Assembly: GCA_012840485.1 (NCBI GenBank)
Contig: DULG01000019.1
Coordinates: forward strand, 1-64,000
Reading direction: 5' to 3'
DNA from: Clostridia bacterium
GTDB lineage: Bacteria > Bacillota > Thermoanaerobacteria > Thermoanaerobacterales > Thermoanaerobacteraceae
Length of the DNA stretch: 64,000 bases
Part shown: one piece after another, positions 1 through 64,000 of the stretch
How positions within the stretch are numbered: the first letter of the stretch is position 1
Layout: the number at the start of each line of letters is the position of its first letter
Notes under the pieces: model-generated
What the model was told of the DNA's origin: nothing
Databases searched by the model: none
Seen by the model: only the letters and a program-made list of their open reading frames with translations
Translations under genes and position numbers: made by a program

Positions 1-5
1 CTAAG

Positions 6-121
<116 letters not shown>

Positions 122-134
122 TTTATACATATTT

Positions 135-190
135 AAAGAGAGGTAGTCTGTTTTTAAAATAGACTACCTCTTTTCTGATTTTTTTATGTA
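135..190 (+). terminator. Rho-independent terminator of the rRNA operon
   Basis: A stem of about 14 bp pairs AAAGAGAGGTAGTCT (135-149) with AGACTACCTCTTTT (161-174). A T-rich tract follows at 171-187. It lies 14 nt after the 5S rRNA. Confidence 0.9.
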
Positions 191-210
191 GTAAAATTTA
201 GTAATTGCGA

Positions 211-870
211 TTAGTTTAAATAAAGGAGTTCAAATAACATTTTTTCTGCGGGATCGATAATAGGTATATTTAATTTTTCCGCAAGTGCTTCTTTTAAATA
301 AGGTAAGTGAGTACAACCTAATACTAGGCCGTCTGGATAAAAATTTTTAGGTACTAAATTGATAAGGTTAAAGTTCTCAATGATAACTTCTGGATTTTCA
401 AAATTTTCAATTGATCTTATTATAGGAAGCATAGTTATTCCGATAATTTGAACTAACGGGTTATTTTTATAAAATATCTTTTCTATTGCCTCTAAGGATT
501 GACTGTTAGCAGTCCAGATTATCAGACGGTTGTATTCTAAAGCTATCATATGGTATACTTGAAGAGGTGTTACAATATGTATATCTGGATATTTTTGCTT
601 TATAATTTCAAAATCTATTGAAGCTGAAAGAGAATTACAGTAAATCATTATTTTCTTTATGTTTTGTTCTCTAAAGTTCTCTATTACAGAGATTACTTTT
701 TGTGTGAGAACATCGGGTTTTAAAAATTGAAGGATGTTTTGTTCATCTGGGTTTGAAGCCGTAGAAACCCCTAATGCTTCAAACCCATTTTTTTTCACAA
801 AATTGACTCCCATTTGTGTATCTGTCGGAGTACCAGCTATAACTCCGATAGTTTTATAAAATTGAGACAA
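211..870 (-). CDS. Asp/Glu racemase-family protein linked to methionine uptake
   Basis: A cofactor-independent amino-acid racemase fold of about 219 aa. Counting from the upstream ATG (876), the two active-site cysteines are at 80 (MIYCNS) and 188 (LGCTH), with IIDPAE near the C-terminus. The N-terminal motif (GVIAGTPTDT) differs from the GVFDSGVGG of glutamate racemase MurI, so a glutamate role is not assured. The Shine-Dalgarno GGAGGAG (877-883) touches the ATG at 876, so the TTG at 870 is the better-spaced start. It is the last gene of the SAM-riboswitch metNIQ operon, 16 nt after metQ. Inference: it racemises an imported amino acid, perhaps methionine. Family call is firm, substrate unknown. 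Confidence 0.8.
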   Translation of the reverse strand: MSQFYKTIGVIAGTPTDTQMGVNFVKKNGFEALGVSTASNPDEQNILQFLKPDVLTQKVISVIENFREQNIKKIMIYCNSLSASIDFEIIKQKYPDIHIVTPLQVYHMIALEYNRLIIWTANSQSLEAIEKIFYKNNPLVQIIGITMLPIIRSIENFENPEVIIENFNLINLVPKNFYPDGLVLGCTHLPYLKEALAEKLNIPIIDPAEKMLFELLYLN

Positions 871-886
871 TAACATCTCCTCCTGT

Positions 887-1711
887 TTAAAAAGCAGGTA
901 CTACTGCGCCTTTGTAATTATCTTCAATGAATTTTTTTACTTCTGGAGAATTTAAAGCTTCAGCTAATTTCTTAAGCTCAGGCCTTGATTCGTCGCCTTT
1001 GCGAATAACGAGTACATTGACATAGGGAGAATTTGCTGATTCGATAAATAGAGCATCTTTAGTTGGCACAAGGCCAGCCTCCAAGGCATAATTAGTATTT
1101 ATTACTGCTGCATCTACATCCGATAATACTCTTGGTAAAGTAGCTGCTTCCAATTCAGAAATCTTAATTTTTTTAGGATTTTCGACAATGTCATTTACTG
1201 TTGCTTTAATGCCTGCATCTGGTTTTAATTTTATTATTCCAGCTGACTGCAATAGCAATAAGGCTCTTCCTCCATTAGTAGCATCATTTGGTATTGCAAT
1301 AGTAGCACCTTCTTTTAGGTCATTGAGATTTTTAATTTTTTGTGAGTATATTCCCATGGGTTCAATATGAACTTTAGCAATGTATGTTAGATTAAGATTA
1401 TGTTCTTTTGAAAAATCTTCAAGGTAAGGAATGTGCTGGAAGTAATTAGCATCTAATTCTTTTTCGGCAAGCTTTAGATTAGGCTGTACATAATCTGTAA
1501 ATTCAACAATTTCCAAATTGATTCCCTCTTTTGCAAGCATAGGTTTTACCACATTCAAAATTTGAGCGTGGGGAACAGGAGTAGCTCCTACTTTTATAGT
1601 TATTTGTGATGAATTTGGTGTTTGAGAAGTAGATGTTTGCTTTGTTCCACATCCTGAAATAGAGAGAGTTATAAAAATAGTTATTAAGATTATAGTTAAA
1701 AATTTTTTCAT
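887..1711 (-). CDS. metQ: Methionine ABC transporter substrate-binding lipoprotein MetQ
   Basis: A 274-aa NlpA/MetQ-family lipoprotein. It has a hydrophobic signal peptide and a lipobox ending at Cys21 (SISGC), a Ser/Thr-rich linker, then the family pattern VGATPVPHAQIL and TDYVQPNLKLAEKELDANYFQH in two parts. After lipidation it should sit on the outer face of the membrane and deliver L- or D-methionine to MetI/MetN. Shine-Dalgarno AAAGGAGG precedes the ATG. It is the third gene of the operon, downstream of metI. Length is normal. Confidence 0.95.
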   Translation of the reverse strand: MKKFLTIILITIFITLSISGCGTKQTSTSQTPNSSQITIKVGATPVPHAQILNVVKPMLAKEGINLEIVEFTDYVQPNLKLAEKELDANYFQHIPYLEDFSKEHNLNLTYIAKVHIEPMGIYSQKIKNLNDLKEGATIAIPNDATNGGRALLLLQSAGIIKLKPDAGIKATVNDIVENPKKIKISELEAATLPRVLSDVDAAVINTNYALEAGLVPTKDALFIESANSPYVNVLVIRKGDESRPELKKLAEALNSPEVKKFIEDNYKGAVVPAF

Positions 1712-1737
1712 TTCTGTTGCCTCCTTTTAGAAATAAT

Positions 1738-2391
1738 TTATCTGTTTTTTGACAAATGTTTCACTAATACATCTCCTGCAAATTGTATCAACTGCACCAT
1801 AGCTACCAAAATTGCTACGGTATAAAGCATAATGTCGAGCATAAATCGCTGATATCCATATCTTACTGCTAAATCTCCTAGCCCACCACCTCCTATAACA
1901 CCTGCCATTGCAGAATATCCTACTAAATTTATAGTAGTTATAGTAACCCCTGCTGCTATGGAAGGTAGAGCCTCAGGGATTAACACCTTAGTTATAATTT
2001 GAAAAGGCGAGGCTCCCATAGACTGGGCTGCTTCAATGACACCGCGGTCTACCTCTCTCAATGCTGTTTCGGTAAGCCTTCCCATAAAAGGGATAGCTGC
2101 TACAGAAAGTGGAACAATAGCAGCAGTGGTTCCTATAGCTTTTCCTACAAGCAACCGGGTGAAAGGTATAAGTACAATTAAAAGTATTACAAAGGGTACA
2201 GAACGGAAAATATTTACAATAGTACCTAGTATTTTGTTTAAAGGTTCGTTATGCAGTATCTGATCTTTGTCAGTTACCATTAACAGCACACCAAGTGGTA
2301 CACCAAAAATTGTTGCTATGAGCGTTGATACCACTACCATGTATATAGTTTGCCACGTTCCGACCAGCAATAAGTTTATAGTTTCAGACAT
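1738..2391 (-). CDS. metI: Methionine ABC transporter permease MetI
   Basis: A membrane permease of about 217 aa with the MetI pattern TWQTIYMVVVSTL at the N-terminus and five or so hydrophobic segments. The EAA loop is visible as EAAQSMGASPFQIITKVLIP in the second half. It forms the transmembrane channel with the MetN ATPase. A TTG lies 6 nt upstream, but Shine-Dalgarno GGAGGTG is 9 nt before the ATG at 2391, which is preferred. Its start overlaps the end of metN by 8 nt, indicating translational coupling. Confidence 0.95.
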   Translation of the reverse strand: MSETINLLLVGTWQTIYMVVVSTLIATIFGVPLGVLLMVTDKDQILHNEPLNKILGTIVNIFRSVPFVILLIVLIPFTRLLVGKAIGTTAAIVPLSVAAIPFMGRLTETALREVDRGVIEAAQSMGASPFQIITKVLIPEALPSIAAGVTITTINLVGYSAMAGVIGGGGLGDLAVRYGYQRFMLDIMLYTVAILVAMVQLIQFAGDVLVKHLSKNR

Positions 2392-3418
2392 TTTCAATCA
2401 CCTCCACGTCGAGTCCCAAATCTTTTAGATATTTTAAAGCAGCGTCTGTTTCACCGTTTTTGCCTCTTAGCTCAACTATAAGAGTACCGTAGGGCATACC
2501 CTGGATGTGGTCAATGTTTCCATAGAGAATATTGGTGTCAACATCAAATTTTCTTATAATGCTTGATATGACAGGTTCTGTTGTAATTTCGCCGAAAAAG
2601 GCAATTTTAATAATTTTGCCTTCCAAGTGTTCGTGGGACAAGTTTTCAATCCTATCTTTTAATTCCTTAGGTATTTCTGATAAAGTTACAGATTTTAAAA
2701 AATTTCGTGCGGTTTCTGTTTGAGGTTTTTTAAATACTTCAATAAGAGGTCCCTGTTCTACCACACGACTTTTTTCAATAACTGCTACTTTATTGCAAAT
2801 TTGTTTAATGACATTCATTTCATGAGTTATGAGAACTATGGTGATTCCCAGCTCCCTATTTATATCTTTTAAAAGATTTAAAATAGAAAGAGTTGTTTCT
2901 GGATCCAGCGCTGAAGTAGGTTCGTCACAAAGAAGAACTTTCGGATCATTAGCCAGGGCTCGTGCTATGCCTACCCGCTGTTTTTGACCGCCTGAAAGCT
3001 GAGAAGGATAGTTGTCGGCCTTGTCGGAAAGCCCCACGAGCTCTAAAAGATTTTCTACTTTTTTATCGATTGTCCTTTTGTCCAGCCCGGCAATCTCCAA
3101 AGGAAAAGCCACATTGCCTCTGACAGTTCTGGATGATAACAGATTAAAATGCTGGAATATCATGCCTATTTTTTTTCGCATTTCTTTTAATTCAGAGGGA
3201 GAAAGCCGAGTCATTTCAACACCATCTATCTCAATTGAACCGGAAGTTGGCTTTTCGAGCATATTTATGCAGCGCAGGAGAGTACTCTTTCCAGCACCGC
3301 TCAGACCTATAATTCCAAAAATATCACCTTTTTCTATGCTGAGGTTGACATCTTCCAAAGCCCTAACATTTCCTGAAGCTGAATGATAAATTTTTGTAAG
3401 GTTTCTAATGTAGATCAA
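2384..3418 (-). CDS. metN: Methionine ABC transporter ATP-binding protein MetN
   Basis: A 344-aa ABC ATPase. Walker A is GLSGAGKST (38-46), the signature is LSGGQKQRVGIARAL, and Walker B is VLLCDEPTSALD. After about residue 265 comes a C-terminal NIL (ACT-like) domain of the kind that binds methionine and inhibits transport in MetN. The start is TTG, 7 nt after GGAGG. It is the first gene after the SAM-I riboswitch, so transcription should fall when S-adenosylmethionine is plentiful. Confidence 0.97.
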   Translation of the reverse strand: MIYIRNLTKIYHSASGNVRALEDVNLSIEKGDIFGIIGLSGAGKSTLLRCINMLEKPTSGSIEIDGVEMTRLSPSELKEMRKKIGMIFQHFNLLSSRTVRGNVAFPLEIAGLDKRTIDKKVENLLELVGLSDKADNYPSQLSGGQKQRVGIARALANDPKVLLCDEPTSALDPETTLSILNLLKDINRELGITIVLITHEMNVIKQICNKVAVIEKSRVVEQGPLIEVFKKPQTETARNFLKSVTLSEIPKELKDRIENLSHEHLEGKIIKIAFFGEITTEPVISSIIRKFDVDTNILYGNIDHIQGMPYGTLIVELRGKNGETDAALKYLKDLGLDVEVIENV

Positions 3419-3441
3419 AGAAAAACCTCCTTTCCCAAAAT

Positions 3442-3604
3442 AAAAAATCCCCTTCTGACAGTACGAAGAGGCCTTTAAATCCTCTTATCTGCCAGAACTA
3501 AACGTTCTGCAGGAATTAGCACCGTGTAGCCTATGTTTATAACTTTTGGCCACCGGTTGCCGGGTTTCATCGGGCCAGTCCCTCCACCTGCTCTCGATAA
3601 GAGT
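3442..3604 (-). promoter_or_regulatory. SAM-I (S-box) riboswitch with attenuator, upstream of metNIQ
   Basis: On the minus strand the aptamer (3604 to about 3482) has the S-box hallmarks AGAGCAGGTGGAGGGACTGG, GATGAAACCCGGCAACC and GGTGCTAATTCCTGC. P1 pairs CTCTTATC (3597-3604) with GATAAGAG (3483-3490). The expression platform is a terminator, CCTCTTC (3465-3471) with GAAGGGG (3449-3455), followed by six T (3442-3447). The P1 3' strand AAGAGG can instead pair with CCTCTT, giving an antiterminator. Predicted logic: SAM bound means P1 forms, the terminator forms, and metNIQ is off. Confidence 0.96.
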
Positions 3605-3638
3605 TTTATTTTATTGTTCACTTTAGCAATTTAATTAG

Positions 3639-3667
3639 ATAATAACATCGTAAAGAACTTTTGTCAA
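3639..3667 (-). promoter_or_regulatory. Sigma-A promoter of the riboswitch-metNIQ transcript
   Basis: Minus-strand consensus -35 TTGACA (3662-3667), a 17-nt spacer, and -10 TATTAT (3639-3644). It lies about 35 nt before the aptamer, which fits a start of transcription near 3632. Confidence 0.85.
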
Positions 3668-3727
3668 TAGGTAAAAAAGCAATTTGTCAATAGCCAGCGA
3701 AAATGTCATTGTTATCGCGATAATTAA

Positions 3728-3862
3728 TCCAAGAGTGTCTACAATAATATACTAGCACCAGTTAAGCAAGCCTATGAAATGTTAAATAAACTTAGTGAAA
3801 AGCATACTGAACTTTTTAAAAAGGATCACTTTTCTTCTGATTTTTGTGCTATAATAAATTAA
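3728..3862 (+). pseudogene. Possible 3' relic of an unidentified gene
   Basis: An open frame of 44 codons runs from just after a stop at 3725 to TAA at 3860-3862. It has a helical, gene-like composition (for example APVKQAYEMLNKLSEKHTEL) but no start codon with a ribosome-binding site near its 5' end. I do not recognise the family. It may be the leftover C-terminus of a gene deleted upstream, or chance. It carries the -10 element of the next gene at its end. Confidence 0.25.
3847..3855 (+). promoter_or_regulatory. Extended -10 promoter for the GNAT gene
   Basis: TGCTATAAT (3847-3855) is a perfect extended -10 element. No good -35 was seen. It lies about 30 nt before the start codon at 3887. 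Confidence 0.55.
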
Positions 3863-3886
3863 AAATTCCTTTGGAGGGTTTTGGTC

Positions 3887-4456
3887 ATGTTAAAAAGTAA
3901 TAGAATTGAACTTGTTCCATTTGAGAGCAAATATTTTGAAAAATTTGTAGAGTTTCGGAATAGTGATGATAGTAGAAATTTAACGATGCCGGGTATACCA
4001 TATCCTGTTACAGTAGAAACTGTTGCAGAAAGGTGGAAAACAAAAAAAGATCCAAAAGAAAATGGAGAATTTGCTATAATACTTAGGAGCACAGGTGAAT
4101 ATATAGGGAATGTTTCGTATAATAATGTGGACTGGAAAAATAGAAACTGTGAGATTGCGATAATGATTGGGGAAGAAAAACACAGAAATAAAGGCTATGG
4201 GACGGAAGCTTTAAATTTACTACTGGATTTTATTTTTAATGAATTAAATTTACATCGAGTAGAGTTAAGGGTCTATGATTTTAATGAAAGGGCAATAAAG
4301 AGTTATGAACAATGTGGTTTTAAAAAAGAAGGGTTATTGAGAGAGGTAACATATAAGCATGGTAAGTACATAAATGAATATGTAATGGGAATTTTAAAAG
4401 AAGAGTTTATTAATAGAAACAATTATTACCAGGGAAATAATAACAATAATAAGTGA
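3887..4456 (+). CDS. GNAT-family N-acetyltransferase (RimJ/RimL type)
   Basis: About 189 aa with the RimJ/L-type acetyltransferase pattern. It contains the beta-strand GEFAIILRSTGEYIGNVS, the acetyl-CoA-binding loop EKHRNKGYGTEALNL (Q/RxxGxG/A-like) and the late motif FNERAIKSYEQCGFKKEG. These enzymes transfer acetyl from acetyl-CoA to amino groups of proteins or small molecules; the substrate cannot be read here. A TTG two codons upstream is too close to the GGAGGG at 3873-3878, so the ATG at 3887 is chosen. It lies 15 nt before thpR. The C-terminus ends in an odd Asn-rich tail. Confidence 0.85.
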   Translation: MLKSNRIELVPFESKYFEKFVEFRNSDDSRNLTMPGIPYPVTVETVAERWKTKKDPKENGEFAIILRSTGEYIGNVSYNNVDWKNRNCEIAIMIGEEKHRNKGYGTEALNLLLDFIFNELNLHRVELRVYDFNERAIKSYEQCGFKKEGLLREVTYKHGKYINEYVMGILKEEFINRNNYYQGNNNNNK

Positions 4457-4471
4457 ACAAGGAGGATAATT

Positions 4472-5020
4472 ATGAGAGCTTTTATTGGAATTGATATAGG
4501 CGAAAAAGCTATAGAGCAGATAGTGAGATTTCAGGAAACATTAAAAAATTATACTGTAAAAGGGAGATGGACTTATAAAGATAATTTCCACATCACATTA
4601 AAATTCTTAGGGGAAATAGAAGTAGAGGTCATCTCTAAAATAGAAGAGGCAGTAAAAGTAGCAGTAAAGGGCATTAGTCCTTTTTACATACGACTTTCAG
4701 AAGTAGGATTTTTTAAAGGTGATAAGGAGATGAGAGTTTTGTGGATAGGAACAGAAGAAAGTGAATTTCTAAATAAATTGCATCACAATATAGATAAAGA
4801 ATTATATAAAATAGGATTTGCAAAAGATGAAAGAAAATTTACTTCTCACATTACTATTGCAAGAGATATACGTTTAAAAATTGGAATTGAAGAAATAAAT
4901 AATCTTTTTGCTAAGGAAGAGAAAAATGATATTTTAGTTGATGAAATATTTTTATATGAGAGTGCTGTTTATGGTAACATAAGAAAATATATACCTCTTT
5001 TTGGTGTACCTCTAAAATAA
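4472..5020 (+). CDS. thpR: RNA 2',3'-cyclic phosphodiesterase ThpR (LigT/2H family)
   Basis: 182 aa, normal for the family. Two HxTx catalytic motifs are visible: HITL at 40-43 and HITI at 126-129. The N-terminus MRAFIGIDIG is typical of ThpR. 2H enzymes of this class hydrolyse 2',3'-cyclic phosphate RNA ends to 2'-phosphate; the cellular substrate is uncertain. AAGGAGG precedes the ATG. It is probably co-transcribed with the acetyltransferase upstream and converges with rqcH. Confidence 0.93.
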   Translation: MRAFIGIDIGEKAIEQIVRFQETLKNYTVKGRWTYKDNFHITLKFLGEIEVEVISKIEEAVKVAVKGISPFYIRLSEVGFFKGDKEMRVLWIGTEESEFLNKLHHNIDKELYKIGFAKDERKFTSHITIARDIRLKIGIEEINNLFAKEEKNDILVDEIFLYESAVYGNIRKYIPLFGVPLK

Positions 5021-5023
5021 ATA

Positions 5024-5046
5024 TAAGGTGCAGGTATTGCACCTTA
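5024..5046 (-). terminator. Hairpin between convergent thpR and rqcH
   Basis: A 9-bp stem pairs TAAGGTGCA (5024-5032) with TGCACCTTA (5038-5046), with a 5-nt loop. On the minus strand it is followed by a T-rich stretch, so it best serves rqcH, whose stop codon it includes. It may also slow polymerase leaving thpR. Confidence 0.6.
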
Positions 5047-6756
5047 TTCAGGATTAACATAAAGAGTTTTTTGATTTGTGTATATTACAAAGCCCGGCTT
5101 TGCACCAGAGGGCTTTTTTACGTATTTTCTTAGAGTATAGTCAACAGGTGCATTTGAGGAATGTTTTGCTTTGCTATACTTGGCAGCTAATTTTGCAGCT
5201 TCTATTAAAGTGCTTTCAGGTACAGGCTTGTTATTTGTTCTGATTATCACATGGGACCCTGGTATGTCTTTTGTGTGAAGCCAGATATCGTTAGGATTTG
5301 CGAATTTTAACGTTAGATAATCGTTTTGAGTGTTATTTTTCCCTATATATATGTCGAAACCGTCTGAAGATACTACATGTAATGGTTGAGAAAGAGTTTG
5401 CCGTGATATTTTTTTCTTTTGCTGCTTATGTATATACCCTTGTTCAGACAGTTCATTTTTTACTTCCTCTATTTCTGATGGTAATGTACAATTTTCCAAA
5501 TTCACTAGTTGACCTTCTAAATAAGTTATTTCCTCAAGAGTATCGGATATTTGTTTTTCTATTATTTTATTGGCATTTTTTAACTTGCTGTATTTTTTAA
5601 AGTATCTTTGGGCATTTTCTGAAGGGGAATATTTTTTGTCAATGGGTATTTCAATTTCTTCGCCAGTGTAATAGTTTATAGTTTTGAAGCTTTCCATTCC
5701 TTTTTTTAGAAGGTGCATATTTGCTGTTATAAGTTCGCCGTAAAGTCTAAAAGTGTCAGCATTTTTTGCTTCGCTTAATTCTTGTTGAAGTTTATCTAAT
5801 TTGTTATAAAGTTTTTCTAAATTGTTGTTGATGATTTTTCTTAAATCCGAGGACCTTGCTTGCAAATTTACTATATTTGCTTTTTCACTGAAAAATTTAC
5901 AAGCAGCTTGGTTTACTGTAGGGAAAAAGGTTTTTGTAATATATTGAGTCAAATCAATACAAGAAAAGTCAATTACTTCATTTTCCTGAAAAGCAATGCA
6001 AGGTTTTAAATTTAAGCTTAAAACATCTTCATATATTTTTTTTATGTTTTGATATAGATTTTCAATATGCTCATCTTCTATTGATTCTACAAATTTGTCA
6101 GATACATTACACCTAAAAGCAACTTCTCTTGCTAAAGTGGGGCTAAATCCTTGTAGAATATCTATTAAGGCTTTTTCAATTTTTTTTGACTTGTACTTAT
6201 TAACAGCTTCTTTAAAAGAAGGTAGCGAGAGATTATTTATATTTAACTTTTCCTGCAGTGGTGGGTAGACATATTGCCTCCCAGGTAGTACTTCTCTTAC
6301 TTTACTCATATCGGAATATACTCTTTTTATGCTATCTATTATCGTTTGAGTAGCTTTGTCAATTAATATGATATTGCTGTGTCTTCCCATTATTTCAATA
6401 ATTAGAGTTTTAATTGTTTGATTTTCTAATTCGTCTTTTGTTTCTATATCGATTTTTACTATTCTGTCAAATTCCAGCTGTTTTATATCCATTATCTTGC
6501 CGCTTTGAAGGTGTTTTCTTGAAAGCATGCAAAACATTGGAGGCTCAGCAGGATTTTCTTTATTTTCTTCTGTTAAATACATTCTTGGATAGTTTGCGTT
6601 AGCTGATAAAAGAAGTTTATAGTTTTTACCTTTGTTTCGTATTATAAAGATTAATTCTTCTTTTTCAGGCTGATATATTTTGTCAATTCTGCCACCAGTA
6701 ATTTCTTCTTTTAATTCTTTTACTATTGCGTGTAAAGTTATTCCATCTAATGCCAT
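5044..6756 (-). CDS. rqcH: Ribosome quality-control protein RqcH (NEMF/Rqc2 homolog, NFACT)
   Basis: About 570 aa with the NFACT layout. An N-terminal NFACT-N domain begins MALDGITLHAIVKELKEEI, followed by a long central coiled coil (about residues 280-440). A C-terminal NFACT-R/DUF814 domain has NDIWLHTKDIPGSHVIIR. The family binds stalled 50S subunits and recruits tRNA-Ala to add C-terminal alanine tails; older annotations call it fibronectin-binding protein. The ATG at 6756 is chosen because GGAGGT lies 8 nt upstream, and a TTG start at 6771 would contain it. It is a single-gene minus-strand transcript. Confidence 0.95.
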   Translation of the reverse strand: MALDGITLHAIVKELKEEITGGRIDKIYQPEKEELIFIIRNKGKNYKLLLSANANYPRMYLTEENKENPAEPPMFCMLSRKHLQSGKIMDIKQLEFDRIVKIDIETKDELENQTIKTLIIEIMGRHSNIILIDKATQTIIDSIKRVYSDMSKVREVLPGRQYVYPPLQEKLNINNLSLPSFKEAVNKYKSKKIEKALIDILQGFSPTLAREVAFRCNVSDKFVESIEDEHIENLYQNIKKIYEDVLSLNLKPCIAFQENEVIDFSCIDLTQYITKTFFPTVNQAACKFFSEKANIVNLQARSSDLRKIINNNLEKLYNKLDKLQQELSEAKNADTFRLYGELITANMHLLKKGMESFKTINYYTGEEIEIPIDKKYSPSENAQRYFKKYSKLKNANKIIEKQISDTLEEITYLEGQLVNLENCTLPSEIEEVKNELSEQGYIHKQQKKKISRQTLSQPLHVVSSDGFDIYIGKNNTQNDYLTLKFANPNDIWLHTKDIPGSHVIIRTNNKPVPESTLIEAAKLAAKYSKAKHSSNAPVDYTLRKYVKKPSGAKPGFVIYTNQKTLYVNPE

Positions 6757-6789
6757 TGGTATAACCTCCAAATTTTATTGTACATAAAA

Positions 6790-6819
6790 AGTATACCATG
6801 GAATTAAAGGATTAAACAA
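6790..6819 (-). promoter_or_regulatory. Promoter of rqcH
   Basis: Minus-strand -10 TATACT (6790-6795) and -35 TTGTTT (6814-6819) with an 18-nt spacer, 34 nt before the rqcH start. Confidence 0.5.
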
Positions 6820-6873
6820 TAAAAATTATATATGCATAATGTCAGATATATTACCATTTGCTTCTTCCCAAAA

Positions 6874-6896
6874 TTTACACATACTATATGTGTAAA
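6874..6896. promoter_or_regulatory. Perfect 10-bp inverted repeat (operator-like)
   Basis: Arms TTTACACATA (6874-6883) and TATGTGTAAA (6887-6896) are separated by 3 nt. A weak + strand promoter (TTGCTT 6858-6863, 18-nt spacer, TACTAT 6882-6887) would place the repeat over its -10. It differs in sequence from the palindrome at 6950. Confidence 0.55.
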
Positions 6897-6941
6897 ACTT
6901 AGCTATCTCTAAATTTATGACATGCATAAAAGGAGATTGTA

Positions 6942-6971
6942 TTGATTTTAATTGTAACATTTGTTACAATT
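6942..6971 (+). promoter_or_regulatory. Promoter with overlapping palindromic operator, ChrB-like/MFS operon
   Basis: -35 TTGATT (6942-6947), 17-nt spacer, and extended -10 TGTTACAAT (6962-6970). A perfect palindrome with arms AATTGTAACA (6950-6959) and TGTTACAATT (6962-6971) and a 2-nt centre covers the spacer and the whole -10. That is a standard repressor geometry. The cognate regulator is not known. Confidence 0.7.
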
Positions 6972-7010
6972 AACTAAGATGCAAAAATAGGAATTGGAGG
7001 AGGTGTAAAA

Positions 7011-7538
7011 TTGAAATGGCTTCTTTTTGTATATAAGGTTCCCAGCGATTCTTCAACGGCTAGAGTTACTATATGGAGGAGGATAAAGAAAATTGGGGCT
7101 TTGTATTTGCAACAGTCTGTATGCATTGTGCCATATATGGAGAAATTTTTAAAAGAAGTAGAAAGGTTAAAAGAGGAAATCAATAGCTTTGGGGGGGATT
7201 TTAAAGCTTTTGAGGTAGTAGCCCTTGAAGAAGAGACAGAAAAAGATATAATAGCACAGTTCAATAATCAAAGATGGGAAGAATACAGTGAAATAAAAGA
7301 ACAGTGCGAGGAATTTTTTAAAGAAATTGAAAAAGAAATAGGGAGAAAAAATTTTACTTTTGCAGAATTAGAAGAAAATGAGGACGAACTTAATAAATTA
7401 TACAAGTGGTTTGAAAAAGTAGTCCAAAGAGATGTGTTTGAATGTGAGGCAAAAAAAGAAGTAGAAGAGTTGCTAAAAAAAGCAAGCCAGGATTTTGAAG
7501 GGTTTACTTCCTTGGTTTATGAAAATAACAAAGAGTGA
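7011..7538 (+). CDS. ChrB N-terminal domain-like protein
   Basis: 175 aa. The start MKWLLFVYKVPSDSSTARVT and the following WRRIKKIGALYLQQSVCIVP resemble the N-terminal domain of ChrB, a chromate-resistance regulator. The C-terminal ChrB domain is absent, so this is a stand-alone short form. The remainder is charged and helical, probably coiled coil (residues 44-165). The start is TTG after GGAGGAGGTG. It lies 15 nt before an MFS transporter gene and is surely co-transcribed. The role could be sensing or regulating the transporter; no metal-binding motif is evident. Family call moderate, function unknown. Confidence 0.75.
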   Translation: MKWLLFVYKVPSDSSTARVTIWRRIKKIGALYLQQSVCIVPYMEKFLKEVERLKEEINSFGGDFKAFEVVALEEETEKDIIAQFNNQRWEEYSEIKEQCEEFFKEIEKEIGRKNFTFAELEENEDELNKLYKWFEKVVQRDVFECEAKKEVEELLKKASQDFEGFTSLVYENNKE

Positions 7539-7553
7539 TGGGAGGTATTTTAA

Positions 7554-8684
7554 TTGTTAAATGTAATAATTTTGGGACTGACGAGCCTTCTTACAGATAT
7601 ATCTACTGAAATGGTATATCCTTTAATCCCTCTTTTTCTGACTTCTAAACTAGGGGCAAGTCCTGCTATAGTAGGGCTTATTGAAGGAGTAGCTGAAAGT
7701 ATTGCCAGCATACTTAAAGTATTTTCTGGCTATATATCTGATAAGGTAGGGAAAAGAAAGCCTTTGGCTATTGCAGGATATTCATTTTCTACTATAGGAA
7801 AGGTATTTTTGTATATTGCTTCTTCGTGGGGATGGGTTTTTTTAGGTAGAACTGCTGACAGGTTTGGGAAGGGAATTAGGACTGCTCCAAGAGATGCCTT
7901 GATTGCTGAAACAGTAGACAAAGATAACATTGGAAAAGCATATGGACTCCACAGGGCCTTAGATACCTTAGGGGCCACTATTGGAATTGTTTTAGCTTAT
8001 TACTTTATAACCTCTTATAAGGGAGACTATAGGCTGGTTTTCTTGTATTCTTTGATACCCGCCTTTTTAGGAGTTTTTGTTTTGCTTTTTGCAAGGGAAA
8101 GCCAGAGAAAACATGACCTTTCAAAAAAGCTTTCATTTTCATGGAAAAGTCTTGATAGACGCCTTCAAATGTTTTTGATAGTGATTTTGATTTTTGCATT
8201 AGGAAATTCCTCTAATCAGTTTTTGCTTTTGAGAGCTAAAAATGTAGGCTTTAGTGATTCTGATGTTATACTTTTGTATCTATTGTATAATATTGTCTAT
8301 ATGGTATTTTCGTATCCAATGGGAAGGTTATCTGATAAAATAGGAAGGAAGAAACTCCTCATTATAGGTTACTTATTTTATGGAATAGTCTATTTAGGAT
8401 TTGCAATCTTTGGTTTTAAATCTGCCATGTGGATATTGTTCTCAGTATATGGTCTATATATTGCTTTAACAGAAGGAATTGAAAAAGCTTTAGTTGCAGA
8501 AATTTCTCCAGCTCATTTGAAAGGAACGGTTATAGGATTACACGCTACTTTTACAGGGATTGGACTATTGCCTGCTTCTTTTTTAGCAGGAATACTTTGG
8601 GATGTTTTAGGAGTATCTGCACCTTTCTATTTCGGCGGAATTATGGGAATTTTGGCTGCTATCGGCCTTATGATTGTTTTATGA
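7554..8684 (+). CDS. MFS transporter paired with the ChrB-like protein
   Basis: 376 aa with about ten to twelve hydrophobic segments. The MFS loop 2-3 motif appears as SGYISDKVGKRKPLAIAG, repeated in the second half as MGRLSDKIGRKKLLIIGY. The segment GRTADRFGKGIRTAPRDAL is typical of a clade often found near ChrB-like genes. Expected to be a proton-driven exporter in the cytoplasmic membrane; the substrate is unknown (drug, anion or metal oxyanion are all possible). The start is TTG with GGGAGG upstream. Under control of the palindrome-covered promoter at 6942. Confidence 0.85.
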   Translation: MLNVIILGLTSLLTDISTEMVYPLIPLFLTSKLGASPAIVGLIEGVAESIASILKVFSGYISDKVGKRKPLAIAGYSFSTIGKVFLYIASSWGWVFLGRTADRFGKGIRTAPRDALIAETVDKDNIGKAYGLHRALDTLGATIGIVLAYYFITSYKGDYRLVFLYSLIPAFLGVFVLLFARESQRKHDLSKKLSFSWKSLDRRLQMFLIVILIFALGNSSNQFLLLRAKNVGFSDSDVILLYLLYNIVYMVFSYPMGRLSDKIGRKKLLIIGYLFYGIVYLGFAIFGFKSAMWILFSVYGLYIALTEGIEKALVAEISPAHLKGTVIGLHATFTGIGLLPASFLAGILWDVLGVSAPFYFGGIMGILAAIGLMIVL

Positions 8685-8734
8685 TTATTTTCCTCAATTT
8701 TTCTCAAAATATCTAACCAAATTAGCGTTTTTTA

Positions 8735-8743
8735 TGTTATAAT
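8735..8743 (+). promoter_or_regulatory. Extended -10 promoter of the dapF operon
   Basis: TGTTATAAT (8735-8743) is a perfect extended -10, 32 nt before the dapF start. No strong -35 was seen. It may drive the long co-directional run that follows. Confidence 0.65.
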
Positions 8744-8775
8744 ATCCTTGAAGATTAGAAATGGAGTGGTATTGA

Positions 8776-9600
8776 GTGAGATTTACAAAAATGCACGGCT
8801 TGGGAAACGATTTTATAGTGATTGAGGCATTAGAAAATGTGGATTACAGTGGATTGGCAGTTAAACTTTGTAACAGGCATTTTGGAATAGGGGCTGATGG
8901 GCTTTTGGTTGTTGAGCCTTCAGGAATCGCGGATATTAGGATGAGGATTTTTAATGCAGATGGTAGCGAAGCAGAAATGTGCGGCAATGGCTCTAGGTGT
9001 TTTGCAAAATATGTATATGAAAGAGGGATAGTCCCTAAAGAAAAGATGGCAGTGGAGACTTTGGCAGGAATAATTATGCCAGAAATTTCTATAAAAAATG
9101 GGAAAGTAAAAAGTGTAAAGGTTTATATGGGCAATCCCATTTTTGAAGCTAGCAAAATACCTGTAAAAAGTGACAAGCAAAAATTTATAGATGAGCCAGT
9201 AAAAATAGATGGGAAAGTTTATAAATTAACTTCTTTAAGGGTAGGAGTGCCTCATACTATTGTTTTTGTAGAATCCTTAGATGAAAATATGACTAAAGAA
9301 TTAGGTCCTAAAATTGAAAAATCTTCCCTTTTCCCTCAAAGCACAAATGTAGATTTTGTAAAAGTAGAAGATAAAGAAAATATTTCTGTAAGGACTTGGG
9401 AAAGAGGTGTGGGGCTTACTCTTGCTTGTGGAAGTGGTGCCTGTGCATCTGCAGTAGCTTCAGCAGTTTTAGGCAAGACAGGTAGAAAGGTTAACGTTCA
9501 CTTTAAAGCTGGTGCACTTTTGGTAGAATGGAGGGAGGACAATAGTATTTATTTGTCTGGAGGTGTAGAGGAAGTTTTCATAGGAGAGATAGATATTTAG
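8776..9600 (+). CDS. dapF: Diaminopimelate epimerase
   Basis: 274 aa. It converts LL- to meso-diaminopimelate in the lysine/peptidoglycan pathway in the cytoplasm. Start motif MHGLGNDF. The two catalytic cysteines are in AEMCGNGSRCFAKY (first half) and LACGSGACAS (C-terminal half), matching the family. The start is GTG with GGAGTGG 6 nt upstream. It is first in the run that continues with yicC. Nothing unusual. Confidence 0.97.
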   Translation: MRFTKMHGLGNDFIVIEALENVDYSGLAVKLCNRHFGIGADGLLVVEPSGIADIRMRIFNADGSEAEMCGNGSRCFAKYVYERGIVPKEKMAVETLAGIIMPEISIKNGKVKSVKVYMGNPIFEASKIPVKSDKQKFIDEPVKIDGKVYKLTSLRVGVPHTIVFVESLDENMTKELGPKIEKSSLFPQSTNVDFVKVEDKENISVRTWERGVGLTLACGSGACASAVASAVLGKTGRKVNVHFKAGALLVEWREDNSIYLSGGVEEVFIGEIDI

Positions 9601-9645
9601 TTTAAGGAAAAGAGAATTTGACTATAATAAGAAAAAGGTGATATG

Positions 9646-10518
9646 ATGATAAAAAGCATGACAGGCTATGGACGAAGTGAAATTCGGGAAGAAGGTTATG
9701 CAATAACTGTAGAAATTAAATCTTTAAATCATAGGTTTTTAGACATAAATTGCAGAATGAATAAGCTTTTAAGCGGACTTGAGGAAAGAGTGAGAGAATT
9801 TGTTTCACGGCGGCTTGAAAGGGGGAGGATAGAGTTAAACATAGGGTTTGAAACCTATGAAAAAAGTATAAATCTTATAGAGATAGACGAATTTCTTTTA
9901 CATGAGTATCTGAGAGTTTTTTCAGATGTGAAAACAAAATTTGAATTAGAAGGATTCATACAAGTCAGTGATTTAGTGTATTTGCCAGAAGTCATAAGAG
10001 TAAAAAATGAGGAACTCAACTTAGATGAGATTTGGGAATTGTTAAAAGTTCCACTAGGAGAAGCGATAGATAAACTAATTGACATGAGGCATAAAGAAGG
10101 TATAAAATTATACGATGATGTATTAAGCAGGTTAGAAAAAATTTCAGAGATGGTAAAGGAAATAGAAGATTTAAGTTTTGTAATGGTGGAAGATTATAGA
10201 AAAAGGCTAGAACAGCGAATAAAAGAATTGGGGGTAGATGTAGACCCGGTGAGGATGGCGATGGAAATAGCATTAATCGTTGATAAGTCGTGTATTACTG
10301 AAGAGATAACAAGGCTTAAAAGCCATATCAATCAATTTAGAGATTCTCTTAAAGAAGAAGGTTCTATAGGCAAAAAATTAGATTTTATACTGCAGGAAAT
10401 GAATAGAGAAGCAAATACAATTGCATCAAAGTCGATAGATTACAGAATTTCTAATAAAGTAATTGATCTAAAAAATGAAATTGAAAAAATAAAAGAACAA
10501 GTTCAAAATATTGAGTAG
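9646..10518 (+). CDS. YicC/YloC-family endoribonuclease
   Basis: About 290 aa. The N-terminus MIKSMTGYGRSEI and the C-terminal motif FILQEMNREANTIASKS are diagnostic of the YicC/YloC family, characterised as metal-dependent endoribonucleases. An ATG one codon upstream (9643) is too close to the AAGGTG at 9635-9640, so 9646 is preferred. The order yicC-remA-gmk-rpoZ-coaBC-priA-def-fmt is the classical Firmicute arrangement. Confidence 0.93.
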   Translation: MIKSMTGYGRSEIREEGYAITVEIKSLNHRFLDINCRMNKLLSGLEERVREFVSRRLERGRIELNIGFETYEKSINLIEIDEFLLHEYLRVFSDVKTKFELEGFIQVSDLVYLPEVIRVKNEELNLDEIWELLKVPLGEAIDKLIDMRHKEGIKLYDDVLSRLEKISEMVKEIEDLSFVMVEDYRKRLEQRIKELGVDVDPVRMAMEIALIVDKSCITEEITRLKSHINQFRDSLKEEGSIGKKLDFILQEMNREANTIASKSIDYRISNKVIDLKNEIEKIKEQVQNIE

Positions 10519-10530
10519 GGAGGAAAAAGT

Positions 10531-10824
10531 ATGTCGATTAAGTTAATAAATATTGGGTTTGGCAACATAATATCGGCTAATAGGTTGGTGGCAATAGTCA
10601 GTCCAGAATCCGCACCTATAAAAAGAATAATTCAGGAAGCAAAAAACAGAGGCATGCTAATTGATGCTACATATGGCAGAAGGACAAGAGCAGTAATAAT
10701 AACTGACAGCGATCATATCATTCTTTCAGCTGTTCAACCAGAAACTGTTGCGAATAGACTTAATTCTAAGGGAATATTGGAGGAAGAGTTTGAAGAAGAA
10801 GAAGAGAAAGAGGATGAAGAGTAG
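10531..10824 (+). CDS. remA: RemA-family regulatory protein (DUF370)
   Basis: 97 aa. The conserved region [20 protein letters not shown] and [20 protein letters not shown] identify DUF370/RemA. In Bacillus subtilis RemA is a DNA-binding activator of matrix and osmoprotection genes. Here a very acidic tail ([14 protein letters not shown]) extends past the core, which is unusual for a DNA-binding protein and may tune binding. It has GGGAGG before the ATG and lies between yicC and gmk. Confidence 0.9.
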
Positions 10825-10836
10825 GGGGAATTGGAT

Positions 10837-11457
10837 TTGTCGAAAAAGAAGCAGGGATTGCTTATTGTTCTTTCTGGACCCTCCGGTGCAGGAAAAGGTA
10901 CTATATGTAAAGCTTTGATGGAAAAGGAGAAAAATTTAAAATTAAGCATTTCTGCCACCACTCGTCAGCCTAGAAGTGGAGAAATGGAAGGTAAGAACTA
11001 CTTTTTTAAGTCAGAAGAAGAATTTATTAAGATGATAGAAGAGGATGACTTTTTAGAGTGGGCAAAGGTATACGACCATTATTATGGAACTCCAAAAGAT
11101 TTTGTGCTAAAAAATTTAGAAGAGGGAAATGATGTTGTTTTAGAAATAGACATTCAAGGAGCTTTAAAGATAAAGGAAAGGTTTCCAGAAGGGGTATTTG
11201 TATTTATACTACCTCCTTCTATGGAAGAGTTAAAAAATAGAATAAAAAAAAGGGGTACAGAAACAGAGGAAGAAATAATAAAAAGATTTAAAAGTGCTTA
11301 TGAGGAATTGAATTACGTTTCTAAATACAACTACGTGGTTATAAATGATGATGTAAATGAAGCAGTAGAAAAAATTCGTGCTATAATTATTGCAGAGAAA
11401 TGTAGAGTTGATAGGAATAAAGATTTGTACTTGGAAATTAAGGAGGGGTTGACATGA
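10837..11457 (+). CDS. gmk: Guanylate kinase
   Basis: About 206 aa. It phosphorylates GMP to GDP using ATP. P-loop LSGPSGAGKGT near residues 10-20, the GMP-binding STTRQPR-like segment SATTRQPRSGE, and DIQGALKIKE are all present. TTG codons at 10831 and 10837 are both possible; AGGGGG at 10823-10828 is best spaced for 10837. Its stop overlaps the rpoZ start by 4 nt. Confidence 0.97.
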   Translation: MSKKKQGLLIVLSGPSGAGKGTICKALMEKEKNLKLSISATTRQPRSGEMEGKNYFFKSEEEFIKMIEEDDFLEWAKVYDHYYGTPKDFVLKNLEEGNDVVLEIDIQGALKIKERFPEGVFVFILPPSMEELKNRIKKRGTETEEEIIKRFKSAYEELNYVSKYNYVVINDDVNEAVEKIRAIIIAEKCRVDRNKDLYLEIKEGLT

Positions 11458-11666
11458 TTTTATATCCATCAATTGTGGATTTAATGGAAAAAGTAGATAG
11501 CAAATATACTTTGTGCGCTCTGGTTGCAAAAAGGGCAAGGCAGCTGGTGGCAGGTGATGCTAAATTAGTGGACATTGGTTCTGATAAACCTGTTACAATT
11601 GCTACTGAAGAAGTAAACAGAGGGCTTATCACCTATGAAAGGCCGCAAAAATATGGAATAAAATAG
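11454..11666 (+). CDS. rpoZ: RNA polymerase omega subunit
   Basis: 70 aa, typical. The conserved CALVAKRARQLV and the segment KPVTIATEEVNRGLI identify RpoZ, which binds the beta' C-terminus and helps assemble RNA polymerase. AGGAGGGG is ideally placed. The ATGA overlap with gmk implies translational coupling. Confidence 0.96.
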   Translation: MILYPSIVDLMEKVDSKYTLCALVAKRARQLVAGDAKLVDIGSDKPVTIATEEVNRGLITYERPQKYGIK

Positions 11667-11677
11667 AAGGTGTTGTG

Positions 11678-12877
11678 ATGAATACAAATAAGAAAAACGT
11701 AGTATTGGGAGTTACAGGAGGGATAGCGGCTTATAAAGCTGCTGACCTCACGTCAAGACTTGTAAAAAATGATATAAATGTGGATGTTATAATGACTAAA
11801 GAAGCTACAAATTTTATAAACCCTTTGACTTTTGAGGCATTAACTCATAACAAGGTTACCATTGACATGTTTACAGATAGAAAATACTGGGAGATTGAGC
11901 ACATTTCTCTAGCAGAAAAAGCGGATGTCTTTGCAATAGTTCCTGCAACAGCTAATATTATTGCCAAGATTGCCAATGGGATTGCGGATGACATGCTGAC
12001 AACTACTTTGCTTGCCACAAAAAATCCGGTCCTAATTGCACCAGCTATGAATACAAATATGTATACTAATCCTATTACGCAAAAAAATATCAAAACTTTG
12101 AAAGGGTACGGCTTTATATTTGTGGAGCCAGCTGCCGGAAGGCTTGCATGTGGGACTTACGGAGCAGGTAAGCTTGCTGATGTAGAAGATATTGAAAAAG
12201 CTATTCTGGACTTATTGTATAAGGAAAAAAAGAGAGACTTTGAAGGGAAAAAAGTGTTAATAACAGCAGGACCTACAAGAGAGCCTCTTGACCCTGTAAG
12301 GTACATTACCAATCGTTCTTCTGGGAAAATGGGTTATGAGATTGCAAAGGCTTTTGTAGAAAGAGGGGCACAGGTTATTCTGGTCTCTGGTCCTACTCAT
12401 ATTGAAGTGCCTAAAGATGTGACTTTTATTCCTGTAGAGACAGCATCAGACATGTACAATGCGGTGATGATGCACCTTGCAGAAATAGACATTATAATAG
12501 GTGCTGCAGCTGTTTCTGACTACAGGCCTAAAGAAATGAAAAAAGAAAAGATAAAAAAAGATGAGGATATGTTAACTATTGAATTGATTAAAAATCTGGA
12601 TATAATGTATGAGGTGGGTCAGAAGAAAGGGAATAAAATTTCAATAGGTTTTGCCGCTGAAACTACCAATTTGATAGAGTATGCTCAGAAAAAATTAAAA
12701 GAAAAAAATATGGATTTAATAGTCGCAAATGATGTATCTCAAGAAGGAGCAGGTTTTGAAGTGGATACAAATATAATAAAAATCATAGATAAAAGCCTAA
12801 ATGTAAAAGAGTATCCATTGATGACAAAAAGAGAAGCTGCCCATGTCATATTAGATGAAATAGCTAAATTGTTGTAA
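11678..12877 (+). CDS. coaBC: Bifunctional phosphopantothenoylcysteine decarboxylase/synthetase
   Basis: About 399 aa. The N-terminal CoaC flavoprotein domain has VTGGIAAYKAADL, APAMNTNMY and the ACGTYGAGKLAD active-site lid with its cysteine. The C-terminal CoaB synthetase domain has ITAGPTREPLDPVRYITN, SSGKMGYE and IGFAAET. Together they make 4'-phosphopantetheine for CoA from phosphopantothenate and cysteine; coaD at 32288 performs the next step. GTG at 11675 precedes the ATG, but GAAGGTG spacing favours the ATG. Confidence 0.97.
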   Translation: MNTNKKNVVLGVTGGIAAYKAADLTSRLVKNDINVDVIMTKEATNFINPLTFEALTHNKVTIDMFTDRKYWEIEHISLAEKADVFAIVPATANIIAKIANGIADDMLTTTLLATKNPVLIAPAMNTNMYTNPITQKNIKTLKGYGFIFVEPAAGRLACGTYGAGKLADVEDIEKAILDLLYKEKKRDFEGKKVLITAGPTREPLDPVRYITNRSSGKMGYEIAKAFVERGAQVILVSGPTHIEVPKDVTFIPVETASDMYNAVMMHLAEIDIIIGAAAVSDYRPKEMKKEKIKKDEDMLTIELIKNLDIMYEVGQKKGNKISIGFAAETTNLIEYAQKKLKEKNMDLIVANDVSQEGAGFEVDTNIIKIIDKSLNVKEYPLMTKREAAHVILDEIAKLL

Positions 12878-12897
12878 GGCCTTTTGGCTTTTTTTAT
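12877..12897 (+). terminator. Weak hairpin with T-run between coaBC and priA
   Basis: AAGGCC, a TTTT loop and GGCTT form a short imperfect stem, followed by TTTTTTATTTT. It would be at best a partial terminator inside the long run. Confidence 0.35.
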
Positions 12898-12924
12898 TTT
12901 AAATTTTAATGGGCGGAGGTTGCC

Positions 12925-15123
12925 ATGTTTGCCGAGGTCATAGTAGATGTTAAATCTTCTAACACAGATAGGGTTTACACTTATCGTATTCCTGAAGGAA
13001 TGGATTTAAAGGTTGGCATGAGGGTTTTAGTTCCTTTTAGGAATAGATTTGTAGAAGGATATGTAGTAAGCATTACTGATAAGGCTTCCTATTCAATTGA
13101 AAGAATAAAAAGCATTTACAAAGGGTTGGACAGTTATTCTGTTTTTAATGAAAAGATGATTGAACTGGCTAAATGGATGAGAGATTACTATAAATGCTAT
13201 TTTTCTGAAGCTTTTCAGACAATAATGCCTGTGGGAATAAAGCAGGGAGAGAAAAAAGTCAAAGTAGTAACGATAAAGCTTGATGAAATATCTGAGGAGT
13301 CTTTTAAAAAGGCTCCTAAGCAGTACGAAATTTTGAACTATTTGAAAAAGAGGAGCCCTATAAGACTTTCAGAACTTGTAAAAGTACTAAATATAGACTA
13401 TGGAGTCATCAAAACTCTTGAGAAAAAAGGGTATATAGAAGTTTATGAAGAGGAAGTGCTTAGATTTGGTATAAAGGACATAGAGAGAAGCAAGCCCTTA
13501 GTGCTGACAGAGGAGCAAAAAAAGGCAGTTGATGAAGTTAAAAGGTCTCTTTTGATGAATAGGTCTGACAAATACTTGCTCTTTGGTGTTACAGGAAGTG
13601 GAAAGACTGAAGTTTACCTTCAGTTGATTGAAGAAGCGATAAAGATGGGCAAAAGCGCTATAGTTTTAGTGCCAGAAATTTCTTTGACTCCTCAGACTAT
13701 TGAAAGGTTTGTAAGCCGATTTGGCAGTAGAGTGGCTGTAATCCACAGCGGACTTTCTCCAGGTGAGAGGTTTGATGAGTGGAGAAAAGTGAAAAATGAA
13801 CTAGTTGATGTAGTAGTTGGCGTGAGAAATGCGGTATTTGCACCTTTTGAAAATTTGGGTCTTATTATTATTGATGAAGAACATGAAACTACGTACAAAC
13901 AGTCAGATTTAAGACCTAAGTATAACGCTAAAGAGGTAGCAGAGAAGCGGTGTGAAATAGAAAAGGCAGTCTTAGTGATGGCAAGTGCTACTCCTTCATT
14001 AGAGACTTATTATAAGGCTAACAAAGGAGAGTACAAGCTTCTAAGGCTTACAAAAAGGATTAGTGTTTCTATGCCTCGGATAGAAGTTGTAAATATGAGT
14101 GAAGAATTGGCTAAAGGAAATAATTCAATATTTAGTCGCAAGCTGTTTTCATATATACAGGAAAATCTCAAAAAGAAAGAACAAACAATTCTCTTTTTAA
14201 ACAGAAGAGGCTACTCTTCTTTTGTCTCCTGCAGAGATTGTGGTTATGTTCCCAAATGTCCTAACTGTGACATTTCACTGACTTACCATTTTGAAAACAA
14301 AAAATTGGTTTGCCATTACTGTGGATATGAAGAGCCGATGAAAGAAACTTGCCCTAAGTGTGGGAGCAAAAGAATAAGGTATATGGGAATTGGAACTGAG
14401 AGAGTAGAAAATGACATAAAAAAATTTTTTCCTAACGCAAGAGTTTTAAGGATGGATGTAGATACTACAAGAAAAAAAGGATCTCATGAGAAAATTTTTT
14501 ATGAGTTTAAAAGTGGGAAAGCGGATATTTTAATTGGAACTCAGATGATATCAAAGGGATTTGATATTCCGAATGTAACTTTAGTGGGGGTAATCCTAGC
14601 AGACATCACTTTAAATTTACCTGACTTTAGGTCCAGTGAAAGGACTTTTCAGTTGCTTACACAGGTAGCCGGCAGGGCAGGAAGAGGTGAAAAACCTGGA
14701 AGAGTTGTTATACAGACTTATGAAGAGGACCACTACAGTATCATTACTGCGAAAGATCAGGATTATGTGAAGTTTTACAATGAAGAGATAAAATACAGAG
14801 AAATTTTTAGATATCCTCCTTTTTCCCATTTGATGAATATAGTGATATCAGGAGAAAATGAAGAAAAAGTAAAGAACGCTGCTGCAAACACTTACCTTGC
14901 GTGTCAAAAAATTATTAACAAACTTCAAAATAAGAGTTATAATAAAATATTAGGACCTGCTCCAGCCCCTCTAAGTAAGATAAACAATCGATATAGATGG
15001 CAGGTCATCATAAAGGGTGAAGATAGAAGTACTTTAGAAGAAATAGCAGAAAAAGTTCAAAATATGAAATATCCAAAGGATATAAGGATTTCTCTGGATA
15101 TTGACCCTTTGAATATCATGTGA
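12925..15123 (+). CDS. priA: Primosomal replication-restart helicase PriA
   Basis: 732 aa. The N-terminal DNA-binding domain is followed by helicase motifs: Walker [14 protein letters not shown] near 221-233 and DEEH in [16 protein letters not shown] zinc-binding insertion carries four Cys pairs (CRDC, CPNC, CHYC, CPKC), about residues 434-481. The GTERVE motif and [20 protein letters not shown] in two parts complete the signature. It reloads the replisome at collapsed forks. Start ATG with GGCGGAGG upstream. Length normal. Confidence 0.97.
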
Positions 15124-15142
15124 ATTTAAGGAGGTATCTATT

Positions 15143-15622
15143 TTGGCAATAAGGTATATCAGAAAAATTGGAGATGAGGTTTTAAGAAAAAAGGCAAAAC
15201 CTGTTACAGAAATAAATTCTCACATCATCACTATTTTAGAAGACATGGCGCAAACCATGTATTTAAATGAGGGAGTTGGATTAGCAGCAAATCAAATAGG
15301 AGTTTTAAGACGGTTAATCGTCATAGATGTGGGGGAAGGACTTTTAGAGTTTATAAACCCTGAGATTGTATATGGAGAAGGAGAACAAATAGGACCTGAA
15401 GGATGTCTTAGCATACCTGGAGTGTTTGGAGAAGTGAAAAGACCTCAGAAGGTAAAAGTAAAGTATCTAGATAGAGAAGGAAAAGAGAGGGAAATTGAAG
15501 GAGAAGATTTGTTGGCAAGAGCGTTATGTCATGAAATAGACCATTTAAACGGAGTTTTGTTTATTGATAAGGTGATAAGATTTTTAGACAAAGAAGAGAT
15601 GAAGGAAGTTAAGGAGGTATGA
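15143..15622 (+). CDS. def: Peptide deformylase
   Basis: 159 aa. It removes the formyl group from nascent N-termini. The three motifs are GVGLAANQ (44-51), EGCLS (86-90, Cys metal ligand) and HEIDH (130-134, two His ligands). The start is TTG with a perfect AAGGAGGT 7 nt upstream. It sits next to fmt, the enzyme that adds the formyl group to initiator tRNA. Confidence 0.97.
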
Positions 15623-15623
15623 T

Positions 15624-16556
15624 TTGTTGAAGGTTGTTTTTATGGGGACGCCGGACTTTGCTGTCCCCTCTTTGAAAAAACTTTTTGAAGAAGGTTATGA
15701 AGTTTTAGCAGTTGTCACGCAGCCTGACAAACAAAAAGGTCGGGGAATGAAGATAGGCTTTTCACCTGTAAAAGAAGTGGCACTTCAAAAAGGAGTAGAA
15801 ATTTTGCAGCCAGAGAAGATAAAAAATAATCATGAGTTTTTAGACAGATTGAAAGATTTAAATCCAGACGCTATTGTTGTGGTGGCTTATGGGAAAATTT
15901 TGCCTGAGGAAGTTCTGACGTTGCCTAAATATGGCTGTATAAATCTCCACGCTTCCCTTTTGCCAAAATACAGAGGAGCTGCTCCTATTAACTGGGCTAT
16001 AATCAATGGTGAGAAAGAAACGGGCATTACTACAATGCTTATGGATAAAGGTTTGGATACAGGAGACATGCTTATCAAAAAATCTATTCCCATTTTAGAT
16101 GAGGATGATGCAGAGACACTTCATGATAAGTTGGCTAACTTAGGTGCAGAAGTTTTGATAGAGACTTTACATAAGCTGGAGGAAGGAACGCTAATACCTG
16201 TAAAGCAAAATGAAGAGGAAGCTACTTACGCTACAATCATTACTAAGGAGATGGGGCATATATATTGGAGTAAGTCAGCTTATGAAATAAGAAATTTGAT
16301 AAGAGGTTTAAGACCGTGGCCTGGCTGTTATACCTTTTATGGAGATAAAACGATAAAGATTTGGAAAGCAGAAATAGTGGGATATGATGGGAAAGAAGAA
16401 AATGGAACTGTTTTAAAGTCAAAAGGAGATTTAATTATAAAATGTGGAAAAGATGCTATAAAGGTATTGGAGATTCAGCAAGAAGGGTCTAAAAAAATGG
16501 GTATTAGGGAATATTTAATAGGTCACAATATACCTGAGGGAACAATCTTTAAATAA
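15624..16556 (+). CDS. fmt: Methionyl-tRNA formyltransferase
   Basis: 310 aa. It formylates Met-tRNA(fMet) with 10-formyl-THF. The N-terminal Rossmann-like formyltransferase domain shows VVFMGTPDFAVPSL and the catalytic INLHASLLPKYRGAAPI (Asn and His). The C-terminal OB-like domain follows. Two adjacent TTG codons (15624, 15627) are possible starts after AAGGAGGT; either fits. Starts right after the def stop. Confidence 0.97.
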   Translation: MLKVVFMGTPDFAVPSLKKLFEEGYEVLAVVTQPDKQKGRGMKIGFSPVKEVALQKGVEILQPEKIKNNHEFLDRLKDLNPDAIVVVAYGKILPEEVLTLPKYGCINLHASLLPKYRGAAPINWAIINGEKETGITTMLMDKGLDTGDMLIKKSIPILDEDDAETLHDKLANLGAEVLIETLHKLEEGTLIPVKQNEEEATYATIITKEMGHIYWSKSAYEIRNLIRGLRPWPGCYTFYGDKTIKIWKAEIVGYDGKEENGTVLKSKGDLIIKCGKDAIKVLEIQQEGSKKMGIREYLIGHNIPEGTIFK

Positions 16557-16578
16557 ATTTTAAAGAGGAGAATTACTT

Positions 16579-17331
16579 TTGAAGGGGAAAAAAAGAGTTT
16601 TTTTGGGGATATTGTTAATTAGTTTTCTTGTCTTTACCTTGGTTCTATTAGGAATTCTATACGTGATAAAAGAAGGCAGAGTGGAACTTTATAAATATTT
16701 GTTCTTTACATTAGTAGCATTTATCCTGGTTTTGATGCTATTGATTGTGTCTGTCATTGGAGCTACATTTTATCTGGTATTCAGCAAAAAAAGCAATAAA
16801 ATTTTGAGTTCCTTCATAGCAAATTTTATAGACCTCTTTTATCCATTGGTAGTATGTATGGCAAGAGTTTTAGACTTTAAAATTGAAAAAGTAGATCAGT
16901 CTTACATTGAAATAAAGAATTTTTTGTTTAATAAAAATTTAGAAAAATATCAACCAAAAGACGTATTGATATTAGCGCCCCACTGCATACAATACAGTGG
17001 TTGCAAATTTAAAGTGACCTATGATATAGTTAATTGCAGAAGGTGTGGGAAGTGTCAAATTAATGATTTAGTAAACTTTAAAGAAAAATATGGAATAAAT
17101 GTGGCAGTTGTTACAGGAGGCACTCTTGCAAGAAAAGTAGTGAAAGATACAAAGCCGAAAGTAATAATAGCAATTGCCTGTGAAAGAGATCTTACTAGTG
17201 GCATGCAAGATGTAAAGCAAATCCCTGTATATGGTATAATAAATGAGAGGCCGAACGGTCCTTGCTTTAATACAAGAGTGGATGTTTCGAAGATTGAAGA
17301 TATGATAAAAAAATTATTGGATGGAGGTTAA
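16579..17331 (+). CDS. DUF116-family membrane protein with cysteine cluster
   Basis: 250 aa. Two N-terminal membrane segments (about residues 8-30 and 40-68) are followed by a soluble DUF116 domain. Seven cysteines, at 136, 142, 153, 156, 159, 201 and 229, include the tight CRRCGKC group, suggesting an Fe-S or zinc centre. The function of DUF116 is unknown. The start is TTG after AAAGAGGAG. Neighbours are fmt and a membrane zinc protease. Confidence 0.85.
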   Translation: MKGKKRVFLGILLISFLVFTLVLLGILYVIKEGRVELYKYLFFTLVAFILVLMLLIVSVIGATFYLVFSKKSNKILSSFIANFIDLFYPLVVCMARVLDFKIEKVDQSYIEIKNFLFNKNLEKYQPKDVLILAPHCIQYSGCKFKVTYDIVNCRRCGKCQINDLVNFKEKYGINVAVVTGGTLARKVVKDTKPKVIIAIACERDLTSGMQDVKQIPVYGIINERPNGPCFNTRVDVSKIEDMIKKLLDGG

Positions 17332-17336
17332 AGGCT

Positions 17337-18020
17337 ATGTTTTGGGATACGACTATAATACTTTTAATACCGGCTTTGCTGTTTGCCATGTATGCACAGG
17401 CTCAAGTGCAAAGTACTTTTAGCAGATATGCTCGTGTTAGAAATAGATATGGATACACTGCTGAAGAAGTGGCAAGAAGGATGTTGGACAGCATGGGCCT
17501 TTACGATGTCAGAATTGAACGAATTCCGGGCGATTTGACAGACCACTATGACCCAAGGGTGAAGGTTTTGAGGCTTTCTGACTCTGTTTATGGAAGCGAC
17601 TCTATAGCGGCAATAGGAGTAGCTGCTCATGAAGCAGGGCACGCAGTTCAACATGCAAAAGGGTATATACCGTTGACGCTTAGAAATAGCCTTGTACCGG
17701 TTGCCAATTTGGGAGCAAATCTCGCATGGCCTTTAGTTATATTGGGATTTTTTATGGGGGCTTCAGGACTACACCTTATCAATTTAGGTATAATTCTCTT
17801 TAGTGCGGCTGTACTTTTTCAAGTCATTACTTTGCCTGTAGAAATAGATGCTAGCAATAGGGCAATAGCTCTACTTCAGTCAAATGGGCTTTTTACAAGG
17901 GAGGATGTAGAACCTGCCCGTAGAGTTTTAAAGGCTGCTGCATTGACTTATGTGGCTGCAGCATTAGTTTCTATTATGCAGCTTTTGAGATTGATTATTA
18001 TAAGAAATAGTAGAGAATAA
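17337..18020 (+). CDS. Membrane zinc metallopeptidase (YugP/peptidase family)
   Basis: 227 aa. An N-terminal membrane anchor is followed by HEAGH (98-102), the zinc-binding protease motif, and further hydrophobic segments (about 120-165 and at the C-terminus). This is the YugP-type putative neutral zinc metallopeptidase; substrates are not established. The ATG is 5 nt after the DUF116 stop, with GGAGGT overlapping it, so the two are translationally coupled. Confidence 0.88.
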   Translation: MFWDTTIILLIPALLFAMYAQAQVQSTFSRYARVRNRYGYTAEEVARRMLDSMGLYDVRIERIPGDLTDHYDPRVKVLRLSDSVYGSDSIAAIGVAAHEAGHAVQHAKGYIPLTLRNSLVPVANLGANLAWPLVILGFFMGASGLHLINLGIILFSAAVLFQVITLPVEIDASNRAIALLQSNGLFTREDVEPARRVLKAAALTYVAAALVSIMQLLRLIIIRNSRE

Positions 18021-18039
18021 AAGGAGAAAAAAGTAACAA

Positions 18040-19374
18040 ATGAAAACAAGAGAAATAGTATATAAAATACTTCAGGATGTGTTTGAGAAAAATGCATATG
18101 TGAATATTTCCTTTAACAATCATTTAAAATATCAAGAATTAAAAGAAATGGACGTCGGCTTTATTAAAGAGATGGTATTTGGTGTAATTGAGAGAAAGTA
18201 CACTTTGGATTTTATACTTTCTTTTTTTATAAAAAAGACTTCTGATTTAAAAGCTATTATTTTTCTTGAGATGGGATTATATCAGCTTTTATACATGGAT
18301 AAAGTTCCCTCTTATGCAGCTATAAATGAGACGGTAGATGCAGCCAAAAAAGTATTAGGTATAAAGAGGGCTAACTTTATAAATGCAATTTTAAGAAACT
18401 ATCAAAGGGAAAGAGAATGGGTAGTCTTTCCTGATAAAGAAAAAGATTTTATGAAATATTTAAAAATAACCTATTCCTATCCTGATTGGATTGTGGAAAG
18501 GTTATTAAATAATTATGACAAAAAAAAGGCAGAAAGTATTTTAAAAAGTTTAAATGAAAGACCTGGTATTTGCTATCGTGTAAATACGCTAAAGATTACT
18601 GTTGAAGATTTGGAAAAATTGCTGGCTTCTGAAGGAATAGCTTATAAGAAAGGCCATTATGTAGAAGAAGCTTTGTATATAGATATAAGGAATCCAGAAA
18701 ATCATCGATTATATAAAGAAGGTTTTGTATATATTCAAGATGAAGCTTCTATGCTTGTATCTAAAATTTTAAATCCGCAACAAGGAGAAACAGTATTGGA
18801 TGTATGTGCTGCTCCAGGGGGTAAAACAACTCATATAGGACAATTGATAAAAAATAGTGGTGAAGTTATCGCTTTTGATTTGCATCCTCATAGATTAGAG
18901 ATGATTAGAGAAAATTGCAAAAGATTGGGAATTACAAACGTAAAAACTGAAGTCTTTGATGCTACTTTTGTAAATAAGAAATATGTGGAAAAGGCTAATA
19001 AGGTGTTGGCTGATGTGCCATGTACAGGTATTGGCATAATAAGAAAGAAGCCGGATATCAAGTTAAAACAATATACAAAAGAAAAAATTGAAAAGTTAAT
19101 TGAAACTCAATATAAAATATTACAATCCAGCTCAAAGTATGTAAAAAAAGGTGGATTTTTAGTGTATAGTACTTGTACAGTTGGAAAAGAGGAAAATCAA
19201 GAGGTAATAATGGAGTTTTTAAAAGTGAATCAAAATTTTGAATTAGTAGATATAACTAATGAAATTCCTAAAGGTTTGCCCATTGAAACATCATCTTGTG
19301 GATATGTTCAAACAACTCCTTTAGAACACAAAATTGACGGTTTTTTCATAGCTAAGCTAAAAAGAATAAGGTAG
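18040..19374 (+). CDS. rsmB: 16S rRNA (cytosine-967 C5)-methyltransferase RsmB
   Basis: 444 aa. It has an N-terminal NusB-like RNA-binding domain (about residues 1-130) and a C-terminal SAM-dependent methyltransferase. SAM binding is in DVCAAPGGKTTHIGQL. The two catalytic cysteines are in DVPCTGIGIIRKKPD and VYSTCTVGKEEN. It methylates C967 of 16S rRNA. ATG with AAGGAG upstream. It precedes rlmN, another rRNA methylase, as in B. subtilis. Confidence 0.96.
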   Translation: MKTREIVYKILQDVFEKNAYVNISFNNHLKYQELKEMDVGFIKEMVFGVIERKYTLDFILSFFIKKTSDLKAIIFLEMGLYQLLYMDKVPSYAAINETVDAAKKVLGIKRANFINAILRNYQREREWVVFPDKEKDFMKYLKITYSYPDWIVERLLNNYDKKKAESILKSLNERPGICYRVNTLKITVEDLEKLLASEGIAYKKGHYVEEALYIDIRNPENHRLYKEGFVYIQDEASMLVSKILNPQQGETVLDVCAAPGGKTTHIGQLIKNSGEVIAFDLHPHRLEMIRENCKRLGITNVKTEVFDATFVNKKYVEKANKVLADVPCTGIGIIRKKPDIKLKQYTKEKIEKLIETQYKILQSSSKYVKKGGFLVYSTCTVGKEENQEVIMEFLKVNQNFELVDITNEIPKGLPIETSSCGYVQTTPLEHKIDGFFIAKLKRIR

Positions 19375-19389
19375 TGGAGGTAATTTAAG

Positions 19390-20418
19390 TTGTACAATTT
19401 AAAAGATATGACCTTAGAAGAAATGGAAAATTTTTTTATAAATATGGGAGAAAGTAAATTTAGAGCTAGACAAATTTACAAATGGATATATGATAAGAAG
19501 GTTACAGATTTTGAGAAGATGACCGACATTTCTAAAAATTTAAGGGCAAAATTAAAAGAAATTGCATATATTTCACAATTAAAAATTGCGGAGAGAAGGG
19601 TATCGCAGATAGACGATACTATAAAATATTTATTTTTGCTGGAAGATAATAATATCATAGAGGGAGTAGCCATCAGGTATAGATTTGGAAATACAGCCTG
19701 TGTTTCTACTCAGGTTGGGTGTAATATGAAGTGTAAATTCTGTGCTTCTGCTGTTGGCGGCAAAGTGAGAGATTTGAAGGCTTCAGAAATGGTAAACCAG
19801 GTGATGGCAATAGACAGCGACTACGGGAAAATTTCTAACATAGTTTTGATGGGAAGTGGAGAGCCTTTTGACAACTACGACGAAGTAATGAAGTTTATAA
19901 AAATATTGAATAATCCGTATGGATTGGGAATAGGCAGTAGACACATTACTATTTCAACAGTGGGAATAGTGCCTAAAATTTATAAATTTGCTGATGAGAA
20001 GTTACAAGTCAATTTATCTATTTCATTACATGCACCTAATAATGAATTGAGAAGTGAATTGATGCCAATAAATAGGGCTTATCCATTAGAAGAATTGATG
20101 AAGGCTTGTGAGTATTATATAGAAAAAACAAGGCGCAGAATAACTTTTGAGTATTCTTTGATTGACGGAGTAAACGACAAAAAAGAACATGCCTACCAAC
20201 TGGTAGAACTGTTAAAGGGTATGTTATGCCATGTCAACTTAATACCTATTAATTATGTAAAAGAAATAGGCTTTAAAAAGGCAAAGAATGAAAAAGTGAT
20301 GATGTTTAAAAGAATTATTGAGGATGCAGGTATCACTTGTACGGTGAGAAGGGAATTGGGAAGTGATATTGAGGCTGCCTGTGGGCAGCTGAGAAGAAAG
20401 TACTTGAAAGAGAGGTAG
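19390..20418 (+). CDS. rlmN: Dual-specificity 23S rRNA/tRNA adenine C2-methyltransferase RlmN
   Basis: 342 aa radical SAM enzyme. The Fe-S cluster cysteines are 111, 115 and 118 (CNMKCKFC). The methyl-carrying cysteine is near 331 in IEAACGQLRR, with a further conserved Cys in the RFGNTACVSTQVG segment. It makes m2A2503 in 23S rRNA and m2A37 in some tRNAs. The start is TTG after TGGAGG. It lies in the rsmB-rlmN-stp-prkC-rsgA order seen in Bacillus. Confidence 0.97.
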   Translation: MYNLKDMTLEEMENFFINMGESKFRARQIYKWIYDKKVTDFEKMTDISKNLRAKLKEIAYISQLKIAERRVSQIDDTIKYLFLLEDNNIIEGVAIRYRFGNTACVSTQVGCNMKCKFCASAVGGKVRDLKASEMVNQVMAIDSDYGKISNIVLMGSGEPFDNYDEVMKFIKILNNPYGLGIGSRHITISTVGIVPKIYKFADEKLQVNLSISLHAPNNELRSELMPINRAYPLEELMKACEYYIEKTRRRITFEYSLIDGVNDKKEHAYQLVELLKGMLCHVNLIPINYVKEIGFKKAKNEKVMMFKRIIEDAGITCTVRRELGSDIEAACGQLRRKYLKER

Positions 20419-20425
20419 GGATTGT

Positions 20426-21169
20426 ATGGTTGTAGCTGCCTTAACGGATATTGGCAATGTAAGAGAAAAAAATGAAGATTATTACTATGCCTCGAAAGAA
20501 AAAGATTTTCCTTTGTTTATCGTGGCGGATGGAATGGGAGGACACAATGGAGGTGAAGTCGCAAGCAAGTCTGCAGTAGAAGCTGTTGTCAGTTATTTTA
20601 AGAAGAACTACTTTAAACTGCAAAATAAAGAAATACCTTCTATAGAAAGTTTCATAGAAGATTCAATAAAATATGCTAATAAAGTAGTATACTCTCAAGC
20701 CTGTTTAGAATGCGAATTGACAGGAATGGGTACCACTCTCACTTTACTCTTTTTTGAAAAAAATCATTTTTTTGTAGGACATATTGGAGATAGTAGGGCC
20801 TATTTAATAAGAGATAATCAAATAAAACAAATTACAGCGGACCATTCCTTTGTAGAGGAACTGGTTAAAATAGGAAAGATAACTCATGAAGAGGCAAGAG
20901 TGCATCCACAAAAGAATATAATAACGCGCGCTTTGGGAATTGACGAAGAAGTAGAAGTGGATACATTTCATGGGATCGTTCTCCCACAGGATATTTTGTT
21001 TTTGTGTACAGATGGGTTGACTAATTTGGTGACAGATCAACAAATTTTAGAGGAATTTACAAACAATGGAGACATAAATGCTTCCTGTGCTAATTTAGTA
21101 AATCTTGCAAAGGCCAACGGTGGGTACGATAATATAACGATAGTCGCTGTTAAGGAGGTGGCATTATGA
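20426..21169 (+). CDS. PP2C-family Ser/Thr phosphatase Stp/PrpC
   Basis: 247 aa. PP2C metal-binding motifs are present in order: [46 protein letters not shown] and GGYDNITIV. It dephosphorylates targets of the adjacent PASTA kinase and counteracts it. TTG or ATG alternatives exist near the start; the ATG at 20426 has AGAGGTAGGG upstream. Its stop overlaps the kinase start by 4 nt. Confidence 0.95.
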
Positions 21170-23046
21170 TTGGACGCATATTGGGGAATCGCTATGAGAT
21201 ACTTGAGAAAATTGGCGAAGGCGGAATGGCTAAAGTTTACAAGGCTAAGTGTCATCTCCTTAACAGGATAGTAGCAATAAAGATTTTAAGACCTGAATTT
21301 GCGGCAGATGAAGATTTTGTGAAAAAATTTAGAAGAGAATCTCAGGCAGCTGCAAGTCTTTCTCACCCTAATATAGTCAGCATATACGATGTGGGGCAAG
21401 AAGGAGATATATACTATATTGTAATGGAATACGTAAAGGGACGTACTCTGAAAAAACTTATAAGTGAAAATGGTGGACAGCTAGAAGTCAATAGAGCAGT
21501 AGAAATAGCAAGACAAGTGTGCAAAGCACTAGACCATGCTCATAAAAATCGAATAATTCACAGGGATATAAAACCCCAAAACATCTTAGTTACTGACGAC
21601 GACGTAGTTAAAGTTACTGACTTTGGAATTGCAAGAGCTGCAAATGGATCTACTATTACTTATACAGGAGATGTGGTAGGAACAGTTTATTATTTTTCTC
21701 CTGAACAGGCAAAAGGCGGAATAGTAGATGCAAGAACAGATATTTATTCTTTAGGAATAGTTCTTTATGAAATGCTAACAGGGAAAGTTCCTTTTGAGGG
21801 AGACAGTCCTATTTCTATTGCTTTAAAACATATTCAAGAGAATATAATTCCACCATCAAAATTAAATCCCAAAGTCCCTAAGGAATTAGATAAAATAGTT
21901 TTAAAAGCTACTCAAAAAGATGTAAATTTGAGATATCAGACTGCAGCTGATTTTTTAAAGGATTTAAATACTTTTTTGCAAAATCCTAAAGACCTGAGTT
22001 TCATTGAGGAAGAAAATACAAAGACAAAAGTCATTCCTTCGAAAGATGTAGAAGGACTAATAAAAAAAGCTGCACAAAATAAAGAAAAGGTAAAAAGGAG
22101 AAAAGATCTTTTAAAGAAAATTGGAGTAGTTTTATTGATTTTGTTGCTTTTAGCTTCTTTATCTTATGGGACAATGTATGTTCTCAATCTCTATTTTAAA
22201 GTAAGTGACGTGGTAGTTCCAAATGTTGTAGGCCTTTCTTTGAGTCAGGCTAGTAAAATTTTGTCGGATCGTAACTTAAAAATGGAAATAAGTGATGAGA
22301 AGTATACTGACAAACCGGAAAATACCATTTTATCACAGGATCCTCCACAAGGGAACATAGTAAAATCTGGAAGTACAGTTTATGTTGTAATAAGTAAAGG
22401 TAGGCAAGTTGTGATAGTTCCTAATGTCATCGGAAAGGATTATTCAGAAGCTAAGAGTATTTTAGAAAATGCGGGAGTTAAGGCAAACATCATAGAACAA
22501 TACAATGACCAATATCAAAAAGGATATGTTTTTGACCAAAATCCAAGACAGGGAGTACAGGTGGAATACAATACAGTGATCGATTTGTATGTTAGCAAAG
22601 GACCACAGCCTGCAGTAATGCCTAATGTTGTCAATATGCCTTTAGAGGAAGCAAAAACTGCTTTAGAAAATGCCGGTTTAACATTGGGGAAAGTCATTTA
22701 CAAAGAGACAAGTGATATGCCAGAAAATACTGTGTTAGAACAGAGTGTTCCAGCAAATACTGAAGTGCAAAAGGGAAGTCCTATAGATTTGATTGTAAGC
22801 AAATTGTCTCAAAATTCTTTACAGCAAAAAACAGAAAATTTTACTATTAAATTGCCTGACAAACCGGGTACTATGAAAGTGGCTGTATATGTAATACAAA
22901 ATGGGCAAAAGAATCTAGTATATTCTGGTGAACATACTTACAATGATAGCCCAATTATAGTGCCTGTTACGGCATATAAAGGTAAAGCTACTATTGAGGT
23001 AGATATAGATGGACAAATATATAGTACAGCGGAGGCGAAATTTTAA
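21166..23046 (+). CDS. prkC: PASTA-domain Ser/Thr kinase PrkC/PknB
   Basis: 626 aa. The cytoplasmic kinase domain (about 10-270) has GEGGMAKVY, catalytic Lys39 in [14 protein letters not shown] and DFG. One membrane helix lies near 326-347. Outside are three PASTA repeats beginning [18 protein letters not shown] and VMPNVVNMP, then a beta-rich C-terminal domain. PASTA domains bind muropeptides, and in spore formers the kinase can signal germination. Translationally coupled to the phosphatase upstream and followed directly by rsgA. Confidence 0.96.
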
Positions 23047-23928
23047 TTGAGAGAAATTGAAGGAATAATTGTACGAGGAATAGCTGGTTTTTACTATGTA
23101 GATACAGAGCACGGCATTGTAGAATGTCGTGCTCGTGGAAAATTTAGAAAAGATAATATTACTCCATTGGTAGGTGACATTGTAAAAATTCAATTGGTGA
23201 GCAAAAAAGAAGGTTATATTTTAAATATTTTGCCAAGAAAAAATGAACTCATAAGGCCACCTGTTGCTAATGTAGATCAAGCTATAATAGTTTTTGCTAT
23301 TGCAAAGCCTGAAATTAATCGTGTTTTATTAGATAAGATAATTGTATTGGCAGAAAGCAATGATATTGAACCTGTAATTTGTATAAATAAGATCGATTTA
23401 GAAAGTAGAGAAAAAGTTAATAAATTAATAGAGATTTACAAAAAAATAGGTTATAAGGTGGTAGCTACTTCTGTATTAACAAAAGAAGGAATTGAAGAAT
23501 TGAAATTTTATTTAAAAGATAAAGTATCATTTTTTGCAGGCCCTTCAGGAGTTGGAAAGTCTTCTTTGATTAATTCTATTCAGTCAAATATAAAATTAAA
23601 GACAGGAGAAGTTAGTAAAAAGCTTTTAAGAGGTAGGCATACTACGAGGAGTGTAGAACTTTTATCTCTTGATTTTGGAGGATATGTTTTAGATACACCA
23701 GGTTTTACTGCTTTGACGTTGGATATTGCTAAGGAAGACTTACGATATTATTTTAAAGAATTTTTAGAGCTTCAAAGGGGATGCAAGTTTTCTTCATGCC
23801 TTCATGTAAATGAACCTGATTGCGGCGTGATAGAGGCTGTAAACGAAGGATTGATAAACAGGGAAAGATATATAAGTTATTTAACGCTTTTGAGAGAAGT
23901 TAAAGAAAAGGAGAAGAGGAGGTACTAA
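23047..23928 (+). CDS. rsgA: Small ribosomal subunit biogenesis GTPase RsgA
   Basis: 293 aa circularly permuted GTPase. An N-terminal OB domain is followed by G4 NKID (114-117), then G1 GPSGVGKS (165-172), then G3 DTPG. The C-terminal zinc motif is GCKFSSCLHVNEPDCGV. It acts late in 30S maturation. The start is TTG immediately after the kinase stop, with GGAGG inside the kinase 3' end. Confidence 0.97.
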   Translation: MREIEGIIVRGIAGFYYVDTEHGIVECRARGKFRKDNITPLVGDIVKIQLVSKKEGYILNILPRKNELIRPPVANVDQAIIVFAIAKPEINRVLLDKIIVLAESNDIEPVICINKIDLESREKVNKLIEIYKKIGYKVVATSVLTKEGIEELKFYLKDKVSFFAGPSGVGKSSLINSIQSNIKLKTGEVSKKLLRGRHTTRSVELLSLDFGGYVLDTPGFTALTLDIAKEDLRYYFKEFLELQRGCKFSSCLHVNEPDCGVIEAVNEGLINRERYISYLTLLREVKEKEKRRY

Positions 23929-23931
23929 AAA

Positions 23932-24582
23932 TTGAAAATAGCTCCTTCAATATTATCTGCAAATTTTGCAAATTTATTAGAGGGTATAAGAAAAATAGAA
24001 AAAAATGCTGACCTTTTGCATATTGATGTTATGGATGGGCATTTTGTGCCAAATATCAGCATTGGGCCTGTAGTTGTAAAATCTCTAAGAAAGTATACTT
24101 CTCTTCCTTTTGATGTGCACTTGATGATTGAAAATCCAGACTTATATATAAAAGATTTTGTGAAGGCTGGAGCTAACATTGTAACTGTCCATCAGGAAGC
24201 TTGTATACATCTACATAGGACAATACAAAAGATAAAAAGTTATGATATAAAAGCTGGAGTTGCTTTGAATCCGACTACCTCCCTAGATACTTTAAAATAT
24301 ATATTGCAAGATATTGATATGGTGTTGATTATGACAGTAAACCCCGGTTTTGGAGGACAAAAGTTTATAGATTCAATGCTTAAAAAGATTGAAGAATTAA
24401 GCAGTATAAGAGAAAATTTAAATTTAACTTTTGAAATTGAAGTAGACGGTGGAATTAATGTTCATAATGTAAAGCAGGTTGTTGAGGCAGGGTGTGACAT
24501 AATTGTAGCAGGTTCTGCAATTTTTGAATCAACAGATCCGTCGCAAACTATAAAAGAGCTTAGAGAGGCAGTAAAAAGATGA
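23932..24582 (+). CDS. rpe: Ribulose-phosphate 3-epimerase
   Basis: 216 aa TIM barrel. It interconverts ribulose-5-phosphate and xylulose-5-phosphate. Motifs APSILSANFANL, HIDVMDGHFVPNIS and MTVNPGFGGQKFI, and EVDGGIN with the catalytic Asp, are all present. The start is TTG after GAGGAGG, 3 nt after rsgA. It overlaps thiN by 4 nt. Confidence 0.97.
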   Translation: MKIAPSILSANFANLLEGIRKIEKNADLLHIDVMDGHFVPNISIGPVVVKSLRKYTSLPFDVHLMIENPDLYIKDFVKAGANIVTVHQEACIHLHRTIQKIKSYDIKAGVALNPTTSLDTLKYILQDIDMVLIMTVNPGFGGQKFIDSMLKKIEELSSIRENLNLTFEIEVDGGINVHNVKQVVEAGCDIIVAGSAIFESTDPSQTIKELREAVKR

Positions 24583-25214
24583 AGGTTTTAATTATTTCTA
24601 ATGGAAATATAAAGGATTATAATTTTTATAAAAATTTATTACAAGATGTTGATATGGTAATATGTGCAGATGCTGGAGCGAATCATGCTTACCAAATGAA
24701 GATAAAACCAGACCTTATAGTAGGAGATTTTGATTCAATAAAAGAAGAAATTTTAGAGTTTTATGAGAATGAAGGGGTAAGAATAGAAAAGTTTCCTCCT
24801 ATGAAGGATGAAACAGATACGCAACTGGCAATGTTAAAAGCTATAGAATTTGGGGCAACAGACGTTACTTTTATAGGGGTGATTGGAGAAAGATTTGACC
24901 ATTCTTATGCAAATCTTTCACTTTTACTCTATCTACTAAATCGCAACATTAAGGGTAAAATTGTAAATGAAAAGAATGAAATATATTTGATAAATAAATT
25001 TATAGAGGTTGAGGGTAAAAAAGGAGAACTTTTATCTTTACTGCCTTATTCAAAGGAAGTAAAGGGAATATACACTAAAGGTTTGTTTTATGGTCTTTCA
25101 GGTCAAAGTATGGATTTAGAGATGCCTTATGGTATAAGCAATGTTTTTACAGAAGATAAAGCCACTATAGAAATAGAAGAAGGACTTTTATTAGTGATAA
25201 AGCCAAGAGAATAG
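24579..25214 (+). CDS. thiN: Thiamine diphosphokinase
   Basis: 211 aa. It makes thiamine diphosphate from thiamine and ATP. Motifs: CADAGANHAYQMKIKPDL, GDFDSI and DETDTQLAMLKA bind metal and ATP, and GERFDHSYANL follows. The C-terminal beta domain is present. It starts within the end of rpe (ATGA) and is the last clear gene of the long run from dapF. Confidence 0.95.
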   Translation: MKVLIISNGNIKDYNFYKNLLQDVDMVICADAGANHAYQMKIKPDLIVGDFDSIKEEILEFYENEGVRIEKFPPMKDETDTQLAMLKAIEFGATDVTFIGVIGERFDHSYANLSLLLYLLNRNIKGKIVNEKNEIYLINKFIEVEGKKGELLSLLPYSKEVKGIYTKGLFYGLSGQSMDLEMPYGISNVFTEDKATIEIEEGLLLVIKPRE

Positions 25215-25223
25215 TTTCAAAAT

Positions 25224-25273
25224 CCCCTTCCAATGAATAGTATATAGTAACTAAAGAGGGAAGGGGTGTTTTT
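25224..25273 (+). promoter_or_regulatory. Long-loop hairpin enclosing the Shine-Dalgarno of the next gene
   Basis: CCCCTTCC (25224-25231) can pair with GGAAGGGG (25259-25266) across a 27-nt loop, followed by TGTTTTT and the ATG at 25274. The 3' arm is also the ribosome-binding site of the small membrane protein. It could act as a partial terminator of the thiN transcript or as a switch that hides the start. Confidence 0.45.
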
Positions 25274-25456
25274 ATGGATAAATTTTTTTATAAGCTGAAG
25301 CGATTAAATAGGCAATTGAATTATTCGCTGGGATATATATTGATGGCTTTGGGTGTATTGATATTTGTTATGTATATTCCTGCCTGGTTGTGGATGATTT
25401 TTTTAGGAATTTTTCTTGTAATAGCCGGTTATTATGTAAACATATATTTTAAGTGA
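25274..25456 (+). CDS. Small two-helix membrane protein, family not recognised
   Basis: 60 aa. A basic N-terminus (KLKRLNRQ) is followed by two hydrophobic stretches, about residues 18-36 and 39-57 (LGYILMALGVLIFVMYI and LWMIFLGIFLVIAGYYVNI), so a membrane hairpin is likely. Strong GGAAGGGG upstream and a terminator right after support it being real. I do not recognise a family or function. Confidence 0.7.
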   Translation: MDKFFYKLKRLNRQLNYSLGYILMALGVLIFVMYIPAWLWMIFLGIFLVIAGYYVNIYFK

Positions 25457-25469
25457 AAAAATAAAAAAG

Positions 25470-25492
25470 CGTGCAAAAATGCACGTCTTTCT
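25470..25492. terminator. Bidirectional terminator between the small membrane gene and rpmB
   Basis: CGTGCA (25470-25475) and TGCACG (25480-25485) pair with a 4-nt loop. An A-tract lies before it and a T-rich tract after it, so it can serve both convergent genes. Confidence 0.75.
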
Positions 25493-25681
25493 TTATAATG
25501 CTCTTTGCACTTTTCCTGCTTTTAAGCATTTTGTACATACATGGAGTCTAACAGGAGTACCATCTACTATAGCTCTTACTTTTTTTATGTTAGGTTTCCA
25601 CTTTCTTATAGATTTTCTGTGGGAGTGGCTATATTGATAGCCTGCTAAAGGCCCTTTTCCACAAATATCGCACTTAAGCAT
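25493..25681 (-). CDS. rpmB: 50S ribosomal protein L28 (cysteine-containing form)
   Basis: 62 aa. MLKCDICGKGPLAGYQYSHS and the C-terminal LHVCTKCLKAGKVQRA identify L28. Two CxxC pairs indicate the zinc-binding (C+) form. An upstream start would add eight residues, but GGAGGTG lies 7 nt before the ATG at 25681, which is chosen. It is monocistronic, as in B. subtilis, opposite to asp23. Confidence 0.96.
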   Translation of the reverse strand: MLKCDICGKGPLAGYQYSHSHRKSIRKWKPNIKKVRAIVDGTPVRLHVCTKCLKAGKVQRAL

Positions 25682-25709
25682 AGTTGCACCTCCTTTGAAA
25701 GACAATAAT

Positions 25710-25738
25710 ATTTTATCAAAAAATAATTACCTACACAA
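25710..25738 (-). promoter_or_regulatory. Proximal promoter of rpmB
   Basis: Minus strand: -35 TTGTGT (25733-25738), 17-nt spacer, extended -10 TGATAAAAT with its hexamer at 25710-25715. Confidence 0.55.
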
Positions 25739-25762
25739 TAGAGAAATTAACACAACGATATT

Positions 25763-25802
25763 ATTTTATCATCATCTTTTGTAAATGTAAATACCTTTAC
25801 AA
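25763..25802 (-). promoter_or_regulatory. Distal promoter of rpmB with inverted repeat over the -35
   Basis: Minus strand: -35 TTTACA (25786-25791), 17-nt spacer, extended -10 TGATAAAAT with its hexamer at 25763-25768. An inverted repeat TTGTAAA (25779-25785) / TTTACAA (25796-25802) brackets the -35. Confidence 0.5.
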
Positions 25803-25882
25803 TAAAGCAGGTGTAAAATTTTAATAGGTGAGTAATATAGCAGACATTTTGTTTAAGCTTCTCCGGTGACATTGCAGGCTAG

Positions 25883-25911
25883 TTGATGTTATTGAAATAT
25901 TCAGGTAAAAT
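25883..25911 (+). promoter_or_regulatory. Promoter of asp23-fakA-recG-degV
   Basis: -35 TTGATG (25883-25888), 17-nt spacer, -10 TAAAAT (25906-25911), 30 nt before the Asp23-family start. Confidence 0.65.
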
Positions 25912-25941
25912 ATAAATTAAGATTGATTTGGAGGGATATTA

Positions 25942-26292
25942 ATGATTCAAATAAAAAACAAATATGGAGTAATAAATATCTCAAATGATGCAATTGCTGC
26001 TATAACCAGTAGAGCGGTAGCGGAGTGTTATGGGATAGTAGGCTTGGGGAGGAGAGGAGCAAATGGATTAATAGAAATATTTAAAACAGAAAATTCAGGG
26101 AGAGGAGTCAAAGTTTTAGCTACAGAAGATGGTGTAGCACTGGAAGTTTATATAGTTGTCCTATACGGTGTAAATATAAAAACTGTTTCAGCGAATGCTA
26201 TTGAAAAAGTGAAATATGCTGTAGAGAAATTTGTAGGAGTAAAAGTGGAAAATGTAATAATAAATGTTCAGGGAATTAAAGTTGATAATTGA
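25942..26292 (+). CDS. Asp23/Gls24-family protein (YloU-like)
   Basis: 116 aa. NISNDAIAAITSRAVAECYG and the closing VKVENVIINVQGIKV are typical of the Asp23/Gls24 family. Members associate with the membrane or fatty-acid and envelope processes; the molecular function is not settled. GGAGGG precedes the ATG. It is the usual partner directly upstream of the DAK2 fatty-acid kinase. Confidence 0.9.
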   Translation: MIQIKNKYGVINISNDAIAAITSRAVAECYGIVGLGRRGANGLIEIFKTENSGRGVKVLATEDGVALEVYIVVLYGVNIKTVSANAIEKVKYAVEKFVGVKVENVIINVQGIKVDN

Positions 26293-26302
26293 GGAGGAAG
26301 TT

Positions 26303-27883
26303 ATGTTGAAGTACTTAGATGGAAAAACTTTAAAGAACATGATGATTGCAAGCTCTAATTATCTTTTTAACAATAAAGGAGAAGTTGATAAACTTAATGT
26401 TTTTCCTGTTCCGGATGGTGACACTGGCTCTAATATGGCGTATACAATGCAATACGCTGCTAAAGAGTTAGAAAAATCACAAGATACGATAAAAGACGTT
26501 TTAGATGCTATTTCTAAAGGCACCTTGATGGGGGCAAAAGGCAATTCTGGAGTTATTTTGTCCCAGATTTTTAGAGGCTTTTCTAAACGACTTGGAGATA
26601 CAAAAAAGATAACTCCTTGTGATTTTGCAGAAGGCTTGAAAGCTGGTGTAGAGGTAGCTTATAAAGCAGTTATGAGACCTGTAGAAGGTACTATTCTCAC
26701 AGTATGTAGGGAAACTGCAGAAGAGGCTGAAAAAATATGTAAACAAGTTGAAAATTTTGAAGAATTCTTCCCGAAGATTATTGAAGCTGCAGAAAAGTCC
26801 TTAGAAAACACCCCCAATCTCTTACCAGTTTTAAAAGAGGCTGGAGTAGTTGATTCTGGTGGAATGGGATTTGTGTATGTATTAAAAGGGATGTTTGAAG
26901 GGTATAAAGGAAACAAAATTGAGCCGACAGAAGTTTTAGAAGGGATAGTAACAAATAAGCAAGTTGTGGAGGATTTAAGATTTTTATATTGTACAGAAAT
27001 ATTAGTCAAAACAAAAAAGACTTATGCAGAAGCTATTTTAAAAGAGAAATTTGGAAGATTTGGAGATAGTTTGGTGTTAGTTTCAGATGATGACATTTTA
27101 AAAGTCCATGTGCATACCAACAATCCCGGATTAGTATTAGAAGAAGGACTTAAAATAGGTGAACTTATAAAAGTAAAAATTGACAATATGAAAATACAAC
27201 ATGAAAGTTTGGTAAGTGAAGAGCGAAAGCCTGAGAAAAAATACGGAGTTTTAGTTGTAGCTAATGGAGAAGGAATTAAAAATCTTTTTTCAGAGCTGGG
27301 TTGTGATGTTATTATAAATGGTGGGCAAACAATGAATCCTAGTACAAATGACATTTTAGATGGTATAAAAAAGATAAATGCGGAAAATATTTTAGTTTTT
27401 CCTAATAATAAAAATATAATAATGGCTTGCGAACAAGCAAAAGCCTTATCAAATAAGAAAGTAGAAATAGTTCCAACAAATAATTTTAATGAAGCTATAA
27501 CTGCCATCGTAAATATTGATACTGAAAAAAGTTTAGAGGAAAATGTAGCTAGAATAAAAGAAATATTAAGTAATATAAAGACAATTGAAGTTACTTATTC
27601 AATAAGAGACACGCAAATAAACGGTTTTGGAATCAAAAAAGGAGATGTATTAGGTTTTATAAATGACAGTCTGGAATCAGTAGGAAAAGATTATAATAAA
27701 GTAGCACAAGAATTGATTTATAAAGCTTTAGATGAGGATCCTTCATTAGTTAGCATATATTATGGGGAGGAAGTTACAAAAGAAAAAGCGGAGGAATTGA
27801 AAAATTCTCTTTCCGTAGAGGCAGATGTGGAAATTTATTTTGGAGGTCAGCCGCTTTACTATTATGTTATATCAATAGAGTAA
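26303..27883 (+). CDS. fakA: Fatty-acid kinase catalytic subunit FakA (DAK2/DegV-fold, YloV)
   Basis: About 526 aa. The N-terminal DAK2 (DhaL-like) kinase domain has LNVFPVPDGDTGSNMAYT and GAKGNSGVILSQIFRG, the ATP/Mg motifs. A middle and C-terminal DegV-like domain follow. FakA phosphorylates fatty acids presented by a DegV/FakB protein; such a gene lies at 29959. An upstream frame overlaps asp23, but GAGGAGG is best spaced for the ATG at 26303. Confidence 0.92.
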   Translation: MLKYLDGKTLKNMMIASSNYLFNNKGEVDKLNVFPVPDGDTGSNMAYTMQYAAKELEKSQDTIKDVLDAISKGTLMGAKGNSGVILSQIFRGFSKRLGDTKKITPCDFAEGLKAGVEVAYKAVMRPVEGTILTVCRETAEEAEKICKQVENFEEFFPKIIEAAEKSLENTPNLLPVLKEAGVVDSGGMGFVYVLKGMFEGYKGNKIEPTEVLEGIVTNKQVVEDLRFLYCTEILVKTKKTYAEAILKEKFGRFGDSLVLVSDDDILKVHVHTNNPGLVLEEGLKIGELIKVKIDNMKIQHESLVSEERKPEKKYGVLVVANGEGIKNLFSELGCDVIINGGQTMNPSTNDILDGIKKINAENILVFPNNKNIIMACEQAKALSNKKVEIVPTNNFNEAITAIVNIDTEKSLEENVARIKEILSNIKTIEVTYSIRDTQINGFGIKKGDVLGFINDSLESVGKDYNKVAQELIYKALDEDPSLVSIYYGEEVTKEKAEELKNSLSVEADVEIYFGGQPLYYYVISIE

Positions 27884-27895
27884 AGGTGAAATGAA

Positions 27896-29941
27896 ATGCC
27901 TTTAAATCTGGATATTCAGTACGTAAAAGGAGTTGGACCTAAAAGGGCAAAACTTCTTAAAAAATTGGGAATAAACACAGTAGAGGACTTATTATTCTAT
28001 TTTCCCAAAGATTATGAGAATAGAAGCGATATTTTAAAGATTGAGGACCTAAAAGTTGGGGAAAAACAAACTTTTAGAGGTTATATTGCAGGTAGTCCCC
28101 GAGAAATAAAGACTTCAAAAGTTATCATAACTAAAGTGCCTGTAAAAGATGGAACAGGTGCAGTAGAATTAGTTTGGTATAATCAACCCTATATAAAGAA
28201 TAATTTTAAAATTGGTGAAGAATATATAATAAACGGCAAATTGCAATTTAAATATGGGCAGTTAATAGTAGAAAATCCTGTTTTAGAAAAAAGTGAAGAT
28301 TTTAAATTAAACACTGGAAGGATAGTTCCTATTTATGGGCTTACAGAAGGGTTGACGCAAAATGCTATCAGGAAGATAATGTTTAATGCGCTTCATGATT
28401 ATGTACAGGAAGTAGAAGAGTTTTTTAATGAGGAATTTCTATTTGAAAAGGGATTAATGGACATAAAAAATGCACTAATTAATATAAATTTCCCCCAAAA
28501 TGAGGCATATTTAGAAAAAGCAAAATACAGATTTAAATATCAAGAACTTTTTTTGCTGCAAATGGCCTTATTTTTAATGAAAAGGTCTGTTAAAGGGAAA
28601 AAGGGGATAAAATTTGAAAGAGTAGAGTTAAAGCCTTTTCTCATGGGATTACCCTTTAAATTGACTTCGGCGCAGATAAAAGTTTTAAAAGAAATAATTG
28701 CAGATATGAATTCCCATAAAGTGATGAATCGCTTAGTGCAGGGAGATGTGGGCTCTGGTAAAACAGTTGTTGCAGCTTGCAGCATGTACATTGCTGTCAA
28801 GAATGGCTATCAAGTGGCAATGATGGCTCCAACGGAGATATTGGCAAAACAGCATTATTATACGTTAAAAGAAATTTTTAAAAATACCGATATAAAAATT
28901 GGACTTTTATCTGGCAGCATTTCACCTTCTAATAAAAAAGAAGTACTAGAAAAAATTAAAAATGGAGATTATGATATTGTAGTAGGGACACATGCACTAA
29001 TAGAGGATAATGTTATTTTTAACAATTTGGGACTTTGTATAACTGATGAGCAACACCGATTTGGTGTGAGACAAAGGGCACTTTTGACACAAAAAGGTGA
29101 AAATCCCGATGTTTTGGTTATGACAGCTACACCAATTCCTCGTACATTGGCTCTCATTCTTTATGGAGATTTAGATATATCAATAATTGACCAATTACCT
29201 CCCGGAAGAAAAAAAGTCAAAACCTACGTTATTTCTTCTTCTGTGAGAAAAAAAGCCTACGAGTTTGCAATGAAGGAAGTAAAAAAGGGAAGGCAAGTTT
29301 ATGTAGTTTGTCCCCTAATTGAAGGATCGGATAAAATAAATGCGATGTCTGCCGAAATAGTATATAGAGAAATTTATGAAGATGCTTTTAAGGAAGCTAA
29401 AGTAGGACTTTTACACGGTAAAATGACTGACAGCGATAAAGAGAAGGTTATGGAAGAGTTTGTAAATGGCAAAATCGATATTTTAGTTTCTACTACAGTA
29501 ATAGAGGTGGGAGTAAATGTACCTAATGCAACAGTGATGATTGTAGAAAATGCAGAAAGGTTTGGACTTGCACAGCTTCATCAACTTAGAGGTAGAGTTG
29601 GCAGGTCAGAATTTCAGTCTTATTGTATTTTGATTAGTTATTCTAATTCTGACATAGCTAAAAAAAGACTGGGAGTTTTAACTCAAACTTCTGATGGATT
29701 TAAAATTGCAGAAAAAGATTTAGAAATAAGAGGACCAGGTGAATTTTTAGGATTAAGACAGCATGGTCTTCCTGAATTTAAAATTGCTAACATTTTTGAA
29801 GACATAGATATTTTAAAGACAGTTCAACAGGATGTAGAAGAGTTACTGGGAAAAGACCCTAAACTTGAAAACTATCCAAAGCTAAGAAGTATTTTACTTA
29901 ATCAATTTTATCAAAAATTAGAAGGAATAATACTAAATTAA
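27896..29941 (+). CDS. recG: ATP-dependent DNA helicase RecG
   Basis: 681 aa. The N-terminal wedge (OB) domain begins DIQYVKGVGPKRAKLLKKLG. Helicase motifs: Walker A GDVGSGKTVVA, DEQH in CITDEQHRFGVRQ, TATPIPRTLAL, and QLRGRVGRSEFQ. It remodels stalled forks and branched DNA. Start ATG after AAAGGTG. Normal length and place after fakA. Confidence 0.97.
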   Translation: MPLNLDIQYVKGVGPKRAKLLKKLGINTVEDLLFYFPKDYENRSDILKIEDLKVGEKQTFRGYIAGSPREIKTSKVIITKVPVKDGTGAVELVWYNQPYIKNNFKIGEEYIINGKLQFKYGQLIVENPVLEKSEDFKLNTGRIVPIYGLTEGLTQNAIRKIMFNALHDYVQEVEEFFNEEFLFEKGLMDIKNALININFPQNEAYLEKAKYRFKYQELFLLQMALFLMKRSVKGKKGIKFERVELKPFLMGLPFKLTSAQIKVLKEIIADMNSHKVMNRLVQGDVGSGKTVVAACSMYIAVKNGYQVAMMAPTEILAKQHYYTLKEIFKNTDIKIGLLSGSISPSNKKEVLEKIKNGDYDIVVGTHALIEDNVIFNNLGLCITDEQHRFGVRQRALLTQKGENPDVLVMTATPIPRTLALILYGDLDISIIDQLPPGRKKVKTYVISSSVRKKAYEFAMKEVKKGRQVYVVCPLIEGSDKINAMSAEIVYREIYEDAFKEAKVGLLHGKMTDSDKEKVMEEFVNGKIDILVSTTVIEVGVNVPNATVMIVENAERFGLAQLHQLRGRVGRSEFQSYCILISYSNSDIAKKRLGVLTQTSDGFKIAEKDLEIRGPGEFLGLRQHGLPEFKIANIFEDIDILKTVQQDVEELLGKDPKLENYPKLRSILLNQFYQKLEGIILN

Positions 29942-29958
29942 AGAAGGAGAATAGTAGT

Positions 29959-30801
29959 ATGGAAAAGGTAGCGATTATCACAGATAGCTTGTCTGACATA
30001 CCTGAGGATTTAATAAAGACTTACGGAATATTTGTCGTTCCTCTAACTATCAATATTGATGGTGCAAGTTATAAAGATGGGGTAGATATAACAAAAGAAG
30101 AATTCTATGGGCTTTTAAAAGAGGGGAAAATGCCTACAACTACTCAAGCTTCACCAGTAGATTTTATGGAAGTTTTTAAAGATTTGTTAAAAAGTTATGA
30201 TTACGTAATTGCCATAATTTTATCTTCAAAATTAAGTGGTACTTATCAATCGGCTGTGATTGCAAGAGATATGGTGGACCCAAAAAGAATTGAGGTTATC
30301 GATTCAAGACATTATTCTTTAGGAAATGGTATGTTAGTTCTTCAAGCTGCTAAAATGGCAGTTGCAGGGGCCTCTAAGGAGGAAATTGTTGAAAAGGTGT
30401 ATGATTTAATTCCTAAAATTAGGTATATAATGGCTTTTGATTCTTTAGACTATCTGTACAGAGGAGGACGTCTACCTAAATCACAGGCTTTTATAGGAAA
30501 TATTTTAAATATAAAGCCTATTTTAATGAATGATGACGGGGAATTAAAAATAGTAGATAAGGTTAGAGGTCAAAAAAAGGTTATTCGCTGGATGATTGAT
30601 TATATGAAAAATACAGGAGTAGATTTTACAGATAGAGAAGTGGGATTAATTCATACAGATAAAGAAGAATTTTTAAATGAAATAGAAGCCGCTTTAAGAA
30701 GTGAGTTAGGAATAACTAAGTTTTTAAGGTCAAGAGCTGGTTGCGGAATAGGTACCCATGCAGGGCCTGATGCGGCAGGAGTGTTTTTTGAGGAAAAATA
30801 A
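29959..30801 (+). CDS. DegV-family fatty-acid-binding protein (FakB-like)
   Basis: 280 aa. VAIITDSLSDIPEDLIKTYG at the N-terminus and TTTQASPVDFMEVF, then LSSKLSGTYQSA, are the DegV motifs that hold a fatty acid. The C-terminus has RAGCGIGTHAGPDAAGVFF. It probably presents fatty acids to FakA encoded two genes upstream. AGAAGGAGA precedes the ATG. It is the last gene of this operon. Confidence 0.93.
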   Translation: MEKVAIITDSLSDIPEDLIKTYGIFVVPLTINIDGASYKDGVDITKEEFYGLLKEGKMPTTTQASPVDFMEVFKDLLKSYDYVIAIILSSKLSGTYQSAVIARDMVDPKRIEVIDSRHYSLGNGMLVLQAAKMAVAGASKEEIVEKVYDLIPKIRYIMAFDSLDYLYRGGRLPKSQAFIGNILNIKPILMNDDGELKIVDKVRGQKKVIRWMIDYMKNTGVDFTDREVGLIHTDKEEFLNEIEAALRSELGITKFLRSRAGCGIGTHAGPDAAGVFFEEK

Positions 30802-30834
30802 ATTTTTATTATTTGCTATTTCAATCACTTTTAT

Positions 30835-30864
30835 ACATTTTTGAAAACAAATTTATAGTTTATA
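30835..30864 (+). promoter_or_regulatory. Possible sigma-G promoter of the first SASP gene
   Basis: ACATT (30835-30839), 18 nt, then GTTTATA (30858-30864), aligned by position with the better match upstream of the second SASP gene. The consensus GHATR-18-CATWHTA is only partly met. Confidence 0.3.
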
Positions 30865-30916
30865 AAAAAGCATTTTGGTTAAATTAATAATACAAACACT
30901 AATGGAGGTGATTGAA

Positions 30917-31144
30917 ATGGCAGCAGGATCAGAAACAAAGAATCCTCTTGTAGTAAAAGAGGCAAAGCAGGTTATGAGCCAATGGAAGTATGAGATAGCA
31001 AGAGAATTGGGAATAACTCCTCCAGCTGATGGTTACTGGGGCAACCTCACATCAAAAGATTGCGGTGCTGTAGGTGGCCATATGGTAAGGAAGATGATAC
31101 AAATGGCAGAAAGCCAGATGGCTAGCAAAGGAACTTGGAAATAA
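30917..31144 (+). CDS. Alpha/beta-type small acid-soluble spore protein (copy 1)
   Basis: 75 aa. The SASP signatures are YEIARELGI (with the GPR-protease-type site) and CGAVGGHMVRKMIQMAESQM. SASPs coat spore DNA in the A-form and are degraded at germination. A frame upstream is open, but GGAGGTG lies just before the ATG at 30917. It differs at five residues from the copy at 31286. A perfect terminator follows. Confidence 0.96.
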   Translation: MAAGSETKNPLVVKEAKQVMSQWKYEIARELGITPPADGYWGNLTSKDCGAVGGHMVRKMIQMAESQMASKGTWK

Positions 31145-31160
31145 ATAATTTATTTATATA

Positions 31161-31195
31161 AAAAAGGATATCCTTTGGGATATCCTTTTTTATAT
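31161..31195 (+). terminator. Terminator after SASP copy 1
   Basis: A perfect 13-bp stem, AAAAAGGATATCC (31161-31173) with GGATATCCTTTTT (31178-31190), and a TTTG loop, ending in T. Confidence 0.92.
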
Positions 31196-31202
31196 CTTAA
31201 AG

Positions 31203-31232
31203 GCATATATAGCAATAGTTTACAGGTATATA
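31203..31232 (+). promoter_or_regulatory. Possible sigma-G promoter of the second SASP gene
   Basis: GCATA (31203-31207), 18 nt, GTATATA (31226-31232) closely follows the sigma-G pattern. The 15-nt block GGTTAAATTAATAAT occurs downstream (31245-31259) and at the same place in copy 1 (30877-30891). Confidence 0.5.
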
Positions 31233-31285
31233 ACTTAAATAGCGGGTTAAATTAATAATGGAACATGTTTTAGGAGGTGATAAAA

Positions 31286-31513
31286 GTGGCTGTAGGATCA
31301 GAAACCAAAAATCCTCTTGTGGTAAGAGAGGCAAAGCAGGTTATGAGCCAATGGAAGTATGAGATAGCAAATGAATTAGGAATAACTCCTCCAGCTGATG
31401 GTTACTGGGGCAACCTCACATCAAGAGATTGCGGTGCTGTAGGTGGTCATATGGTAAGAAAGATGATACAAATGGCAGAAAGCCAGATGGCCAGCAAAGG
31501 AACTTGGAGATAA
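31286..31513 (+). CDS. Alpha/beta-type small acid-soluble spore protein (copy 2)
   Basis: 75 aa, 70 identical to copy 1 (changes A3V, K14R, R29N, K47R, K75R). The start is GTG at 31286 after AGGAGGTG. It has the same signatures and role in spore DNA protection. The two genes each have their own promoter region and terminator, so they are separately expressed tandem duplicates. Confidence 0.96.
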   Translation: MAVGSETKNPLVVREAKQVMSQWKYEIANELGITPPADGYWGNLTSRDCGAVGGHMVRKMIQMAESQMASKGTWR

Positions 31514-31527
31514 ATTATAAGCTTTGA

Positions 31528-31565
31528 TAAAAAGGGCAGTCCTTGTGATTGCCCTTTTAAAATTT
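31528..31565 (+). terminator. Terminator after SASP copy 2
   Basis: The stem pairs AAAAGGGCAGTC with GATTGCCCTTTT around a short CTTGT loop. A T-containing tail follows. Confidence 0.85.
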
Positions 31566-31568
31566 TAA

Positions 31569-31639
31569 TCCAGGTAGTTGCCTACCTGGACTGGGAGAGG
31601 AGAAATTGAAGGAAGAATTTTGGGGAAATTTCTGTTCCC
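31569..31639. repeat. Unexplained inverted repeats between SASP copy 2 and rsmD
   Basis: TCCAGGTAG (31569-31577) and CTACCTGGA (31582-31590) form a 9-bp stem with a 4-nt loop and no T-run. Further on, AGAAATT (31601-31607)/AATTTCT (31627-31633) and GGGAA (31623-31627)/TTCCC (31635-31639) are mutually exclusive stems. The role is unknown. Confidence 0.45.
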
Positions 31640-31682
31640 ATAAATATTATTTGCCATTTTGAAAAAATTTTATACATATTTT

Positions 31683-31711
31683 TTGTGATATTTTTTAAAA
31701 TATGCTAAAAT
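31683..31711 (+). promoter_or_regulatory. Promoter of rsmD-coaD
   Basis: -35 TTGTGA (31683-31688), 17-nt spacer, extended -10 TGCTAAAAT with the hexamer at 31706-31711, 20 nt before the start codon. Confidence 0.7.
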
Positions 31712-31730
31712 TATTTTGGAATTGGGGGTA

Positions 31731-32291
31731 ATGGCTTTGAGAGTAATAGGAGGTAAACTAAAGGGAAGAAAGGTAAAATCTTTAGATGGTAGTGAAGTGC
31801 GGCCAACTGCTGATAGAGTTAAGGAATCACTGTTTAATATATTGATGAATAAAATAGAAGGAAGTATTTTTTTGGATTTATTTGCGGGTACAGGAAATAT
31901 AGGTATCGAGGCATTAAGCAGAGGGGCCCAGTTTTGTTATTTTGTAGATAAAAGTTTAAAAAGTATAAAATGCATAAGGGATAATGTAACTGAATTAAAT
32001 TTAATACCTTTTGCTAAAATACTCCATCGAGATGTGTTGAAAGTTATTGAAATATTAGACAAAAATAACACAAAGTTTGATATAATATTTTTAGATCCCC
32101 CTTATTATCAAAACCTTGCCGAAAAAACTCTTATAAAGCTTGGAGAGGCTAAAGTTTTAAAGGAAGACGGTATTATCATAGCAGAACACCATAAAAATGA
32201 TAAAGTAAGAGAAAGGTATGAAAATTTAGTAAAGATAAGAGAAAATAAATATGGGGAGACAATATTATCATTTTATAAGGAGGAAATATGA
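31731..32291 (+). CDS. rsmD: 16S rRNA (guanine-966 N2)-methyltransferase RsmD
   Basis: About 186 aa. [47 protein letters not shown] (SAM binding) and FLDPPYYQ (catalytic DPPY) identify it. It methylates G966 of 16S rRNA. The ATG at 31731 is chosen with GGGGG upstream. It overlaps coaD by 4 nt, the conserved ylbH-coaD pair. Confidence 0.95.
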
Positions 32292-32767
32292 AAACTGCAA
32301 TTTATCCAGGGAGTTTTGATCCAGTTACCTATGGACACATTGATATTATAAAAAGAGGAGCAAATTTGTTTGATAGGCTTATTGTAGCTGTGCTTTTAAA
32401 TCCGTCGAAAAAGCCTTTATTTTCAGTGGAAGAAAGGGTAGAGCTTTTAAAAGCGGTAACTTATGATATTTCTAATGTAGAGATTGATTATTTTGATGGT
32501 TTGTTGGTGGATTATGCTAAAAAAGTCAATGCTAATGCTATAATAAAAGGTTTGAGAATGGTATCTGATTTTGAATATGAGTTTCAAATGGCACTGATCA
32601 ATAAAAAATTAAATCCTTCTCTTGAGACAATTTTTTTGATGACTAATGCTAAGTATGGATACCTAAGTTCTAGTGTAGTAAAAGAAATTGCTCAGTTTGG
32701 TGGCTGTCTTTCTGAATTTGTGCCGGATATTGTAGCTCAAAAATTAACTGAAAAATTCTCAAGATAA
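32288..32767 (+). CDS. coaD: Phosphopantetheine adenylyltransferase
   Basis: 159 aa. [16 protein letters not shown] carries the nucleotidyltransferase HxGH-type motif (TYGH). [16 protein letters not shown] and [11 protein letters not shown] are typical. It makes dephospho-CoA from phosphopantetheine and ATP, the step after CoaBC (11678). AAGGAGG precedes the ATG. Confidence 0.97.
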
Positions 32768-32786
32768 TTTAAAGGGGGTTTTATTT

Positions 32787-33251
32787 TTGTCAAGTTTTGA
32801 AAGTTTAGAGGTTTTAGGGCTTTTAGAAGAATTAGAAGACATCATAGAAAACAGCTCATCTATCCCTCTTTCTAATAAAATTTTGGTTAATAAGGAAGAA
32901 ATTTTGGATTTAATACGACAAATTCGCATAAAATTGCCAGATGAGTTTAAGAGGGCAGAGTGGATAAAACAGGAAAGGCAAAGAATTCTCTTAGAAGCTC
33001 AACAGGAAGCAGAAATGATAGTAAAAGAAGCCGAGCAAAAAATTAAGGAAATGGTGAGTGAAAGTGAGATAGTTAAAAAAGCGGAAAAGGCGGCAGCAGA
33101 GATACTTTCCACTGCCCAAGCTAATGCAAAGGAAATAAGATTAGGTAGTAGAGAATATGCTGATGAGTTGCTTGCTAAAATTGAAAGGCAGGTATCTGAA
33201 ATATTAGACACTATTCGAAAGAATAGAGAAGAGTTAAAAGGGAATAATTAG
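32787..33251 (+). CDS. Coiled-coil protein downstream of coaD, function unknown
   Basis: 154 aa, nearly all charged helix with heptad-like patterns (about residues 60-150, for example QQEAEMIVKEAEQKIKEM). It resembles ATP synthase b/E-type or DivIVA-like stalks, but no catalytic motif is visible. Start TTG with AAAGGGGG upstream. Similar short coiled-coil genes follow coaD in other clostridia, sometimes labelled ATPase. It is convergent with ylbJ. Confidence 0.75.
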   Translation: MSSFESLEVLGLLEELEDIIENSSSIPLSNKILVNKEEILDLIRQIRIKLPDEFKRAEWIKQERQRILLEAQQEAEMIVKEAEQKIKEMVSESEIVKKAEKAAAEILSTAQANAKEIRLGSREYADELLAKIERQVSEILDTIRKNREELKGNN

Positions 33252-33264
33252 CTGATATAATTTA

Positions 33265-34431
33265 CTATTGTTTTACTGCTATGGCGAAAAACAGTAAAAT
33301 TAGAGTTATTAGGAGAAATAATACTGTAGAAAATTCGAATATATTTAATGAATTTGTATAAGTGTAAAGACTAAAAACAGGATGAATAGCATTTTTTTCT
33401 TCAATTTTTATTATTTGAAGCAACCAATAGGAGTACAAGGCAGCGAGGAAAAATTGCATTGTTTTTGCAATGAAATAAAGGATATATTTAATTTTTGTCC
33501 TTGATATAACTCCTAATACCTGCCCGTGTATTGATATACCTCCCCATGCGATTAACGCGCTGGTGAGTATTATTTTTTGGCTCATCGGGACTGACAATTG
33601 GCTCATTAAGTTAGAACCTACTGTTATCTCTAAAAAGCCACTTAAAAATGGTGGTAGTGTGCTTTTATCAAAGCCCAATGTGGAAAATAAAGGGAAGAGA
33701 AGTTGAGAGAATAAGTCTAATATCTTATACAACTTTAAAAACTCTATAACTACTGAAAAAAATACAACATATCCTCCTATTAAGAGAATGGTATTTATTG
33801 ATTTTGTAACAGCTTCTGAAAGAATAGTGCTTATACTTTTGTCATTTTTAGATCTAACTTGAGACATTTTGAAAAGAGCAGAAGAAAAAAGGTTTTTGGT
33901 TGATTCTTGCTTTGTATATGCTTTTCTTTTATAAAAACGGAATAAAAGTCCAGTGGTTATAGCCGCTAAATAATTAGAAGCCATAATTATATAGCCGGCT
34001 TTTGGACTGCCAAACATGCCAATTGCAACAGCTCCCAACATAAAAAGGGGCCCTGAATTGTTGCAAAAGGACATAAGTCTTTCTGCTTCTTCTGTGGTAC
34101 ACAAATTTTCTTCCCAAAGTCTCGATATAACTTGAGCCCCTACAGGATACCCGGAAGTGTACCCTATCGCCATGGCAAAAGATCCACTTCCAGGCACATT
34201 AAATATAGGTCTCATTATGGGGTCTAAAAAAGTTCCCAAGAAATGCACTACCCCTAATTGCAAAAGAAGCTCTGAACCTATGAAGAAAGGAAGTAGTGAA
34301 GGTGTAATAGTAAAAAGCCAAAGGTTTATACCGCTTTTAGCAGCTTCCAGGGCTTCTCTTGGGAAAAGTATTAAAGACAGCACCATTAGAATTAAAAAAG
34401 CAATCAAAAAATTTAAAAGGGCGTCTTTCAA
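33265..34431 (-). CDS. ylbJ: Sporulation integral membrane protein YlbJ
   Basis: 388 aa with around eight to ten membrane segments. The N-terminus FPREALEAAKSGINLWLFTI and the segments GYTSGYPVGAQVISRLWEE and GGISIHGQVLGVIS are typical of YlbJ/nucleoside-recognition (Gate) proteins. In B. subtilis YlbJ is a sigma-E protein needed for the spore cortex. It lies next to tmcAL (YlbM) as in Bacillus, in the opposite direction to coaD. Confidence 0.92.
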   Translation of the reverse strand: MKDALLNFLIAFLILMVLSLILFPREALEAAKSGINLWLFTITPSLLPFFIGSELLLQLGVVHFLGTFLDPIMRPIFNVPGSGSFAMAIGYTSGYPVGAQVISRLWEENLCTTEEAERLMSFCNNSGPLFMLGAVAIGMFGSPKAGYIIMASNYLAAITTGLLFRFYKRKAYTKQESTKNLFSSALFKMSQVRSKNDKSISTILSEAVTKSINTILLIGGYVVFFSVVIEFLKLYKILDLFSQLLFPLFSTLGFDKSTLPPFLSGFLEITVGSNLMSQLSVPMSQKIILTSALIAWGGISIHGQVLGVISRTKIKYILYFIAKTMQFFLAALYSYWLLQIIKIEEKNAIHPVFSLYTYTNSLNIFEFSTVLFLLITLILLFFAIAVKQ

Positions 34432-34508
34432 GATTTATCCCCACCTTGTTTATATATCATTACTATATTATTATTTAGCAGGTATATTAAAAATGAATGG
34501 TGGGGACT

Positions 34509-35714
34509 TTAAAGTTTTATTAAGGGATGTATAAAATCCAAACCGGCGATAGAGGAGTTTTTATAAGCCAAAGTATAGATATCTGTAGCAAATAAATCTT
34601 TTTCAAACATTTTAGTATTAGAAAGTCTTGCCTTGTATTGAGATACTTTTGTAATTATGGGCAAAGGGGATTTTTTCTTTATTTCTTTTAGCATTTCTTT
34701 TCCCTTTTTATTAAAACCTAAAACACGTATGTAATTGGGTCCATCAAATTCTTTAAAAATTTGCTTATCTATGTTAAGTAAAAGGTGAATAAGTATATGT
34801 CTTATTCTGCTTTCTGTGTATCGCTTTGATTTTACAAGTTTTATAAGTTCTTCAACATTATTAGTTTTATAAGAAGCTTTGTAAAGTTTATTTTCTAAAC
34901 CTTCTGAGACGTCAAATATGTGATTGAGAGGAATATGATTTCTCAACAGATAAATTAAAATATTAGAAAATTCCTCTAAAGATATGGGACCTTGTTTTTT
35001 TTCAAAAGAACTTTGAAAAATTTCTTTTGTAAAGTCCGGTATATATTTTTCTAAGCCTTCTAATCCTTTTTCAAAAATATGCTTTCTTATAGAAGAGGCG
35101 CTGGCAAATTCTCCTTTTAATTCTACTGATGTGTATAAAGACCCTTTTCTCCTTATTGTGAAAGGTATAATAGAACTGCCTATTTTCTTCAAAGATTTAA
35201 GGTATTCTATTGCCAATATATTATTGGAAGTTTGTAGGATATCAGGTATTTCATTATTATTTATAACTTTTTGTAATGCTAATTCTCTAGCTTTTGCAAA
35301 AGTTATGCCGCTTTTTAAAAATTCTTTTAATACTTTTTTGTAATAAATTGGCTCTTCTAGAAGTATTTCGGTAATTTTTGTGAGTTCGTTTAAATCGCCT
35401 TTTTCACTTCCAAAGGAAATGCAATCTACTATTTTTAAAGAATCCAATAATTTCACTGCTCCATAGGCAAAATTTTCAGCTGTAGAAGTGGCGTAGACTA
35501 CTGGTAACTCAATGACTAAATCTATACCTGCTCTTAACGCCATCTCAGTTCGTTTCCATTTATCAACAATAGCTGGTTCTCCTCTTTGTACAAAGTTTCC
35601 ACTCATTACTGCTACTGTGTAGTCGCGACCAGTTAATTTTTTAGATTCTTGTAAATGGTATAAATGTCCATTATGAAGAGGATTGTATTCGACAATAACT
35701 CCCAAAACTTTCAT
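34509..35714 (-). CDS. tmcAL: tRNA(Met) cytidine acetate ligase TmcAL (YlbM)
   Basis: 401 aa. The N-terminus GVIVEYNPLHNGHLYHLQES has the nucleotidyltransferase HxGH motif. AVMSGNFVQRGEPAIVDKW and ELPVVYATSTAENFAYGAV follow. The enzyme activates acetate with ATP and acetylates C34 of elongator tRNA(Met). The ATG at 35714 has only AAAGGG further upstream, a weak site. It probably has its own promoter in the gap before pta. Confidence 0.95.
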   Translation of the reverse strand: MKVLGVIVEYNPLHNGHLYHLQESKKLTGRDYTVAVMSGNFVQRGEPAIVDKWKRTEMALRAGIDLVIELPVVYATSTAENFAYGAVKLLDSLKIVDCISFGSEKGDLNELTKITEILLEEPIYYKKVLKEFLKSGITFAKARELALQKVINNNEIPDILQTSNNILAIEYLKSLKKIGSSIIPFTIRRKGSLYTSVELKGEFASASSIRKHIFEKGLEGLEKYIPDFTKEIFQSSFEKKQGPISLEEFSNILIYLLRNHIPLNHIFDVSEGLENKLYKASYKTNNVEELIKLVKSKRYTESRIRHILIHLLLNIDKQIFKEFDGPNYIRVLGFNKKGKEMLKEIKKKSPLPIITKVSQYKARLSNTKMFEKDLFATDIYTLAYKNSSIAGLDFIHPLIKL

Positions 35715-35773
35715 ATTATTTCGTACCCTTTCAAAAAATTTTTTAAGATATACTTATTATTTTACATAAAATA

Positions 35774-35782
35774 TGATAAAAT
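35774..35782 (+). promoter_or_regulatory. Extended -10 promoter of pta-ackA
   Basis: TGATAAAAT (35774-35782) lies 64 nt before the pta start. A second AT-rich -10-like element lies near 35808. The -35 is not clear. Confidence 0.45.
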
Positions 35783-35846
35783 GTAAAAGAGAGATCGTGT
35801 ATACAATATTATAGTGATAAAATTAAAAAAGGAAGGGAGATTTTAA

Positions 35847-36839
35847 ATGGCAGTAATGGATAGTATCATACAAAAAGCTAAAGCTAATAAAAAAAGAATT
35901 GTATTTCCTGAGGGAAGTGAGGCGCGGACTTTAAAAGCTGCCGAAAGGGTTATTAAAGAAGGTATTGCTGATGTGGTTTTATTAGGGAAGGAAGAAGAGA
36001 TAAAAGAAAAAGCAAAAGGATTGGATATCTCGAAAGCAGAAATTATAGACCCTGAAAAGTCGCCTCTTTTACAAAAATATGCTGAAGAGTATTATAATTT
36101 GAGAAAAAACAAAGGAGTTACAGAAGAACAGGCATATCAAATTATAAAAGACCCTATGTACTATGGGTGCATGATGGTCAAATTAGACGATGTTGATGGT
36201 ATGGTATCTGGGGCGATTCACGCTACTGCTGATGTTTTCAGACCGGCTTTTCAAATTATAAAGACTGCTCCTAATGTGAGAGTAGTATCCAGTGCTTTTA
36301 TTATGGAAGTGCCTAATTGTACTTATGGAAGTAATGGGGTATTTATTTTTGCTGATTGTGCGATAAACCCTAATCCTAATGAAGAAGAATTAGCGGCAAT
36401 TGCTATTGCTTCTGCTCATACGGCTAAGGTCCTTGGAGGTATTGAACCCAAGATAGCAATGCTTTCATTTTCTACAAAAGGAAGTGCAAACCATGAATTA
36501 GTAGATAAGGTGAAAAAGGCTACAAAAATTGCAAAAGAGTTGGCACCTGATTTGCTAATTGATGGTGAACTTCAGTTAGATGCTGCAATTGTCAAAGAAG
36601 TAGGAGAGTTAAAGGCTCCAGGAAGTCCTGTGGCAGGGAATGCAAATGTGCTTATTTTCCCAGATTTGCAAGCGGGAAACATTGGATATAAGCTAGTGCA
36701 AAGACTTGCTAAAGCTAATGCAATTGGTCCGATTTCTCAAGGTCTTGCAAAGCCTGTAAATGATTTGTCAAGAGGTTGTAGTGTAGATGATATTGTTAAT
36801 GTTATAGCAATAACTTCTGTACAAGCTCAAGGGATATGA
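35847..36839 (+). CDS. pta: Phosphate acetyltransferase
   Basis: 330 aa, the short single-domain form. It converts acetyl-CoA and phosphate to acetyl phosphate and CoA. RIVFPEGSEARTLKAAERV, DGMVSGAIHATADVFRPA and the ending GSPVAGNANVLIFPDLQAGN are diagnostic. AAGGGAG precedes the ATG. With ackA it gives ATP by the acetate-fermentation route. Confidence 0.97.
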   Translation: MAVMDSIIQKAKANKKRIVFPEGSEARTLKAAERVIKEGIADVVLLGKEEEIKEKAKGLDISKAEIIDPEKSPLLQKYAEEYYNLRKNKGVTEEQAYQIIKDPMYYGCMMVKLDDVDGMVSGAIHATADVFRPAFQIIKTAPNVRVVSSAFIMEVPNCTYGSNGVFIFADCAINPNPNEEELAAIAIASAHTAKVLGGIEPKIAMLSFSTKGSANHELVDKVKKATKIAKELAPDLLIDGELQLDAAIVKEVGELKAPGSPVAGNANVLIFPDLQAGNIGYKLVQRLAKANAIGPISQGLAKPVNDLSRGCSVDDIVNVIAITSVQAQGI

Positions 36840-36865
36840 ATAATAACTGATGAGGAGGCTGTAAT

Positions 36866-38071
36866 ATGAGGATCTTAGTTATGAACTGTGGCAGTTCATC
36901 ATTAAAATATCAATTATTGGATATGGAAAGCAACAAAGTTTTAGCGAAAGGTTTGGCTGAGAGGATAGGAATAAATGATTCCCTTTTAACCCATCAAGTA
37001 GAAGGAAAAGATAAAGTAAAAATACAAAAAGACATGAAAAATCACAAAGAAGCTATACAAATCGTTTTGGAAGCTTTGGTTGACAAAGAAATTGGAGTAT
37101 TAAAAGATATGAAAGAAATTGATGCAGTAGGGCACCGAGTTGTCCATGGAGGAGAGTATTTTACAGATTCTGTATTGATTGACGATGAAGTCATAAAAAA
37201 GTTGGAAGCCTGTATCGACCTTGCACCTTTGCACAATCCTGCTAATATTGAGGGAATTAAAGCTTGTCAGCAGATTATGCCTGGAGTGCCAATGGCAGCA
37301 GTTTTTGATACGGCTTTTCACCAGACAATGCCAGATTATGCGTATATTTATCCTATTCCTTATGAATACTATGAAAAATATAAGATAAGAAGATATGGTT
37401 TCCATGGCACTTCTCATAAGTATGTGTCGATGAGGGCAGCTGAAATATTGAATAAGCCTATTGAAGACTTAAAAATTATCACTTGCCATTTAGGAAATGG
37501 TTCTAGTATTACTGCAGTCAAAGGAGGAAAATCAATAGATACGAGTATGGGTTTCACTCCATTAGAAGGATTAGCCATGGGTACAAGGTCTGGAAATGTT
37601 GACCCTACTATCATAACTTTTTTAATGGAAAAAGAAGGATTAACTGCAGAGGAAGTCATAGATATACTCAATAAAAAATCCGGCGTATACGGCATTTCTG
37701 GAATTAGCAATGACTTTAGGGACCTAGAGAACGCAGCTTTTAAAGAAGGGCACAAAAGAGCTATGTTGGCTTTAAAAGTTTTTGCCTATAGAGTGAAAAA
37801 GACAATTGGATCTTATGCTGCGGCAATGGGAGGAGTTGACGCTATTGTATTTACTGCAGGAGTAGGAGAAAATGGACCTGAAATGAGAGAGTTTATTTTA
37901 GAGGATTTAGAATTTTTAGGCTTTAGCTTGGACAAGGAAAAGAATAAAGTAAGAGGTAAAGAAGCGATTATATCTACAGAAGATTCAAAAGTCAAGGTTA
38001 TGGTAATACCTACAAACGAAGAATATATGATTGCAAAGGATACTGAAAAATTGGTAAAGGGTTTAAAGTAG
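36866..38071 (+). CDS. ackA: Acetate kinase
   Basis: 401 aa. It makes ATP and acetate from acetyl phosphate and ADP. ASKHA-fold motifs [38 protein letters not shown] and [16 protein letters not shown] are all present. It follows pta after 26 nt with TGAGGAGG before the ATG. Normal length. Confidence 0.98.
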
Positions 38072-38077
38072 TTAATC

Positions 38078-38106
38078 TTGACAATTAATAGAGGGGTTAG
38101 TATAAT
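38078..38106 (+). promoter_or_regulatory. Promoter of yceD-rpmF
   Basis: Perfect -35 TTGACA (38078-38083), 17-nt spacer, perfect -10 TATAAT (38101-38106). It is the best sigma-A consensus in the window, which fits high ribosomal-protein expression. Confidence 0.92.
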
Positions 38107-38142
38107 AGGTGATGTCAATTATTTTAAGGTGTGTGAATAAAA

Positions 38143-38628
38143 ATGAAAGTCGATCTATTAAAAATCAAAGGACAGCTTGGCCGCAGCATAAATATAGACT
38201 ATGTGGAGGAGATAAAAAGTATTGAATTTAAAGGGGAAGAGTACAAAATTGTTACTCCTCTACATGTGAAAGGTACCATTACTGCTCAAAAAGAAGGGCT
38301 TTTGGCAGAACTTGATATTACAGGTAGTATAAATGCTGTCTGTGATAGATGTCTGGATGAGTTTATTTATAATTTAGATCTCAAATTAAGGGAATATGTA
38401 GAGGAGTCAGTAGACGAAGAAGTAGATGATAGTTTTTATGAAAACTTTGATTTAACTACTTTTGTTGTTCATTTTGTGATACTTTCTTTGCCAATGAAAT
38501 TTTTATGCAAACAAGATTGCAAAGGTTTGTGCCCCGTTTGTGGTACTAATTTAAACCATCAAACCTGCAGCTGCAAGCGGGAAGATATTGATCCGCGGCT
38601 TACCGTCCTTTCTAAATTACTGCAATAG
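38143..38628 (+). CDS. yceD: DUF177/YceD-family protein
   Basis: 161 aa. The family is found beside rpmF and is linked to large-subunit or 23S rRNA processing. A CDRC pair is in the middle, and the C-terminal CKQDCKGLCPVCGTNL and CSC group looks zinc-binding. The start ATG is in the leader of the strong promoter at 38078; the Shine-Dalgarno (AAGGTG) is modest. It lies 17 nt before rpmF. Confidence 0.9.
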   Translation: MKVDLLKIKGQLGRSINIDYVEEIKSIEFKGEEYKIVTPLHVKGTITAQKEGLLAELDITGSINAVCDRCLDEFIYNLDLKLREYVEESVDEEVDDSFYENFDLTTFVVHFVILSLPMKFLCKQDCKGLCPVCGTNLNHQTCSCKREDIDPRLTVLSKLLQ

Positions 38629-38645
38629 ATGTGGGAGGTGTTAAG

Positions 38646-38828
38646 ATGCCAGTTCCAAAGAGAAGGACATCAAAGGCTAGAAGGGATACTAGGAGGAATA
38701 ATAGTTATAAAATAGCTGCACCAATTTACGTTTTATGTCCAAGATGCCACGAGCCAAAACTACCTCATAGAGTATGTCCAAACTGCGGCTATTACAAAGA
38801 CAGAGAAGTAATAAAAGTAGAAGAGTAA
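38646..38828 (+). CDS. rpmF: 50S ribosomal protein L32
   Basis: 60 aa. MPVPKRRTSKARRDTRRNN at the N-terminus and the zinc motif CPRCHEPKLPHRVCPNCGYY identify the cysteine-containing form. GGGAGGTG sits before the ATG at 38646; an earlier in-frame ATG lacks such spacing. A strong terminator follows. Confidence 0.97.
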   Translation: MPVPKRRTSKARRDTRRNNSYKIAAPIYVLCPRCHEPKLPHRVCPNCGYYKDREVIKVEE

Positions 38829-38837
38829 GACAAAAAA

Positions 38838-38872
38838 GTAGTAATAGGAAAAGGCCTATTACTACTTTTTTT
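38838..38872 (+). terminator. Terminator after rpmF
   Basis: An 11-bp stem pairs GTAGTAATAGG (38838-38848) with CCTATTACTAC (38855-38865), extended by A/T, followed by seven T. Confidence 0.93.
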
Positions 38873-38874
38873 AG

Positions 38875-38903
38875 TTGATTTTACAAAAAAAATAATTTAT
38901 AAT
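38875..38903 (+). promoter_or_regulatory. Promoter of fapR-plsX-fab operon
   Basis: -35 TTGATT (38875-38880), 17-nt spacer, -10 TATAAT (38898-38903). It starts right after the rpmF terminator. A repeat pair TTAGTTG (38871-38877)/CAACTAA (38923-38929) brackets it. Confidence 0.8.
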
Positions 38904-38946
38904 TTTGGGTAGGTCATAAAAACAACTAATATCTGGAGCTGGTAAT

Positions 38947-39549
38947 ATGGTTATGCGAATGAATAAGGCGGAAAGACAAAAACTTTTAAGAGAAAAGATA
39001 AACAATAACCCCTTTTACACTGATGATGAGTTAGCAGAAATGTTTGGAGTAAGCGTGCAAACTATAAGGCTAGACAGGATGGAACTAGGAATCCCTGAAG
39101 TTAGAGAGCGTATAAAAAGCGTTGCTGAAGAAAATTATCAAAAGGTAAGAACCATTATAGGCACTGAAGTAGTTGGAGAATTGATAGATTTAGAATTGGG
39201 TAAAAGGGGTATATCTATTTTTGAGCCTACAGAGGACATGGTTTTTGTAAAAACAAAAATTGTAAAAGGACAATATATTTATTCTCAAGCTGAATCTTTA
39301 GCATTGTCTTTGATTGATGCCTCTGCTGCCTTAATTGGAGTGGCAAACATCAAGTATAAATACCCTGTTAAAGTCGGAGATAGACTTGTGGCTAAAGGCG
39401 AAGTGATAAGACAAAGAGGAAATAAATATTTTGTATGGGTAAAAATAAAGGTCAAAGATAAAGAAGTATTCAGAGGCAAATTCATTTTAGTAGCTCTTGA
39501 TGAGGATTTTCTGAAAAAAAGGAGTGACACTGTTGAGGTTAGCAATTGA
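38947..39549 (+). CDS. fapR: Fatty-acid biosynthesis transcriptional repressor FapR
   Basis: 200 aa. An N-terminal helix-turn-helix ([20 protein letters not shown]) and a C-terminal hot-dog domain that binds malonyl-CoA match FapR. In Bacillus it represses fab and plsX genes until malonyl-CoA accumulates. It starts this operon, so autoregulation is likely, though the usual 17-bp FapR box was not seen. Start ATG with GGAG 8 nt upstream. Overlaps plsX by 17 nt. Confidence 0.93.
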
Positions 39550-40531
39550 TGCTATGGGGGGAGATCATGCTCCAGAAGAGATAATTAAGGGTAGTTTAGA
39601 GGCATTAAAATATTTTCAGGATATAGAAATTGTCCTCATTGGCAAAGAAGAAGTTTTGCAAAATCTAAAAGGAAAAAGTGATAGGCTCAAACTTGTTTAT
39701 ACCTCAGAAGTCATTGAGAATGATGAAGCACCTGTAACAGCCATTAGAAAGAAAAAGAATTCCTCAATGGTAGTGGGTTTAGAACTTCTTAAGAATGAGG
39801 AGGTGGAAGCTTTTTTATCAGCAGGAAATACAGGGGCTTTGATGGCAGGGTCATTACTTACTTTGGGGCGTATAAAAGGAATTGAGAGGCCAGCTTTGGC
39901 GCCAATACTTCCTACATTAAATGGAGCTACCGTATTATTAGATGCTGGTTCTAATACTAATTGTGATGAAGAAAATTTAGTGCAATTTGCTGCCATGGGT
40001 CATGTTTATGCACAAAAAATGTTTGGAATTGAAAGACCAAGAGTAGGACTTTTTAATGTAGGGGCCGAAGAGGAAAAAGGAAATGACGTAGTAAAAAGAG
40101 CTTTTGAAAAACTAAAAAAATCTAATTTAAATTTTATTGGAAATGTAGAAGGAAGAGATATACCCTATGGAGTTTGTGAAGTTGTAGTTTGTGATGGATT
40201 TGTGGGAAATGCGATACTAAAGTCTATGGAAGGAATTGCTTCTGTGATTTCTCAACTTGTAAAGGAAGAGTTGACACGAAATATTTTTACTAAACTGGGT
40301 GCTCTTTTGATAATGGGTGGATTAAAAAGAATAACTAAAAAAATGGATTACACTGAATACGGAGGAGCTCCTCTTTTAGGAATTAGAAAACCAGTCATAA
40401 AAGCTCATGGCAACTCAAAAGCAAAAGCTATTTTTAATGCGATAAAACAAGCTAAAAATTTTGTAGATAATGATGTCTTAAATCACATAAAAGAAGAAAT
40501 TGAGTCAATGGGAGATGAGTTAAGTGTGTGA
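39533..40531 (+). CDS. plsX: Phosphate acyltransferase PlsX
   Basis: 332 aa. [20 protein letters not shown] at the N-terminus and [21 protein letters not shown] and [16 protein letters not shown] identify it. It makes acyl phosphate from acyl-ACP for phospholipid synthesis. The TTG at 39533 is chosen because GGAG (39521-39524) lies 8 nt before it; a GTG at 39524 would be part of that site. Confidence 0.96.
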
Positions 40532-41519
40532 AAAAATTGCTGCAGGAGTTTTAGGAACAGGTAGTTATGCTCCAGAAAAGATTTTAACTAATTTTGATTT
40601 AGAAAAAATGGTGGATACTTCTGATGAGTGGATTACCACGAGGACAGGAATTAAAGAAAGGCGAATTGCGGATTCTTCACAGGCTACTTCTGATTTAGCT
40701 ATTGAGGCTGCAAAAAAGGCTTTGGAAGATGCTAAATTGACAGCGGAAGAAATTGACATGATTATTGTTGCAACTGTCACTCCAGATATGAATTTCCCAT
40801 CTACTGCTTGTATAGTTCAAGCCAATTTAGGTGCAGTCAATGCAGCTGCTTTTGACATTTCTGTTGGATGTTCTGGCTTTATATATGGACTTGCTATTGC
40901 TCAACAATTTGTGGAGACTGGTATGTATAACAAAATATTGATTATTGGAGCAGAAACTTTGTCTAAAATTACTAATTGGAAAGACAGGAACACTTGCGTT
41001 CTCTTTGGAGATGGAGCAGGAGCAGCTGTTATAGGAAGAGTAGAAAGTGGATATGGAATATTAAGTACTTACTTGGGGACTGATGGAACTGGAGGAAAAT
41101 ACTTGTACATGCCAGCAGGTGGTTCAAGAATGCCCGCTAGTGAAGAGACTGTAAAAAAGAATTTACATACTATTTTTATGGAGGGACAAGAAGTATTTAA
41201 GTTTGCAGTAAAAGTAATGGATAGTGCGACTATTGAGGCTTTAAATAGATGTGGCCTAAAACCGGAAGACATAGATATGCTCATACCTCACCAAGCAAAC
41301 ACAAGAATAATTGAAGCGGCGAGGAAGAGGTTAAAACTTAGCAATGATAAAGTTTATATAAATCTTGATAAATACGGTAATACCTCTGCTGCCTCTGTTG
41401 CTATAGCCTTAGATGAAGCCTATAGAAAAGGACTGATAAAAAAAGGCGATGTCATACTAACTGTCGCTTTTGGTGCAGGTTTGACTTGGGCATCAAGTGT
41501 TATAAGATGGAGCAAGTAA
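40524..41519 (+). CDS. fabH: Beta-ketoacyl-ACP synthase III FabH
   Basis: 331 aa. Catalytic Cys116 (DISVGCSGF), His256 (IPHQANTR) and Asn286 (YGNTSAAS) are in place. It condenses acetyl-CoA or branched acyl-CoA with malonyl-ACP to begin fatty acids. The start is GTG overlapping the plsX end by 8 nt, with GGGAGATGAG upstream. Confidence 0.97.
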
Positions 41520-41531
41520 GGAGTGAAAAAT

Positions 41532-42473
41532 ATGTTTAAAACGAAAATAGTAGAAATGCTTAATATAAAATATCCAATATTTCAGGGTGGCATGGCATGG
41601 GTCGCAACTGCAGAACTAGCTGCTGCCGTGTCAAATGCAGGAGGTTTAGGAATAATAGGAGCGGGTAATGCACCAGCTAGTTTTGTAAGGGAACAGATAC
41701 GGAAGGCAAGAGAACTTACTGATAAACCTTTTGGTGTCAATGTGATGCTTTTGTCTCCTTTTGTTGATGAAGTTATGGAGGTTATTTTAGAAGAAAAAGT
41801 AGATGTCATAACCACTGGAGCAGGAAATCCAGGCAAGTACATACCTAGACTTAAAGAGCGGGATATTAAAGTTATTCCTGTCGTTCCTTCAGTAGCCCTA
41901 GCTAAAAGAATGGAGGACATTGGAGTAGATGCTGTAATTGCAGAGGGAACAGAGTCAGGAGGTCATATTGGAGAACTAACGACTTTGGCATTAGTACCTC
42001 AAGTAGTAGATGCTGTTAAAATTCCTGTCATTGCTGCAGGAGGAATTGCTGATGGACGTGGTTTTGCAGCTGCATTTTGCTTAGGAGCTTCAGGTATTCA
42101 AATGGGAACTCGGTTTGTATGCTCTACTGAATGTACTGCTCATCCTCGTTACAAAGAATATATTTTAAAGGCAAAAGACAGAGATGCCGTTGTTACAGGA
42201 AGAAGCACAGGTCATCCAGTCAGGTCATTAAAAAACAAACTGACAAGAGAATTTGAAAAATTAGAGCAAATGGGTGCTCCTAAGGAAGAATTAGAAAAAT
42301 TAGGGGAAGGAAAATTAAGAGCAGCGGTAGCAGACGGTAATGTAGAATATGGTTCTGTGATGGCAGGTCAAATTGCAGGACTTATAAATGATATTAAACC
42401 TGTAAAAGAGATAATAGAGGACATAATGAAACAAGCGGAGGAAGTAATTGACAATTTGAATAAAATGAGGTGA
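41532..42473 (+). CDS. fabK: Enoyl-ACP reductase II FabK (FMN)
   Basis: About 313 aa FMN TIM barrel of the nitronate monooxygenase-like family. [44 protein letters not shown] and [10 protein letters not shown] are typical of FabK. No fabI or fabL is present in the window, so it likely performs the reduction step. The ATG at 41532 has AAGGAG 8 nt upstream; a nearer GTG overlaps that site. Confidence 0.95.
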
Positions 42474-42477
42474 AAAA

Positions 42478-43407
42478 ATGAAAGTAGCTTTTATTTACCC
42501 CGGGCAAGGTGCCCAATATGCTGGAATGGGCAAAGGAATATACCAAAAATACCAAGAGGCAAGAGAAATTTTTGAAAGAGCAGATGAAGCTTTAGGGTTT
42601 AGCATATCTGAACTTTGTTTTGAGGGACCAGAAGAAGAACTTATGAAAACAGAAAATACCCAGCCGGCCATTTTAACGGTTTCTGTTGCTTTAACAAAGG
42701 TTTTGCAAAAGAGAGGAATAAATGCTGAGGTTACTGCAGGATTGAGCTTAGGTGAGTATTCCTCTTTAGTATTGGCTGAAGCTTTAGATTTTGAAGATGC
42801 GGTTCGTTTAGTGAAAAACAGAGGAAAGTATATGCAGGAAGTAGTACCCCAAGGAGTGGGTACTATGGCAGCAATACTGGGACTTGAAAATGAAGTAGTA
42901 GAAGAGATTTGCCGTACTGTATCACAAGTTGGAATAGTAGAACCTGCTAATTACAACTGCCCTGGACAATTAGTTATATCTGGAGAAGTAAAAGCTGTGG
43001 AAAAAGCTGTCGAGCTAGCCAAAGAAAAAGGTGCAAAAAGAGCAGTAGTATTGGCAGTAAGTGCACCTTTCCACTGCAGCATGTTAAAAAAAGCAGGAGA
43101 ACTCCTAGAGAGGGACTTAGAAAAAATAGAAATAAAAGATTTAAAAATTCCAGTAGTATCAAATCTAACAGCTGATTATGCGTCTAAAGACCAAGTGAAG
43201 GACCTGCTCATAAAGCAAGTTAGTCATCCTGTATTGTGGGAACAATCTGTAAAAAGAATGATTGAAGATGGTGTAGATACTTTTGTTGAGATAGGCCCAG
43301 GGAAGACTCTTACAGGTTTTGTTAAAAAGATTGACAAAACCAAAAATGCTTATAATTTTGAAGATGAGGAGTCCCTTTTAAAGACTCTCTTTGCTTTGGG
43401 GGTATAA
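42478..43407 (+). CDS. fabD: Malonyl-CoA-ACP transacylase FabD
   Basis: 309 aa. It moves malonyl from CoA to [18 protein letters not shown], the nucleophile elbow GLSLGEYSS (Ser90) and SAPFHCSM (catalytic His) are visible. GAGGTG precedes the ATG, 4 nt after fabK. Same operon. Confidence 0.97.
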
Positions 43408-43409
43408 GT

Positions 43410-44153
43410 ATGGAAACTGAAAGAAAAACTGCTTTTATAACAGGTGGGTCAAGAGGAATAGGACGTGCTATTGCTTTACGTTTGGCAAAAGATGGATTTA
43501 ATATTGTCGTCAACTATTCAAAAAGTGATAAAAGTGCTGAAGAGGTTGTAAAAGAAGCAAAAGAGTATGGAGTAGAGGCAATGGCTGTCAAATGTGACGT
43601 CTCTAAATACGATGAGGTTGAAAAAGCGATAGATAAAATTGTAGAAGAATTTGGTAGTATAGATGTTGTAGTAAATAATGCGGGAATTACAAAGGACAAT
43701 TTAATTTTGAAGATGGATGAAAGCGAGTGGGACCAAGTAATAGATGTAAATTTAAAAGGTACATTTAATGTAATAAAATTTGCATCAAAGTATATGATAA
43801 AAAAGAGAAAAGGGAAAATAATAAATATTACATCAGTTGTGGGAATAATGGGAAATGCAGGTCAAGCTAACTATGCTGCTTCTAAAGCAGGAGTGATAGG
43901 ACTTACTAAATCTGTTGCAAAAGAGTTGGCAAGTCGGGGAATAACAGTAAATGCTGTAGCTCCCGGCTTCATTGAAACGGATATGACAAGTGTGTTAAAA
44001 GATGAAATAAAAGAAAATATGTTAAAGAGCATTCCTTTGAAAAGAGCTGGAAAACCGGAGGATGTAGCTGAATTAGTTGCATTTTTGGCGAGTCCCGCTT
44101 CAGATTACATTACCGGGCAAGTAATAAATGTTGACGGAGGAATGGTTATGTAA
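43410..44153 (+). CDS. fabG: 3-oxoacyl-ACP reductase FabG
   Basis: 247 aa short-chain dehydrogenase. The cofactor loop is TGGSRGIG (11-18), NNAG lies near 89-92, and the catalytic Ser142, Tyr155 and Lys159 are in place. It uses NADPH to reduce 3-oxoacyl-ACP. It begins 2 nt after fabD; the Shine-Dalgarno (GGGGGT) is inside fabD. Confidence 0.97.
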
Positions 44154-44195
44154 TATTATCATAATGTATAATTTTTGAGAGGAGGTGAAGAAAGT

Positions 44196-44423
44196 ATGAT
44201 TTTTGAAAAAGTAAGGGACATAATAGCCGAACAACTCGGCATTGATCCAGAGGAAATAACGATGGAGTCATCTTTTATAGATGATTTGGGAGCAGACTCT
44301 TTAGACATAGTAGAGCTTATCATGGCTCTAGAAGAAGAATTTGATATTGAAATTCCTGATGAAGATGCTGAAAAGATTAAAACAGTAGGTGATGTAGTGG
44401 AATATTTAAGCAATCTTGAATAA
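44196..44423 (+). CDS. acpP: Acyl carrier protein
   Basis: 75 aa, acidic. The phosphopantetheine attachment Ser35 lies in [22 protein letters not shown] sits just before the ATG at 44196, which is preferred over a longer frame. It carries the growing acyl chain; a fab operon position before fabF is typical. Confidence 0.98.
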
Positions 44424-44428
44424 TTGGG

Positions 44429-44450
44429 GTCCCGCACTGCGGGACTTTAT
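44429..44450 (+). terminator. Hairpin after acpP (processing or partial terminator)
   Basis: A perfect 7-bp GC-rich stem pairs GTCCCGC (44429-44435) with GCGGGAC (44439-44445) across a 3-nt loop, followed by only TTTAT. It may set higher acpP than fabF mRNA. Confidence 0.6.
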
Positions 44451-44489
44451 ACAATATAAAATTTTACTCTATTTTGGGGGTTTTAACTG

Positions 44490-45719
44490 ATGAACAGAGT
44501 GGTTGTAACGGGAGTAGGAGTCATTACACCTTTGGGCAGTACTGTAGAAAAATTTTGGAATGCTTTAATAAATGGCGAGTCTGGAATTGATATAATCAGC
44601 AAATTTGACGTATCTGAATTTCCTACCAAGGTAGCAGCTGAAGTAAAAAATTTTGACCCGACCTTGTACATAGACAAAAAAGAAGCAAGAAGAATGGATA
44701 GGTTCATCCAGTTTGCTGTTGCCAGTGCAAAATTGGCATTAGAAGATGCAGTAATAGAACTTGACAAGGTCGATTTGAATAGATTTGGGGTTATTTACGG
44801 CACAGGTATAGGAGGAATTGAAACTTTTGAAAATCAAGTAAAAGTTATGTATGAAAAAGGACCTGGAAAAGTAAGCCCTTTCTTTATACCCATGATGATA
44901 GCAAATATGGCAGCAGGACAAATAGCAATAACTTTTGGATTAAAAGGGATAAATGAAACTATAGTAAACGCTTGTGCTTCCAGTACTAATGCTATAGGAG
45001 AGGCATTTAAAATTATACAGCGGGGAGATGCAGATTTAATAGTTGCAGGTGGTACAGAAGCAGCTATTACTCCCATGTCTTTAGCGGGCTTTTGTGCAAT
45101 GAAGGCTATGTCTACAAATGAGGACCCTAAAAAAGCCTCTAGACCTTTTGACCTAAATAGAGATGGCTTTGTAATGGGTGAAGGTTCTGCAAGCTTAATT
45201 TTAGAATCTTTGGAACACGCACAAAAAAGAGGAGCAAAAATTTATGCAGAGATAATAGGTTATGGTGCTACAGATGATGCTTACCACGTAACTGCTCCTG
45301 CGCCAGAAGGAGAAGGGGCTGCAATGGCTATGGAAACAGCTTTAAAAGATGGTAAAGTAAGTTTTGAGATGATAGATTATATCAATGCACATGGAACTTC
45401 TACGGAATATAATGACAAATTTGAGACAATGGCTATAAAAAAAGTCTTCAAAGACCATGCCTATAAACTTTATGTAAGTTCTATTAAATCTATGCTAGGA
45501 CATTTATTAGGAGCAGCAGGAGCTGTTGAAGCTGTAGCTACTGTTTTGACTTTGAAAAATGGAATTATACCTCCTACTATTAATTATGAGACTCCTGACC
45601 CAGAGTGCGATTTAAATTATGTACCTAACAAGGCTATAGAAAAAGAAGTAAATTATGCTATTTCTAATTCCTTTGGCTTTGGAGGACATAATGGGACATT
45701 ACTTTTTAAAAAATTTTAA
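44490..45719 (+). CDS. fabF: Beta-ketoacyl-ACP synthase II FabF
   Basis: 409 aa. Catalytic triad Cys162 ([11 protein letters not shown]), His301 ([11 protein letters not shown]) and His338 ([11 protein letters not shown]). It elongates acyl-ACP with malonyl-ACP. It has GGGGG before the ATG and ends 7 nt before rnc. Length normal. Confidence 0.97.
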
Positions 45720-45726
45720 AAGAGGT

Positions 45727-46431
45727 ATGAAAGTGAAGAGGGAAAACTTGTCTGAATTGGAACAAAGGATAAATTATACTTTTAAAGACAAAAATTTGCT
45801 TATAGAGGCTTTAACTCACAGTTCATGGGCTCACGAAGGTAAAAATAACAAAATTAGCAATGAAAGGTTAGAGTTTTTAGGTGACTCTGTTTTAAGCCTT
45901 ATAATAAGCGAATATTTGTACAAAAATAAAAGGGATTTAGAAGAGGGATCCCTCTCTAAGTACAGGTCTGAAATAGTTTGTGAGCCCTCCCTTGCTAGAT
46001 GTGCGAGAGAGATAGGATTAGGAGTTTTTTTGCGCATTGGCAAAGGGGAAGAGTTGACGGGGGGAAGAGAGAGGGATTCAATCCTCGCAGATGCTATGGA
46101 AGCATTATTGGCTGCTGTATATCTGGATGGAGGATTAGAGATTGTTCGAAATGTAATTTTAGAATTGTTTAAAGAAATCATTGAGGAAGTATTGCAAGGG
46201 ATAATCTATAGAGATTACAAAACAAAGCTTCAAGAAGTTGTTCAAAGTATGGAAATAGGAAAAATTACTTATGAGTTAATAGAGGAAATAGGTCCTGACC
46301 ATAATAAAACTTTTGTAACACAAGTGAAAATTGGAGATGTAATATTAGGAAAAGGATATGGCAAAAGCAAAAAGGAAGCGGAGCAAGCCGCAGCGATGGA
46401 AGCATTGGTTAAATTGGGGATATTAAAATGA
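45727..46431 (+). CDS. rnc: Ribonuclease III
   Basis: 234 aa. The RNase III signature is NERLEFLGDSVLSL, and the second acidic site is DAMEALLAAVYLDGG. A C-terminal double-stranded-RNA-binding domain has KIGDVILGKGYGKSKKEAEQ. It processes rRNA and mRNA. The ATG at 45727 is chosen after AAAGAGGT. Overlaps the next gene by 4 nt. Confidence 0.96.
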   Translation: MKVKRENLSELEQRINYTFKDKNLLIEALTHSSWAHEGKNNKISNERLEFLGDSVLSLIISEYLYKNKRDLEEGSLSKYRSEIVCEPSLARCAREIGLGVFLRIGKGEELTGGRERDSILADAMEALLAAVYLDGGLEIVRNVILELFKEIIEEVLQGIIYRDYKTKLQEVVQSMEIGKITYELIEEIGPDHNKTFVTQVKIGDVILGKGYGKSKKEAEQAAAMEALVKLGILK

Positions 46432-47492
46432 AAAAGAGGATGTATATAATACCAATTTTTATACCTCATTTAGGATGTCCTTTTAAGTGCGTTTTTTGTA
46501 ATCAAAATTTAATAACAGGGCAACAGAAAGAAATAACAGAAGAATATGTGAGAGAAACAATAGAAACCCATTTAAAGACTTTTCCTAAAAATGCAGAAAT
46601 ACAGGTTTCTTTTTTTGGCGGCAGTTTTACAGGAATACCGCTGGATAAGCAAAAACTTTACTTGGGAATTGCTAAGGAATATTTAGACAAGGGCAAAATA
46701 GATGCTATTCGTTTGTCTACACGCCCTGATTATATAGATTCAAAGATTTTAGAAAATTTAAAGAGATACAGAGTTTCAGTGATAGAGCTTGGGGTACAGT
46801 CAATGGAGGATGATGTGCTGTTAAAAAGCAGAAGAGGCCATGCTAGTGAAGATGTTGTAAAAGCTGTCAATCTAATTAGACAGTACCATTTTAAATTAGG
46901 CCTTCAGTTGATGATAGGGTTGCCAGGAGATAATTTAGAAAAATCTTTAAATACTGCCTATAAAATTGTTGAATTAAAACCTGATTTTGTGAGAATATAT
47001 CCTACTTTAGTGATTAAAAACACTTATCTTGAAAGGATGTATAAAGAAGGAAGGTATAGGCCATTAACTTTGCAAGAGGCAGTTGAAACTTCAAAGAAAA
47101 TGTATATAATTTTTATTAAAAATGATATTGAGGTTATTCGAATTGGACTTCAGACGACAGAAAATATTAATTACGGCAAAGATGTAGTAGCTGGTCCTTT
47201 CCACCCTGCAATAGGACAATTAGTAGAATCAAATGTCATTTTGGATGTTTTAAAGAATATTATGGAAAGAGAAAAACTTAGAGACAAAAAAATTACAATA
47301 TTCTGTAATAAAAATTATCTTTCGACAGTAGTAGGGCAAAAGAAAGTCAATAAAAATTTTTTAGAGGAAATGTATGAAGTAGAGGTAAAATTTAAAACTT
47401 CAGATAAATTATTTGGTGACAAAATTGTTATTTGCAGTGATAAAAAAATTATTCGCTTTTCTGTAACTGAATTTATAAAAAATAATTTTTAA
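46428..47492 (+). CDS. Elp3-like radical SAM protein
   Basis: 354 aa. The cluster motif is CPFKCVFC (Cys17, 21, 24). FFGGSFTGIP and RLSTRPDYID, then IELGVQSMEDDVL and YPTLVIKNT, match the Elp3/YhcC-type radical SAM family with its C-terminal extension. No acetyltransferase (HAT) domain of true Elp3 is present. The substrate is unknown; tRNA is one possibility. It overlaps rnc (ATGA) and precedes spoVS. Confidence 0.85.
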   Translation: MKKRMYIIPIFIPHLGCPFKCVFCNQNLITGQQKEITEEYVRETIETHLKTFPKNAEIQVSFFGGSFTGIPLDKQKLYLGIAKEYLDKGKIDAIRLSTRPDYIDSKILENLKRYRVSVIELGVQSMEDDVLLKSRRGHASEDVVKAVNLIRQYHFKLGLQLMIGLPGDNLEKSLNTAYKIVELKPDFVRIYPTLVIKNTYLERMYKEGRYRPLTLQEAVETSKKMYIIFIKNDIEVIRIGLQTTENINYGKDVVAGPFHPAIGQLVESNVILDVLKNIMEREKLRDKKITIFCNKNYLSTVVGQKKVNKNFLEEMYEVEVKFKTSDKLFGDKIVICSDKKIIRFSVTEFIKNNF

Positions 47493-47509
47493 AAAAATTT
47501 CACGAAAAA

Positions 47510-47536
47510 GAAGGAAATAATGGTTTTTTATCGAAT
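47510..47536 (+). promoter_or_regulatory. Sigma-H promoter of spoVS
   Basis: GAAGGAAAT (47510-47518), 13 nt, then CGAAT (47532-47536). This matches the sigma-H pattern RWAGGAWWT with HGAAT. B. subtilis spoVS is also sigma-H dependent. Confidence 0.75.
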
Positions 47537-47597
47537 ATATAAATATAAATCAAATATATTCATTTTCACAATAATGTATGAAGGAGGTTATTTTACA

Positions 47598-47858
47598 GTG
47601 GAGGTTCTAAAAGTATCAGCTAAATCTAAACCTAAGTCTGTAGCAGGTGCATTGGCAGCCGTCTTAAGAGAAAAATCATCAGCAGAAATTCAGGCGGTTG
47701 GGGCAGGTGCAGTAAATCAAGCGGTTAAGGCTATTGCAATAGCAAGGGGGTTTGTGGCGCCAAATGGCATAGACTTAATTGCGATTCCTGCCTTTTCAGA
47801 GATTGAGATAGACGGCGAAATGAGAACAGCTATAAAATTTATTGTAGAGCCAAGATGA
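47598..47858 (+). CDS. spoVS: Stage V sporulation protein S
   Basis: 86 aa. VEVLKVSAKSKPKSVAGALA and QAVGAGAVNQAVKAIAIARG identify SpoVS, a small Alba-like protein affecting spore septation and coat. The start is GTG at 47598 with a perfect AAGGAGGT upstream; a longer upstream frame has no such site. It stands alone between a sigma-H promoter and a terminator. Confidence 0.97.
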   Translation: MEVLKVSAKSKPKSVAGALAAVLREKSSAEIQAVGAGAVNQAVKAIAIARGFVAPNGIDLIAIPAFSEIEIDGEMRTAIKFIVEPR

Positions 47859-47861
47859 TCT

Positions 47862-47895
47862 AAACCTGCTTTTTAGCAGGTTTTATTTTTATTTT
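47862..47895 (+). terminator. Terminator after spoVS
   Basis: A 9-bp stem pairs AAACCTGCT (47862-47870) with AGCAGGTTT (47875-47883), with a T-rich tail to 47895. Confidence 0.9.
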
Positions 47896-47911
47896 ATAAA
47901 GTGGTGAGAAT

Positions 47912-48145
47912 ATGGAGAACCTGGTAAAAATATTGGTGTTGGAAAATGAAATAGAGGCAGAACTAGTTGAAGGAATTTTGCGGGAAAAAGGGATACCACA
48001 TTTTATACGAAGTTACCATGATACTGCTTACGATGGATTGTTCCAAATGGTAAAGGGGTGGGGAGAGATACTGGCACCTTCTGAATACAAGGCTGAAATT
48101 GAAGAGATAGTTGAAGACATTCGCAAAAGTAGGGATGAAATTTGA
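47912..48145 (+). CDS. DUF2007-like small protein
   Basis: 77 aa. The pattern VLENEIEAELVEGILREKGI and an alternating alpha/beta layout resemble the DUF2007 putative signal-transducing family. No catalytic motif is visible. The ATG follows GTGGTGAG. It lies between spoVS and smc and may be transcribed with smc. Function unknown. Confidence 0.7.
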   Translation: MENLVKILVLENEIEAELVEGILREKGIPHFIRSYHDTAYDGLFQMVKGWGEILAPSEYKAEIEEIVEDIRKSRDEI

Positions 48146-48187
48146 AAGTAGATGTGGTAAAATGGAAGGTGCATAAGGAGTGGTGAT

Positions 48188-51100
48188 ATGTACCTTAAAA
48201 AGCTCGAAATTCAAGGTTTTAAGTCTTTTGCAGATAAGGTGACTTTGAATTTTGAAAAAGGTGTTACAGCAATTGTTGGTCCCAATGGAAGTGGTAAAAG
48301 CAACATCTCTGACGCAATCAGATTAGTATTGGGTGAACAAAGTATCAAAAGTTTAAGAGGATCGAAATTGGAAGACGTCATTTTCGCAGGCAGTGAAACA
48401 CGGAAACCTTTAGGGTTTTGCGAAATAAATCTTACCCTTGATAATTCTGATGGATATCTTCCTTTTGAGTATACAGAAGTAGTTATTACGAGGAAGATTT
48501 TTAGGTCAGGAGAAAGTGAATTTTTTATAAACAAAACTCCTTGCAGGCTTAAAGATATATATGAACTTTTTTTGGATACGGGAGTTGGGAAAGAAGGATA
48601 TTCGATAATAGGGCAAGGCAGAATAGAAGAAATTTTATCTGCAAAGCCAGAGGATAGAAGGCGAATTTTTGAGGAAGCAATAGGAATTTCAAAGTACAGA
48701 TATAAAAAAGAAGAAGCAGAAAAAAAACTAGCAGCAGCTAATGATAATTTGATTCGCTTAAATGATATAATATCAGAGCTAGAGAAGCAACTTACTATTT
48801 TAGAGGCCCAAAAAATCAGGGCAGAAGAATTTTTAAAATTTAAACAGGAAAAGAGAAAAGCGGATGTGAGCTTATATGCCCAATTGGCAAAGAAATCTAT
48901 GGCGCAGTATGATGTTTTAAATGAGAAATATGATACCTTAAGAAGCCAATTAGATGTAAAAAAAATGCATAAAACTAATCAAGAGGAAAATTTGTTATAT
49001 AAAGAAAGAGAAATTCGTGAAGTAAGACAGCAATTGGATGGTAAAAAGGAAGAATATCACAATAGGTTAAGAGAGATAGAGATTGTTACAGGAAAAAGGG
49101 AATTGATGATAGAAAAACTTAAAAATTTGGAAGAGACCTCAGATCTTTATAATGAGGAGTTAAAAAAAGCTGAAAGTCGTAAAGAAATCTTAAAAGAAGA
49201 ACTTAAAAGAATAGAGTCTGATATAGCTTTTTTATATGCTAGAAAAAGGAAATTGGAGGAAACGTTAAAGGGCTATCAGGAAAAATATTTTGAATTGCAG
49301 AAAAAGAAAAGGCAGGAAACAGAAGAAGTTGAAAAAGCCAAAGAAGATATCATTGAAATTTTAAATAAAATTGCAGATGTAAAAGGGAAATTGTCTTTAA
49401 ATAGTTCTTTAAAAGAAGAGGCGGTAAGCAGGCAACAAAATTTAAAAGAGTACCTTGACGAAATTCAAAATCAAATTGAAATCTTAAATAAAGACAAAAC
49501 TAAAACTATCGAATTAATAAAAATTCTACAAAAAGATTTAGAAGAAAAAAATCAGCAAAAACTCATCAAACAGCAACATTTACAAAAAATTGACAATGAA
49601 TTGATCTTAAAGGAAAGTACTTTAAAAACTATTAAAGAAGAAATTGAAAGAAAAAAGTCGCGACTTTCTGTTTTAGAAGAGATGGATAAAAATTATGAAG
49701 GTTATAGTGGAACTGTGCGAAACTTATTGAAACTTTCTGAAAATATTCCTTCCTTTAAGGAGAGTATAATAGGAGTAATAGGGGAACTTTTACAGGTTGA
49801 AAATGCTTATAGTACAGCGATTGAAGTAGCCCTAGGATCAAGTATACAGAATATAGTTGTAAAATCTTCTGAGAGCGTGGCTGAATTAATTGAGATATTA
49901 AAACAAAAAAATTTAGGAAGGGCTACTTTTCTCCCTCTTGATTTAATTCGCGGAAGGGGCTTTTCTCAACAAGAGATCAATGTCTTAACTGAAGAAGGCG
50001 TTATTGGAGTTGCTTCCAAGCTAATAAAGTATGACAATAATTTGGAAGAAATTTTTAATTTTTTGTTGGGCCGTGTTCTTGTAATAGATACAATTGAAAA
50101 TGCGATAAGAATATCTAAAAAATATAATCAAGCCCATAAAATTGTAACTCTGGAAGGTGAAGTAATAAATCCAGGTGGATCAATAACTGGCGGCAGTTTA
50201 AAACCTAAATTTCAAAGTATTTTCAAGAGAAAGGAAGAAATAGCAGAACTCAGAGAAGAGCTTGATAATTTAAAAAAGAAGGAAAAAATATTGGGCCAAG
50301 AAATTGAGCAAAAAGTAAAGGATAGAATTGACCATCAAAAACTGATACAACTGTTAGAAAAAGAAATTTCTGATATTAACTATAATATAACTTCTAATAG
50401 TCAAATAAAAAATTCCCTAGAAAAGGAAACAAAAAATCTGCAAAATCAAGTAGAAAATTATAGTTTAGAAATTGAGGGATTGAAGGGAAATGTTATAAAT
50501 TATCAGCAGGAAATCAACCACTTTTTAGAAGAGTTAGAAATTTTAGGGAAAGAAAAAAAACAACTAGAGACCTTAATCAATAGTTTTAAAGAGAAAAATA
50601 CTAAACAAGAGGAAGATTTATCGACTTTAGATAGGGAAATTACTACATTAAAAATTGAAATGGCTAAGCTTGAAGAAAAACTTCAAAATGAACTTCATAA
50701 TTTGAATAATAAGCGACAGGAATTGGAGAGAGAAAAAGACAATATAAAAGATAAGGAAAGCAATATAAAAGAAATAGAAGACTTAAAGGTAAGTTTGATG
50801 GCAGACAAGGAAAAGTTGAAAAACGAAATATATAAGTTACAAAAAGAGGTAGAAAATATTCAGAAGGATATTGCTGCTATAGAAGATGATATTTATCAAA
50901 AAGAAGAGGATTTGCAAAAGCAGAAAGAAAAATTTTTAATTTTTGAGCAGGATTTTAATAAGGCAAAAGAAGAATTTCATAAATTAGAAATGGAAATGCA
51001 AAGATATCGGATAGAAATTGACAATATAAAAAATAGGCTTTGGGAAGAGTATGAATTAAGCTTGGATAGAGCTTTTAAAGAAGCTGAAGAGGGTGAAATT

Positions 51101-51778
51101 TCTAAATTAAGACAAAGGTCTGAGCATTTAGGAAAGGCAATAAAAGAATTAGGTAATGTAAATATAGACGCTATTGAAGAATATAAAGAGGTAAAGGAAA
51201 GGTATGACTTTTTAAAGTCTCAAATGGAAGATATTATAAAAGCGAAAGAAACTTTAGTTTCTGTCATTGAAGAGGCAAACAAGATAATCAAAGTGAAATT
51301 TAAGGACGGTTTTGAAATTTTGCAAATACAATTTAAGGAAACTTTTAGACGACTTTTTGGCGGTGGAAATGCAGATTTAATACTGACTGATGAAGATAAT
51401 CTTTTGGAAACGGGTATAGAAATTAAGGTACAACCACCAGGAAAGAAATTACAAACGTTATCTCTTTTATCAGGGGGAGAAAAGGCATTAGTCGCTATTT
51501 CACTTTTGTTTGCTATGTTACTTATGCGACCTACTCCTTTTTGCGTATTAGATGAGATAGATGCGGCATTAGACGATGCAAATGTAGAAAGATTTGCAGG
51601 GTTTTTAAAAGAATTATCAAAAGAGACACAGTTTATAGTTGTAACCCACAGAAAGGGTACAATGTTAATAGCAAATACTATATACGGAGTAACGATGGAA
51701 GAAAAAGGAGTTTCTAAACTGCTGTCTCTCAAATTAAATTTTGACGACAAAACAGGAGGCTTGGTAAAACATGCTTAG
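48188..51778 (+). CDS. smc: Chromosome segregation protein SMC
   Basis: 1196 aa. Walker A is GPNGSGKS (31-38). Two long coiled coils flank a hinge (about 510-640, with NPGGSITGG at its end). The C-terminal head has the signature LSLLSGGEKALVAI and Walker B CVLDEIDAALDD. It condenses and aligns the chromosome with ScpAB. Start ATG with AAGGAG upstream. Overlaps ftsY by 8 nt. Confidence 0.98.
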   Translation: MYLKKLEIQGFKSFADKVTLNFEKGVTAIVGPNGSGKSNISDAIRLVLGEQSIKSLRGSKLEDVIFAGSETRKPLGFCEINLTLDNSDGYLPFEYTEVVITRKIFRSGESEFFINKTPCRLKDIYELFLDTGVGKEGYSIIGQGRIEEILSAKPEDRRRIFEEAIGISKYRYKKEEAEKKLAAANDNLIRLNDIISELEKQLTILEAQKIRAEEFLKFKQEKRKADVSLYAQLAKKSMAQYDVLNEKYDTLRSQLDVKKMHKTNQEENLLYKEREIREVRQQLDGKKEEYHNRLREIEIVTGKRELMIEKLKNLEETSDLYNEELKKAESRKEILKEELKRIESDIAFLYARKRKLEETLKGYQEKYFELQKKKRQETEEVEKAKEDIIEILNKIADVKGKLSLNSSLKEEAVSRQQNLKEYLDEIQNQIEILNKDKTKTIELIKILQKDLEEKNQQKLIKQQHLQKIDNELILKESTLKTIKEEIERKKSRLSVLEEMDKNYEGYSGTVRNLLKLSENIPSFKESIIGVIGELLQVENAYSTAIEVALGSSIQNIVVKSSESVAELIEILKQKNLGRATFLPLDLIRGRGFSQQEINVLTEEGVIGVASKLIKYDNNLEEIFNFLLGRVLVIDTIENAIRISKKYNQAHKIVTLEGEVINPGGSITGGSLKPKFQSIFKRKEEIAELREELDNLKKKEKILGQEIEQKVKDRIDHQKLIQLLEKEISDINYNITSNSQIKNSLEKETKNLQNQVENYSLEIEGLKGNVINYQQEINHFLEELEILGKEKKQLETLINSFKEKNTKQEEDLSTLDREITTLKIEMAKLEEKLQNELHNLNNKRQELEREKDNIKDKESNIKEIEDLKVSLMADKEKLKNEIYKLQKEVENIQKDIAAIEDDIYQKEEDLQKQKEKFLIFEQDFNKAKEEFHKLEMEMQRYRIEIDNIKNRLWEEYELSLDRAFKEAEEGEISKLRQRSEHLGKAIKELGNVNIDAIEEYKEVKERYDFLKSQMEDIIKAKETLVSVIEEANKIIKVKFKDGFEILQIQFKETFRRLFGGGNADLILTDEDNLLETGIEIKVQPPGKKLQTLSLLSGGEKALVAISLLFAMLLMRPTPFCVLDEIDAALDDANVERFAGFLKELSKETQFIVVTHRKGTMLIANTIYGVTMEEKGVSKLLSLKLNFDDKTGGLVKHA

Positions 51779-52730
51779 TTTTTTTGATAGGTCAAAAAAA
51801 GAATCTGAGGCAACCGAAGAAAAAAAAGGTTTTTTTCAAAAGATTAAAGAAGGGCTTTCAAAAACGAGAGAAAGCCTGACTTCCAAAATAGACGGTATTT
51901 TGACAATAGGTAAAAAAATTGATGATGACTTATTGGAAGAATTAGAAGAAGTGTTGATTTTAGCTGACGTAGGTGTCAACACCACCTCTAAAATTATAGA
52001 AGGGATACGCCAAAAGGCAAGAGAAAGAAAGATTTATGAAGCATCTCAAATAAAGGACCTTTTAGCGGAAGAAATTTATGAAATCTTGCAAAAAGACTTA
52101 GAACCTTTTGCTTTGACTTCTCCAATGGTGATACTGGTGGTGGGTGTAAACGGGGTAGGAAAAACTACTACCATCGGCAAGTTAGCGTATTTGTATAAAA
52201 AAGAAGGTAAAAAGGTTATGTTAGCAGCAGGCGATACTTTTAGAGCTGCAGCCATTGACCAACTGGAAATATGGGCAGAGAGAGTTAATTGCCCAATTAT
52301 AAAACATCAAGAAGGGTCAGACCCTGCCTCAGTTATTTTTGACGGAATTCAGGCATCAAAAGCAAGGGGTGTAGACATACTTATCTGTGATACAGCAGGT
52401 AGGCTACACAATAAAAAGAATTTGATGGAAGAATTGAGGAAAATTCGAAAAGTTATAGATAGGGAATATCCTGAGGCGAAAGTTGAAACCTTTTTAGTTT
52501 TAGATGCTACAACTGGTCAAAATGCTCTTCAACAGGCAAAAATATTTAAAGAAGTCTCTGATATAACAGGTATTGTACTTACTAAATTAGATGGAACTGC
52601 AAAGGGTGGCATTGTTGTAGGTATAAACTCAGAATTAAATTTGCCTATAAGATATATAGGAATCGGGGAAGGAATTGAGGATTTGCAAGCTTTTGATGCA
52701 AAATCTTTTGTTTCTGCTATTTTTCAATGA
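51771..52730 (+). CDS. ftsY: Signal recognition particle receptor FtsY
   Basis: 319 aa. A short charged N-terminal A region is followed by the N and G domains. G1 is VGVNGVGKT (124-132), then DTAGRLHNKKNLMEEL and TKLDGTAKGG. With Ffh it docks ribosomes at the membrane. Its start lies in the end of smc. Confidence 0.97.
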   Translation: MLSFFDRSKKESEATEEKKGFFQKIKEGLSKTRESLTSKIDGILTIGKKIDDDLLEELEEVLILADVGVNTTSKIIEGIRQKARERKIYEASQIKDLLAEEIYEILQKDLEPFALTSPMVILVVGVNGVGKTTTIGKLAYLYKKEGKKVMLAAGDTFRAAAIDQLEIWAERVNCPIIKHQEGSDPASVIFDGIQASKARGVDILICDTAGRLHNKKNLMEELRKIRKVIDREYPEAKVETFLVLDATTGQNALQQAKIFKEVSDITGIVLTKLDGTAKGGIVVGINSELNLPIRYIGIGEGIEDLQAFDAKSFVSAIFQ

Positions 52731-52760
52731 ATTAAATTGCAAAAAAATGAAAAAACAGAG

Positions 52761-52789
52761 TTGACAAAAAGAGAGGCTTCATATAAAAT
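52761..52789 (+). promoter_or_regulatory. Promoter of ylxM-ffh-rpsP cluster
   Basis: -35 TTGACA (52761-52766), 17-nt spacer, -10 TAAAAT (52784-52789), 39 nt before the ylxM start. Confidence 0.8.
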
Positions 52790-52828
52790 CTTAATGTAAA
52801 GGTTAGGACCTTAACGGGTGGGATTTTT

Positions 52829-53182
52829 GTGGATGATGATTTTTTATTTATGACTCTTTTGTATGATTTTTATGGTGCTTTGCTTACAGACAAGCAAAAA
52901 GAAATTTTTGAGATGTACTACTTAAATGATTATTCACTGGGAGAAATCTCGGAACTTTTAGATATTTCAAGACAAGGAGTTTATGATACTTTAAAACGGG
53001 CAGAAAGTTCACTAGAGTTTTTTGAGGAAAAACTCGGATTGGTGAAAAAACACCAGGAAATGGTCAAAAAGCTGGAAAAGGTAAAAAACTGCATTAAAAT
53101 GATAAGAGAGAAAGAAAAAGATCCACAAATTCTAAAAATTATTGAGGAGATAGCTCATGAAATAGATGAGCTAAATCTGTAG
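52829..53182 (+). CDS. ylxM: YlxM-family helix-turn-helix protein (SRP operon)
   Basis: 117 aa. A sigma-region-4-like HTH is seen in YSLGEISELLDISRQGVYDTLKRAE. A helical C-terminus follows. YlxM proteins modulate SRP in some Firmicutes. GTG start with GGGTGGGA upstream. It ends 13 nt before ffh, the classic order. Confidence 0.93.
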   Translation: MDDDFLFMTLLYDFYGALLTDKQKEIFEMYYLNDYSLGEISELLDISRQGVYDTLKRAESSLEFFEEKLGLVKKHQEMVKKLEKVKNCIKMIREKEKDPQILKIIEEIAHEIDELNL

Positions 53183-53195
53183 GGGGTAAATTTTA

Positions 53196-54536
53196 ATGGC
53201 TTTTGAAAGCCTTTCTGAAAGGCTGCAGGGAATCTTTAGAAAGTTAAGAGGGAAAGGAAAACTCACAGAAAAAGATATAAAGGAGGCCATGAGGGAAGTA
53301 AAAGTTGCCCTCTTGGAAGCAGATGTCAACTTTAAAGTGGTGAAAGATTTTATAAACTCTGTCACAGAGAAGGCTTTAGGGCAAGAGGTTATGGAGAGTC
53401 TAACCCCTGGACAGCAGGTTATAAAAATAGTCCATGAGGAACTCATTAGCCTCATGGGTTCAACCCAAAGCCGTTTAAATATAGGCAGCAAAATTCCTGC
53501 AGTCGTAATGATGGTTGGACTTCAAGGTTCTGGAAAAACAACAGCTTGTGGTAAATTAGCAATTTCTTTAAAAAAACAAGGGAAAAATCCTTTATTAGTA
53601 GCTTGTGATGTTGTCAGACCAGCTGCAATTAAACAGTTACAGGTGGTAGGTGCTAATGCGAATGTACCAGTTTTTACAATGGGGGATAAAGTAAATCCTA
53701 TTGACATTGCAAAAGCATCTATTGACTACGCAAAGTCCCATAATTCTGATGTAATTATAATAGATACTGCAGGTAGACTTCACATAGATGAAGAATTAAT
53801 GGAAGAACTTATAAATGTAAAAAAAGCAGTACAACCAGATGAGATTTTGTTAGTAGTAGATGCCATGACAGGACAGGATGCTGTAAATGTAGCTTCTTCT
53901 TTCAATGAAAAGTTGGATATAACAGGAGTCATACTGACAAAATTGGACGGAGATACAAGAGGTGGAGCAGCACTTTCGATCAAAGCTGTCACACAAAAGC
54001 CCATAAAATACATTGGTACAGGTGAAAAATTAACAGATTTAGAGCCTTTTTATCCTGATAGAATGGCTTCTCGCATTTTAGGAATGGGGGATGTTTTGAC
54101 TTTAATTGAAAAGGCTCAAGCGGCGATTGATGAGAAAAAAGCACTAGAGATGAGCCAAAAGCTTTTGACAAAACAGTTTACGTTGGAAGATTTTTTGGAG
54201 CAGCTGCAAAGCCTTAAAAATATAGGACCTTTAGACCAGCTTTTAGGAATGATTCCTGGAATGAACAAAAATCTGATTAAAAATGTGGACATTTCAGAAA
54301 AAGATTTAAAAAGGATAGAAGCCATTATCCAATCTATGACCAAAGAAGAAAGGCAAAACCCTTCTATTATAAATGGCAGTAGAAAAAAAAGAATAGCTAG
54401 AGGCAGCGGTACCACCATTCAGCAGGTAAATAGCCTATTAAAACAGTTTGAAGAAACAAAAAAGATGATGAGGAAATTTGGCGATATTGACAAGGACATT
54501 AAGAAGGGTAAAATGAGGCTACCTTTTTTCAGATGA
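53196..54536 (+). CDS. ffh: Signal recognition particle protein Ffh
   Basis: 446 aa. The N domain, then the G domain with VGLQGSGKT (about 108-116), DTAGRLHIDEELMEEL and TKLDGDTRGGAAL. The C-terminal methionine-rich M domain contains LLGMIPGMNK and the RNA-binding RKKRIARGSG. It binds signal sequences with 4.5S RNA, which was not seen in this window. AGGGGGT precedes the ATG. Confidence 0.98.
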   Translation: MAFESLSERLQGIFRKLRGKGKLTEKDIKEAMREVKVALLEADVNFKVVKDFINSVTEKALGQEVMESLTPGQQVIKIVHEELISLMGSTQSRLNIGSKIPAVVMMVGLQGSGKTTACGKLAISLKKQGKNPLLVACDVVRPAAIKQLQVVGANANVPVFTMGDKVNPIDIAKASIDYAKSHNSDVIIIDTAGRLHIDEELMEELINVKKAVQPDEILLVVDAMTGQDAVNVASSFNEKLDITGVILTKLDGDTRGGAALSIKAVTQKPIKYIGTGEKLTDLEPFYPDRMASRILGMGDVLTLIEKAQAAIDEKKALEMSQKLLTKQFTLEDFLEQLQSLKNIGPLDQLLGMIPGMNKNLIKNVDISEKDLKRIEAIIQSMTKEERQNPSIINGSRKKRIARGSGTTIQQVNSLLKQFEETKKMMRKFGDIDKDIKKGKMRLPFFR

Positions 54537-54572
54537 TGTGGAAGGTGGGCAACTTTTGAAGGAGGTGAGAAA

Positions 54573-54833
54573 GTGGCAGTCAGAATAAGATTAAAAAGGT
54601 TTGGGGCTAAAAAAAGACCTTTTTACCGAATAGTAGTAGCAGATTCAAGGTCACCAAGAGATGGGAGATTTATTGATGAAATAGGATATTACAACCCTAT
54701 AGCCCAGCCTGCAGAGATAAAAATAGATGTCGAAAAGGCTAAAAAGTGGCTTAATGTTGGTGCCCAACCTTCAGATACTGTGAAGTCACTGTTCAAAAAA
54801 GAGGGCATACTTGGAAATACTCTTTCTAATTAA
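54573..54833 (+). CDS. rpsP: 30S ribosomal protein S16
   Basis: 86 aa. [20 protein letters not shown] and [10 protein letters not shown] are diagnostic. The GTG at 54573 follows AAGGAGGTGAG. It is co-transcribed with khpA, rimM, trmD and rplS. Confidence 0.98.
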
Positions 54834-54859
54834 CCCTCTTTTTGTGAGGAGGTGTAATA

Positions 54860-55087
54860 ATGGGAGAATTGGTTAAAACTATAGCTAAAGCCTTAGTTGA
54901 CAATCCTGACGCTGTAGAGGTTAAAGAAATTGAAGGCCAACAATCTGTCATAATAGAGCTTAAAGTTGCTCCCGAAGACATGGGAAAAGTGATTGGTAAA
55001 CAGGGAAGAATTGCGCAAGCAATTCGTACGTTAGTTAAAGCCGCTGCTTTAAAAGAAAAAAAACGTGTGATTGTTGAAATAATCTAG
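54860..55087 (+). CDS. khpA: KH-domain RNA-binding protein KhpA
   Basis: 75 aa. The KH GxxG loop is GKQG within GKVIGKQGRIAQAIR. Members bind RNA and partner with KhpB/Jag. GAGGAGGTG precedes the ATG. It sits between rpsP and rimM as in many Firmicutes. Confidence 0.95.
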   Translation: MGELVKTIAKALVDNPDAVEVKEIEGQQSVIIELKVAPEDMGKVIGKQGRIAQAIRTLVKAAALKEKKRVIVEII

Positions 55088-55095
55088 GTGGTGGT

Positions 55096-55599
55096 ATGGC
55101 TGATTATTATGATGTAGGTAAGGTTACTTCTGCCCACGGCATTAAAGGCGAGGTTAAAGTATATCCTCTTACTAATGTCCCTGAAAGGTTTTATGACCTT
55201 GAATATGTATGGATTTTTGATGAAGAACAAGGGCCCCGTAAATATGACATTGAATATGTGAAAATTATATCCAGAGGAGTTTGTGTAAAATTAGAAGGAA
55301 TTGATACTAGAGACGAGGCAGAAAAGTTAAAAGGGACCTTTTTAAAAGTTGACGCCCAAAATGCCTTAAAGTTAGAAGAAGGTGAATACTTCATCTCTGA
55401 TATAATAGGGATGAAGGTTTACAAAGAGGATGGAGTTTTTTTAGGCACATTAGTGGAAGTATTACAAACAGGTGCAAATGATGTATATGTAATAAAAACA
55501 GAAGAAAGGGACATGCTAATTCCTGCTATAAAGGATGTTGTAAAAAAGGTTGATGTCGACAATAAGGTAATGGTGGTCCACCTTCTGGAGGGGCTATGA
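55096..55599 (+). CDS. rimM: Ribosome maturation factor RimM
   Basis: 167 aa. DVGKVTSAHGIKGEVKVYPL is the family start, and the C-terminal PRC-barrel has LVEVLQTGANDVYVI. It binds S19 and helps 30S maturation. It overlaps trmD by 4 nt. Confidence 0.97.
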   Translation: MADYYDVGKVTSAHGIKGEVKVYPLTNVPERFYDLEYVWIFDEEQGPRKYDIEYVKIISRGVCVKLEGIDTRDEAEKLKGTFLKVDAQNALKLEEGEYFISDIIGMKVYKEDGVFLGTLVEVLQTGANDVYVIKTEERDMLIPAIKDVVKKVDVDNKVMVVHLLEGL

Positions 55600-56324
55600 T
55601 GATTTTTGATGTTTTAACCCTATTTCCTGAGATGTTTGAATGTGTTTTATCCTATAGTATATTAAAAAGAGCCATTGAAAAGGGAAAAATAAAAGTCAAT
55701 TTGATAAATATAAGAGATTTTTCAAAGGATAAACACAAAAGAGTGGATGATTATCCTTATGGAGGCGGGCCAGGGATGGTGATGATGCCACAGCCTCTCT
55801 TCGACGCAATTGAGTTTGTAAAAAGTCAAGGCGATATTCCTGTATATTACCTTGGCCCAAAAGGTAAAATTTTTAATCAGGAAATGGCAGTTAAGATGTC
55901 AAAACTGGAAAGAATAGCCCTTTTGTGCGGCCACTATGAAGGAATAGACGAAAGAGTCTATTCTGTCATTGATAAAGAGATTTCCATAGGAGATTTTATA
56001 TTGACAGGCGGAGAAATAGCGGCAATGGTTATTATTGATGCCGTAGCAAGGCTTATCGAGGGAGTCCTTTCCCATCCCCAAAGTGCTATTGAAGAATCCT
56101 TTTCTAATAACTTATTAGAATACCCACAATATACAAGACCAGAAGTGTTTAAGGGCATGAAAGTGCCAGAGGTTTTACTAAGTGGCAATCATGCTGAGAT
56201 TGCAAAGTGGAGAAGACAAAAGGCTTTAGAGATAACCCTTTTGAAGCGGCCTGATTTACTAAAAAAAGCTTCTTTGACTGAAGAGGATAAAAAATTTTTA
56301 AGGGAAAAAGGGGTTGACATTTAG
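55596..56324 (+). CDS. trmD: tRNA (guanine-37 N1)-methyltransferase TrmD
   Basis: 242 aa SPOUT enzyme. [40 protein letters not shown] and [11 protein letters not shown] form the SAM knot. It makes m1G37 to prevent frameshifting. It starts in the rimM stop. Confidence 0.98.
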
Positions 56325-56346
56325 AAGGTGGAAGGAGGGAAAAACG

Positions 56347-56691
56347 ATGGATTTAATAAAAGCAGTTGAAAACCAGCAGATGAGAAAAGACTTAACTCCT
56401 TTTAATGTAGGAGATACTATAAGAGTACATTATAAGGTTATTGAAGGAGATAGAGAAAGAATTCAGCCCTTTGAGGGTATAGTAATCAAAAAGAGTGGTT
56501 CAGGCCTAAAGGAGACTTTTACTGTAAGACGTGTATCTTATGGTGTTGGAGTTGAAAGGACTTTTCCACTTCACTCCCCAAGAATTGAAAAGATAGAAGT
56601 TATAAGAAAAGGTAAAGTAAGGAGAGCAAAATTGTATTATTTGAGAAAGAGAGTAGGAAAAGCTGCTACAAAGATAAAGGAATTGATGTAA
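56347..56691 (+). CDS. rplS: 50S ribosomal protein L19
   Basis: 114 aa. [20 protein letters not shown] and [19 protein letters not shown] identify it. GGAGGG lies before the ATG at 56347; a longer frame overlapping trmD is not preferred. A terminator follows directly. Confidence 0.98.
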
Positions 56692-56716
56692 AAAGGGGTT
56701 ACAAACCCCTTTTTTG
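56691..56716 (+). terminator. Terminator after rplS
   Basis: A perfect 10-bp stem pairs AAAAGGGGTT (56691-56700) with AACCCCTTTT (56704-56713) around ACA, followed by T. It is only 20 nt before rbgA, so rbgA likely depends on read-through or its own promoter. Confidence 0.92.
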
Positions 56717-56736
56717 AATATATGGGGGAATTAGAT

Positions 56737-57570
56737 ATGATACAGTGGTATCCCGGTCATATGGCTAAATCTAAGAAGGAAATCTCTTATAATTTAAAGC
56801 TAGTAGATGTGGTATATGAATTAGTAGATGCAAGAATACCTAAAAGTAGTAGAAATCCAGATATTGATGATATTATAAAAAATAGGAAAAGACTTATACT
56901 TTTAAATAAAGCAGATTTAGCAGATGATGTAATCACAGATTTATGGATAGAATATTTTAGAAAAGAGGGAATAGAAGCGGTAAAAGTTAATTCAATTATG
57001 GGATTTGGATTTCAAGAGATAAAGGAAGCTACTAATAAAGTTTGCCAAGACATTTTAGATAAGAAAAAACAAAAAGGTATGATACCAAGGCTTAGAGGAA
57101 TGATTGTAGGCATTCCAAATGTCGGAAAATCCACTTTTATCAATAAGTTAATTGGTGGTAAGAGGGCAAAAACTGGCGATAAACCAGGAGTTACGAGGGC
57201 TTTGCACTGGATAAAAACCCCTTATTTTGACCTTTTAGATACTCCAGGCATACTATGGCCAAAATTTGAGGATAAAAAAGTAGGAATTATGCTAGCAATT
57301 ACGGGAGCTATAAAAGATGAAATATTAGATATAGAAGAAATAGCACTGAATTTAATATCAATTTTAAAAAACTATTATCCCAATTATTTGCTGTCTCGCT
57401 ATAAAATTGGTAAAATAATAGATGAAGATTTTGAACTTTTAAAAGAAATAGGAAAAAAAAGAGGTTGTTTAGTTGCAGGAGGAGAAGTAGATACTTTAAA
57501 AACTTCTCATATTTTATTAGAAGATTTTCGAAGTGGTAAATTGGGAAGAATTTCTCTTGAAAGACCATAA
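56737..57570 (+). CDS. rbgA: Ribosome biogenesis GTPase RbgA (YlqF)
   Basis: About 277 aa circularly permuted GTPase. MIQWYPGHMAKSKKEI is the family start. G4 is LNKADL, then G1 GIPNVGKSTFIN and G3 LDTPGI. It completes 50S assembly. The ATG at 56737 is preferred, with GGGGGA before it. Confidence 0.96.
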   Translation: MIQWYPGHMAKSKKEISYNLKLVDVVYELVDARIPKSSRNPDIDDIIKNRKRLILLNKADLADDVITDLWIEYFRKEGIEAVKVNSIMGFGFQEIKEATNKVCQDILDKKKQKGMIPRLRGMIVGIPNVGKSTFINKLIGGKRAKTGDKPGVTRALHWIKTPYFDLLDTPGILWPKFEDKKVGIMLAITGAIKDEILDIEEIALNLISILKNYYPNYLLSRYKIGKIIDEDFELLKEIGKKRGCLVAGGEVDTLKTSHILLEDFRSGKLGRISLERP

Positions 57571-57581
57571 GGGGGATTTTT

Positions 57582-59114
57582 ATGCTTTCTAAAGTAAAAA
57601 GTATGGCAGTTTTAGGGATAAATGCCTACGTGGTAGAGGTAGAAATAGATTTATCTACTGGAATTCCTTCTTTTGATATTGTGGGGTTAGGGGATACAGA
57701 AGTTAAGGAAGCGAGAGACAGAGTTAGAGCTGCTATCAAAAACAGCGGCTTTGAATTTCCTCTCAAAAAAATCACTGTAAATTTAGCACCAGCTGACACT
57801 AAAAAAGAAGGTACTGCTTTTGATTTACCTTTAGCTATAGGACTTTTAAAATGTATAGAAAAAATAAAAGAGGAAAAGGAAGACATAGCTTTTGTAGGAG
57901 AACTTTCTTTGGATGGAAGTTTAAGAGGGGTAAATGGTATACTGCCAATGGTAATGGGGGCAAAAGAAAAGGGCATTTCTTCGATTGTTGTCCCTTATGA
58001 AAATGCCCATGAGGCCGCAGTTGCCAATGGAATAAAAGTATACCCTATGAAAAATTTAAAAGAAGTAGTTGACTTTTTAAATGGAGATAAAGAGATCGAA
58101 TCCTTTACTTTAGATATTAACAGCTTTTTTGATAATGAAAAATATGATGTAGATTTTTCTGAAGTAAAGGGACAAGAAAATGCGAAAAGGGTACTTGAAA
58201 TTGCGGCTGCAGGTGGCCACAATGTGCTAATGATAGGTCCACCTGGAGCGGGTAAAACTATGTTGGCAAGGCGTTTTCCTACTATTCTTCCTCAGTTAAG
58301 TTTTGAAGAGGCTTTAGAAGTTACCAAGATATACAGTATAGCAGGATTGCTTCCAAAAGGTACACCTCTTATCACTACTCGACCTTTTAGAGCTCCTCAT
58401 CATACTATCTCTACAGTTGCTTTAGTTGGGGGAGGAAAATATCCTAGGCCTGGGGAAGTATCCCTTGCCCACTATGGAGTGTTATTTTTAGATGAGATTC
58501 CTGAATTTAAAAAGGATGCAATAGAAGTTTTAAGGCAGCCGTTAGAAGATGAAGTAGTTACAATTACCCGTGTAAATGGCAGTTTTACATATCCAAGCAA
58601 ATTTATTTTAATTTTAGCTATGAATCCTTGTCCTTGTGGTTATTATGGAGATGATACTCACGAATGCCATTGCAGTATAAATGAAATAAGAAGATACCAG
58701 AATAAAATTTCAGGACCTTTATTAGATAGAATTGATTTACATGTGGAAGTAAAACCACTTAAAAAAGATAAATATTTTGAAGAAGAAACGCCATCGGAAA
58801 GTTCCAAGGAAATTCGCAAACGAGTCATAAAAGCACGAGAAATGCAACTTAAAAGGTATAAAGGTATTGGTATATACTTTAATTCTCAATTAAAAGGAAA
58901 TATGTTAAAGAAATATTGTAAACTTGATGAAAATACCAAAAGATTTTTGAATGAGGCTTTTGAAAAACTTTATTTAAGTGCAAGAGGATATAATAAAATT
59001 TTAAAAGTTGCTCGTACAATTGCTGATTTAGAAGGTGCAGAAAATATTAAGTTTGAGCATGTAGCAGAAGCATTACAGTATAGAATTGTTGATAGCAAAT
59101 ATTGGCTCAAGTAA
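57582..59114 (+). CDS. ComM/YifB-type Mg chelatase-like AAA+ ATPase
   Basis: 510 aa. An N-terminal Lon-like (S16) fold is followed by an AAA+ ATPase with Walker A GPPGAGKTMLARR and Walker B VLFLDEIPEF. The zinc-like insert NPCPCGYYGDDTHECHC is present, then a C-terminal Mg-chelatase domain. ComM homologs are branch-migration helicases in natural transformation. dprA lies at 62296. GGGGG precedes the ATG. Confidence 0.93.
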   Translation: MLSKVKSMAVLGINAYVVEVEIDLSTGIPSFDIVGLGDTEVKEARDRVRAAIKNSGFEFPLKKITVNLAPADTKKEGTAFDLPLAIGLLKCIEKIKEEKEDIAFVGELSLDGSLRGVNGILPMVMGAKEKGISSIVVPYENAHEAAVANGIKVYPMKNLKEVVDFLNGDKEIESFTLDINSFFDNEKYDVDFSEVKGQENAKRVLEIAAAGGHNVLMIGPPGAGKTMLARRFPTILPQLSFEEALEVTKIYSIAGLLPKGTPLITTRPFRAPHHTISTVALVGGGKYPRPGEVSLAHYGVLFLDEIPEFKKDAIEVLRQPLEDEVVTITRVNGSFTYPSKFILILAMNPCPCGYYGDDTHECHCSINEIRRYQNKISGPLLDRIDLHVEVKPLKKDKYFEEETPSESSKEIRKRVIKAREMQLKRYKGIGIYFNSQLKGNMLKKYCKLDENTKRFLNEAFEKLYLSARGYNKILKVARTIADLEGAENIKFEHVAEALQYRIVDSKYWLK

Positions 59115-59178
59115 AAATTACGATAAAAATATTATGTAAAGTAAATAAGTTTTAAGTATGGGTAAGAAGGTGTTAGAT

Positions 59179-60045
59179 GTGGAGGTAACAAGTTTTTTTA
59201 ATAGAGAAACTATAAAAAATATTTTCTTTATCCTTGTAGGAACTTTAATCTCTGCTATTGGTATCAACATGTTTATTGTCCATGCTAAACTTTTAAGCGG
59301 TGGGGTTTCTGGTATTGCGCTTATCATACAGTACTTTACTAGATTCCCTGCAGGATATACTATATTTCTGCTAAATATTCCACTTTTGATTTTAAGCTAT
59401 AAAAAGGTAAATTTAAGGTTTACAATTTTTACTATTATAGGTACTGCTTCACTTTCTTTGTTTTTGGTACTTACTTATTCAATAAAAAATATATTACATA
59501 TAAATGATCCATTGCTTTTGAGTTTATACGGTGGAGTATTAAATGGTTTGGGAATGGGAATAGTTTTTAGCAATCACGGGTCAACTGGAGGATTGGATAT
59601 AATTTCTGTAATTGTAAAAAAGAAATATGATAATTTTGAAATTGGGCGCATTTCTTTTGCTGTTAACTTTTTTATTGTAGCTATTGGCGCGATATTTTTT
59701 GGTTTGACGAGTGCTCTTTACACACTTGTATCAATGTATATCACTTCTTACATGGTAGATAAAACTCTAAAAGGATTTAATAGACAAAAAATGGTACTTA
59801 TAGTTACTGACAAAGTAGAAGAAGTGAGTAAAGAGATAATGACCACATTAAAAAGGGGGGTTACTTTGTTACATGGAGAAGGAGCTTATACTAAGGAGAG
59901 TAAAAAGGTTTTATACTCTATTGTGTCTTTAACACAGCTTCCACAGCTTAAGCTTATTGTGCACCAGATAGATGAAAATGCTTTTATCTCCATATTAGAT
60001 GTAGCTGAAGTCCATGGAAAAGGATTTATGAGGGAATTATTTTAA
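59179..60045 (+). CDS. YitT-family membrane protein
   Basis: About 288 aa with five or so membrane segments, then a soluble C-terminal DUF2179 domain (RGVTLLHGEGAYTKESKKVL). The motif LLSGGVSGIALIIQYFT and SNHGSTGGLDIIS are family features. Function unknown. An ATG at 59158 lacks a good ribosome-binding site; GAAGGTG is placed for the GTG at 59179, so that is preferred, with low certainty. Confidence 0.88.
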   Translation: MEVTSFFNRETIKNIFFILVGTLISAIGINMFIVHAKLLSGGVSGIALIIQYFTRFPAGYTIFLLNIPLLILSYKKVNLRFTIFTIIGTASLSLFLVLTYSIKNILHINDPLLLSLYGGVLNGLGMGIVFSNHGSTGGLDIISVIVKKKYDNFEIGRISFAVNFFIVAIGAIFFGLTSALYTLVSMYITSYMVDKTLKGFNRQKMVLIVTDKVEEVSKEIMTTLKRGVTLLHGEGAYTKESKKVLYSIVSLTQLPQLKLIVHQIDENAFISILDVAEVHGKGFMRELF

Positions 60046-60051
60046 ATTTCA

Positions 60052-60080
60052 TTGCAAATTTTGAAATTTTCTCTTATAAT
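60052..60080 (+). promoter_or_regulatory. Promoter of trpS
   Basis: -35 TTGCAA (60052-60057), 17-nt spacer, perfect -10 TATAAT (60075-60080). The leader is about 40 nt, too short for a T-box. Confidence 0.8.
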
Positions 60081-60126
60081 TTTTTCTAAACGACATAAAA
60101 TACTCAATTGAAAAGGAGTTGATAGC

Positions 60127-61110
60127 TTGAAAAGAGTTTTTTCAGGAGTACAACCAACGGGAGACACTCACATAGGTAATTATTTGGGAGCAATGAGGCA
60201 ATTTGTTGCGCTACAAGATGATTATGAATGCTTTTTTTGTGCCGTTGATTTACATGCTTTAACAGTTCCTCAAGACCCTAAAGTTTTAAAGGAAAAAACT
60301 ATTGAATTGGCAGCACTTTACCTTGCAATAGGTTTAGATCCTAAAAAAGTTACTATTTTTATTCAGTCTCACGTTCCTGCCCATGCAGAATTGGCATGGT
60401 TGCTACAATGTATAACCTATTTTGGTGAATTGAGCAGGATGACACAATTTAAGGATAAAAGCAAAGGAAAGGAATCTGTTTCAGTTGGACTTTTTACATA
60501 TCCGGACTTGATGGCAGCAGATATACTTTTATACAATACCCATTATGTTCCTGTAGGAGAAGACCAAAAGCAGCATTTGGAACTGACAAGAGACATTGCG
60601 CAGCGTTTTAACAACAGATTTGGTGAAACTTTTGTAGTTCCTGAGCCTATGATTTTAAAACTTGGTGCGAGAATAATGAGTCTTACTGACCCTACTAAAA
60701 AGATGAGTAAAAGTGACAGTGATCCAAATAACAGAATCAATCTTTTGGATGAGCCTTCTGTAATTAAGAAAAAGATAATGAAAGCAGTAACTGATTCTGA
60801 GAGCGAAATAAGATTGGATTGGGATAATAAGCCAGGAGTCAGCAACCTTTTGACTATTTATAGTTTGTTTACAGGCATGGAAATAGAAGAAGTTATAAAT
60901 AAATTTAACGGACAGGGTTATGGGTCTTTAAAGAAGGAATTAGCAGAGATTGTAATAGATAAATTGACAGTTATACAAAAAAATTATAAAGACCTCAGTA
61001 GAGACTATGTTTTACAGGTTTTAAAAGAAGGGGCGGAAAGAGCTCAAGCTGTTGCAGAAAAAACTTTGAAAGAAGTAAAAGAAAAGATGGGATTGATATT
61101 AAAAGATTAA
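60127..61110 (+). CDS. trpS: Tryptophanyl-tRNA synthetase
   Basis: 327 aa class I synthetase. The HIGH-like motif is PTGDTHIGNYLGAM and the KMSKS loop is KKMSKSDSD. It charges tRNA(Trp). The start is TTG after AAAAGGAG. Its 3' end overlaps the convergent yraN by 12 nt. Confidence 0.97.
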   Translation: MKRVFSGVQPTGDTHIGNYLGAMRQFVALQDDYECFFCAVDLHALTVPQDPKVLKEKTIELAALYLAIGLDPKKVTIFIQSHVPAHAELAWLLQCITYFGELSRMTQFKDKSKGKESVSVGLFTYPDLMAADILLYNTHYVPVGEDQKQHLELTRDIAQRFNNRFGETFVVPEPMILKLGARIMSLTDPTKKMSKSDSDPNNRINLLDEPSVIKKKIMKAVTDSESEIRLDWDNKPGVSNLLTIYSLFTGMEIEEVINKFNGQGYGSLKKELAEIVIDKLTVIQKNYKDLSRDYVLQVLKEGAERAQAVAEKTLKEVKEKMGLILKD

Positions 61111-61470
61111 AAAGGCGTTGGGAAAATGACTTAGTTTTTCAAAGGCCAATGTATCAGGATTTAAATAAACCTCAATCACGTCAAAACGAGGCTGAAAATT
61201 TCGAAATTTTTCTGTTGAAGCCAAATACAATTGGGAAATTTTCAAAATTCTTTGTTGTTTATAAAAATTTACAGCTTCACTTCCAGTTCCAAAAGAGGTA
61301 GAGGTTCTTGTCTTTACCTCTATAAAAACTATTTCTTTTTTGAATAGAGCTATTATATCTACTTCCCCAATTTTACATTTAAAATTTTTCTCTACAATTT
61401 TGTAACCCGATTTTAAAAGATATTGGGCAGCTATTTTTTCTCCTAAGCTGCCTATTGTTTTTTTGTTCAA
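61099..61470 (-). CDS. yraN: UPF0102/YraN-family nuclease-fold protein
   Basis: 123 aa. SLGEKIAAQYLLKSGYKIVE, GEVDIIALFKKEIVFIEVKT and the acidic-Lys core (EVD, EVK) resemble a restriction-endonuclease fold. The function is unproven. It lies 6 nt after rnhB, its usual neighbour, in the minus strand. Confidence 0.93.
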   Translation of the reverse strand: MNKKTIGSLGEKIAAQYLLKSGYKIVEKNFKCKIGEVDIIALFKKEIVFIEVKTRTSTSFGTGSEAVNFYKQQRILKISQLYLASTEKFRNFQPRFDVIEVYLNPDTLAFEKLSHFPNAFLIF

Positions 61471-61476
61471 TGTTTT

Positions 61477-62205
61477 TCATCCTTTCAGAATTTTTTCAAT
61501 AAAAGTCTTTCTGTGGATAGGACAGGGACCGTATTTTTTTAAAGCTTCAATATGTTCTTTTGTACCATAACCTTTGTTTTTTTCAAAATTATACTGAGGA
61601 TAGATTTTGTGATATTCTTTCATTATTTTATCTCTTTCAACTTTTGCCAGTATAGAGGCAGCAGCTATAGAGATACTTTTTGAATCTCCTTTTACTATCG
61701 CTTTTTGATTTATCTCTATTTGAGGAATGGTAATAGCATCTACTAAAAGGTAATCAATTTTTTGTTGTATTTTTGAAATAGCAATCTGCATGGCTTTGTA
61801 GGTAGCATTTAGTATGTTTATTTTATCAATTTCTTCACAATCAACTATACCAATACCATAAGATATGGCCACTTTTTTAATTACTTCTGCTAATATTTCT
61901 CTTTTTTCTTCAGATAATTTTTTGGAATCGTTTATTTCCGGGATAAAAACTTCTTTTGGCAATATCACACAAGCAGCAACAATTGGCCCTACTAAGGGTC
62001 CTCTTCCTGCTTCGTCTACTCCAGCAATGAAATTTAAATTTTTTTGATACAATTGATTTTCATAGTATTTTAAGTTATTAATCCTTTCAATTTCTCCTTC
62101 AAACCATTTTTTAGCTGCTTCATTCAAGCTAAGGGACTGAAAATCACAAAAGGGATTTTGATATAAATAGTTTTTGAGTTGCTTTAGGTTATATAAGTTT
62201 GCCAC
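61477..62205 (-). CDS. rnhB: Ribonuclease HII
   Basis: 242 aa. AGVDEAGRGPLVGPIVAAC carries catalytic Asp64 and Glu65, and the further acidic residues are in INDSKKLSEEKRE and LLVDAI. It removes ribonucleotides from DNA-RNA hybrids. Start ATG with GGGGG upstream. It is divergent from dprA across an 84-nt gap with promoter-like elements in both directions. Confidence 0.96.
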   Translation of the reverse strand: MANLYNLKQLKNYLYQNPFCDFQSLSLNEAAKKWFEGEIERINNLKYYENQLYQKNLNFIAGVDEAGRGPLVGPIVAACVILPKEVFIPEINDSKKLSEEKREILAEVIKKVAISYGIGIVDCEEIDKINILNATYKAMQIAISKIQQKIDYLLVDAITIPQIEINQKAIVKGDSKSISIAAASILAKVERDKIMKEYHKIYPQYNFEKNKGYGTKEHIEALKKYGPCPIHRKTFIEKILKG

Positions 62206-62229
62206 TATTATCCCCCTTCTTTTTTCTTT

Positions 62230-62256
62230 ATTTTATCATAAGTTATGTATTATAAT
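62230..62256. promoter_or_regulatory. Divergent promoter elements between rnhB and dprA
   Basis: Minus strand: extended -10 TGATAAAAT (62238-62230) for rnhB. Plus strand: -10 TATAAT (62251-62256) for dprA. The -35 elements are weak in both directions. Confidence 0.4.
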
Positions 62257-62295
62257 AAAGATAATTAAGGAAAAGGATGTTAAAGGAGAATGGAG

Positions 62296-63384
62296 ATGGA
62301 GAAAGCAAAAGTTTTTAAAGTATGGTTAAGCACTGTGGAAGGAGTAGGGTATAAAACCTATGTAAAGTTAATAGAATTTTTTAAAAGTGCAGAAAATGTT
62401 TATAAAGCTAAAGAAATAGATATTTTCAAAGCGATAGGAAAGAGAAAGCTAGTGCAAAATATAATAGAAGCTCAGAAATTAAATCCTTTTGACTATGTAG
62501 AAAGATTGCAAAATTTAAAAATAAGTGTATATACATTAGAAGAAGAGGAATATCCAAAAGAATTAAAAAATATTTATGATCCTCCTCCTGTTTTGTATTT
62601 AAAAGGGAATATTAATTTAAAAGATAATTTGTGCATTGCTATGGTTGGTTCAAGAAAAGCTACCTTTTACGGGAAGCAGATGGCACAGAAATTGTCATAC
62701 GACCTTTCAGAAAGAGGTATAACAGTAGCAAGTGGCATGGCAAGAGGAATTGATAGCTTTTCACATGTAGGTGCATTAAAAGGCAAAGGGAAATCTATTG
62801 CAGTTTTGGGAAATGGCATAAATGTAGTTTATCCAAGAGAAAATAAAAACTTGATGGATCAGATTAGTGAGGAGGGATTGTTGGTTTCAGAGTTTCCTTT
62901 AGATTTTCCTCCATTGCCTCAAAATTTTCCTTTGAGAAACAGAATTATAAGCGGATTATCTATTGGAGTGGTAGTAGTAGAAGCCGGACTAAAGAGTGGT
63001 TCTTTGATTACGGCACAATACGCTTTAGAACAAGGAAGAGAGGTTTTTGCGGTTCCTGGCAATATAACCAGTGCTTATAGTAAAGGGACAAATGAACTAA
63101 TAAAACAAGGGGCTAAAATTGTAACTGAGGTTGATGATATTTTAGAAGAGTTTAATTTAAGAGAGGATGTGCAGCAAAAGATTGAGGAAAATCTCATATA
63201 CTCTCTTACAGAGGAAGAAAGGAAGGTGTACAATTTTATCTGTGAAGCTCCGAGAGATATAGATGAAATAATAATCTATATGCAAATGAAAATCCAAAAA
63301 GTTAATGCAATTTTATCTTCTTTAATGTTAAAAGGTATGATTGAAAAGCTTCCTGGCAATAAATATGAGAAAAAAATATTTTGA
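62296..63384 (+). CDS. dprA: DNA processing protein DprA
   Basis: About 362 aa. An N-terminal helix-hairpin-helix-like domain precedes the Rossmann core with [35 protein letters not shown] and [19 protein letters not shown]-terminal winged helix follows. It loads RecA on incoming single-stranded DNA. The ATG at 62296 is better spaced than 62290 from AAAGGAG. It precedes topA, the usual order. Confidence 0.96.
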
Positions 63385-63409
63385 TAATTGTCAAAAACTT
63401 TGATATAAT
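63381..63409 (+). promoter_or_regulatory. Promoter of topA
   Basis: -35 TTGATA (63381-63386) overlaps the dprA stop codon; 17-nt spacer; perfect -10 TATAAT (63404-63409). Confidence 0.85.
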
Positions 63410-63434
63410 TATAAATTGTTTTGGAGGTGTCAAA

Positions 63435-64000
63435 ATGGCAAAATCTCTAGTTATTGTAGAATCTCCAGCTAAAGCTAAGACCATCTCTAAATTTTTGGGC
63501 AAGAATTTTAAAGTAGCAGCTTCCATGGGACATGTGAGGGATTTGCCTAAAAGTCAGTTAGGCATTGACATTGAAAATAATTTTGCTCCTAAGTACATAA
63601 CTATTCGTGGAAAAGGGGCTATTATAGAGAATTTAAAAAAAGAAGCAAAAGATGCCGAGAAAATTTTTTTAGCTACTGACCCTGATAGGGAAGGAGAAGC
63701 CATTTCATGGCATATTGCCCAATTGTTAAATTTGAATATTGAAGATCCTTGTCGCATAGAATTTCACGAGATTACAAAAAATGCAATTCAAACTGCGATT
63801 AAAAATCCGCGATCTATAGATTTGAAATTAGTAGATGCACAACAAGCTAGAAGGATTCTAGATAGATTAGTAGGGTATAAAATAAGCCCTCTTTTGTGGA
63901 AAAAAATAAAGAGGGGATTGAGTGCAGGAAGAGTTCAATCAGTAGCAGCAAGGCTTGTCTGTGATAGAGAAAGAGAAATAAAGGCTTTTGTGCCGGAAGA
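63435..64000 (+). CDS. topA: DNA topoisomerase I, N-terminal part (runs off the window)
   Basis: 188 complete codons of a type IA topoisomerase. The TOPRIM domain has [18 protein letters not shown] and [33 protein letters not shown] and [11 protein letters not shown] follow, before the active-site tyrosine, which is beyond the window. It relaxes negative supercoils. Start ATG after GGAGGTG. Partial at the 3' end. Confidence 0.97.

Follow-up and report, generated by a model that had tools for sequence, protein, structure and literature searches.

A stand-alone ChrB_N protein, its candidate operator, and a putative inorganic-ion efflux regulon in Thermoanaerobacteraceae

What does a ChrB-like protein control, and what does it sense, when it consists of the N-terminal domain only and is encoded next to a transporter other than the chromate carrier ChrA? 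This question is raised by two adjacent genes of the window, i.e., the whole 64-kb stretch of DNA that was analyzed. The first gene (7011..7538, + strand) starts with TTG, is preceded by a GGAGG-type ribosome-binding site recognized by sequence reading (GGAGGAGG region, 6997..7003, + strand), and encodes a protein of 175 amino acids that matches the ChrB_N profile PF20229 (E = 2e-41; score 142 bits, cut-off 23). No match to ChrB_C (PF09828) was obtained by Pfam search in this protein, which stops at residue 175, or in the adjoining gene, and the assignment as a ChrB_N-only protein made in the sequence-only reading is upheld. The second gene (7554-8684, + strand) encodes a putative MFS exporter of 376 amino acids with a DHA1/NorA-like fold (MFS_1, 3e-50). 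Both genes lie on the same strand, separated by 15 nt, with nothing such as mcr-5 intervening; they had been described as fused into an operon, which holds for two adjacent genes and not for a protein fusion. An NCBIfam search assigned no named family above cut-off to either protein.

The predicted fold of the ChrB_N protein resembles those of Cas2 and PaaX. Its AlphaFold (AF2) model (pLDDT 95) comprises a beta-alpha-beta-beta-alpha-beta core, a Cas2/PaaX-like ferredoxin fold at residues 1-70, followed by three long helices (74-111, 117-140, and 147-172) with an acidic insertion at residues ~100-125. A sequence search found no solved structure for ChrB_N, and Foldseek with the model returned PaaX (8a39) as the top match and Cas2 proteins next. 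PaaX_M is a secondary, weak Pfam match (1.8e-5), so that the likeness to the PaaX repressor is one of the Cas2-like fold and a weak profile match. Unlike PaaX, which bears an extra N-terminal winged helix, ChrB_N has no winged helix-turn-helix at its N-terminus, where the Cas2-like strand already begins at residue 2 of the model. Among 49 relatives of the window protein R18 is invariant and R23 is conserved in at least 90%; in a comparison of 12 sequences that included full-length ChrB, R23 aligned in all 12 and R18 in 11. Substitutions R18A/R23A in ChrB of O. tritici lead to constitutive expression, and the isolated N-terminal half of that protein did not regulate (PMC3817168). The latter result speaks against regulation by ChrB_N alone, although the acidic insertion is missing from chromate-type ChrB.

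The pairing of ChrB_N with this particular MFS family is conserved. PF20229 is present in 49 of the 398 genomes sampled from the phylum. Of 61 Bacillota ChrB_N loci, 38 are followed immediately, on the same strand, by a gene for an MFS protein that clusters by homology with that of the window; such a gene is found two genes on in three loci and directly upstream in three others. Without ten near copies from the window's own group, the MFS gene is next in 29 of 51 loci. The stop codon of ChrB_N and the start codon of the MFS gene often overlap or abut, an operon-like arrangement. Thus, the adjacency that the sequence-only reading had proposed to look for is kept in related genomes. At loci L068 (genome G008) and L023, transposase-like genes have been inserted between ChrB_N and MFS of one genome, and the MFS gene of T. 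thermocopriae JCM 7501 is broken into two frames.

The name ChrB suggests a chromate or oxyanion resistance module, which we regard as quite unlikely here. ChrB_N homology and an operator architecture similar to that of canonical chrB (see below) speak in its favor, as does the chromate-inducible chrB-Nterm of Arthrobacter (PMC2751784). However, lacking ChrB_C, the protein has no counterparts of the chromate-response residues R180, R187, and H229 (PMC3817168), and ChrA (PF02417) was found neither by profile search of the window's own genome nor near any of the 61 Bacillota loci, only 3 of which have an adjoining ChrB_C. The earlier claim of an operon with an MFS transporter other than ChrA is supported. 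The MFS protein of the pMOL28 chromate cluster was considered as a homolog of the window MFS and rejected, no alignment being found.

The gap upstream of the ChrB_N gene spans 254 nt (6757-7010, measured from the ATG of the divergent gene). The two different perfect palindromes reported in it are both real: TTTACACATA-CTA-TATGTGTAAA with 10-bp arms at 6874-6896, and TTAATTGTAACATTTGTTACAATTAA with 12-bp arms at 6948-6973, the core of the latter being TGTAACATTTGTTACA at 6953-6968. The gap was also rightly described as richer in such structure than the rest of the window, since two of the four perfect palindromes in the entire 64 kb (arms of at least 10, loop of at most 4) fall within it; first-order Markov sequences contain 0-2 such palindromes per 64 kb. 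The other two are located at 31156-31195 and 56690-56714 (18-bp and 11-bp arms, respectively), and a SAM riboswitch is found at 3482-3603 (- strand).

Upstream alignment separates the two palindromes, both of which had been taken for operators of the module. The 6948-6973 palindrome is kept in nearly all group members, the exception being G008 with insertions around the gene, and is retained as the candidate operator. In contrast, the 6874-6896 palindrome is absent from relatives: it lies in an insert of ~100 nt (6830-6936, boundaries approximate) with inverted outer arms ATGCATAATGTCA and TGACATGCATAA, found only in the window's genome among the group genomes aligned. It was rejected as an operator because the insert is strain-specific and the genome contains no close copies, and it is probably not read by ChrB_N. 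The insert, which has a partial 80% match in two other genomes of the genus, may be what is left of a small mobile element. Alternatively, the palindromes might be unrelated to ChrB_N and serve another regulator or the divergent upstream gene, in keeping with the shared gap and the strain specificity of one of them. This is very improbable, given that the 6948-6973-type site accompanies the ChrB_N gene across genera with differing neighbors and that, as described below, fetAB genes have no such site where ChrB_N is missing.

The candidate operator recurs at most ChrB_N loci and overlaps the core promoter. In the window, it occupies the spacer and the -10 box of a predicted promoter, TTGATT-17-TACAAT (6942..6970, + strand). 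Upstream regions of 150 nt from 53 non-redundant ChrB_N genes were searched for TGTAAC-N4-GTTACA, which yielded perfect sites for 13 genes, sites with at most one mismatch for 31, and sites with at most two mismatches for 36, against means of 0, 0.01, and 0.21, respectively, in shuffles (maximum 2 for the two-mismatch search); approximately one-third of the loci have no recognizable site. In 14 loci the site lies between TTGAnn and the -10 box, its right arm covering the latter, and in six further loci it overlaps the -35 box TTGACG. A site between the -35 and -10 boxes is well placed for a repressor.

Chromate-type chrB genes have a similar layout with GTAG...CTAC arms, e.g., TGTAGAGATCTCTACA before chrB1 of pMOL28 and GTAGCAATCTCTAC in Enterobacter, and a perfect TGTAAC-N4-GTTACA site, TGTAACCGTGGTTACA, precedes the split chrB of an Arthrobacter plasmid. 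The O. tritici chrB repeat, which overlaps the -10 box (PMC3817168), contains GTAGTAACATCTAC; this arrangement was read here from the printed sequence and was not proposed in that paper. The window system shares with the chromate regulators of O. tritici and C. metallidurans pMOL28 the ChrB_N domain with R18/R23, the position as first gene of an efflux operon, and a palindromic candidate operator that overlaps the core promoter and is spaced as GTAR-N6-YTAC; it differs from them by the lack of ChrB_C and ChrA, by the acidic insertion, and by its predicted MFS and fetAB targets. On these sequence comparisons, ChrB_N is very probably the factor reading TGTAAC-N4-GTTACA, and it likely acts by repression.

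The predicted targets extend beyond the adjoining genes. The sole other perfect site in the window's own genome is located between the promoter and the ribosome-binding site of a fetAB ABC transporter, the permease of which belongs to the FetB family (PF03649/UPF0014). Since ~0.3 perfect sites are expected there by chance, by our own estimate from base composition, this site alone would not be convincing; its distribution is what persuades. It is perfect in all ten genomes of the genus and in G015 and has one mismatch in G023, all of which encode ChrB_N, and it is missing in seven genomes with fetB and no ChrB_N (G010, G012, G013, G014, G016, G018, and G021) as well as in G017, which has a distant ChrB_N. 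Hence the site is found in 12 of 13 genomes with ChrB_N and in 0 of 7 without it (Fisher p = 1e-4, disregarding shared descent and with most of the carriers from one genus); separate within-genus contrasts are provided by G015 versus the other members of its genus (g2) and by G023 versus G021. The fetAB genes of G012 are a remnant. One-mismatch sites in the window's genome (17, versus 10 in a reversed-pattern control) are too close to the control to interpret, and several perfect sites in other genomes were dismissed as they lie inside coding sequences and look like chance. Further perfect sites precede genes of other transporters: in G015, whose ChrB_N is not accompanied by the MFS, that of a P-type cation ATPase, and in G039/G187 that of an OFeT-like permease. 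The domain, the pairing, the operator, and the fetAB site with its co-occurrence with ChrB_N all rest on sequence, and on that footing the predicted operator and regulon are well supported. The locus had been viewed as an isolated two-gene module, which is not borne out; with the second site upstream of fetAB, it appears to form part of a small regulon.

Genes found near ChrB_N or near relatives of the MFS gene point mostly to inorganic ions. Overproduced FetA/FetB lowers iron in E. coli (PMC4902296). At loci without the MFS gene, the neighbors of ChrB_N include genes for a P-type cation ATPase (4 loci), a Na/Ca exchanger, and OFeT_1; all three families are found immediately downstream of ChrB_N in one genome or another, and the ATPase and OFeT families are those that carry distant sites in G015 and G039/G187. 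MFS relatives in genomes without ChrB_N form MFS-fetA-fetB operons in G010 and G014, and others adjoin MntH-/MntR-like, FeoAB-like, and rubrerythrin genes, several of these names being read from sequence rather than from profiles; no manganese or iron riboswitch was found upstream of the MFS relatives. The MFS protein MdtD is an iron-citrate exporter. The resemblance to the FetAB (YbbLM) and IceT/MdtD exporters lies in the fetAB homolog that carries the same operator here; to our knowledge, no ChrB_N is known to control any of these iron exporters. Non-ion-exporter neighbors under candidate operators include a PlsC-type acyltransferase (3 loci), mcr-5, and a transglycosylase. The acyltransferase gene follows ChrB_N at L086, L105, and L078, with perfect operator sites upstream, and is a misfit with a simple ion-efflux theme. 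Taken as a theme of the predicted regulon, inorganic-ion efflux is fairly likely.

The fold of the MFS protein by itself would agree with an operon for multidrug efflux responding to drugs or metabolites, the ion exporters being coincidental neighbors. The AF2 model of the transporter (pLDDT 88) has the 12-helix MFS fold, its top Foldseek matches are NorA, VMAT, and LmrP, and the solved structures found for it by sequence are general drug exporters only. Moreover, one operon combines ChrB_N, mcr-5, and a distant MFS relative, and PaaX relatives bind organic CoA esters. We nevertheless consider drug efflux unlikely, as the operator-bearing or adjacent transporters across genomes belong mostly to inorganic-ion families. 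The earlier suggestion of a substrate-sensing efflux module is supported, and a metal cation or some other inorganic ion is a more likely inducer than chromate, another oxyanion, or a drug.

A candidate sensor is provided by the acidic insertion. Residues E105, E109, E119, E121, and E122 are conserved in stand-alone ChrB_N; all the chromate-type ChrB proteins compared have largely lost them. The acidic class includes ChrB_N proteins whose genes adjoin mcr-5, a gene of CDF-like type, or genes for a cation ATPase or an exchanger. The first long helix bears E105 and E109 close to its end, and the second bears E119, E121, and E122 at its start, so that, judging from the secondary structure of the model, both sets flank one turn and should be close in space. 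A metal cation is the leading candidate for the ligand, with odds slightly short of even.

Fluoride is ranked second, because fluoride-riboswitch neighbors recur. The module might answer to fluoride or a metal-fluoride complex, with ChrB_N as a second, protein sensor beside the riboswitch and the MFS protein removing fluoride or a fluoride-linked ion. A fluoride riboswitch is located within 10 kb of ChrB_N or MFS in 7 of 79 genomes, against ~1 expected by our own rough estimate. Such riboswitches are found on both flanks of ChrB_N-MFS in L092 (3889-3946 and 7179-7241), beside ChrB_N in Burkholderia (L121, 4183-4244), and also next to ChrB_N or MFS genes in L225 (4805-4869) and L229 (2800-2862). 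In Pantoea (L123, riboswitch at 3271-3342), ChrB_N is divergent from a riboswitch-bearing PPase-usp-enolase operon, a known fluoride operon type that confers fluoride resistance in E. cloacae FRM (PMC5533749). The gene order CrcB-DUF190-MFS in G187 points the same way. Fluoride riboswitches near several loci would not be expected under a pure metal model. In the window's genome, however, the module has no such riboswitch nearby, the association is missing at most loci, and the fetAB, MntH/MntR, FeoAB, and rubrerythrin neighbors are not fluoride genes; overall, a fluoride module is rather improbable.

The best explanation overall, to which we assign a probability of about 0.6, is that ChrB_N is an autorepressor governing a regulon for inorganic-ion efflux and most likely senses a metal cation rather than chromate. 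Direct binding, repression, the ligand, and the substrate are the parts of this model that we infer. A ChrB_N dimer with the Cas2/PaaX fold would bind TGTAAC-N4-GTTACA through helix 1 (R18 and R23). Bound between the -35 and -10 boxes and over the latter, it would block RNA polymerase and repress the ChrB_N-MFS operon, and the second operator copy would place the fetAB exporter under its control as well. Repression would be lifted when an inorganic ion, likeliest Fe2+, Mn2+, or another divalent transition metal, binds the acidic helix-hairpin insertion, the proposed substitute for ChrB_C as sensor. The MFS protein would then export this ion or its complex in exchange for protons.

Stand-alone ChrB_N with an MFS gene has previously been seen in Tn6452 around mcr-5, where ChrB_N was described as a ChrA regulator (PMC9462459). 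Plasmid records contain the same chrB-mcr-5-MFS order (L124, 2986-6422; L125, 2986-5190) with an operator-like site, TGAAACGGCCGTTACG, upstream. This operon resembles the window system in its acidic-class ChrB_N, operator-like site, and MFS gene within the operon, and differs in the intervening mcr-5 and in the MFS protein, which is only 32% identical to that of the window. In Arthrobacter FB24, with split ChrB-Nterm/ChrB-Cterm, ChrB_N is likewise a separate gene, and a related plasmid has the perfect operator mentioned above; unlike in the window, ChrB_C and ChrA are alongside, and the related plasmid copy has no acidic insertion. Our literature search, mostly without subscription papers, found no earlier account of two ChrB classes, of the operator, or of a link to fetAB, no relevant paper that connects ChrB to either PaaX or the fluoride riboswitch, and no description of how expression of chrB-mcr-5-MFS is controlled.

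Many genomes name these proteins "chromate resistance protein ChrB," a label that is likely misleading for stand-alone ChrB_N, as most such copies lack both a chromate sensor and a nearby ChrA. The defined operator offers a direct route to reading stand-alone ChrB_N regulons, and a site resembling it precedes chrB-mcr-5-MFS. If proven to be an ion sensor, the acidic hairpin would represent a new type of ion-responsive repressor. More tentatively, and with the odds somewhat against it, stand-alone ChrB_N may be a widespread, unrecognized class of metalloregulators of the Cas2/PaaX fold, devoid of a helix-turn-helix and with its own operator, which controls metal-ion efflux in both Bacillota and Pseudomonadota and, through capture, extends to the mobile mcr-5 operon; chromate sensing would then be a second use of the DNA-binding domain, with ChrB_C as the sensor instead of the acidic insertion.
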